From: Flavobacteria bacterium RIFCSPLOWO2_12_FULL_35_11
Lineage (GTDB): Bacteria > Bacteroidota > Bacteroidia > Flavobacteriales > Flavobacteriaceae
Reading direction: 5' to 3'
NCBI GenBank assembly: GCA_001800975.1
Contig: MGWK01000092.1
Location: forward strand, 8,034 to 41,970
DNA length: 33,937 nucleotides
Both the position numbers and the translations under genes were made by a program. The notes under the pieces were generated by a model. The model was not told the origin of the DNA. It saw only the letters and a program-made list of their open reading frames with translations, and searched no databases. Shown one piece after another: positions 1 through 33,937 of this stretch. Numbering within the stretch: position 1 is the stretch's first letter; each line of letters begins with the position of its first letter.

Positions 1-400
1 TAATGACACCTTTAATGGTGGTTTGATTGCCAATTTGAATATTTTGGGTGTTGGCATTGGTTTCAGTTGTGAACGTGCAACTAACGCCAGCTTTATCTCC
101 TTCAGCTTTTAAGAGAATTACTTTTTGATTATTGAAATCTTTCGAAATTTCAGCAACCGTGCCCGATATTTCGAGGACTTTAGAATTGCCCGCTTCGTCT
201 AAATATTTGTCGTTTGCTTTTTTGGAATCCGTTAAATATTCATTCACAATTTCGCTCGCATTATAGCTAAAGTCGGTTTCTGTGTTTTGAACATCTCTGG
301 CAGGTTTGTTGAACATATAATAGCCAACTCCGCCTCCAATAAGAATTCCCACGCCAATTACGATGAGCACTATTTTAAAAATTTTCTTTTTTGTTGTCAT
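1..400 (-). CDS. OB-fold (tRNA_anti-like) membrane-anchored protein, partial
   Basis: This reading frame starts at the ATG ending at 400 and is still open at the window edge, so the C-terminus is missing. About 133 residues are visible. They begin with a Lys-rich stretch (MTTKKKIFK) followed by one hydrophobic helix at residues 9-28, which suggests an inner-membrane anchor with a periplasmic domain. The rest contains an EISGTVAEI segment and a second TTIKGVI strand, the pattern of the OB-fold family called tRNA_anti-like (PF12869), often found in small Bacteroidota envelope proteins of unknown role. The family assignment is by recognition of the pattern only. It is a separate gene from the rhodanese upstream, with about 140 bp between them. 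Confidence 0.6.
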   Translation of the reverse strand, partial: MTTKKKIFKIVLIVIGVGILIGGGVGYYMFNKPARDVQNTETDFSYNASEIVNEYLTDSKKANDKYLDEAGNSKVLEISGTVAEISKDFNNQKVILLKAEGDKAGVSCTFTTETNANTQNIQIGNQTTIKGVI

Positions 401-538
401 CTTTCAGTTTGTTTAAATTGTTTTAACTGAAGGTATAGACTTTCGGACTTTTAATTCCTGACAACAAGAAATTATTTTTTATGATTATTTAGGAGAATCC
501 CTTTATTTGCAGTGCTTAAGGGTCGTAATTTTTTTAAA

Positions 539-943
539 TTATTTTGCGGAAGTTTGTGCGTCTTTACTAATTGGAAACCCTTTTAGCTCCCAATCCTTAA
601 GCCCATATTGTAAGTTGTAAACATTTTTATAGCCGTTTGCTATCAATATTTCGGCAGTTTTACCGCTTCTGTAACCGGTTCTGCAGTAAACATAAATTGG
701 CTTGTCTTTGGGCAATAATAGCAGGTTTTCTTTAAAGCTGAAGGAATAATAATTTAATTGCTCAGCATCTTTTATATGTCCGCTTTCAAATTCATAAAGT
801 GTGCGCACATCCAGTAAAATGCCATCTTTTTTTGCTATAAGTTTTTTAAATTCTGAAGGATTTACAATTTTTATGGTTTGCTGCTGGGCATTTGCAAAAA
901 ACATTGCAGAAATTAAGGCTATTACAAAAAACAAATATTTCAT
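539..943 (-). CDS. Secreted rhodanese-like domain protein
   Basis: A 134-residue protein with an N-terminal signal peptide (hydrophobic residues 3-19, likely cleavage near ANAQ at 17-20) followed by a single rhodanese domain. The domain shows the LLDVRTLYEFESGHIKDA segment (43-60) and the active-site loop CRTGYRS with catalytic Cys87. Single-domain rhodaneses carry sulfur as a persulfide on this Cys. The extracytoplasmic location suggests sulfur transfer or thiol chemistry in the periplasm, but the substrate cannot be read from the sequence. It lies between the OB-fold protein and the sigma/anti-sigma pair, all on the minus strand. There is a gap of about 95 bp upstream to the anti-sigma gene, so co-transcription is possible but unproven. 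Confidence 0.85.
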   Translation of the reverse strand: MKYLFFVIALISAMFFANAQQQTIKIVNPSEFKKLIAKKDGILLDVRTLYEFESGHIKDAEQLNYYSFSFKENLLLLPKDKPIYVYCRTGYRSGKTAEILIANGYKNVYNLQYGLKDWELKGFPISKDAQTSAK

Positions 944-1038
944 ATACTGATGATTTTTATCGAAAAAACGGGAAACTTAATTTGCTTTTTTATTATAGTT
1001 CAGTCAAGGAATAGTTTTAAAATAAAGAAATAAAAACG

Positions 1039-1305
1039 TTATTTTGTTTTTTTCAGCGCTTCCAAAATTTGTTCTTTTTTTTCTGAAGAAAGCTTCATTG
1101 GCACATTTTCTTGCTTATTGATTTTTTCCAAAGACTTTTCAATAATCTCACTTTGCTTTTCATAGGTTGCGCACTGGCCGCAAACAGCAGTGTGCATTTT
1201 TAATTGTATTTTTTCAACAGGTGACAATTTCGTTACCCACCTCTTTTCAATCAGTTCCGTAGCTTTTTTGCAAGAAAGCATTATTATATTCATCATTTTT
1301 TTCAT
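1039..1305 (-). CDS. Zinc-binding anti-sigma factor-like protein
   Basis: A protein of 88 residues starting at the ATG at 1305-1303. A longer TTG-initiated form reaching 1317 is possible but less likely. The sequence has a Cys near the N-terminus (MLSCKKATELIEKR) and the motif HTAVCGQC, that is H-x3-C-x2-C, the signature of ZAS anti-sigma domains. There is no transmembrane helix, so it would act as a soluble cytoplasmic anti-sigma. The start codon overlaps the stop of the preceding sigma-factor gene as TGATG, implying translational coupling and a one-to-one product ratio. The function follows from this pairing plus the zinc motif. The signal sensed is unknown. Confidence 0.75.
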   Translation of the reverse strand: MKKMMNIIMLSCKKATELIEKRWVTKLSPVEKIQLKMHTAVCGQCATYEKQSEIIEKSLEKINKQENVPMKLSSEKKEQILEALKKTK

Positions 1306-1874
1306 CAGCTTACCCAATTTAATTCAATACATTTTTTCAACAGCAACTTTGCTCTATGGCTTATTTGCCAATAATTAGACATTGTTATTTGAAGCTCCTG
1401 ACAGATGTCTGCACTTTTCTTGTCTAACAAATATTTAGATTGAATGACAAACTGCCAATTTTCAGGCAAATCTTTTATGCAACCTAATAGAATGGTGTTA
1501 AACTCAGGATTGTCAAGCCAATGTTGTTCGTCATTATCCGCTGCCTTTTTCCATTTATCATGTTCATCAAAAAAATTATCCGTTGTTTTTATTTGTTGCA
1601 AATAATCATTGGAAGAAATAATAAATTGTTTTGATTTTTTCCGATAATGATCAATAATTTTATTGTTCAAAATGGCGAATAGCCACGTTTTTGGCTGGCT
1701 TTTACCATCAAATGAATCTATTTTATGATACGCGGAAAGAAAGGTGTCCTGAACCAAATCTTCAGCGGTTTCTCTTGAAGAAATTTTATAAAAAGCCCAA
1801 GAAAAAAGTTCATCGCTAAATTGATTGACCCAACTTTCAAACAAGGTTTTTGTATTCTCTTTTGTTGATTTCAT
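1305..1874 (-). CDS. ECF-family RNA polymerase sigma factor
   Basis: The chosen start (ATG ending at 1874, MKSTKENTK) gives 189 residues, the normal ECF size. The open frame extends 30 codons further to 1964 but that part is Lys/Leu-rich and not sigma-like. Region 2 spans about residues 20-85, with the RETAEDLVQDTFLSAY core-binding segment and PKTWLFAILNNKIIDHYRKK at the -10 recognition part. Region 4 is near 130-185 (DLPENWQFVIQSKYLL, then a helix-turn-helix ending ISHRAKLLLKKCIE). It would direct RNA polymerase to a stress regulon, restrained by the coupled zinc anti-sigma protein. The target promoters are not evident in this window. Confidence 0.88.
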   Translation of the reverse strand: MKSTKENTKTLFESWVNQFSDELFSWAFYKISSRETAEDLVQDTFLSAYHKIDSFDGKSQPKTWLFAILNNKIIDHYRKKSKQFIISSNDYLQQIKTTDNFFDEHDKWKKAADNDEQHWLDNPEFNTILLGCIKDLPENWQFVIQSKYLLDKKSADICQELQITMSNYWQISHRAKLLLKKCIELNWVS

Positions 1875-2123
1875 TATACTTTTTGCGATTTCTTTGAGCG
1901 CTAAAGATAGTATTTTTTGACATTTAGCCTTCAAGAATTTTATTAAATAAAACGAAATTGGCACTTAGTGTCTATTAAATGCATTCAATCCGTAAAAGCG
2001 TTATAATTGCCAGGTGATTATGTGGAAGAAGATCAATTAGAATAGCGTAGTATTTAATAAATCATTTAAAAAAGAATGATTTTTCAATATAAGCACTTTC
2101 CGCTATGTTGTCGCCTAAAAAAT

Positions 2124-2156
2124 AAAGCCCTGTAAATCAAGTTATTACAGGGCTTT
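2124..2156 (-). terminator. Intrinsic terminator after tRNA-Ser
   Basis: A perfect 12-bp stem (2124-2135 with 2145-2156, AAAGCCCTGTAA) and a 9-nt loop follow the 3' end of tRNA-Ser on the minus strand. They are followed on that strand by an ATTTTTT run. Confidence 0.85.
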
Positions 2157-2159
2157 CAG

Positions 2160-2244
2160 CGGAGAAAGAGGGATTCGAACCCCCGGAGGTGTGACCCTCA
2201 ACAGTTTTCAAGACTGCCGCAATCGACCACTCTGCCATTTCTCC
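2160..2244 (-). tRNA. tRNA-Ser (anticodon UGA)
   Basis: On the minus strand the acceptor stem GGAGAAA pairs with TTTCTCC. The D-loop has AGAGTGGTCGA, and the anticodon loop reads CTTGAAA with anticodon TGA. A long variable arm (TTGAGGGTCACACCTCC region) is typical of class II tRNA-Ser, and the T-arm is GGGGGTTCGAATCCC. The discriminator base is G, as expected for Ser. CCA is not encoded. Confidence 0.95.
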
Positions 2245-2331
2245 TTTAGCGAGGGCAAATATAGAACCCTTTTTTGTTTTTCTGAAACTTTTTAGTGTTT
2301 TTTTTAGGATATTTTTTAGCGATTATTTCAG

Positions 2332-2339
2332 TACATTTG
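2332..2339 (+). promoter_or_regulatory. -7 element upstream of TSUP permease
   Basis: TACATTTG matches the Bacteroidota -7 consensus TAnnTTTG and lies 17 bp before the ATG at 2357. No clear -33 TTTG is seen at the usual 19-20 nt spacing, so this is a partial match. Confidence 0.5.
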
Positions 2340-2356
2340 AGTGTTTAAATAATCAG

Positions 2357-3109
2357 ATGAATCCAATTTTAGAAATTGTCCTATTAATCGTGATAGGTTT
2401 TGTTGCGGGTGTTATAAATACCATTGCGGGCGGCGGCTCATTATTAACCTTGCCTATTCTAATTTTTTTGGGATTGCCTCCAAATGTGGCAAACGGCACA
2501 AACCGCATTGGCATTTTGTTTCAAAGCATTTCCACAACGGCCGGCTTTAAAAGCAAAGGGATTCTCACGTTTCCATTTAGCATATACGTCAGTATTTCCG
2601 CATTAATTGGCGCGCTTATTGGCGCTCAAATTGCTGTTGACATCAAAGGCGAAACCTTTAATAGAATTTTGGCTGTTGTCATGGTGTTGGTCGTTGTTTA
2701 TATGGTTTTAAATCATAAATACAAACAATTTAATTTATTGGAACGCACTTCGGGCAAGTATTTATGGTTAAGTATTTTCCTGTTCTTTTTTGTGGGCATA
2801 TATGGCGGATTTATACAGGCAGGCGTTGGTTTTATGATGTTGTTGGTGCTGTCTTCCATAAACAATATTTCCTTGGTAAAAAGCAATGCAATTAAGGTAA
2901 CTGTAACGTTGGTTTTTACTGTTGCTTCGCTCGCGATTTTTTTGGCGAACGACAAAATTAATTGGAAATATGGATTGCTTCTTGCAATAGGAAGCGCTGT
3001 TGGAGGTTGGTTTGCCAGCCGATGGTCCGTAAAAAAAGGTGATGGTTTGGTTAAAATATTTATGATTGTTATGGTGGTCATTATGGCAATAAAACTCTGG
3101 TTTTTCTAA
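2357..3109 (+). CDS. TSUP-family (TauE/SafE) transporter
   Basis: A 250-residue integral membrane protein with about eight hydrophobic helices. The first half has the family pattern GFVAGVINTIAGGGSLLTLPIL (residues 15-36) and GLPPNVANGTNR (39-50). The second half repeats it as FFVGIYGGFIQAGVGFMMLLVL, the internal duplication typical of TauE/SafE (PF01925). Members move small anions or organic sulfur compounds such as sulfite and sulfoacetate across the inner membrane. The substrate here is not known. It is a monocistronic gene between tRNA-Ser and an insertion sequence, and a TAnnTTTG element lies just upstream. Confidence 0.88.
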   Translation: MNPILEIVLLIVIGFVAGVINTIAGGGSLLTLPILIFLGLPPNVANGTNRIGILFQSISTTAGFKSKGILTFPFSIYVSISALIGALIGAQIAVDIKGETFNRILAVVMVLVVVYMVLNHKYKQFNLLERTSGKYLWLSIFLFFFVGIYGGFIQAGVGFMMLLVLSSINNISLVKSNAIKVTVTLVFTVASLAIFLANDKINWKYGLLLAIGSAVGGWFASRWSVKKGDGLVKIFMIVMVVIMAIKLWFF

Positions 3110-3131
3110 ATTATTTTGGCGTTCCACTGCG

Positions 3132-3206
3132 GGTCGTGCTTTCCGTTACAATCTTTTTTTCGGAGAAAAACCTCAAAAAAAGTATTTCCACTACAATCAC
3201 TAACGC
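3132..3206 (+). repeat. Dispersed intergenic repeat, family 1, copy A
   Basis: A roughly 75-bp non-coding segment beginning GGTCGTGCTTTCCG and ending CACTAACGC. It has two internal near-copies of TTTCCnCTnCAATC. The same arrangement recurs at 20841-20920 in this window, which shows it is a dispersed element. Confidence 0.75.
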
Positions 3207-3234
3207 GAATTAAATTACGATTTTAGATTTTAGA

Positions 3235-4557
3235 TTAGTACTGGTGCGTTAATATTCTTTTTTTGTTTGCAAGGTATTGATTTATATAAACATATAGACG
3301 TTCTTTGATTTTTTGATTTGATTTGAAAGTTTATGATTTTACATTTAAAAGTGTAAAATTATGAATTCAGGTAAATATATTTTTTCCCAATTATTAAATT
3401 TTGTGAATAAATATGAGTTTGAAAAAATTGTCAATAGGTACAACGGTAATTATCGGGTACGAGAACTTAATTGTTGGAATCAATTTATTCAGTTATTTTT
3501 TGGACAACTTACTAATCTCAACTCCCTACGCGATATTTATTTGTGTCTTAAAGCTCATAATAGCAAGTTGTATCATTTAGGGATTAAAAATTATGTAAGT
3601 CATACCACTTTGTCATGAGCCAACGAAATACGTGATTGGCAGATTTTTTCTGATTTTGGTAATCATCTGATTGAATTAGTACGCCCTCTTTATAAAAACA
3701 GTGAAGTGCCTAATTTATCAATTGATAATGAACTTTTTGCGTTAGATTCAACCACTATTTCCTGTAGCATTAATCTCTTAACTTGGGCTGAAGGAAAATA
3801 CAGTCGTGGAGCAGTAAAGATGCACACTTTACTTGATTTACGAGGTAGTATTCCGAATTTTATTCTTGTTACAGATGGTAAATACCACGATAGCAATGTA
3901 CTTGACCAAATTATTCCCGAGCCAGATGCCATTTATATAATGGATAAAGCCTACGTCGATTTTAAGGCACTATACCGCATCAATACTCATAATTCTTATT
4001 TTGTTACAAGAGCAAAATCGAGTTTAAAATACACAATTATCGAACAAAATTTCAATATTGACGAAAAAACAGGCTTAAGAGCCGATAAAACAATTGAACT
4101 AACTGTTGTTAAATCGAAAAAATTATATCCCGAAAAACTTCGCTTAATAGTGTATTACGATGCAGAAAAAGACAATTATCTTGTTTTTATGACAAATAAT
4201 TTTGAAGTAACAGCTCTTGAAGTCTCATATATTTATAAAAACAGGTGGCAAATAGAAACATTTTTTAAATGGATAAAGCAAAATTTAGTAATTAAAAAAC
4301 TTTGGGGACATTCTCAAAACGCTGTCAAAACACATATTTGGATAGCTATTTGCACTTATTTAATCGTTGCTTATGTAAAAAAATCCGTAAAAAGTGAGCT
4401 GTCAATTTATCAGATTATGCAAATTTTAAGCAATCTGCTTTTGACAAAACGCCGATAAGTCAATTATTGAACGACTTTCAAAACAATCAAAATGTCAATG
4501 AACATCAATATAATATTTTTGATGATTAAACTATTTTTTTTAACGCACCAGCACTAA
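3235..4557 (+). mobile_element. IS4-family insertion sequence, decayed
   Basis: The element is bounded by an 18-bp terminal inverted repeat with one mismatch: TTAGTACTGGTGCGTTAA at 3235-3252 and its complement at 4540-4557. The inner 12 bp, CTGGTGCGTTAA, are perfect. It encloses one IS4-type DDE transposase reading frame that carries two inactivating lesions. I could not find an exact target-site duplication at either boundary, so the insertion is probably old. Length is about 1.3 kb, usual for the family. Confidence 0.85.
3361..4529 (+). pseudogene. IS4-family transposase, interrupted twice
   Basis: An original product of about 389 residues can be reconstructed. The first 85 codons (MNSGKYIFSQLLNF start) end at an in-frame TGA at 3616-3618. 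The same frame then continues (ANEIRDWQIFSDF onward), so this is a simple nonsense change, probably CGA to TGA. The catalytic parts are downstream: LDSTTIS with the first Asp, IYIMDKAYVDF with the second, and the IS4 YREK signature YKNRWQIETFFKWIK. Near 4439-4442 a run of four T in place of five shifts the frame. With one T restored the product reads LLFDKTPISQLLNDF and ends IFDD at the TAA at 4527-4529. The element is therefore unlikely to mobilise itself. Confidence 0.85.
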
Positions 4558-4760
4558 GTTATGAACTACGATTTCTTAATTTAGACTTTAGACTTTTGAC
4601 CTACTGCCTATTTAATAAAATGAAGAAAGGGAAGCCAGTAATACCGCTTGTAACCCCTTACAATCGATATTTTAGTAGCTTCCCAGTTTTTTAAGGCAAT
4701 ACTGTTTTAAGCAGCACTGCTATTTTGTGGGTAATAGGATACTTTCGGTCTCCTTAAATG

Positions 4761-5062
4761 AAAAATCATTGTATGACAATAATTTTTATGCGTATGCTAA
4801 AAGGAATTTAATGTATTAACCTCTTGATTTTTAAAACCGTTGTGGGGACAACCATTTTTATGCTTTTGATGATAAAACCGTTGTGGGGACAACCATTTTT
4901 ATGCTTTTGATGATAAAACCGCTGTGGGGACAACTTTTTTATTTAATGAACTTTTTCTTTTCTGGACCTTTAATAAAACCGTTGTGGAGACAACCATTTT
5001 TATACTTTTGAATATAAAACCGTTGTGGGGACAACTTTTAATAAAACCGTTATGGGGACAAC
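4761..5062 (-). repeat. Array of RNA-hairpin tandem repeats
   Basis: Six copies of a 20-bp core (plus strand AAAACCGTTGTGGGGACAAC) begin at 4833, 4874, 4915, 4975, 5016 and 5043. A diverged seventh copy lies at 4761-4790. Spacing is mostly 41 bp (41, 41, 60, 41, 27), and the inter-core DNA (CATTTTTATGCTTTTGATGAT type) is also repeated. Each core folds on the minus-strand RNA as GUUGU-CCCC-ACAAC. Substitutions in copies 3 and 6 keep pairing as G-U wobbles only in the minus-strand RNA, and the diverged copy has the compensatory stem AUUGU/ACAAU. A 41-bp period is not a multiple of three, so this is not a protein repeat. It lies 40 bp past the stop of the 62-residue gene, in its 3' untranslated direction. 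Confidence 0.85.
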
Positions 5063-5102
5063 GCGAATTAAGGGTTTATTTATCGCTGTTTTAGTTATAA
5101 TA

Positions 5103-5291
5103 TTACAGTAAAATACAATTTTGTGGACTCACAACATCACCGGTTTGGTTAATGTAATTGAAACAAGGCATTAAAGTGTTGATGTAAATTCTGTTTACTT
5201 GTTCCGTTAAAGTGATTTTTTTGCCCATACTGTTGTTTACTACTGTTAAATGAGGGGCTCTGTCTGTTTGTTTTAAAGGGGTTGCTTTCAT
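5103..5291 (-). CDS. Small protein of unknown function (62 aa)
   Basis: I do not recognise this protein. It is 62 residues long, mixed polar and hydrophobic, with no signal peptide or membrane helix and two Cys (43 and 59). The start context, AATTTAAACAAAATG, is typical of Bacteroidota genes. Codon use (TTA for Leu, AAA, AAC, GTA) resembles flanking real genes, which supports it being expressed. It sits 61 bp downstream of the CAP-domain lipoprotein on the same strand, so the two probably form one transcript. The hairpin array follows its stop codon. A chance open frame cannot be ruled out. Confidence 0.5.
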   Translation of the reverse strand: MKATPLKQTDRAPHLTVVNNSMGKKITLTEQVNRIYINTLMPCFNYINQTGDVVSPQNCILL

Positions 5292-5352
5292 TTTGTTTAA
5301 TTTAAGATTAAAATTAACTTCCGTTTAGTGTGGGGGATTGTTTATATTTTTT

Positions 5353-5856
5353 TTACTTTTTTATAAAAATATTGGTAAAGTAATTTCTGTTTTCCATATT
5401 TGAACCCGTTGAGATCCCAAAGTGGGTATAGTCTGGATTTTCCATAATTTTTCTGTGACCATCGCTTGCGATCCAAGCATTTACAACACCTTCAGCAGTG
5501 CTGTAGCCAAAGCCGACATTTTCGCCGACTGTTTTGGCACCTGCCTCTTCCATTAAAATTTGGGCTCTTTCCGCAAAATTGTCGTGGCTTATCGCTCCAG
5601 CTTCAATCATATAATTGGTATGGCCGTCTGCCACGCCTGAAACAATGTTTAAAGTGCTTAGGGCTGATAATCCCATGCTTGTTCTGTGGGCGTTTACCAG
5701 ACTTACGATTTCAGATTCCATAGGGGAATAAACAACTTTAGCGTTAACAACTTCGCTGTTTTCATTAAAGTAAACTCCGTCTTCTTCTTTAGCGCAGGAA
5801 AATAATAGGGTAGTTAAAAGGAGTAATGCGATTAATTTTGGAGTATGCGTTTTCAT
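5353..5856 (-). CDS. CAP-domain (SCP/PR-1-like) lipoprotein
   Basis: A 167-residue lipoprotein. The signal peptide ends in LLFSC with lipidated Cys21. It is followed by a single CAP domain (PF00188) from about residue 47 (ESEIVSLVNAHRTSMGLSALS) to the C-terminus. Cavity residues seen in the family are present: His79 (VADGHTNYM), SHDNF with His91, Glu112 (GENVGFG) and His134 (SDGHRKIMENPDYTHFGI). Bacterial CAP proteins are extracytoplasmic and have varied or unknown roles, so no reaction is assigned. A promoter and LytTR-like repeats lie upstream, and a small gene and hairpin array lie downstream. The 5' leader is C-rich on the mRNA strand (telomere-like complement). Confidence 0.85.
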   Translation of the reverse strand: MKTHTPKLIALLLLTTLLFSCAKEEDGVYFNENSEVVNAKVVYSPMESEIVSLVNAHRTSMGLSALSTLNIVSGVADGHTNYMIEAGAISHDNFAERAQILMEEAGAKTVGENVGFGYSTAEGVVNAWIASDGHRKIMENPDYTHFGISTGSNMENRNYFTNIFIKK

Positions 5857-5862
5857 TTTTTT

Positions 5863-5900
5863 GGGGTTAGGGGTTAGGGTATTTTTTAAGCGTATTGGGG
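5863..5900 (+). other. G-rich telomere-like tract in leader of CAP gene
   Basis: The plus strand reads GGGGTTAGGGGTTAGGG at 5863-5879, with a further GGGG at 5897-5900. That makes four G-tracts able in principle to form a G-quadruplex. It lies 7-44 bp before the CAP lipoprotein start, on that gene's template strand. The function is unknown. Confidence 0.5.
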
Positions 5901-6001
5901 TTGATTTATTTTTTTTTTGGTTTTGGGGTTATAATTAATTGTGCTTTCGGGGTTTTGGTTTTTATGCTTTTAAACTCGGGGTTATTCGTTTTCTAATGAT
6001 G

Positions 6002-6031
6002 TAAATGTAAGACTAATATTTTAATATGCAA
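6002..6031 (-). promoter_or_regulatory. Promoter of the CAP lipoprotein operon
   Basis: On the minus strand, TTG (6031-6029), a 19-nt spacer, then TACATTTA (6009-6002) matches the Bacteroidota consensus TTTG-N19-TAnnTTTG with one mismatch in the last -7 base. Transcription would start near 5995, giving a leader of about 140 nt. Confidence 0.5.
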
Positions 6032-6050
6032 ATAAAAAGTATAAAAAATT

Positions 6051-6170
6051 TACCGTTTGTTGTAAAAAACTTACCATTTGTTTTTAAAATACGTTATTTC
6101 ATCTGATTTTAAAGGGTTTGCGACTTTATAAAAATTTACCATTTGTTATAAAAAACTTACCATTTGTTTG
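6051..6170 (+). promoter_or_regulatory. Four LytTR-like direct repeats
   Basis: TACCGTTTGT occurs at 6051 and TACCATTTGT at 6072, 6137 and 6158. Within each pair the spacing is exactly 21 bp, two helical turns. The first matches the published LytTR half-site consensus [TA][AC][CA]GTTN[AG][TG]; the others differ by G to A. The first pair ends just upstream of the -33 element at 6031-6029, so a dimeric regulator bound here could control the CAP operon. The repeats read away from that gene, and no LytTR gene is in the window. Confidence 0.5.
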
Positions 6171-6532
6171 TAAAATATGTCAAAAAAAATGATAAAAATG
6201 TAAAATAATGCCTTTTTATGGATCAATTTTGAATGCAAAAAAGCGTAAAATGTCGTATTTTCAAAAAAGCTGCTCGGATGTTGATTTAATAGAGGCGTTT
6301 GAATTTTTGGCAAATGCCCAAAATGAGCTCTTTATGATTTGGATTGGTTTCAAAATATTGACTTTCAAAAGAATGGTGCTAAGAAATTTTAACCAACAAT
6401 TTTAGGATGGTACATTTTGCAAATGGTGGAACAAGCATAAATGCGGAAATGAAATGAAGTCGGAAAATTAGTGACAGGACTTTACAGGGAGTTAATTCAT
6501 TGGTCAAAACGAAATTTCAAAAGGGTTTAATG
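6171..6532. other. Intergenic stretch without a supported gene
   Basis: It contains one 65-codon open frame at 6208-6405 (plus strand), with no recognisable domain and only a weak start context. I see no terminator or promoter here that can be supported. Confidence 0.4.
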
Positions 6533-7753
6533 TTATTTGTATAACAAATATTTCGCCCTTACTTTTTTAAACACTTCAATTTCGGGTTGCCAGGAATTGT
6601 GTATTTCTTTGGCAGGCACGCCGTTTTTTATTTGGTTTTCCAGTTCGGTGGCTCCGGCATGGACGGTAAAGGATGTGTCAAAAAAGGACTCCGTATTGGG
6701 TGTTTTTGCATAGGCGTCGAGCAACCATGAGATGTTAACGCTGCTTATTCGATGGGTGTTTTTTAAATCGACGCCATAACACAGTTTGCCCATGTGTTTT
6801 GGAGATTTGGCACCGGCATTGGGCTGTGGCGTATAACTAAACGCAGTTTTAGGAAAAAATGGCGCGCCGTATTGCTGAAACTGATTTTCGGTTCCCCTTC
6901 CGGCATTGATGGTGGTGCCTTCAAAAAAGCCCAGACTCGGATACAAATTGATCGCCTTGTCGTTTGGCAGGTTTGGGGATGGTTTAATGGGAAGTGCGTA
7001 TTCGCTTTGGTGCACATAGTTTTTAAGGGGAATTATCGTCAAATTACAGAGGATCTTATTCTTAAGCCAATGTTCACCGTTAATCATTTGCGCGTATTCG
7101 CCAATGGTCATGCCGTACACCAGCGGAACCGGATGCATGCCCAAAAAACTGCTGTGTTCCATTTTTAAGGTAGGCCCGTCTACATAATGTCCGTTCGGAT
7201 TCGGCCGATCCAATACTAGGAGCGGAATGCCATTTTCGGCGCAAGCTTCCATGATATAATGTAGGGTAGATATATAGGTGTAAAATCGCACCCCAACATC
7301 CTGAATGTCGAAAACAACCAAATCAATTCCTATGAGCTGTTCAGCGGTAGGCTTTTTGTTTTTGCCGTACAAAGAAACAATGGACAACCCTGTTTTTAGG
7401 TCAATGCCGTCCGTCACCGCTTCGCCTGCATCCACATCACCCCGAAATCCGTGTTCCGGAGAAAATACCTTGGAAATGTTTATGCCCAATGAAAGTAGGG
7501 AATCCACCAAATGTGTATAGCCATTCTTTTTGAAGATAACACTGGTTTGATTGGCTACAATCGCTATATTTTTGCCTGCCAATAAAGGCAAATAACTTAC
7601 CGTATTGTTTGCGCCCACAACAATTTCGTGGGTAATGCCTTTTGCCTTACGGTCGATAACGGTGGTCTGTTTTTTTACGGAACAGGAATTCAAACTAAAA
7701 AACAATGTTAAAACCAATAAGAAATATGTATTTTTGAACCGCATAGAAATCAT
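6533..7753 (-). CDS. namZ: DUF1343 lipoprotein, NamZ-type exo-N-acetylmuramidase family
   Basis: A 406-residue lipoprotein whose signal peptide ends LNSC (lipobox). The next in-frame ATG at 7744 would give a compact signal peptide and is an equally good start. Conserved DUF1343 (PF07075) segments follow in order: NIAIVANQTSVI, KVFSPEHGFRGDVDAGEAV, LVVFDIQDVGVRFYTYISTL, LLVLDRPNPNGHYVDGP, and INAGRGTENQFQQYGAPF. Characterised members (NamZ) are exo-beta-N-acetylmuramidases that release MurNAc from peptidoglycan fragments during cell-wall turnover. The lipid anchor suggests action on the periplasmic side of a membrane. It is transcribed divergently from the permease at 7761 with only 7-16 bp between start codons. 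The gene symbol is by family; activity is inferred. Confidence 0.85.
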   Translation of the reverse strand: MISMRFKNTYFLLVLTLFFSLNSCSVKKQTTVIDRKAKGITHEIVVGANNTVSYLPLLAGKNIAIVANQTSVIFKKNGYTHLVDSLLSLGINISKVFSPEHGFRGDVDAGEAVTDGIDLKTGLSIVSLYGKNKKPTAEQLIGIDLVVFDIQDVGVRFYTYISTLHYIMEACAENGIPLLVLDRPNPNGHYVDGPTLKMEHSSFLGMHPVPLVYGMTIGEYAQMINGEHWLKNKILCNLTIIPLKNYVHQSEYALPIKPSPNLPNDKAINLYPSLGFFEGTTINAGRGTENQFQQYGAPFFPKTAFSYTPQPNAGAKSPKHMGKLCYGVDLKNTHRISSVNISWLLDAYAKTPNTESFFDTSFTVHAGATELENQIKNGVPAKEIHNSWQPEIEVFKKVRAKYLLYK

Positions 7754-7760
7754 AGACCAA

Positions 7761-8996
7761 TTGAATTACGAGTTATTTATTGCAAAACGCATTATTGCCG
7801 CTAAGCAATACAAAAGTAGCATTTCATCTCCAATAATAAAAATCGCGATTATTGCCATTGCAATGGGCATGGTCATTATGATGGTCTCCGTGGCCACCGG
7901 CATCGGGCTACAGAAAAAAATACGCGAAAAATTGTCGGGCTTTAACGGACATATACAAATCACGAATTTCGACGACAACAATTCGGAAATCACCTTAAAC
8001 CCGGTGTCCAAAACACAGGAGTTCTACCCGAAATTCACCACCATAGACGGCATCAAAAATGTGCAGGTTTTTGCCACCAAGGCAGGGATTATCAGGACCA
8101 AAACCGATTTTGAGGGCATTATTTTTAAGGGCGTGGGGCAAGAGTACGACTGGACTTTCTTTAAAGAATACCTCACCATAGGAAGGTTGCCCGATTTTTC
8201 CAAGGAAGTTGCCAATGAAGTGCTGATTTCCGAAGAAATCTCTAAAAGACTCGACATCCAGCTGGGCGATGAGTTTAACATCCTGTTTGTAAAGGAGGAT
8301 CCGGCAAAAGCGCCGTGGATTCGCGTGGTGACGGTGGTTGGTGTCTACAATTCCGGATTTCAGGAGTTTGATGAAAATTTTGTGATCGCCGATATCAGGC
8401 ACATTCAAAAAATGAACCGTTGGACCGCTGATGAAGTGGGCGGATTTGAAGTGTTGCTGAACAATTTCGACGAGATTCAGGAAAAAAGCGACCAGATTTA
8501 CCTGCAAACAGCCTCCACGCTAAACAGCAAAAGCGTCATAGAGAAATACCCTTCCATCTTTGAATGGATCAGTTTGTTTGACAACAATATGGTACTCATT
8601 ATCGCCATTATGATTTTGGTGGCAGGCATCAATATGATTACTGCTTTGCTGGTGCTTATTTTGGAACGGACCCAAATGGTAGGGATATTGAAGGCCCTGG
8701 GCGGCTCCAATTTCAGCATCAGAAAAATCTTTTTATACAATGCAGGCTATTTGATTCTAAAAGGATTGTTTTGGGGAAACCTCATCGGACTCACCCTGCT
8801 GTTTGCGCAAAAATACTCAGGCGTTTTAACGCTTGATCCTTCAACCTATTATGTAAACACTGTTCCTGTCCATATCGATTTTGGCTACATTGCCCTATTG
8901 AATATTGGAACCCTGTTGTTATGTCTTTCCATGTTGATCATTCCTTCCATCATCATCGCAAAAATAAGTCCGGCAAAATCTATAAAATTTGAGTAA
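7761..8996 (+). CDS. FtsX/LolC-LolE-like ABC transporter permease
   Basis: A 411-residue permease if translation starts at the TTG at 7761 (NYELFIAKRIIAAKQYKSS), where family members usually begin. The frame stays open to an ATG at 7605, but that 52-codon extension is antisense to the NamZ-like gene and has no family resemblance. TM1 is near residues 25-50 (IIKIAIIAIAMGMVIMMVS). It is followed by a large periplasmic MacB-type domain and three C-terminal helices (VLIIAIMILVAGINMITALLV onward) with the FtsX motif ILERTQMVGILKALGGS. Such permeases work with a LolD-type ATPase to move lipoproteins off the inner membrane. No ATPase gene is adjacent here, so the partner must be elsewhere. Confidence 0.85.
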   Translation: MNYELFIAKRIIAAKQYKSSISSPIIKIAIIAIAMGMVIMMVSVATGIGLQKKIREKLSGFNGHIQITNFDDNNSEITLNPVSKTQEFYPKFTTIDGIKNVQVFATKAGIIRTKTDFEGIIFKGVGQEYDWTFFKEYLTIGRLPDFSKEVANEVLISEEISKRLDIQLGDEFNILFVKEDPAKAPWIRVVTVVGVYNSGFQEFDENFVIADIRHIQKMNRWTADEVGGFEVLLNNFDEIQEKSDQIYLQTASTLNSKSVIEKYPSIFEWISLFDNNMVLIIAIMILVAGINMITALLVLILERTQMVGILKALGGSNFSIRKIFLYNAGYLILKGLFWGNLIGLTLLFAQKYSGVLTLDPSTYYVNTVPVHIDFGYIALLNIGTLLLCLSMLIIPSIIIAKISPAKSIKFE

Positions 8997-9138
8997 GGGA
9001 AATGAAAGGTTAAAGAAAAAAAGGTACGTCCCTGATATATTGTAAATCCAACAATCCAAAATACCTAATACTAGCTACCTGATAACAACCACCAGATACG
9101 ATTTGTCAAATTTTATTTTTAAATGCTTCATTTTCTTT

Positions 9139-9169
9139 TTGTTATAATAAAATAAATTAAGTAAATTTG
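9139..9169 (+). promoter_or_regulatory. rpsA promoter
   Basis: TTG at 9139-9141, a 20-nt spacer, then TAAATTTG at 9162-9169 is a perfect match to the Bacteroidota -33/-7 consensus. It predicts a leader of about 120 nt before the rpsA ATG at 9296. The rest of 8997-9295 holds no gene. Confidence 0.75.
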
Positions 9170-9295
9170 CACTCCTTTTAACGAGAGTAGATTTTAAAAG
9201 GGGTGAGAAAAAAAATAATGTAAACCAACTCTTTGCGTTATTATCGTGTAAAAATCTGGATAACAATAAGATACAAATAATTATCATCAGCAAGT

Positions 9296-11329
9296 ATGTC
9301 TGAAGAAACAAAAAATACTGAAGAGCAAAACGATGCTCCTGAAGTAAATCAAACAGCGGCGAAAGCCCAAACAGAAACTACTGAAACAGTAGCTGAAACA
9401 GTTGAGACGCCAAAAGCTGAAAAAGAAACTATTGAAGAAGTAGTTGAAACAGTTGAAGCTCCAAAAGCTGAAAAAGTGACTGAAGAAGCAGTAGTCGAAG
9501 CAGTTAAAGCTCCAAAAGCGACAAAAGCTGAAAAAGCAACTAAAGAAGAAGTAGCTGAAACAGTTGAAGCTCCAAAAGCCAAAAAAGTAAACCCAGAAGA
9601 ATTTTTAGCGAATTTTGACTGGCACATGTACGAAGAAGGTATTGAAGCAATTGACGCAGAAAACCTAAAATCTTTTGAAGCAGCTTTAGAAGTTACCTTA
9701 GGAATTGTTAGTGAACGTGAAGTAATTGAAGGTATTGTTGTAAGAAAAACAGACCGTGAAGCAATTATTGACATCAATGCAAAATCTGAAGGTGTTATTT
9801 CATTGAACGAATTTCGTTACAACCCTAATTTAGCCGTTGGAGACAAGGTTGAAGTTTTGGTTGATAGAAGAGAAGACAATACCGGTCAATTGGTATTATC
9901 TCACAAAAAAGCAAGAGTTATTAAAGCTTGGGATCGTGTAAACAATGCACATGAAACAGGTGAAGTAGTTAACGGTTTCGTTAAATGCAGAACTCGTGGC
10001 GGTATGATTGTAGATGTTTTCGGAATCGAAGCATTCTTGCCAGGTTCTCAAATTGATGTTAAACCAATTAGAGATTACGATCAATATGTTGAAAAAACAA
10101 TGGAATTCAAAGTGGTGAAAATCAACCATGAATTTAAAAACGTTGTGGTTTCCCATAAAGCGCTTATTGAAGCCGATATTGAAGTTCAAAAGAAAGAAAT
10201 TATTGGTAAATTAGAAAAGGGCCAAGTATTGGAAGGTGTTGTTAAAAACATTACTTCATACGGCGTTTTTGTTGATTTAGGTGGTGTTGACGGATTAATT
10301 CACATTACAGATTTATCTTGGTCAAGAATCAATCACCCAAGTGAAGTGGTTGAATTAGATCAAGTATTAAATGTTGTAATTCTTGATTTTGATGATGAAA
10401 AAACAAGAATTCAATTAGGATTAAAACAATTAAATAAACATCCTTGGGAAGCTTTAGACCCTAATATTAAAGTAGGTGACACTGTTAAAGGTAAAGTAGT
10501 TGTACTTGCTGATTACGGTGCATTTATTGAAGTTTCTAAAGGTGTTGAAGGATTGATCCACGTTTCTGAAATGTCTTGGTCAACTCATTTACGTTCAGCT
10601 CAGGATTTCGTGTCTGTAGGCGACGAAGTGGAAGCTCAAGTATTGACTTTAGACAGAGATGAAAGAAAAATGTCTTTAGGAATTAAACAATTGCACCCAG
10701 ATCCTTGGACCAACATTGCAGAAAAATACCCAGTAGGTTCAGTTCACACCGGTACGGTGCGTAACTACACAAACTTTGGTGTTTTTGTTGAATTGGAAGA
10801 AGGTATTGACGGTTTGGTTTACATTTCTGACCTTTCTTGGACCAAAAAAATTAAACATCCATCAGACTTCGTTTCTGTAGGTGATAAATTGGAAGTTCAA
10901 GTGTTGGAATTGGATGTTGAAGGACGTAAATTGAATTTAGGTCACAAACAAACCAATGAAAATCCTTGGGATGCTCATGAAGAGAAATTTGCAATCGATT
11001 CAATTCACGAAGGAACTGTAAAAGATAAAAGCGATAAAGGATTGATAGTTGCATTGGAAGACAATGTTGAAGCATTTGTTCCAAGTCGTTTTATCATAAA
11101 AGAAGATGGTTCTAAATTGGCTAAAGGCGATGTTGCTCAATTCAAAGTGATTGAGTTCAACAAAGAATTTAGACGTATTGTAGCTTCACATACCTCAATT
11201 TTTAAAGCTCAAGAAGAGAAAAATGTTAAAGTAGCACAACAAAAAAGTGTTGATACTGCCGAAAAAACTACTCTTGGCGATATAGGTGGTGATCTTGCCG
11301 CATTGAAGAAAAAAATGGAAGGAAACTAA
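9296..11329 (+). CDS. rpsA: 30S ribosomal protein S1
   Basis: A 677-residue protein with six S1 RNA-binding domains beginning near residues 141, 221, 311, 396, 482 and 570. Domains 3-5 are the most regular (YGVFVDLGGVDGLIHITDLSW; YGAFIEVSKGVEGLIHVSEMSW; FGVFVELEEGIDGLVYISDLSW). S1 binds mRNA and helps deliver it to the 30S subunit, important in Bacteroidota where Shine-Dalgarno sequences are rare. About the first 100 residues are an acidic, Ala/Glu/Lys-rich extension with repeats of the type ETVEAPKAEK. Such an extension is absent from the E. coli form (557 aa). A strong promoter lies upstream and a perfect terminator downstream, so the gene is probably monocistronic. Confidence 0.97.
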   Translation: MSEETKNTEEQNDAPEVNQTAAKAQTETTETVAETVETPKAEKETIEEVVETVEAPKAEKVTEEAVVEAVKAPKATKAEKATKEEVAETVEAPKAKKVNPEEFLANFDWHMYEEGIEAIDAENLKSFEAALEVTLGIVSEREVIEGIVVRKTDREAIIDINAKSEGVISLNEFRYNPNLAVGDKVEVLVDRREDNTGQLVLSHKKARVIKAWDRVNNAHETGEVVNGFVKCRTRGGMIVDVFGIEAFLPGSQIDVKPIRDYDQYVEKTMEFKVVKINHEFKNVVVSHKALIEADIEVQKKEIIGKLEKGQVLEGVVKNITSYGVFVDLGGVDGLIHITDLSWSRINHPSEVVELDQVLNVVILDFDDEKTRIQLGLKQLNKHPWEALDPNIKVGDTVKGKVVVLADYGAFIEVSKGVEGLIHVSEMSWSTHLRSAQDFVSVGDEVEAQVLTLDRDERKMSLGIKQLHPDPWTNIAEKYPVGSVHTGTVRNYTNFGVFVELEEGIDGLVYISDLSWTKKIKHPSDFVSVGDKLEVQVLELDVEGRKLNLGHKQTNENPWDAHEEKFAIDSIHEGTVKDKSDKGLIVALEDNVEAFVPSRFIIKEDGSKLAKGDVAQFKVIEFNKEFRRIVASHTSIFKAQEEKNVKVAQQKSVDTAEKTTLGDIGGDLAALKKKMEGN

Positions 11330-11350
11330 TTCCTAATTCATTTTAAAATA

Positions 11351-11388
11351 AAAAAAGGCTGCATCAAATTTGATGCAGCCTTTTTTAT
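11351..11388 (+). terminator. rpsA terminator
   Basis: A 24-base perfect palindrome (11357-11380, GGCTGCATCAAA and its complement), flanked by an A-run before and TTTTTT after. It lies 21 bp past the rpsA stop. Confidence 0.92.
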
Positions 11389-11403
11389 TACAACCATAAA
11401 AAT

Positions 11404-11411
11404 TATCTTTG
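11404..11411 (+). promoter_or_regulatory. -7 element of glmM promoter
   Basis: TATCTTTG matches TAnnTTTG and is 18 bp before the glmM ATG. No TTTG is found at -33, where the T-run of the rpsA terminator lies instead. Confidence 0.5.
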
Positions 11412-11429
11412 TTGCACTAAATTCAAAAA

Positions 11430-12815
11430 ATGTCATTAATAAAATCAATCTCAGGAATCAGAGGCACTATCGGCGGCCAGGTAAATACCAATTTAACCCC
11501 AATAGACACCGTAAAATTTGCCGCGGCTTATGGTATGTGGCTTAAAAATCATACAAATAAAAAGGAACTTACCGTAATCTTGGGCAGAGATGCCAGAATT
11601 TCGGGAAAAATGGTCAGCAGTTTGGTAGCAAACACTTTAGTGGGTTTGGGAATAAACGTAACCGACATCGGCTTGTCAACCACACCAACAGTTGAATTGG
11701 CTGTGATGCTTGATGCTGCTGACGGCGGAATTATTATCACTGCAAGCCACAATCCGAAACAATGGAACGCCTTAAAATTATTGAACCATAAAGGTGAATT
11801 TTTAAGTGCATTGGATGGGGAAGAGGTGTTGGGAATTGCAGAAAATGACGGCTATATTTTTGCAGAAGTAGATGATTTAGGCAAGTATAGAAAGAAAGCA
11901 AATTATATTAATAAACACATTCATGAAGTATTAAATTTAAAATTGGTGGATGTGGAAGCCATAAAAAAAGCCAATTTTAAAGTGGTGCTCGATGCCGTAA
12001 ATTCAACCGGTGGCATTGCAATTCCGCCTTTATTGGAGAAATTGGGCGTTCAATGTGTTGAATTGTATTGTGAGCCTAACGGAGAATTTCCCCACAATCC
12101 GGAACCTTTAAAAGAGCATTTAACCGATATATCAGAATTGGTGGTTAAAGAAAAAGCAGATTTAGGAATTGTGGTTGATCCCGATGTAGACAGGCTGGCC
12201 CTTATTTGTGAAGACGGTTCTATGTTTGGGGAAGAATATACGTTGGTTGCCTGTGCAGATTATGTGTTGGGTAAAACTAAAGGAAATACAGTATCCAATT
12301 TGTCATCGTCAAGAGCTTTAAGAGACGTAACGTTAAAACATGGCGGCAAGTATCAGGCTAGCGCGGTAGGGGAAGTAAATGTGGTGGAATTAATGAAAGC
12401 GACCAATGCGGTAATTGGAGGGGAAGGAAATGGTGGCATTATTTATCCGGAGTCGCATTACGGAAGAGATTCATTGGTTGGTATTGCATTATTTCTGTCG
12501 CGTTTGGCAAATTCAAAAGTTTCCTGCAAACAATTACGAGACAGTTATCCGGCTTATTTTATGAGCAAAAATAAAATTGAGTTAACGCCAAAAATCAATG
12601 TTGATGAAATACTAAGCACCATTGCAGCCAATTATAAAAATGAAGACGTGATTACGGTTGACGGCGTTAAAATTAATTTTGAAACCGAATGGGTGCATTT
12701 AAGAAAATCGAATACAGAACCAATTATCAGGATTTATACCGAAAGCACTTCGCAACAAAGTGCTGATGATTTGGCAAACAGATTTATTGCTGAAATTAGC
12801 CAATTAACCAATTAG
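11430..12815 (+). CDS. glmM: Phosphoglucosamine mutase / phosphohexomutase
   Basis: A 461-residue alpha-D-phosphohexomutase. Four signature regions are present: the phosphoserine loop TASHNP with Ser106, the metal-binding loop DPDVDR (250-255), the sugar-binding GGEGNGGIIYP loop, and the phosphate-binding RKSNTEPIIRIY near the C-terminus. GlmM converts glucosamine-6-phosphate to glucosamine-1-phosphate for UDP-GlcNAc, feeding peptidoglycan and lipid A. The GEGNGG variant of the sugar loop fits GlmM or a related mutase acting on other hexose phosphates, so the substrate is inferred. It starts 100 bp after rpsA but is separated from it by a strong terminator. Confidence 0.88.
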   Translation: MSLIKSISGIRGTIGGQVNTNLTPIDTVKFAAAYGMWLKNHTNKKELTVILGRDARISGKMVSSLVANTLVGLGINVTDIGLSTTPTVELAVMLDAADGGIIITASHNPKQWNALKLLNHKGEFLSALDGEEVLGIAENDGYIFAEVDDLGKYRKKANYINKHIHEVLNLKLVDVEAIKKANFKVVLDAVNSTGGIAIPPLLEKLGVQCVELYCEPNGEFPHNPEPLKEHLTDISELVVKEKADLGIVVDPDVDRLALICEDGSMFGEEYTLVACADYVLGKTKGNTVSNLSSSRALRDVTLKHGGKYQASAVGEVNVVELMKATNAVIGGEGNGGIIYPESHYGRDSLVGIALFLSRLANSKVSCKQLRDSYPAYFMSKNKIELTPKINVDEILSTIAANYKNEDVITVDGVKINFETEWVHLRKSNTEPIIRIYTESTSQQSADDLANRFIAEISQLTN

Positions 12816-12900
12816 CCAATGAAGAATTATAGAATTTATAGAATAGAGATAAGAGAAAAGAGACTAAAAAACAATTAAACGATTACACAATTCAACAAAA
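12796..12900 (+). repeat. Dispersed intergenic repeat, family 2, copy A
   Basis: An AT-rich segment built of AATTAGCCAATTAACC-like words, then GAATAGAGATAAGAGAAAAG, AGACTAAA and AAACGATTACACAATTCAAC. The same words in the same order occur inverted at 22480-22615. The first part overlaps the last codons of glmM. Confidence 0.55.
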
Positions 12901-12921
12901 TTAACAATTGTCAATTATCAA

Positions 12922-13806
12922 TTATTTTGGTGCTTTATCTCTGTGTTTGAATCGTTTATGAGTCCAGAAATAGTATTCTGGCTGTGTGCGAATTTGTTTT
13001 TCAACTTTTTCTAAAAAAATATCGGTCAATTCATAATCGGGGAATTTTTGGGCTTCATTGGTAATTAAACTAAAAGAAGTTTCATAATAGCCCCGTTTTA
13101 TTTTTTTCGTTTCAATATAAACTATATTCATATTAAATCTTTTTGCCAGCATTTCTGCACCGGTATGTATGGGCACTTTTACTCCTAAAAATTCACTCCA
13201 GTAAAATGTTTTGGAAAGTTGGGGAGACTGATCGCTTAGCAAACCGTACATCGCCTGAATATGGTTCTTATGATTGTGTTTAATTTCAGCAATTATTTTT
13301 GAAGTCTGGATTAAATGCGTGCCGAACTTGGCTCTTGATTTTATGATCTTTTCATTGAAATAAGGGTTTGCAACTTTGGTAAAAGCCGCATATCCTTTAT
13401 ATTTAACAAAAGCATCCAAACTCATAATCCATTCCCAATTGGCATAATGCGGCCCTGTAAGCATTACACTTTTGCCATCTTTATATAATTCTTCAAAAAA
13501 TTCAAGATTTGTGAATTTATATCGCTTGTAAACTTCCTGTTTAGATACTGTGAAGAATTTTATCATTTCAATAAAAACATCAGCAAAATGATGGTAAAAC
13601 TTTTTGCTTATTCCAGTAATTTCTTCATCAGATTTTTCTGGAAATGTCAGCTTTAAATTGGATAAAACTACCTTTTTTCGGTAGCCAATTACATAATACA
13701 CCAATAAATAAACCCCATCTGAAATGCCGTATAAAATACGAAAAGGCAACATTGAAAGAAGCCAAATTAATGGATAAACCAATATGTAAACTAATAAATT
13801 CACCAT
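12922..13806 (-). CDS. LpxL/HtrB-like lipid A biosynthesis acyltransferase
   Basis: A 294-residue protein with one N-terminal hydrophobic anchor (residues 3-27, VNLLVYILVYPLIWLLSMLP) and the catalytic HX4E motif, His120 and Glu125, in GPHYANWEW. Further family segments are GLLSDQSP and HTGAEMLAKRFNMNIVYIE. Such enzymes transfer an acyl chain from acyl-ACP to a lipid A precursor at the cytoplasmic face of the inner membrane (PF03279). The length is normal for the family. It is divergent from the rhomboid gene, with just over 100 bp between start codons for both promoters. Confidence 0.88.
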   Translation of the reverse strand: MVNLLVYILVYPLIWLLSMLPFRILYGISDGVYLLVYYVIGYRKKVVLSNLKLTFPEKSDEEITGISKKFYHHFADVFIEMIKFFTVSKQEVYKRYKFTNLEFFEELYKDGKSVMLTGPHYANWEWIMSLDAFVKYKGYAAFTKVANPYFNEKIIKSRAKFGTHLIQTSKIIAEIKHNHKNHIQAMYGLLSDQSPQLSKTFYWSEFLGVKVPIHTGAEMLAKRFNMNIVYIETKKIKRGYYETSFSLITNEAQKFPDYELTDIFLEKVEKQIRTQPEYYFWTHKRFKHRDKAPK

Positions 13807-13913
13807 AAGGATGCAAATATCGCATTTAATTTTTAAATATTTTTTTATTGGCGCTTAAACAAAGAAACGGTATCGGCAATTTTTTATACTTTCGCTATTT
13901 AAAATTTAGAAGC

Positions 13914-14558
13914 ATGAATATAGACAGGGTACTTTTAATACTTATTGCTGCAAATGTGATGATTTCCATTAAAGGATTTAGTGACGACCTGTTTTTTGAT
14001 AAATATAAATTCCAGATTGGTGCAGTTATAAGAGGTGAAAAAGTAAGGATGCTTTCATCGGCATTTTTACATGTTGATTATCTTCACCTAATTTTAAATA
14101 TGTATGTTTTATATATTTTTGCCCCTGTAATTATACTTAATCTAGGTATAATTAAGTTTTTGATATTGTATTTTGGGAGTTTGCTTGCAGGAAGTATCTT
14201 AACGCTCAGTTATCATAAAAAAGAATTGTATTATACTGCAGTGGGTGCTTCAGGAGCTGTTGCGGGCATTATTTATGCAGGTATTTTATTAAACCCCGAT
14301 ATGAAATTGATTATGTTTCCGCTACCAATTCCAATTCCTGGTTATATTTTCGGTATTGGTTATTTGGTGTATTCTATTTACGGAATGAAAAATAAAGTGG
14401 GTAATATTGGGCATGCGGCACATTTAGGAGGGTCTATTGGCGGTTATGCGTTGATGTTATTGGTTTATCCGGAAGTGTTTACAAACAGCACGTCAACAGT
14501 TATTTTATTGGGTATACCAATTGTGCTCTTGTTATTATTCGGAAAAAGATTTATATAA
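13914..14558 (+). CDS. Rhomboid-family intramembrane serine protease
   Basis: The ATG at 13914 gives 214 residues. An upstream in-frame start at 13848 would add 22 non-conserved residues and overlap the promoter region. Six or so membrane helices carry the catalytic elements: His58 and Asn62 (HLILNMY), Ser113 in GASGA, and His170 in HAAHLGG. Ser and His form the catalytic dyad that cleaves transmembrane substrates within the bilayer. The substrate is unknown. A terminator follows directly, overlapping the stop codon. Confidence 0.9.
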   Translation: MNIDRVLLILIAANVMISIKGFSDDLFFDKYKFQIGAVIRGEKVRMLSSAFLHVDYLHLILNMYVLYIFAPVIILNLGIIKFLILYFGSLLAGSILTLSYHKKELYYTAVGASGAVAGIIYAGILLNPDMKLIMFPLPIPIPGYIFGIGYLVYSIYGMKNKVGNIGHAAHLGGSIGGYALMLLVYPEVFTNSTSTVILLGIPIVLLLLFGKRFI

Positions 14559-14588
14559 AAAAAGCCAAACGAAAGTTTGGCTTTTTTT
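14557..14588. terminator. Bidirectional terminator between rhomboid gene and tRNA-Gly
   Basis: An 8-bp stem AGCCAAAC/GTTTGGCT with a GAAA loop (14563-14582) is flanked by an A-run on the left and a T-run on the right. It can stop the rhomboid transcript on the plus strand and tRNA-Gly on the minus strand. Confidence 0.9.
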
Positions 14589-14589
14589 G

Positions 14590-14662
14590 AGCGAGAGACC
14601 GGGCTCGAACCGGCGACAGTCAGCTTGGAAGGCTGAAGCTCTACCAACTGAGCTACTCTCGC
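14590..14662 (-). tRNA. tRNA-Gly (anticodon UCC)
   Basis: On the minus strand the acceptor GCGAGAG pairs with CTCTCGC. The D-arm reads TAGCTCAGTTGGTAGAGC, the anticodon loop CTTCCAA has anticodon TCC, and the T-arm is GCCGGTTCGAGCCCGGT. CCA is not encoded. Confidence 0.95.
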
Positions 14663-14718
14663 AAATGCTTGGCAAATATACAATCCTTTTAGACTTTTAC
14701 AAACATTTTTTAAGAATT

Positions 14719-15144
14719 TTAAAACTTTTTTAAGTAATGGTATCCCAATTTTTTATAGCCAAGGTTCTCATAAAACTTGTGCGATTTCACGTTCTCAATA
14801 TAGGTATTTAATTCAGAGGCTTCATAACCAATGCTTTGTGCGTAATTGAAAATCCATTCAAATAATTTTTCCCCCAATCCTTTATTTCTGTGATTTTTGC
14901 CAATCACCACATGATCAGGCTCAACAGTTTTTCCGCAATAGTGCCTTGTCAAAAACCAAAGTCCGCTAATACCAACCAATTCTTCATTTAAAAACACGCC
15001 AACACATTCATAATGCTGTGTTGTCATTTCCAACAAGCGTTCTTTTAACACAATTTCGGGCGTATTTGTGTTCAATTCCCTTAGCAGCGGCAAAATTGCA
15101 ACTATATTTTCTTTCTCAATTAATTTAATTTCAAGATGTTCCAT
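14719..15144 (-). CDS. GNAT-family N-acetyltransferase
   Basis: A 141-residue single-domain protein of the acetyl-CoA-dependent GNAT fold (PF00583). The acetyl-CoA pyrophosphate loop is GKNHRNKGLGEKLFEW (motif A, Q/RxxGxG/A type) and motif B is AYENLGYKK-like at the C-terminus (SHKFYENLGYKKLGYHYLK). The substrate is unknown. It is a stand-alone gene on the minus strand next to tRNA-Gly. The second GNAT gene is divergent to its right and not closely similar, so it is not a recent duplicate. Confidence 0.88.
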   Translation of the reverse strand: MEHLEIKLIEKENIVAILPLLRELNTNTPEIVLKERLLEMTTQHYECVGVFLNEELVGISGLWFLTRHYCGKTVEPDHVVIGKNHRNKGLGEKLFEWIFNYAQSIGYEASELNTYIENVKSHKFYENLGYKKLGYHYLKKF

Positions 15145-15258
15145 ATTAATAGTAAATTAGCATCATTCATGTCAATAGTATGAAAATAATTTCAGAAAAA
15201 GAATTGTTTCCGTTATTATGTGAACAATCCCAATAAATTAAAAAATATATTCAAAGCA

Positions 15259-15693
15259 ATGATACAAATTAAAGAAATTTCAGCGAAAGAAACTTTTCCA
15301 ATTAGGTTAGAAGTATTACGCAAAAACATTCCGCTGCCTTATGAATTTAATGGCGATTTTGATAAAGAGACATTTCATTTAGGCGCTTTTAAAAACGAGG
15401 AACTCATTGCAGTTTCCAGTTATATGAAAGCCAGCAATAAAAATTTTGAAGGGAATCAATACCAATTGAGAGGGATGGCCACTTTAACAGAATATCAGGG
15501 TTTTGGCGCCGGCAAATTAATGCTGCAAAAAGCGGTACAAATTTTAAAAGAAAAAAACACAACCATTTTATGGTGTAATGCACGTATTGCGGCTGTTGAA
15601 TTTTATAAAAAACAAGGCTTTCAAACTTTTAGTGAAAAATTTGAGATTTCACCAGTGGGAGAACATTATGTGATGTTTAAAGAATTAAAATAA
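15259..15693 (+). CDS. GNAT-family N-acetyltransferase
   Basis: The ATG at 15259 (MIQIKEISAKETFPIRLEVLR) gives 144 residues and begins exactly at the conserved domain. A GTG at 15220 would add 13 residues without clear value. Motif A is RGMATLTEYQGFGAGKLMLQ, and motif B is LWCNARIAAVEFYKKQGFQTF. The RLEVLRKNIPLPYEFNGDF start with later FHLGAF resembles the YitI/ElaA-like GNAT group. The substrate is unknown. A weak hairpin terminator follows. Confidence 0.87.
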   Translation: MIQIKEISAKETFPIRLEVLRKNIPLPYEFNGDFDKETFHLGAFKNEELIAVSSYMKASNKNFEGNQYQLRGMATLTEYQGFGAGKLMLQKAVQILKEKNTTILWCNARIAAVEFYKKQGFQTFSEKFEISPVGEHYVMFKELK

Positions 15694-15702
15694 TTAAAAC
15701 AC

Positions 15703-15731
15703 GCCTATTAACGCCATTCAACAGGCTTTTA
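15703..15731 (+). terminator. Weak terminator after GNAT gene
   Basis: GCCTATT (15703-15709) can pair with AACAGGC (15720-15726) with one mismatch, followed by TTTT. Confidence 0.4.
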
Positions 15732-15787
15732 TTGTATTTTGTATTATAGATAGAACCATTCTATTTTTTCTATCGAAAAAATTAGTT

Positions 15788-15795
15788 TAGATTTG
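15788..15795 (+). promoter_or_regulatory. Possible -7 element for the TPR histidine kinase
   Basis: TAGATTTG matches TAnnTTTG, 77 bp before the kinase ATG. No matching -33 TTTG is visible. Confidence 0.35.
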
Positions 15796-15872
15796 TTTTT
15801 TATAATTTGTTAGAAATCAATTGCTAGACTACAAATTAAATATTTTTTTTCATAGTGCACCAATAGAAAATA

Positions 15873-17927
15873 ATGAAAAATAGATTTATAATTTTATTTT
15901 ATTTGGGGTTTTCTTCGCTTTTAATGGCTCAGGAAACCGCCGAAATAAATAAATTGAAAAAGGAACTTCAACATGAATTGGTTGATACATCAAAAGTGAC
16001 CATTCATTTAAAAATTGCAAATTTATATTTGAAAAGCAATACAGATTCTGCTTTTGTAAATTTATCCAAGGCTTTGGCATTGGCGAAAAAAGCGAATGAC
16101 CAATCTAAAATTGCGCAAACTCTAAATAAGATTGGATATTATTATGAAAAAACTGTTAACTATAAAAATGCCATAAAAAATTACAAAGATGCTTTTTTGA
16201 TATATGAAAAACTGAAAGATAAAAAGAAAATGGCCATGGTTTACAATTCTCTTGGCATCAATTATTCAGAATTATATGCGGAAGACAGAGCTATTGAAAA
16301 TTATTTAAAATCATTGAACTTAAATAAGGAGATTTTAAATAAAGATGGTATCGCATCAAATTACACCAACATTGGCAATCTGTATTATCAGGAAGAAAAT
16401 TACGGATTGGCTGAAAAATATTTTAGAGATGCATTGCTTATTTATGAAAAGCTAAAAAACAAGTATGGAATTTCAAGTTCCTATACAAATATTGCAAACG
16501 CAATGGCCGACAATGGAAAAGTTGCAGAAGGATTGAATTATTATAAAAAATCTATTGCTATTGAAGAGGAATTGGGTTATCAATATGGCATCGCTATCAA
16601 TTATAACAATATTGGAGATTGCTATATCAATTTAAAACAATATAAGGAGGCAATGGGATATCTTGATAAAGCGATGAAAATTGCCGATAGTTTGGGCGAA
16701 AGAGATTTGCAGTCGATAGTGCTTTTAAATATTTCTGATGTTGAAAATAAGCGAAAAAGGTTTCAGAGTGCGATTTATGCTGCAAGAGAAAGTTATGCTA
16801 TTGCAGATTTAATAGGGAATTTAGACTATAAGTCGGAAAATTTATTACAGGCTTCAATAGCTTATGAAGGTTTGGGAGATAATGTTTTGGCATTAAAACG
16901 TTTAAAGGAATATACCGCCATTAAGGATAGTTTGTTAAAAATGGACAGGGTAAAAAAGATTAAATTGTTCAATACCTTAAACGAATTAGAAAAATCGCAG
17001 TACACCATAACTGATTTATCAAAAACAAGTGAAGAGGCACAATCAAATTATGAGAAAGAAAAGAAATACACCCATATTTTAATTATTGCTATAGTCATTT
17101 TTGCCTTTTTGTTAATTTTATTGATTCAACAAAATGCGTCTAAGAAAAAAGCTTTTAGTTTATTGGAGTTTAAAAATTATCAGGTCCATAAAATGAAAGA
17201 TGAAATTGATGGGCAAAGCGATAAATTAAAACTATTGAATAGCACTAAAGATAAATTTTTCTCCATTATTGCCCATGATTTAAAAAACCCTTTCAATTCA
17301 ATAGCAGGTTTTACAGACCTAATGATAGAGAATAATGAAATATATGATGAAACAAAGAGATTAAAATTTTTAAAAATAATTAAAGGCTCAACCGCAAAGG
17401 TTTCCAATTTGTTAGATAACTTACTTATATGGGCTAATTCACAATCGGGGAATTTAAAATTTAATCCGAAAAATATAAATTTGGCGCAACAAGTGTCTAA
17501 TGTAGTTTCATTTTTGGAAATTCAGGCCATTAATAAAGATATCTCGATTTTAAATAAGGTTGAAAAAAACGTTTTTGTGAAGGCCGACGAGAATATGTTA
17601 GACACCATTCTTCGAAATCTCATCTCAAACGCCATAAAATTTACCCAACCAAAAGGAGAGATTCAAATTTTTTCATCATTGAAAAAGGATTTTGTTGAAA
17701 TCACGGTAAAAGACAACGGAGTTGGTATGACAGAAGTTGAAATTGCGGCCATTTTCAACGTTAACGAAATAAGTTCCACTTTGGGAACTTCAAATGAACA
17801 AGGCTCAGGATTGGGTTTGATTTTATGTAAGGATTTTGTGGAAAGCCATGGCGGAAAAATTTGGGTGAAAAGCGCGGTAAACGAAGGCAGTGAATTTAAG
17901 TTTACGTTGCCAATTTGGAAAGATTAA
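15873..17927 (+). CDS. TPR-containing sensor histidine kinase
   Basis: A 684-residue sensor. A signal peptide (residues 1-19, ending LLMAQ) exports an all-helical region of about seven tetratricopeptide repeats (roughly 40-350, e.g. NKIGYYYEKTVNYKNAIKNY, NIGDCYINLKQYKEAM). A single transmembrane helix follows near 409-427 (HILIIAIVIFAFLLILLI), then a coiled coil. The cytoplasmic kinase has the HisKA box FFSIIAHDLKNPF with phospho-acceptor His468. The HATPase part has the N-box LRNLISNAIKFTQ, G1 box DNGVGM and G2 box GSGLGL. The periplasmic TPRs probably bind a protein or peptide signal. No response regulator gene is adjacent, so it is an orphan kinase. Confidence 0.93.
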   Translation: MKNRFIILFYLGFSSLLMAQETAEINKLKKELQHELVDTSKVTIHLKIANLYLKSNTDSAFVNLSKALALAKKANDQSKIAQTLNKIGYYYEKTVNYKNAIKNYKDAFLIYEKLKDKKKMAMVYNSLGINYSELYAEDRAIENYLKSLNLNKEILNKDGIASNYTNIGNLYYQEENYGLAEKYFRDALLIYEKLKNKYGISSSYTNIANAMADNGKVAEGLNYYKKSIAIEEELGYQYGIAINYNNIGDCYINLKQYKEAMGYLDKAMKIADSLGERDLQSIVLLNISDVENKRKRFQSAIYAARESYAIADLIGNLDYKSENLLQASIAYEGLGDNVLALKRLKEYTAIKDSLLKMDRVKKIKLFNTLNELEKSQYTITDLSKTSEEAQSNYEKEKKYTHILIIAIVIFAFLLILLIQQNASKKKAFSLLEFKNYQVHKMKDEIDGQSDKLKLLNSTKDKFFSIIAHDLKNPFNSIAGFTDLMIENNEIYDETKRLKFLKIIKGSTAKVSNLLDNLLIWANSQSGNLKFNPKNINLAQQVSNVVSFLEIQAINKDISILNKVEKNVFVKADENMLDTILRNLISNAIKFTQPKGEIQIFSSLKKDFVEITVKDNGVGMTEVEIAAIFNVNEISSTLGTSNEQGSGLGLILCKDFVESHGGKIWVKSAVNEGSEFKFTLPIWKD

Positions 17928-18114
17928 CCTAATAAAATAAGGATATATATATTAGTAAAAAAACAGGCAATTTGCTTGGGTTTATTGTTTTTATTAATTC
18001 AATAAATAGAGTCTAAATTATTTAATGAAAAGTCAATTTGCTCTCAATAAGATTGTTGAAAATTAAAACTTGTAAAATGTTTAAAATAAGTAATTTAATA
18101 ACAAAAAATTTCGC

Positions 18115-18248
18115 TATATTTGATATGTATTTGGTTTAACAGTATTGTTTCAAAATTGAAAATATGATTAACAAATGCAAAATTACTAATACATACTAAT
18201 TAAGTTACTAAGAAAAGGAAAACCAGGCAATTTGTCTGGTTTTTTTTG
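18115..18248 (+). ncRNA. Possible small RNA with promoter and terminator
   Basis: TATATTTG at 18115-18122 is a perfect -7 element (no clear -33). The intrinsic terminator 18219-18247, an AAAACCAG/CTGGTTTT stem followed by a T-run, lies about 120 nt downstream. Only an 11-codon open frame lies between. The terminator word CAGGCAATTTG also occurs at 17964-17974, just after the kinase gene. The rest of 17928-18283 has no gene. Confidence 0.35.
18219..18247 (+). terminator. Intrinsic terminator upstream of arsenic island end
   Basis: An 8-bp stem AAAACCAG (18219-18226) with CTGGTTTT (18236-18243), a 9-nt loop and an eight-T run. It ends plus-strand transcripts before the convergent ArsG-like gene. 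Confidence 0.8.
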
Positions 18249-18283
18249 AAGGTGATGGAAATTATCTTAATTTTTTTACAGCA

Positions 18284-18991
18284 TTATAGCACTTCCATAA
18301 AAATCAACATGTAATAACTGCCGGTGATTATAAACACAACACCTGCAATAGTGCGCATTGCTTTTTCAATTTTAGTGATTCTTTTGTAAAAAGTTCCTAC
18401 ACTATTGGCGGTAAAAGCCAATAAATAGGTAAAAAGCAATACTGGCAATCCTGTTCCGAAGGCAAAAATTAAGGGTAAATACAAGCCGTTAATGCTAGAA
18501 ATGCTCATTGGGATTAACATGCCAAAATACAATGCGCCGCTGTAAGGACAAAAGGCCAATGCAAAAACGGCTCCTATTAAAAATGAGCCCAATAAACCCT
18601 TATCTTGAAATTTTTCAGACAACTTATCGCTAAAATTCATTTTGTTGAAGAAATTCAACCGAATAACATTCAGCATTATTAAGCCAATAACAATAAGCAA
18701 AGGACCTAAATACTTTTCACCATTCTGGTTAAAAAATCGAGCGATATGAAATTTATTGGCTCCAAAAAATAAAATTAATCCTATGGTTGTATAAGTGAAT
18801 GCCCTGCCAAGAGAATATAAAATTCCGCTTAAAAAAACCTTTTTTTTGCTTGCAATATTTTTAGAAATAAATGCCGTAGCGGTAATGTTGGTCGCAAGCG
18901 GACAAGGACTAATGGCAGTCATAAGTCCCAGCACAAATGCAGACAAAACAGGAATATTGTTATTTTCTAAAAGCGATTGCAAAAAATCCAT
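18284..18991 (-). CDS. ArsG-like CcdA/DsbD-fold permease
   Basis: A 235-residue membrane protein with about six helices and the CcdA/DsbD-type twin motifs: AISPCPLATN in TM1 (Cys near 30) and ALAFCPYSGALYFG in TM4. It belongs to the group annotated as the ArsG family, linked to export of aromatic trivalent arsenicals in the Shewanella arsEFG system. Related proteins elsewhere only shuttle electrons across the membrane, so the substrate is uncertain. Its ATG directly abuts the TAG stop of the ArsF-like gene, which implies translational coupling. It is the last gene of arsenic unit 2. Confidence 0.75.
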   Translation of the reverse strand: MDFLQSLLENNNIPVLSAFVLGLMTAISPCPLATNITATAFISKNIASKKKVFLSGILYSLGRAFTYTTIGLILFFGANKFHIARFFNQNGEKYLGPLLIVIGLIMLNVIRLNFFNKMNFSDKLSEKFQDKGLLGSFLIGAVFALAFCPYSGALYFGMLIPMSISSINGLYLPLIFAFGTGLPVLLFTYLLAFTANSVGTFYKRITKIEKAMRTIAGVVFIITGSYYMLIFMEVL

Positions 18992-19429
18992 CTATATATT
19001 TTTAAGCTGGACGGCTATTGTTTGCTTTAATTCTTCTGAAAATGCTTTTTGATCGTTGCCATTCATAAAAGCGAATTCAGTTAAATCAATTTGTTTTGCT
19101 TTTCCATTTTTTACAACATTCAAAAATAGGGAAGTACCTGATGCCTGAAATTTTTCAGCCAATTTTTCATTTTCTTCTTTATCGACATTTATAATTTTAA
19201 AGGTGATTTTGCCGCTTTTTAATTCATTGGCAAAATAGGTGTCCAAAGTGTATTTTGTGTTAGCTTCTATGGCTTTACAGGTTTTGCATCTGTTTGTGGA
19301 GTGAAAATCAATCACTTCAATTACATTTTTAGTTGCTTGTTTGTCAGCTGTTTTGTTTTGTGCATTTCCTATGCAGGAAAATAAAAACAGACTCAAAATA
19401 ATTGTTGATAAAATAGGAAGTTTTTTCAT
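18992..19429 (-). CDS. ArsF-like thioredoxin-fold lipoprotein
   Basis: A 145-residue protein with a signal sequence ending LFSC (Cys19, probable lipoprotein), then a thioredoxin-like domain with a CxxC pair, Cys48 and Cys51, in STNRCKTCKAIE. It resembles the group annotated as ArsF, which in arsEFG is proposed to help reduce nitro groups of aromatic arsenicals. A periplasmic thiol carrier working with the adjacent CcdA-like permease is an equally reasonable reading. It lies 18 bp after the permease gene and abuts the ArsG-like gene. Confidence 0.75.
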   Translation of the reverse strand: MKKLPILSTIILSLFLFSCIGNAQNKTADKQATKNVIEVIDFHSTNRCKTCKAIEANTKYTLDTYFANELKSGKITFKIINVDKEENEKLAEKFQASGTSLFLNVVKNGKAKQIDLTEFAFMNGNDQKAFSEELKQTIAVQLKNI

Positions 19430-19447
19430 TTTTTATGATTTAAATGG

Positions 19448-20425
19448 TTATAAAATTAGGTTAAATAAATATCCGGAGATGATAATGCATATGGTTACCA
19501 CTCCAAAGAAAATTCCGATTAATTTAAGGGTCATTACTTTTTTAAGCAGCGTAGCTTCAGGTATAGAAAGGCCAACAGTTGCCATCATAAAAGCAATGGC
19601 TGTTCCCATTGGGATTCCTTTTGCAACAAAAACCTGAATAACAGGAACAATACCGGCAGCATTGGCATACATTGGAACTGCCAAAATAACCGCCAAAGGA
19701 ACAGTCCACCAAGCGCCGCTTCCCAAATATTTGGCGAAGAAATTTTCAGGAACATAACCGTGCATTGCGGCGCCAATGCCAACACCAATAATAATATATA
19801 ACAAAACGCCTTTTACAATATCCCAAGCACCTTTGGTGATTTCTGGCAAACGCTGCTTGAATGTCCTTTTTTCTTCTTCATATTCATCACCTGCTTTTTG
19901 TGCATTTGCCAAAATATTTTTCACCCAGTCGGTCAAAAGCGGTTCTAAATGGAATTTTCCCAACAACCAACCGCCGAAAGTCCCCAATAAAATACCTGAA
20001 ATGGCATAAATTAAGGTAACTTTTAATCCAAACATGCTTAAAAACATCGCTATGGCGACTTCATTTACCAAAGGGGAAGTAATCAGAAAAGAAAAAGTGA
20101 CCCCTAAAGGAATTCCTCCGTGAACAAAACCTATAAAAAGGGGAACTGATGAGCAGGAGCAAAAAGGGGTAATTGCCCCAAAAATGGAGGCAAAGAAATA
20201 TTCCAGACCGTACAGTTTTTTGCGGTTGAGGTAGTTTTTTAGTTTCTCAATTGGAAAGTAAGTGTTTACAATTCCCATTAAAAAAACAATCACAAATAAC
20301 AGGATTAAAATCTTGATGGTGTCGTAAACAAAAAAATTGAGCGATTTGCCTAAATGCGTTGCTGCTCCAATATTAAGAACGGAGTAAATTAACCAATCTG
20401 CCAATTTTTGAACCCAATCAAACAT
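19448..20425 (-). CDS. PF03773-type permease (ArsP_1/DUF318 family)
   Basis: A 325-residue protein with about eight membrane helices. The family core is visible as FGAITPFCSCSSVPLFIGF with a Cys-Ser-Cys-Ser motif (about 88-91) and GIPLGVTFSFLITSPLVNEVA. A second-half counterpart is VPMYANAAGIVPVIQVFVAKGIPMGTAIAFMMA. Relatives include ArsP, which exports trivalent organoarsenicals, and SO_0444-type metal efflux permeases. Two hydrophilic loops, one Glu-rich (DEYEEEKRTFKQR), separate the halves. It sits 12 bp after the thioredoxin-like gene in arsenic unit 2. Arsenical export is inferred from context. Confidence 0.82.
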   Translation of the reverse strand: MFDWVQKLADWLIYSVLNIGAATHLGKSLNFFVYDTIKILILLFVIVFLMGIVNTYFPIEKLKNYLNRKKLYGLEYFFASIFGAITPFCSCSSVPLFIGFVHGGIPLGVTFSFLITSPLVNEVAIAMFLSMFGLKVTLIYAISGILLGTFGGWLLGKFHLEPLLTDWVKNILANAQKAGDEYEEEKRTFKQRLPEITKGAWDIVKGVLLYIIIGVGIGAAMHGYVPENFFAKYLGSGAWWTVPLAVILAVPMYANAAGIVPVIQVFVAKGIPMGTAIAFMMATVGLSIPEATLLKKVMTLKLIGIFFGVVTICIIISGYLFNLIL

Positions 20426-20437
20426 AAGACAGTTTTT

Positions 20438-20737
20438 TTAGCAACATTTATTGTCAGAACAACCGCAATCAGTGTCAGATGAATTCTTCGTTTGCAAATT
20501 CTCCATTAAAAGCGAAGTGATTTCTGCTTTTGAAGGAACGCGTCCTTTAATTTTAATTTCATTGTTTATCACCACTGCAGGCGTAGACATAACGTTATAT
20601 TTCATAATTTCCATAATATCTTCCACCTTTTCAATAGTGGCATCAATATTATTTTCAGTGACCACTTCTTGAACCACAGCGGTAGTTTGTTTGCATTTCG
20701 GACAACCGGTTCCCAGGATTTTTATGTTTATGCTCAT
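20438..20737 (-). CDS. Thioredoxin/glutaredoxin-like redox protein with Cys tail
   Basis: The ATG at 20737 (MSINIKILGTGCPKC) gives 99 residues. A longer frame to 20860 reads through repeat DNA (MQRKARPPFRRKRPP) and is not real. The fold is that of the small MTH895/TM0996 group, redox-active disulfide protein 2, with active-site Cys12 and Cys15 (GCPKC) and the cis-Pro in STPAVVINN (Pro53). Residues 91-99 are an unusual Cys-rich tail with Cys91, 93, 98 and 99, ending in Cys-Cys. It probably supplies reducing power or binds arsenite within unit 2. A 320-bp leader with a dispersed repeat separates it from arsR2. Confidence 0.85.
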   Translation of the reverse strand: MSINIKILGTGCPKCKQTTAVVQEVVTENNIDATIEKVEDIMEIMKYNVMSTPAVVINNEIKIKGRVPSKAEITSLLMENLQTKNSSDTDCGCSDNKCC

Positions 20738-20809
20738 TTTTTTAAGTTTTAATATGTTGTTGTAATTAAGTAATTTATCGGTTAAAAAATTATATGTTGG
20801 ACCTGCCTG

Positions 20810-20920
20810 CCTTTTCGGTGGGCGTTTCCGCCGAAAAGGCGGTCGGGCTTTCCGCTGCAATCTTTTTAAATTCGCCGAAAAGGCAAATTAAAAAAGTATT
20901 TCCGCTTCAATCCCTAACGC
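20810..20920 (+). repeat. Dispersed intergenic repeat, family 1, copy B
   Basis: 20841-20920 (GGTCGGGCTTTCCG ... CCCTAACGC) matches the copy at 3132-3206. The copy also carries a hairpin: CCTTTTCGG (20810-20818) pairs with CCGAAAAGG (20831-20839), and GCCGAAAAGGC recurs at 20874-20884. It fills the 320-bp gap between arsR2 and the thioredoxin-like gene. Confidence 0.75.
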
Positions 20921-21057
20921 AGCTTGAATCATTCCATATGAACTATTTCTAGTTAACCATTTGTTTATTCTTTTTTCAACTTCCTACTTTAGGCATTCTA
21001 GGCACTCCAAACTTTAGGCACTTATTCGTACATTAATTTTAAAATATGACAATAAGA

Positions 21058-21363
21058 TTATTCAAAGAAACCTTGAAACAATGCTTTTGCTGTTTTCCAA
21101 TTTTCTTTATTGATACAGTATTTTATTTTTGGCGGATTTACTTCACCCTGAATCAAGCCTGCATTTTTTAATTCTTTTAAATGTTGTGAAATGGTCGATT
21201 GCGCCAAAGGAAATATATCAACCAAATCGCCCGTAAAACAGCACGATTGATGTTCTAAATGCTTTAAAATTGCAATTCGCGTTGGATGGCCCAATGCTTT
21301 GGCAAAACGCGCCAATTGTTTGGATTCATCCTTAAAACCGATATTTTCTGTATTTTTTTTCAT
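21058..21363 (-). CDS. arsR: ArsR/SmtB-family metalloregulator (arsR2)
   Basis: A 101-residue winged-helix repressor. It has the ArsR start LARFAKALGHPTRIAILKHLE, a Cys pair at the metal-sensing site (SCCFTGDLV, Cys41-Cys42), and recognition helix LAQSTISQHLKELKNAGLIQG. It would release DNA on binding As(III). A 6-4-6 dyad operator lies 5 bp before the start codon, over the promoter -7 element, so the gene is probably autoregulated. It heads arsenic unit 2 and follows ACR3. Unlike arsR1 the metal site is CC, not CxC, and there is no Cys tail. Confidence 0.9.
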   Translation of the reverse strand: MKKNTENIGFKDESKQLARFAKALGHPTRIAILKHLEHQSCCFTGDLVDIFPLAQSTISQHLKELKNAGLIQGEVNPPKIKYCINKENWKTAKALFQGFFE

Positions 21364-21365
21364 TT

Positions 21366-21387
21366 CCTATCGTAAAAGTACGATTGG
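21366..21387 (-). promoter_or_regulatory. ArsR operator over arsR2 promoter
   Basis: The dyad ATCGTA-AAAG-TACGAT at 21369-21384 is perfect, extended by CC/GG after a T-T mismatch. On the minus strand TACTTTTA (21380-21373) inside it resembles the -7 element TAnnTTTG. No -33 TTG was found. Confidence 0.7.
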
Positions 21388-21435
21388 AAATTAGGTTAAA
21401 AGATGATGGATATCATTTTATCTAATTTATTTATT

Positions 21436-22464
21436 TTAGATAAAATATTTTTTCTTCAGCCAAAAAGAAACCCTCACCAATAAAATTAATGCAGGCACTT
21501 CAACCAAAGGTCCAACAACACCAGCAAATGCTTGTCCGGAGTTCAATCCGAACACCGCAATCGCCACGGCAATGGCCAATTCAAAATTATTTCCTGCAGC
21601 CGTAAAAGCAACCGCTGCCGTTTTATCGTAAGTGGCGCCCATTGCTTTGGTGACAAAGAATCCAATGAGGAACATGATGGTAAAATAAATAAGCAACGGA
21701 ACAGCGATTATGAGCACATCCATAGGGATTTCAACAATCAATTCGCCTTTTAGGGAAAACATGACCACAATGGTAAACAACAAAGCTATTAAGGTAAGCG
21801 GGGAAATGGTTGGAATGAATTTTTTGTTGTACCAATCTTCGCCTTTCAGTTTTACCAAAATCAAACGACTTAAAATTCCCAAAACAAATGGAATTCCCAA
21901 ATAAATAGCCACACTTTCAGCTATTGTTGCAATAGAAATATCAACAATGGCACCTTCAAAACCAAAATAGGGCGGAAGCACGGTTATAAAAAGCCAGGCA
22001 TAAAAACTATAGGCAAATACCTGAAAAATGCTGTTTAGGGCCACCAAACCGGCGCCATATTCACTGCTTCCTTCGGCCAAATCGTTCCAAACCAATACCA
22101 TCGCAATGCAACGCGCCAAGCCAATCAAAATTAATCCCACCATATATTCCGGGTAATCCTGCAAAAAGGTAATGGCCAGCACAAACATCAAAACCGGACC
22201 AATAATCCAGTTTAAAATCAATGAAATAGATAGAATTTTTACGTTGGTAAACACTTTTGGCAACAAAGCATAATTCACTTTCGCCAGCGGCGGATACATC
22301 ATTACAATTAATCCAATGGCAATGGGAATGTTGGTGGTTCCGCTGCTAAAAGAATCTATTAATGTTGGAAATGAGGGAACAAAATAACCTATTGCCACAC
22401 CAATGGCCATGGCAATAAATATCCATAAGGTTAGGTAACTATCGAGGAAGCTTAGTTTTTTCAT
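21436..22464 (-). CDS. arsB: ACR3-family arsenite efflux transporter
   Basis: A 342-residue protein with ten predicted membrane helices. Diagnostic ACR3 residues are Cys119 in [13 protein letters not shown] (TM4) and Glu295 in [15 protein letters not shown] (TM9), both needed for arsenite-thiol exchange in studied members. It exports arsenite from the cytoplasm using the proton gradient. It is the last gene of unit 1 (arsR1, arsM, DUF6428, reductase, ACR3), with a 136-bp gap upstream holding a dispersed repeat. Often also called acr3. Confidence 0.93.
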
Positions 22465-22479
22465 AATTATTGTTGAATC

Positions 22480-22615
22480 GTTTATTCGTTTAATCGTGTA
22501 ATTGTTTATTCGATGAATTCTGTAACAAATTATTTAGTCTCTTTTCTTTTTTCTCTATTCTTTAATTTTTTAGTGGCCAATAGGCTTATTGGCTAATTGT
22601 CTAATTAATTTTTGA
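22480..22615 (-). repeat. Dispersed intergenic repeat, family 2, copy B
   Basis: Read on the minus strand it carries the words AATTAGCCAAT, GAATAGAGAAAAAAG, AAAGAGACTAAA and ACACGATTAAACG in the same order as 12796-12900. It fills the gap between the arsenate reductase and ACR3. Confidence 0.55.
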
Positions 22616-23212
22616 GAAAACATACAACATTTCAGTTGCAATTTGGTTGCTGCGTTCTTCATATTTTTCAGCCTGTTGCGGCGTGTTGTCAAAAGCTTTT
22701 GGATCGTCATATTTTACCGGAATGCGTTTTTCTGCTCCAGGAATAAACGGACAATTGGCATCAGCTTGTGAACATGTCATTATAGCGGCAAATTCACTTT
22801 TCGGATTGAAAGGATGGTCAAAAGTTTTAGAAAACCCTACAATCGGAGGTTCATTTTCGGCGTATTTAATGGCGTAAACTGGATTTTTACCTTCTGATAA
22901 AGTTTGGATTTCAAAACCTGCGCGTTCCAACGTTTTTGCGGCCATGGGAAATAATGCCGTAGCTTCCGTCCCGCCCGAATAACAATAAACATTTTTCAGA
23001 TGGTAAAAATGCGCGGCTGCCTGCGCCCAAACTTGCGACAAATGACTTCTGCGTGAATTGTGCGTGCAAATAAAATTCAGATTTGCATTTTTGTTTTCTG
23101 TCACTTTTGTTTGAATGTAATCTATCAATGGCTGCAAAGTTTGCTTGCGTTCATTGGAAATTTCGTCCAATTTTAAGGAAGCAATGATGTTTTCGATTTG
23201 TTTAATCAGCAT
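22601..23212 (-). CDS. arsC: Low-molecular-weight phosphatase-type arsenate reductase
   Basis: A 203-residue protein. After an about 45-residue helical N-terminal part, the phosphatase-like loop FICTHNSRRS holds the CX5R motif (Cys49, Arg55). Two more Cys in the MTCSQADANCPFIPG segment (Cys147, Cys154) match the redox pair of thioredoxin-coupled ArsC enzymes of the S. aureus pI258 kind. The Asp pair in KYDDP may include the general acid. It would reduce arsenate to arsenite for ACR3 or ArsM. It lies 19 bp after the DUF6428-like gene, so the two are probably co-transcribed. The longer N-terminal region is a known variant in Bacteroidota. Confidence 0.88.
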   Translation of the reverse strand: MLIKQIENIIASLKLDEISNERKQTLQPLIDYIQTKVTENKNANLNFICTHNSRRSHLSQVWAQAAAHFYHLKNVYCYSGGTEATALFPMAAKTLERAGFEIQTLSEGKNPVYAIKYAENEPPIVGFSKTFDHPFNPKSEFAAIMTCSQADANCPFIPGAEKRIPVKYDDPKAFDNTPQQAEKYEERSNQIATEMLYVFSKIN

Positions 23213-23231
23213 TGTGTCTTGGTATTTTATT

Positions 23232-23705
23232 TTAACAACATCCAGAACTTGGCGTACAACAGGCCGATTGTTTTGTTTGTAAATCGGACAATTTTACTTT
23301 AGATTTTTCTTGCGGAACGCCACACGAGTCCTGTGCCAAACAAGTTGTATTTTTTGCAGTCAGCAAAAAGTTTGTCCCGTTAAAATCGAGTCCGTATTTT
23401 CCTATTGTTTCCCCTTGATATTCCACTTCAATTTCTAAATTTCCAAGGTTTAGCAATTTGTCGGACAGCTCAATAATGTTTATTAATTTTTCAGGATGAA
23501 GGCGATGGTCGTAATCGTTGGCTTCCCACAATTGAAAATTGGCAACCACTTCATTTCTAAGTGTTCCGCCACAATCGATAAAATGCTTTGTTACCTTGCC
23601 AACTTCTGTTACATGGAAATGGTTTGGCACTAAATTGCCATTTGGCAACTGAAAAGCAATGGTTTTTAAATTGCTTAAATGATTTTTTATTTCTTCAATG
23701 GTCAT
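23232..23705 (-). CDS. DUF6428-like protein with Cys-rich tail
   Basis: A 157-residue soluble protein without a known activity. It starts TIEEIKNHLSNLKTIAFQLPNG and has a conserved-looking NHFHVTEVGKVTKHFIDCGG segment (28-47), with His residues that could bind metal. The tail ends in Cys149-Cys150 and Cys156-Cys157. I recognise it as the DUF6428 family, usually found next to arsenic genes in Bacteroidota. That naming is from memory and not checked. The location between arsM and the arsenate reductase points to a role in arsenic handling, perhaps as an arsenite carrier. Confidence 0.7.
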   Translation of the reverse strand: MTIEEIKNHLSNLKTIAFQLPNGNLVPNHFHVTEVGKVTKHFIDCGGTLRNEVVANFQLWEANDYDHRLHPEKLINIIELSDKLLNLGNLEIEVEYQGETIGKYGLDFNGTNFLLTAKNTTCLAQDSCGVPQEKSKVKLSDLQTKQSACCTPSSGCC

Positions 23706-23795
23706 TGTGTAAATTTTTAAAAGTTTATTGTGAATACTTTAATTTATTGATGGTTTTCCTTACTTAGTTTCGTTTAATTTGGCTATATTAATTGA

Positions 23796-24632
23796 TTAAC
23801 AACAGCCATTGCCGGGTTTGCAACAATCGGGTTTACGCGCAAATACGGTGATACTGAAAATTCCTGTATTGGAATTTTTGAACAACGCAAGCGCTTCTTC
23901 ATTTAGATAGCTTTTTAAAATATTATCGGGAAGCAAAATAGATTTTTCTTTTTGAATTTTTATATCAATAAAACCGCTTTCAGCAATTAAATTTAAGTAG
24001 GTTTCTTTTTGAATGGCACCTGATACACATCCCGCGTACATTTCTGCTTCTTCGGTAAGTGCAGGAGGTAAATCTCCAACCAATACCACATCTGAAATGC
24101 TAAAATGTCCGCCAGGTTTTAGTGCCCTAAGTATTTCTTGGAAGACCTCTTTTTTATTGGGAACTAAATTAAGCACACAATTGCTGACAACCACATCAAC
24201 AACATTTGAAGTGATAGGCAGTTTTTCTATATCACCCAATCTGAATTCCACATTGTTAAATCCTCTTTTCTCCGCATTTTCTCGCGCTTTTTCAACCATA
24301 ATTGGGGTAAAATCAACACCAATCACTTTTCCCTTTTCACCAGTTTGCGCTCGGGCAACAAAGCAATCGTTTCCGGCGCCGCTTCCTAAATCCAGTACGG
24401 TATCGCCTTCATTAATTAACGCATATGCCGTTGGAAGTCCGCAGCCCAAACCTAAATCGGCATCCGGATTGTACCCTTCTATGGATTCATAACTATCGCT
24501 CATAATATTACACACTTCTGTTGAGCATCCTCCTGAGCCGCAGCATGAAGCTCTGTTTTCATTTTGGTCTTGTAAGGCAATTTCACTGTATTTTTGCTTT
24601 ACCAAATCTTTTAATTCTTTGTCTGTTTTCAT
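23796..24632 (-). CDS. arsM: Arsenite S-adenosylmethionine methyltransferase
   Basis: A 278-residue enzyme that methylates As(III) using S-adenosylmethionine. The SAM motif is VLDLGSGAGNDCFVAR (79-94). Cys residues needed for As(III) binding are seen in family positions: Cys64 (GLGCGLP), Cys152 (SNCVLNLVP) and Cys202 (YAGCVSGA). A further N-terminal Cys cluster lies at 30, 31, 36 and 41 (SCCGSGGCSTEVC). The C-terminal tail carries Cys270, 271, 277 and 278 and ends in Cys-Cys. It follows arsR1 by 43 bp. Its products are methylated, partly volatile arsenicals, some of which could be exported by unit 2. Confidence 0.95.
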   Translation of the reverse strand: MKTDKELKDLVKQKYSEIALQDQNENRASCCGSGGCSTEVCNIMSDSYESIEGYNPDADLGLGCGLPTAYALINEGDTVLDLGSGAGNDCFVARAQTGEKGKVIGVDFTPIMVEKARENAEKRGFNNVEFRLGDIEKLPITSNVVDVVVSNCVLNLVPNKKEVFQEILRALKPGGHFSISDVVLVGDLPPALTEEAEMYAGCVSGAIQKETYLNLIAESGFIDIKIQKEKSILLPDNILKSYLNEEALALFKNSNTGIFSITVFARKPDCCKPGNGCC

Positions 24633-24675
24633 CTTAAATTGTTTTTTTGTAATAAATGATTATTGAATTAATTTT

Positions 24676-25008
24676 TTAACAACATTGGCTTTTAGGATTG
24701 ATATCCTGATTTAAAAATGTCGTAAAAAGTTCCTTGGAAGTTTCCCAAACTTCCTCATTGATGCAATAGCAAACGCTAGTGCCTTCCACATTTCCTTTGA
24801 TCAATCCCAAATTTTTAAGTTCTTTCAAGTGTTGTGAAATAGTTGGTTGCGCCAATCCGATTTCTGCAACCAAATCACCGCAAATGCAAGCATTCATTTT
24901 AAAAAGTTGTTGTAAAATGGCCACTCTGGCAGGATGCGCAAAGGCTTTTGCAATGGTTGCTATTTGATTTTGCTCTTCAGTAAATTTTTCAGATTTTGTG
25001 ATTCCCAT
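24676..25008 (-). CDS. arsR: ArsR-family arsenic-responsive repressor (arsR1)
   Basis: A 110-residue winged-helix protein: IAKAFAHPARVAILQQL, then the CxC sensing site NACICGDLV (Cys41, Cys43), recognition helix LAQPTISQHLKELKNLGLIKG and a wing SVCYCINEE with two more Cys. It ends in Cys109-Cys110, like three neighbouring proteins. It heads arsenic unit 1 and has a good promoter with an operator dyad over the -7 element, so it is very likely autoregulated. It resembles arsR2 but differs enough to sense another ligand or threshold. Confidence 0.92.
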   Translation of the reverse strand: MGITKSEKFTEEQNQIATIAKAFAHPARVAILQQLFKMNACICGDLVAEIGLAQPTISQHLKELKNLGLIKGNVEGTSVCYCINEEVWETSKELFTTFLNQDINPKSQCC

Positions 25009-25024
25009 AATGCTTTATTAGTTT

Positions 25025-25060
25025 ATTGCAATATTACGATTAAATAATAAACTTGCAAAG
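25025..25060 (-). promoter_or_regulatory. arsR1 promoter with nested ArsR operator
   Basis: On the minus strand TTG (25058-25056), a 19-nt spacer and TAATATTG (25036-25029) match the Bacteroidota promoter with one -7 mismatch. The imperfect dyad ATTGCA-ATAT-TACGAT (25025-25040) covers the -7 element. Its TACGAT half is identical to that of the arsR2 operator. Confidence 0.7.
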
Positions 25061-25308
25061 AATTTTTAAAATTTTTTAATTTAAAATTGCGGAAGGTTTC
25101 AAAGTCAACTATTTACGAAAATAGTCACGGAAATTTTATTATTAAATTGATTTTCTTATTGATGAATTCAACTTTTTATTGTAAAATTAATGGCAAAATT
25201 AAAAATGATTCAAGGGGCTTGATAATTGTTAATTTTTTAACGGAAAAGCAATTTTTAGAACCCAATTAAATATTTACTTCAAAAAAATTTATATTGAAAT
25301 ACAGAATT
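25061..25308. other. Divergent intergenic region, no supported gene
   Basis: An AT-rich gap between arsR1 and the peptidase. A 60-codon frame at 25087-25269 has no recognisable features. I see no clear promoter for the peptidase. Confidence 0.4.
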
Positions 25309-26865
25309 ATGAAAAAATTAAAAGTATTTGTTTTAGTATTCTTATTTTTTACAACTCCTATCCTTTTTGGTCAACAAAAAGAAGCATTTATAGAAAATGT
25401 TATGAATGAGACTTATGAAAATTCCCAACTGGAGCAGCTCGGATATGAGCTTTTGGATGAAATTGGGCCGCGATTGGTTGGTTCTTCTAAAATGAAAACC
25501 GCACACGATTGGGCTGTTGTAAAATTTACGGATTGGGGAATAACGGCTTCAAATCAGCAATATGGTTCTTGGCGTGGTTGGGATCGTGGCATTTCGCATA
25601 TAGATTTGGTGGAACCTCGTATAAAATCATTGGAAGGAATGCAATTGGCCTGGAGTGCCGCAACGCCTAAAAAAGGGGTGACTGCTGAAGTAATCACACT
25701 TCCTGGCAAGATCCAGGATTCCATAAGTTTTGCAAATTGGCTTCCAACGGTAAAAGGAAAATTTGTTTTTGTTTCAATGTCTCAAAAGACGGGAAGACCC
25801 GATTATAATTGGGAAGAATTTGCCACGCCTGAATCTTTTGTAAAAATGAAGGAAGAAAGAACAGGACAAACAACAGGTTGGAACGACAATTTAAAAAATA
25901 GTGGTTATAGCAGCAGAACGTTGGATGAAGCGCTTGAAAAAGCGGGTGCTGTTGGTATTGTGCAATCCAATTGGTCGAAAGGTTTTGGCGTTAATAAAAT
26001 ATTTGGGGCACGAACAAAAAAAATACCCACAGTGGATTTATCATTGGAAGATTACGGCTTGGTTTACCGGCTCGCAGAAAATGGCAAAAAACCGAAGATT
26101 AGGGTAGTGGCAACCTCTAAAGAATTGGGAATTATGCCAACTTTTAATACCATAGCACGAATAGAAGGAACAGAAAAACCAGAAGAATATGTCATACTTT
26201 CTGCTCATTTTGATTCTTGGGATGGCGGCAGCGGCGCAACGGACAACGGTACTGGAACTATTACCATGATGGAAGTGGCGCGTATTTTGAAAAAATATTA
26301 TCCCAATCCGAAAAGGACTATCATTATAGGTTTATGGGGAAGTGAAGAACAAGGTTTAAATGGCTCAAGAGCATTTGTTCACGACAATCCTGCCATTGTT
26401 GAAAATATTCAGGCAGTTTTTAATCAGGACAATGGAACGGGAAGAGTGTCAAGCATTAACGGACAAGGTTTTTTGCATTCCTATGATTTTTTAGGTCGTT
26501 GGTTGCGAGATGTTCCTGAAAATATCCGTAAACATATTGAGACTACGTATCCGGGAACGCCATCTGGCGGCGGCTCCGACCATTCCTCTTTTGTATCTCA
26601 AAGCGCTCCTGCATTTATGATGAGCTCTTTAAATTGGTCTTATTTTAATTACACTTGGCATACCAACAAAGATACTTATGACAAAATTGTGTTTGATGAT
26701 CTAAAAAATAATGTGGCGCTTATTGCCATTATGGCCTATTTGGCCAGTGAAGATGGAGGGAAAACTTCCAGAGAAAAAATTGTTTTGCCAGTCGATTCAA
26801 AATCTGGCAAACAAATGGAATGGCCAACGCCAAAAGATGGAAACCGACTTGGAGGATTAAATTAA
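25309..26865 (+). CDS. M28-family secreted metallopeptidase
   Basis: The ATG at 25309 (MKKLKVFVLVFLFF) gives 518 residues with a signal peptide ending LFGQ. The frame opens with a TTG five codons earlier. The N-terminal and inserted PA-like parts (about 100-270) precede the zinc peptidase core. That core shows AHFDSWDGGSGATDNGTG with His300 and Asp312, EEQGLNGS with the catalytic Glu pair, QDNGTGR with another Asp ligand, and YTWHTNKDTYDK with a His ligand. All five metal/catalytic positions of M28 are present. It is similar to carboxypeptidase Q/aminopeptidase-type enzymes that trim peptides outside the cytoplasm. A terminator shared with the convergent lipoprotein gene follows. Confidence 0.93.
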   Translation: MKKLKVFVLVFLFFTTPILFGQQKEAFIENVMNETYENSQLEQLGYELLDEIGPRLVGSSKMKTAHDWAVVKFTDWGITASNQQYGSWRGWDRGISHIDLVEPRIKSLEGMQLAWSAATPKKGVTAEVITLPGKIQDSISFANWLPTVKGKFVFVSMSQKTGRPDYNWEEFATPESFVKMKEERTGQTTGWNDNLKNSGYSSRTLDEALEKAGAVGIVQSNWSKGFGVNKIFGARTKKIPTVDLSLEDYGLVYRLAENGKKPKIRVVATSKELGIMPTFNTIARIEGTEKPEEYVILSAHFDSWDGGSGATDNGTGTITMMEVARILKKYYPNPKRTIIIGLWGSEEQGLNGSRAFVHDNPAIVENIQAVFNQDNGTGRVSSINGQGFLHSYDFLGRWLRDVPENIRKHIETTYPGTPSGGGSDHSSFVSQSAPAFMMSSLNWSYFNYTWHTNKDTYDKIVFDDLKNNVALIAIMAYLASEDGGKTSREKIVLPVDSKSGKQMEWPTPKDGNRLGGLN

Positions 26866-26903
26866 CTTGCGAATTTTATTAAAGCACCAAATTATTAATG
26901 TAA

Positions 26904-26936
26904 AAAAATGACAGCCATTACTGACTGTCATTTTTC
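26904..26936. terminator. Bidirectional terminator between convergent genes
   Basis: AAAATGACAG (26905-26914) pairs with CTGTCATTTT (26925-26934). The A-run before it and the T-run after it allow function for both the M28 gene and the lipoprotein gene. Confidence 0.85.
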
Positions 26937-26957
26937 ACATTAACTAACCAAAAAGTT

Positions 26958-27620
26958 TTATTGTTTTGCTTCTTTCATTTCTTCTGTTTTTGCACTTACT
27001 CTGTTAAATGTTAACATTGGGGCAAATTTTAATTTTAAACTGGCAATTTTTTTGTTGTCATCAGAAGATAGTCCTTCTTTTTCCACAGTATTTTTTCTGC
27101 TGTCTAATGCTTCATACAATAATTTTATTTCATCCCAGTCTTCACGAGAATAATTGTCTTTATTGGCATCAGCGGTATCAACGAATTGTTGGTAAACAGC
27201 AAGAATATTGTCTTTGTTAACCCAATCAAAATTCATGTCATCTCCGATTTTTCCTTCTCCAAACAATGCATTTCTCAATACTTGTTTTGTGTTTGCAGCT
27301 GCTTCAGCTTGCATATCTGCTTCCATTTGTGCTTTTAACGCTTCGTATTTAGCTTTACTTGCATCAATTCTAGCCTGTGCTGCTTCTCTTTCTTTTAAAT
27401 TTTCTAAAGCCAATTCAGCTTCTGTAATTCTAATTTGGTAAGACTCATCAATCGCTTGCCAGTTTGTTCTAGCTTCTGCTGCATCAATATTTCCTATTGA
27501 ATCAACATATACTACATAGGTATCCACTGATTTCTCAGCTTGTATTGCTTTTTCATCTTTACAAGATGCAAATACTAAGGCGACTAACGCCAATCCTAAA
27601 AATAAATTTCTTTTTTTCAT
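26958..27620 (-). CDS. Coiled-coil lipoprotein of unknown function (DUF6565-like)
   Basis: A 220-residue lipoprotein: MKKRNLFLGLALVALVFASC has a clear lipobox with Cys20. The central part (about 65-110, EAELALENLKEREAAQARID and further) is an Ala/Glu/Lys coiled coil. The rest is charged and helical with Trp-containing segments (ARTNWQAIDESY, NFDWVNKDN, REDWDEIKLLYEAL). I believe it belongs to a Bacteroidota family known as DUF6565, but this is unchecked. It is probably an abundant envelope protein. It is single, with its own upstream region of over 500 bp. Confidence 0.75.
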   Translation of the reverse strand: MKKRNLFLGLALVALVFASCKDEKAIQAEKSVDTYVVYVDSIGNIDAAEARTNWQAIDESYQIRITEAELALENLKEREAAQARIDASKAKYEALKAQMEADMQAEAAANTKQVLRNALFGEGKIGDDMNFDWVNKDNILAVYQQFVDTADANKDNYSREDWDEIKLLYEALDSRKNTVEKEGLSSDDNKKIASLKLKFAPMLTFNRVSAKTEEMKEAKQ

Positions 27621-28147
27621 TTTACTTTAATTTTACTGATTAATTGATAATAATTTGTATTACTGTGCAAAATTCGACATTAAAGTTAATAAATTTGTTA
27701 CATAATTATTCTAATAACTTACATTATTCTTACATTTTTCGATTAGAATTTTTTTTAAGGCTCATCAATTTCAGGATTTATAAGCCTGTATAAACGTAAA
27801 ATTATTCAATAATATTGCTTTTAGGAGTTAATTTTTTTTGGGTTGAAGTAATTTTTATTGGCTTAAATTTGTGGCGTAATCCAGAATTAAACTGGAGACT
27901 TACTGGTTATGAATTTTTAATATTTGTTTTTAAAAAATCTAAATAATTGATAATCAAGATATCTATTTAATAGATTCCAAAACTGTATGCAGTTTCGTAT
28001 TCATTGTTAAATAACAATTTTATTTAATTCAAAAGAAATTATAGCGCCGGCTGTAGATGTTTTTTAAATATGGCTTTTCACCTACTATTTTTCAGTATCA
28101 TTTAATTTAGGTTTCTTTTCTGCCCAAGAAATATAAGGGGCAATAAA
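27621..28147. other. Long AT-rich intergenic region with three tandem dyads
   Basis: No gene is supported. Three close dyads lie at 27961-27975 (ATCTAT-TTA-ATAGAT), 27980-27995 (AAACTG-TATG-CAGTTT) and 28003-28018 (ATTGTTA-AA-TAACAAT). They are divergent from the lipoprotein gene and 130-190 bp upstream of the efflux promoter. Confidence 0.5.
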
Positions 28148-28148
28148 T

Positions 28149-28179
28149 TTGAAGATTATTGCCGTTAGTTTTATATTTG
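28149..28179 (+). promoter_or_regulatory. Promoter of the RND efflux operon
   Basis: TTG (28149-28151), a 20-nt spacer and TATATTTG (28172-28179) match the consensus fully. The ATG of the adaptor is 43 bp downstream. Confidence 0.75.
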
Positions 28180-28222
28180 TGAAAATTAAAGGCAAAAAAA
28201 AGTCTGCTTACCACCATTATTT

Positions 28223-29305
28223 ATGAAACTTAAACATATAATTTATATCCTTCTTGCTGCAGGTTTAGTGGCATTGGTCACTTACAGGATAATTGACAAT
28301 AAAAAAGAAAATAGCCAAGGAAACAAAAAAGGTGGAAGCCAATCGGCCCTCAAAGTGGATGGGTTGGTTTTGAAACCTGAGAAATTTTCAGAAAATCTGT
28401 CCCTGTCTGGCTCGCTGGAAGCCAATGAACAATTAGAGCTGAGAAGCGAGATCTCTGGAATTGTTGAGAAAATTAATTTTAAGGAAGGAAGTAAGGTTTC
28501 AAAAGGACAGATGCTGTTTCAGATTAACGATCTGGAATTACGTGCGCAGTTGGCTAAAGTGCAGACTGCACAAAAACTGGCTTCTGAAAATGTACGCAGG
28601 GCAAAACTGCTTCTGGAAAAAGAAGCCATAAGTCAGGAAGAATATGATATTTCTGAAGCCGATTATCAATTTGCGAGGGCAGAATCTCAACTTGTCGCCG
28701 CGCAATTGGCAAAGGCAACCGTGCGTGCCCCTTTTTCAGGAACTATTGGTTTGCGTTATATTTCGCAGGGAACCTATGTTACGCCATCTACGCCTATTGC
28801 GAGTTTGGTGAATACAGATCAATTAAAGATCACTTTCTCTATTCCTGAAAAATATTCGGCTCAAATAAAGCTTGAGGACAAGATTATTTTCACGACCTCA
28901 AATTCAAAAGTGGAGCAAACTGCCACCATATATGCTATAGAACCTGAAGTGGATATTGCCACCCGTACCTTAAAAATGCGTGCCATTGCCGACAATAGGG
29001 AGGGAAAATTAATTCCCGGAACTTTTGCCAATGTACTGCTGCCGCTGGAAGTGGTAAATGATGCGCTATTGGTTCCTACCGAATCGCTGATTCCTATTCA
29101 AAATGGCAAAAAGATTTTTGTTTCTAAAGGCGGACTTGCCAAAGAAATCATTGTGGTAACCGGTGCACGTACTGAAAATTCAGTCATTGTATTGTCGGGA
29201 TTAAAGGCTGGCGATACCATTCTGACATCAGGAGTGATGATGCTAAAAAAAGGCTCGCCTGTTAAAGTCAATCTCATTCAACCGGCATCAAATTCCAAAT
29301 CGTAA
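28223..29305 (+). CDS. RND efflux periplasmic adaptor (membrane fusion protein)
   Basis: A 360-residue HlyD/AcrA-type adaptor (PF16576/PF25917 group). The N-terminus is an uncleaved-looking signal anchor without a lipobox Cys (IIYILLAAGLVALVTY). It is followed by the lipoyl half ELRSEISGIVEKINFKEGSKVSKGQMLFQI, a short alpha-hairpin (SENVRRAKLLLEKEAISQEEY ...), the second lipoyl half ATVRAPFSGTIGLRYISQGTYV, a beta-barrel and the C-terminal domain. It links the inner-membrane pump to the outer-membrane channel. The stop overlaps the next ATG by one base (TAATG), so translation is coupled. Confidence 0.93.
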   Translation: MKLKHIIYILLAAGLVALVTYRIIDNKKENSQGNKKGGSQSALKVDGLVLKPEKFSENLSLSGSLEANEQLELRSEISGIVEKINFKEGSKVSKGQMLFQINDLELRAQLAKVQTAQKLASENVRRAKLLLEKEAISQEEYDISEADYQFARAESQLVAAQLAKATVRAPFSGTIGLRYISQGTYVTPSTPIASLVNTDQLKITFSIPEKYSAQIKLEDKIIFTTSNSKVEQTATIYAIEPEVDIATRTLKMRAIADNREGKLIPGTFANVLLPLEVVNDALLVPTESLIPIQNGKKIFVSKGGLAKEIIVVTGARTENSVIVLSGLKAGDTILTSGVMMLKKGSPVKVNLIQPASNSKS

Positions 29306-32300
29306 TGAGTTTATCAACTTTAAGCATAAAACGCCCGGTACTTACCATTGTAATGAATGTTGCAATCGTACTTTTTGGGATTATTGGTTTCACCTATTTA
29401 GGCGTGAGGGAATTTCCTTCCATAGATCCGGCACAGATATCAGTGCGTACCAATTATACCGGCGCCAATGCCGATATTATTGAATCGCAGATTACAGAAC
29501 CTTTGGAAAAAGCAATCAATTCCATAGACGGGATAAGGAATATCACCTCTTCCAGCAACCAGGGTTCCAGCAATATCAACATAGAATTTAACCTGGATAA
29601 AAACCTTGAAGAAGCAGCAAATGATGTGCGCGATAAAGTGTCACAGGCGGTGCGAAGCCTTCCGCAGGATATTGATGCTCCTCCCGTAGTTTCAAAGGCC
29701 GATGCCGATTCGGAACCCATTATTTCAATGACTGTGCAAAGTGATGTGAAAAATGTATTGGAACTTTCGGATTATGCAGACAATGTGATTGCACCGCGTT
29801 TGCAAACAATTCCGGGAGTGAGCAGCGTTCGAATTTGGGGGCAACGTAAATATGCGATGCGGCTGTGGATAGATCCTTTAAAACTGGCTTCTTACGGTGC
29901 CACGGTAAGTGATGTTAGGGCCGCTTTGGCTTCCCAAAATGTAGAACTTCCATCGGGTAAATTAACTGGTGCGAATACAGAATTGGCCGTAAAAACCATC
30001 GGAAATCTTTCCACCGAGGAAGAATTCAACAATATCATCATCAGGGCCGACGGGGAGAAGGTCATTCGCCTCAGCGATATCGGAAAAGCCTCTTTGGAAG
30101 CCGAAAACCTGGAAACCAAATTAAGCGATTCGGGCCAGCCTATGGTTGCCATGGCCATTATTCCGCAGCCGGGGAGCAATTATATAGATATTGCAGATGC
30201 ATTTTACAAGCAGTATGCGCAATTGCAAAAAGATTTGCCCAAAGATTTCAAATTAAACATCGCCATAGACAATACCACTTTTGTGAAGAAAGCCATCACA
30301 GAAGTTGTGGAAACACTGGCCATATCCATTATTTTGGTGATTTTGGTGATTTACCTGTTTTTCAGAAACTGGTCCATTGCCTTAAGGCCGCTGATTGATA
30401 TTCCGGTTTCCCTTATTGCCACCTTTTTTATTATGTGGTTGTTCGGTTTCTCCATCAATGTGCTCACGCTTCTCGCAATTGTGCTGGCAACGGGGCTTGT
30501 GGTGGACGACGGTATTGTGGTGACCGAAAATATTTTCAAAAAAGTGGAAAAGGGAATGAATCCTATTGAAGCCTCTATCAAGGGTTCCAACGAGATCTTT
30601 TTCGCTGTAATTTCCATTTCGGTAACCCTTGCGGCGGTATTTCTTCCGGTAATTTTCCTTGAAGGATTTGTGGGCAGGCTGTTCCGTGAATTTGGTGTGG
30701 TTTTGGCTGCTGCGGTGCTGATATCCGCTTTTGTGGCATTGACTTTAACACCGATGCTGAACGCCTATTTGATGCGGCCGGGGAAACAGGAAAGGTCAAA
30801 ATTCTACAATTTTACGGAGAAGTATTTTGTGAAAATGAATACAACTTATGCAGCATCACTTCGGGCATTTTTGAATAAGAAATGGTGGAGTTTTCCAATT
30901 CTGGTAGCCTGTTTGATTATCATAGGCGTGTTTTTTAGCTTGCTGAAAAAGGAAACTGCACCTTATGACGACCGGAGTTATATCGGCTTAAGTGTTTCCG
31001 GGCCTGAAGGCGCTTCCTACGATTATATGGATGCCTTTATGAACGAACTTACCGTATTGATCAACGATTCCATTCCCGAAAAGAAAGTGAGCCTCGTTAT
31101 TACCTCTCCAGGTTTTGGTTCCTCTTCCGTGAACAGTGGTTATGTGCGTATTGCCCTTGTAAATCCAAGTGAAAGGGAACGATCGCAAAAGGAAATCGCC
31201 GCCGATTTGACGAAGTGGACAAAGCAGTATCCAAATGCCCGCACCAACGTGTCGGAATCGCCCACCATTTCTGTGGGCCGCAGAGGAGGAATGCCAATTC
31301 AATACATTATTCAGGCACCTAATTTTCAACAACTTGAGAAAAAGATCCCAGAATTTATGGCAGAAGCGGAAAATGATCCCACTTTTTCCAACACCGATTT
31401 AAACCTGAAATTCAACAAACCCGAAATTTATGTGACCATCAACCGTGAAAAAGCCGAAAGTCTTGGCGTTTCTGTGCTTGATGTAGCACAAACCCTGCAG
31501 CTTTCTTTAAGCGGACAGCGTTTTGGGTATTTTTTGATGAACGGGAAGCAATACCAGGTGATGGGTCAATTTGATAAAAAAGACCGTGCTGCCCCAATGG
31601 ATTTGACTTCCATGTTCGTTAGAAATAATGACGGATTGCTCATACAGCTTGACAATTTGGTGACTACCGAAGAACAAAGCAGTCCACCACAATTATACCA
31701 CAACAACCGTTATATGAGTGCCACGGTATCTGCCAGCTTGGCGCCCGGAAAGAGCATCAGTGACGGAATAGACGCGATGGAACGCATCAAGGAAAAAGTG
31801 CTGGGCGAGAATTTCACCACCGATCTTGGCGGGGAATCGAGGGATTTTGTGGAGAGCAGTTCCAATACGATGTTCGCATTTGGCTTGGCATTGCTGCTTA
31901 TTTTCTTGATTCTTGCCGCACAGTTTGAAAGTTTTATAGATCCGTTTATCATCATCCTTACCGTTCCAATGGCAGTAGCAGGGGCCTTATTTTCCCTTTG
32001 GCTGTTTGGGCAGACCTGGAATATTTTTAGCCAGATAGGTACGGTTATGCTCATTGGGCTGGTGACCAAAAACGGGATTTTAATCGTGGAATTTGCCAAC
32101 CAGCTTCGCAAACAGGGATTGCCAAAACGCGAGGCCATCCTTCAAGCCTCTGAAACCAGACTAAGGCCTATTCTTATGACAAGTCTTACCATTGCCTTGG
32201 GTGCATTGCCAATCGCCATTGCATTGGGCGCTGCGTCCACAAGCCGGATAGGAATGGGCGTGGTTATTATTGGGGGCACTATGTTTTCCCTTGTTTTAAC

Positions 32301-32394
32301 CTTATTTATAATTCCTGCGATGTACCTTTTGTGGTCTAGGGAAAAGAAACACCGTCCGGAATTTGACAAACCTGAAATCCAATTAAATGAATAA
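29305..32394 (+). CDS. RND-family inner-membrane efflux pump (AcrB-like)
   Basis: A 1029-residue pump with two six-helix halves and two large periplasmic loops. The start LSIKRPVLTIVMNVAIVLFGIIGF and GVREFPSIDP is typical of HAE-type RND pumps. The TM4 proton relay is LATGLVVDDGIVVTENIF (Asp401, Asp402). The C-terminal half has GLVTKNGILIVEFANQLR with the partner Lys of the relay in TM10, and the duplicated LRPILMTSLTIALGALPIA segment. It exports hydrophobic or amphiphilic compounds using the proton gradient. Drugs, bile salts or other compounds are possible; the substrate is not visible. It overlaps the TolC-like gene by 8 bp. Confidence 0.96.
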   Translation: MSLSTLSIKRPVLTIVMNVAIVLFGIIGFTYLGVREFPSIDPAQISVRTNYTGANADIIESQITEPLEKAINSIDGIRNITSSSNQGSSNINIEFNLDKNLEEAANDVRDKVSQAVRSLPQDIDAPPVVSKADADSEPIISMTVQSDVKNVLELSDYADNVIAPRLQTIPGVSSVRIWGQRKYAMRLWIDPLKLASYGATVSDVRAALASQNVELPSGKLTGANTELAVKTIGNLSTEEEFNNIIIRADGEKVIRLSDIGKASLEAENLETKLSDSGQPMVAMAIIPQPGSNYIDIADAFYKQYAQLQKDLPKDFKLNIAIDNTTFVKKAITEVVETLAISIILVILVIYLFFRNWSIALRPLIDIPVSLIATFFIMWLFGFSINVLTLLAIVLATGLVVDDGIVVTENIFKKVEKGMNPIEASIKGSNEIFFAVISISVTLAAVFLPVIFLEGFVGRLFREFGVVLAAAVLISAFVALTLTPMLNAYLMRPGKQERSKFYNFTEKYFVKMNTTYAASLRAFLNKKWWSFPILVACLIIIGVFFSLLKKETAPYDDRSYIGLSVSGPEGASYDYMDAFMNELTVLINDSIPEKKVSLVITSPGFGSSSVNSGYVRIALVNPSERERSQKEIAADLTKWTKQYPNARTNVSESPTISVGRRGGMPIQYIIQAPNFQQLEKKIPEFMAEAENDPTFSNTDLNLKFNKPEIYVTINREKAESLGVSVLDVAQTLQLSLSGQRFGYFLMNGKQYQVMGQFDKKDRAAPMDLTSMFVRNNDGLLIQLDNLVTTEEQSSPPQLYHNNRYMSATVSASLAPGKSISDGIDAMERIKEKVLGENFTTDLGGESRDFVESSSNTMFAFGLALLLIFLILAAQFESFIDPFIIILTVPMAVAGALFSLWLFGQTWNIFSQIGTVMLIGLVTKNGILIVEFANQLRKQGLPKREAILQASETRLRPILMTSLTIALGALPIAIALGAASTSRIGMGVVIIGGTMFSLVLTLFIIPAMYLLWSREKKHRPEFDKPEIQLNE

Positions 32395-33688
32395 GATACT
32401 TAAGTTTTTTGTGCTGTTTTTCTTTGCTTCAGCAGCCCAGTCCCAGGAATTATTGACGGTGGAAGCTGCAGTGAAAATTGCCCTTGAAAACAATTACCAA
32501 ATTAGGATTGCATCCAATGACCTAAAAATTGATCAAACCGGGGTGAGTGCAGGGAATGCAGGAATGCTTCCAACGGTTGGAGCGACCTTAAACAACAATA
32601 ACAGCATACAAAACAGTTCACAAACCCGTGCAGACGGAAATACAGTTGAACTCGATAACGCGAAAAACAACAGCCTTAATTATGGAGTTGTTATGGATTG
32701 GACATTATTTGATGGTTTAAAAATGTTTGCGCGCTACGACCAATTGAAAGAACAGGAAAAACTGGGCGATGCCCAATTAAAACAGGCGGTTATCACCAAG
32801 GTAAGTGATGTGATGATCGGTTATTATGATTTGGTGCAGCAGCAACAGCAGCTTGTGGCATTGGACAGCACCCTTGTTATTTCAGAACAAAGATTAAAAC
32901 TTGCCAATAACCGGTTTACGATTGGTAAAGCTTCCAAGCTTGAAGTGCTGAATGCAAAAGTGGATTTAAATACAGATTTGACCACAATCCTGAGGCAAAA
33001 GGAATTGTTCGTGAATTCCAAGATCCGATTGAATGAAATCCTCGCTCGCGACACTAAAATTGATTTTAGCGTGCTCAATGAAATAACTTTAGAAGAACAA
33101 CTTTTTTTACCTGAACTCGAATCCCTTGCGCAAAAGCAAAATCCGCTGTTACAGGCACAAATCATCAATAACAATATTGCCCGTTTGCAGCTAAAACAAG
33201 TCAAAGCAGGACGTTACCCAACCATAACCGCCAGTACAGGATACGTTTTTAGTGAATCGGAATCCAGCTTGGGTTTTACAACCAGCACCAACTCGCGGGG
33301 ATGGAACTACGGATTTAGCGCAAGACTGAATCTTTTTGACGGGTTTACCCAAAATCAGCAAGAAAAAATAGCCAAGATCCAACTTGAAAATACAGCTATA
33401 GAAATTGCGCAGCAACGCCAAACTTTGGCATCACAATTGGGCACTGCGTATCAAACCTATTTAACAAATATCAGCCTTATTGAGCTTGAAAGAAGCAATG
33501 CAATCATCGCAAAGGAAAACCTTGAGATTACGATGGAAAAGTTCAGGATAGGGACCATCCCAACCATTGAATTCCGCACTGCGCAGCTCAATTATATCAA
33601 TGCGATTGCGCGTTACAGCAATGCGAAATTCCAGGCAAAACTGTCGGAAATCAGCTTAAAGGAATTTGCGGGAAATTTGATGCTTTGA
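32387..33688 (+). CDS. TolC-family outer-membrane efflux channel
   Basis: A 433-residue protein with a signal peptide ending AAQSQ (residues 1-19). It has two outer-membrane efflux repeats (PF02321): the first from about 21 to 210 (LTVEAAVKIALENNYQIRIASND, VMDWTLFDGLKMFARY), the second from about 235 to 430 (KQNPLLQAQIINNNIARLQ, FSARLNLFDGFTQNQQEKIAK). It would form the trimeric exit duct of the RND system. The start codon lies within the last codons of the pump gene, so its translation is coupled. The stop codon lies inside the terminator hairpin. Confidence 0.93.
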   Translation: MNKILKFFVLFFFASAAQSQELLTVEAAVKIALENNYQIRIASNDLKIDQTGVSAGNAGMLPTVGATLNNNNSIQNSSQTRADGNTVELDNAKNNSLNYGVVMDWTLFDGLKMFARYDQLKEQEKLGDAQLKQAVITKVSDVMIGYYDLVQQQQQLVALDSTLVISEQRLKLANNRFTIGKASKLEVLNAKVDLNTDLTTILRQKELFVNSKIRLNEILARDTKIDFSVLNEITLEEQLFLPELESLAQKQNPLLQAQIINNNIARLQLKQVKAGRYPTITASTGYVFSESESSLGFTTSTNSRGWNYGFSARLNLFDGFTQNQQEKIAKIQLENTAIEIAQQRQTLASQLGTAYQTYLTNISLIELERSNAIIAKENLEITMEKFRIGTIPTIEFRTAQLNYINAIARYSNAKFQAKLSEISLKEFAGNLML

Positions 33689-33706
33689 AACTTTCAAAGC
33701 ATTTTT
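33680..33706 (+). terminator. Terminator of the RND operon
   Basis: The stem ATGCTTTG/CAAAGCAT with a 7-nt loop, followed by a five-T run. It overlaps the stop codon of the TolC-like gene. Confidence 0.75.
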
Positions 33707-33728
33707 AATGTTCAATAAAATTCCTCTG

Positions 33729-33916
33729 TTGCTAGTCTGCGACGAGAACCTGCTTAAATAAGCATATAAAACGTAGCGTTTGCGATGCGGTTAACAACAA
33801 ATATGGTAACGATTTAAAAGCATACTTCTGTTTTTTATAGTATGGTTTTCTTAAAAGTAATATACCTTTATGGTGATTTTTTTATAAGTTATAAGTGCCG
33901 CATTACAAACGCTTTG
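33729..33916. repeat. REP-like intergenic sequence
   Basis: AGCGTTTGCGATGCGG (33775-33790) has an inverted near-copy (14 of 16) at 33898-33913. It is preceded by TTGCTAGTCTGCGACGAGAA (33729-33748). Both words are, in my memory, frequent in Bacteroidota intergenic repeats. No gene is seen to the window end. Confidence 0.4.
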
Positions 33917-33937
33917 TTTTTTTTACACAAGTAAGTA

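Follow-up and report, generated by a model that had tools for sequence, protein, structure and literature searches.

Why do four unrelated proteins encoded in one arsenic island all finish in two adjacent cysteines? The question is raised by a locus of Flavobacteria bacterium RIFCSPLOWO2_12_FULL_35_11, analysed here as a window of 33,937 nucleotides, that is, the whole stretch from position 8,034 to 41,970 of contig MGWK01000092.1 (assembly GCA_001800975.1). The minus-strand island consists of ten genes, which encode ArsR1, ArsM, a DUF6428 protein, an ArsC-like phosphatase, ACR3, ArsR2, an ArsE-family thioredoxin-like protein, an ArsP_1 permease and ArsF-like and ArsG-like proteins (Table 1). 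Direct reading bears out the initial annotation, according to which the last two residues of ArsR1, ArsM, the DUF6428 protein and the ArsE-like thioredoxin are Cys-Cys. Such ends are found in four of the 36 ORFs called over the whole window (four of the ten island genes) and in none of the other 32.

Table 1. Features of the arsenic island; positions are counted from the first nucleotide of the window.
Feature	Positions	Strand	Basis or remark
ArsR1, ArsR/SmtB repressor, 110 aa	24676..25008	-	NF033788, 68.3 bits (cut-off 55); PF01022
ArsR1 terminal Cys-Cys codons	24679..24684	-	direct reading
ArsM, predicted arsenite methyltransferase, 278 aa	23796..24632	-	NF008823, 356 bits (cut-off 263)
ArsM tail DCCKPGNGCC	23799..23828	-	direct reading
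DUF6428 protein, 157 aa	23232..23705	-	PF20001, 225.9 bits, above gathering score, profile 2-155 of 155
DUF6428 tail ACCTPSSGCC, preceded by linker KSKVKLSDLQTKQS	23235..23264	-	172/174 DUF6428 end in Cys-Cys; low pLDDT
ArsC-like phosphatase, without Cys tail	22601..23212	-	NCBIfam arsenate reductase matches far under cut-off
ACR3 arsenite efflux transporter, without Cys tail	21436..22464	-	TIGR00832 above cut-off
ArsR2, without Cys tail, C-terminus LFQGFFE	21058..21363	-	NF033788 above cut-off
ArsE-family thioredoxin-like protein, 99 aa	20438..20737	-	TIGR00412, 115.7 bits (cut-off 62); PF13192
ArsE tail CGCSDNKCC	20441..20467	-	Cys tail in 34/84 distinct ArsE
ArsP_1 permease, ArsF-like and ArsG-like genes, without Cys tails	18284..20425	-	PF03773; NF040494 and NF040495 above cut-off

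The PF20001 match to the window DUF6428 protein runs over the full length of the profile, tail included. A gene homologous to that of the ArsC-like phosphatase is annotated as a protein-tyrosine-phosphatase. Assignment of the ArsE-like protein to ArsD was rejected, as PF06953 gave 20.6 bits (E 5.8e-4) against a gathering score of 27; this sub-threshold match covers the C-terminal half of the ArsD model.

At the DNA level, the C-termini of the DUF6428 protein (...ACCTPSSGCC), ArsM (...DCCKPGNGCC) and ArsR1 (...NPKSQCC) are encoded by TGTTGTTAA, and that of the ArsE-like protein (...DCGCSDNKCC) by TGTTGCTAA. The common TGTTGTTAA had been singled out in the initial annotation; it is present at three gene ends of the window but is not conserved in relatives, in which TGT and TGC are mixed. 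The terminal pair of 172 DUF6428 genes is written TGTTGT in 63, TGTTGC in 47, TGCTGC in 31 and TGCTGT in 31, and that of 173 ArsR genes in the same order in 52, 44, 37 and 40. This free interchange of the two codons places selection on the protein level, and the identity of the gene ends in the window is a matter of codon usage. The description of all four proteins as bearing a Cys-rich tail is likewise correct in part: a longer motif is common to ArsM and DUF6428 alone, and ArsR1 lacks further Cys in its last 28 residues.

The distribution of the terminal pair was followed through Bacteroidota loci retrieved with DUF6428, ArsE, ArsM and ArsR1 queries, which hence are not a random sample. A DUF6428 match was present in 66 of 247 Bacteroidota genomes; to these were added 80 named DUF6428 loci, the best among 593 confirmed. 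Gene calling took the longest ORF, a rule that misses some overlapping ORFs such as ArsE in locus L110; proteins were sorted into families with HMMs trained on relatives of the window proteins, and each distinct protein was counted once. In the fetched loci, 172 of 174 DUF6428 proteins end exactly in Cys-Cys and the remaining two in a single Cys; in the best 80 of the 593 loci, the pair terminates 80/80 DUF6428 and 73/83 ArsR proteins. The exact end is found in 32 of 45 ArsM proteins (34 when the pair is sought within the last five residues) and in 12 of the 57 ArsE proteins that the simple gene caller detected (16 within the last five). None of 407 other cluster proteins ends in the pair, a count made up of ACR3 (0/122), ArsC-like (0/185), ArsP (0/67), ArsF (0/12) and ArsG (0/21).

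Among unassigned ORFs, 16 of 3089 distinct sequences end in Cys-Cys, the background here being the fetched loci and not whole proteomes. Fifteen of the 16 either belong to the ars or mer proteins or directly adjoin DUF6428: eight rhodanese-like proteins (one named by Pfam, all alike by phmmer), four ArsD, one GDCCVxC protein and two copies of a protein encoded directly upstream of DUF6428. The GDCCVxC protein sits in a mercury-like cluster, and the sixteenth ORF, of 94 residues and located in an ArsM locus, is unexplained. No ACR3, ArsC-like or ArsM gene is found within 5 kb in 16 of 60 DUF6428 loci; most of these 16 still adjoin a tailed ArsR. The arm is strongly associated with arsenic loci, with one mercury-like exception.

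The repressors allow this association to be graded by context. Of the ArsR proteins encoded within 1.2 kb of DUF6428, 147/161 end in Cys-Cys and three more carry the pair among their final five residues. Each of the other 11 has one Cys or more in that stretch; one of them (L028) terminates early at a CYC motif. Near other core ars genes the proportion is 28/60, and two further proteins have the pair within the final five residues; where the nearby ars genes are limited to ArsE or ArsP, it is 1/27. Where no ars gene is recognised in the vicinity, ArsR homologues end in the pair in 3/21 cases (L291, L292 and L296), and all three lie beside ArsD, a family outside the HMM set used to classify neighbours. 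The refuting condition named in the initial annotation, equally frequent tails on homologues outside ars loci, thus does not overturn the association. Among the 18 untailed members of this group, one (L110) belongs to an ArsE locus missed by the caller. The contrast between contexts is partly phylogenetic, as untailed ArsR proteins often belong to other subfamilies. ArsR1 has its other Cys residues at positions 41, 43, 80 and 82, which are present in 95-100% of 175 ArsR proteins, a set chosen for its Cys-Cys end.

Beyond the final pair, the tails of DUF6428 and ArsM have in common one or two Cys, any residue, Pro, two residues, Gly or Asn, and Cys-Cys. Even the linker can be similar, as in EKPKVNLSELQ of an ArsM (L121) and EKPKLKLSELQ of a DUF6428 protein (L002). 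Among the fetched ORFs, a model of the last 32 DUF6428 residues matches ArsM at E 9e-8, and ArsR tails at E 0.95 or worse. An earlier tail model, applied to 247 genomes, was built from both ArsM and DUF6428 tails; because it contained ArsM tails, only a model made from 24 DUF6428 tails alone serves as a test. This second model was searched against 395 genomes at E 0.02 or better and found 114 places, comprising 87 DUF6428 (training rows included), 19 ArsM (best E 2.6e-8), four ArsD (E 2.3e-4 to 0.011), one FmdB-family zinc ribbon and three chance-like matches. The zinc ribbon ends in GGCCTPGSGCC and is flanked by ArsA and ArsC-like genes. Thirty-five places were classified by script (24 DUF6428, seven ArsM and four unassigned, among them the zinc ribbon) and 79 by eye against coordinates and reads (63 DUF6428, 12 ArsM and four ArsD). 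Since ArsM, ArsD and the zinc ribbon are absent from the model that finds them, one C-x-P-x-x-G-C-C arm recurs on unrelated folds. The proposal that the tails accompany arsenic loci and recur on non-homologous proteins is therefore upheld by the Bacteroidota loci and the tail-model search; that of one common tail applies to DUF6428, ArsM and ArsD, which carry recognisably one motif, but ArsR1 and ArsE share the final pair only.

The behaviour of the arm can also be followed within families. On a tree of 50 ArsM rows, the tail, defined as at least two Cys in the last 12 residues, needs three changes; it is kept in 33/33 members of the main tailed clade while the linker varies in length and sequence, and is absent in five of five records from outside Bacteroidota. 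In an ArsM-acetyltransferase fusion (L140, one genome), the tail is found at the new extreme C-terminus. A Cys tail on ArsE, counted as at least three Cys including a Cys-Cys in the last 24 residues and not always at the exact end, occurs in 34 of 84 distinct proteins. A tailed rhodanese lies beside none of these 34 and beside nine of the 50 tailless ArsE (Fisher P 0.009, relatedness ignored); six other tailless ArsE adjoin an OsmC-like gene, and 35 have neither neighbour. As the arm is on ArsE in some loci and on the rhodanese neighbour in others, it may act between partners. The tailless proteins (13/45 ArsM, 50/84 ArsE and the five ArsM from outside Bacteroidota) show that the arm is dispensable for those families.

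No paper naming DUF6428 was found in the open-licence literature searched. Beside the terminal pair, C45 and C122 of the window protein are conserved, forming invariant columns among 25 diverse sequences. The structure predicted for this protein has an ordered core, with pLDDT of about 50 from residue 121 on, so that its terminal arm is predicted to be disordered; the ArsR1 model is well ordered except for the ten residues at either end, which are less certain with pLDDT of about 70.

Vicinal cysteines at the C-terminus are already known from individual arsenic and mercury proteins such as ArsD and MerA. According to PMC4562236, the C-terminal vicinal pairs of Escherichia coli ArsD, Cys112-113 and Cys119-120, are thought important for regulation, and the chaperone site is formed by the N-terminal Cys12, 13 and 18. 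An ArsD from an enterobacterial plasmid ends in SCCGGKTSCC, thus combining, like the arm described here, an exact Cys-Cys end with an upstream Cys or Cys pair, and Balneola-type ArsD carries CTPGGGCC, the motif of DUF6428. In the PDB sequence set, the three ArsD chains are 110, 110 and 106 residues long and none is matched beyond residue 107, which leaves the tail outside the matched part. Whereas ArsD is one family, the arm here is shared by DUF6428, a repressor, a methyltransferase and further proteins; the reported chaperone site of ArsD is N-terminal, away from its C-terminal pairs (PMC4562236). ArsR1 and ArsE resemble the ArsD-type arm in the terminal pair only.

MerA offers a second parallel, for PMC4500099 describes a C-terminal Cys pair to which Hg(II) binds and which then folds into the cleft to hand the metal to the buried active site. 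Vicinal thiols at the C-terminus are common to both cases; however, MerA concerns Hg(II) and one enzyme, and delivery is demonstrated there and only proposed here. In Acidithiobacillus ferrooxidans ArsR, too, a Cys pair close to the C-terminus is part of the As(III) site, reported in PMC4562236 as Cys95, 96 and 102. That site lies by the dimer interface, whereas the ArsR1 pair of the window is at the extreme end after a variable linker. ArsR1, unlike that protein, also retains the cysteines of the E. coli-type position (C41 and C43), an equivalence by position and not by structure. In the open-licence literature searched, no report was found of such a portable arm being spread across several families.

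The reading that we lean towards, with slight confidence, is that of a flexible dithiol arm which captures As(III) and presents it to its own host protein. C-terminal dithiol arms would have arisen on, or been transferred to, several unrelated arsenic proteins. Their vicinal thiols would capture As(III) and might offer it to host cysteines, namely the ArsM active site, the ArsR sensor cysteines, and C45 and C122 of DUF6428, in a loading step akin to the delivery of Hg(II) by the C-terminal pair of MerA; the arm may also work between partners such as ArsE and rhodanese. What is observed is the exact terminal position, a pair that hardly varies although its linker does, the arsenic context, the recurrence of the C-x-P-x-x-G-C-C motif and the predicted disorder of the DUF6428 arm; binding and delivery of As(III) are inferred. 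Counted against the arm are the proven chaperone site of ArsD at Cys12/13/18, with the C-terminal pairs tied to regulation (PMC4562236), and also tailless ArsM and ArsE, the 16/60 DUF6428 loci without ACR3, ArsC-like or ArsM genes within 5 kb and the Cys-Cys protein of the mercury-like cluster. A broader version, in which a transferable As(III)-carrying tag on at least four unrelated folds (DUF6428, ArsM, ArsD and the FmdB zinc ribbon), sometimes accompanied by its linker and mimicked by ArsR, ArsE and rhodanese, would constitute an interchangeable As(III) exchange network in Bacteroidota, is put forward tentatively and is somewhat doubtful.

The initial annotation had suggested an arsenite-binding or hand-over tag moving As(III) among the repressor, the methyltransferase and the redox partner; in the relay considered here, transfer would be direct and would also include DUF6428. 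Several proteins of one cluster are tailed, different folds carry the same motif, and the tail is on ArsE or its rhodanese neighbour, never both, in 84 ArsE loci. Nevertheless, tails exist without partners, as tailless ArsM adjoins tailed ArsR in L148, L149, L213 and L215, and the ArsR and ArsE tails lack the motif shared by the other tails. A fixed relay from repressor to methyltransferase to redox partner is not required, because tails are gained and lost protein by protein; this piecemeal pattern speaks against a chain in which every hand-over is obligatory, and direct relay is considered rather unlikely. Similarly improbable, and more so, is a general sink for thiophilic metals, in which the tail would bind any soft metal and protect the host without delivery. 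The GDCCVxC protein of the mercury-like cluster would fit a sink, but the genome-wide tail model yields almost only arsenic genes, and the tail is missing from the ACR3, ArsC-like and ArsP proteins of these clusters.

A slim chance is given to a redox role, in which the pair opens and closes disulfides and passes electrons to ArsM, the ArsC-like enzyme or ArsE without binding arsenic. ArsM requires reduced thiols, and thioredoxin-like and rhodanese proteins are among the hosts; however, adjacent Cys-Cys is an uncommon redox pair relative to CxxC, and the tail is also present on the repressor, ArsD and DUF6428, none of them known as redox enzymes. Finally, tails might pass unchanged within clades, or gene ends might be copied, with no common function, an explanation that is disfavoured and very improbable. 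ArsM tails are indeed strongly clade-bound, with the three changes over 50 rows, and even the linker is common to some ArsM and DUF6428 proteins. Yet the linker drifts while the pair persists, the pair codons vary, other genomes carry the motif on ArsD and on the zinc ribbon, and ArsM and DUF6428 tails of the same locus are no more similar than shuffled pairs, a comparison limited to four testable loci.

That one arm recurs on a repressor, on a methyltransferase, on an unstudied family and on additional ars proteins suggests a general means by which a toxic metalloid may be held or moved. The arm is short, easy to remove and naturally missing in some relatives, and its role is thus directly testable; for the unstudied DUF6428 family, it offers a first handle.

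In the L140 locus, ArsM is joined to a GNAT acetyltransferase domain, and the Cys tail is placed at the new C-terminus of the fusion. The ArsM of the Sulfuricella plasmid (L395) is tailless and adjoins a 103-aa protein. ArsD of L291, L293, L294 and L296 is about 190-208 aa long; an added segment of roughly 80 residues separates its ArsD domain from the CxPGxGCC tail. The FmdB-family zinc ribbon of L418 has an ArsA gene on one side and an ArsC-like gene on the other, and an acetyltransferase-like gene comes next.

Tailed DUF6428 also occurs in small clusters (L046, L047, L051, L053 and L063) together with a tailed ArsR and a gene labeled by eye as acetyltransferase-like; ACR3, ArsC-like and ArsM genes are absent within 5 kb of these clusters. 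In L313 and L321, a 189-aa protein, apparently membrane-bound, is encoded directly upstream of DUF6428, and its L313 copy gave no Pfam match. At six loci with a tailless ArsE (L072, L226, L231, L233, L234 and L340), an OsmC-like gene occupies the place of the tailed rhodanese in other genomes.

Coordinates of the proteins within the loci fetched for comparison
Protein	Locus and position	C-terminus	Source
ArsD	L291:5464-6039	CxPGxGCC tail	
FmdB-family zinc ribbon, 72 aa	L418:1341-1559	GGCCTPGSGCC	
189-aa protein	L313:7421-7990	TCC	
189-aa protein	L321:7412-7981	TCC	
GDCCVxC (seleno)protein family member	L240:324-530	KSCC	
Thioredoxin-like protein	L395:3975-4244	CCGCCGKE	Sulfuricella plasmid
ArsM-GNAT acetyltransferase fusion	L140:967-2319		
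103-aa protein	L395:2156-2467	GSCCAPTAKGNSCC	Sulfuricella plasmid

The GDCCVxC protein of L240 sits in a cluster which, judged by eye, resembles a mercury cluster. Because this protein carries such an end in a mercury-like setting, Cys-Cys ends may not be confined to arsenic.
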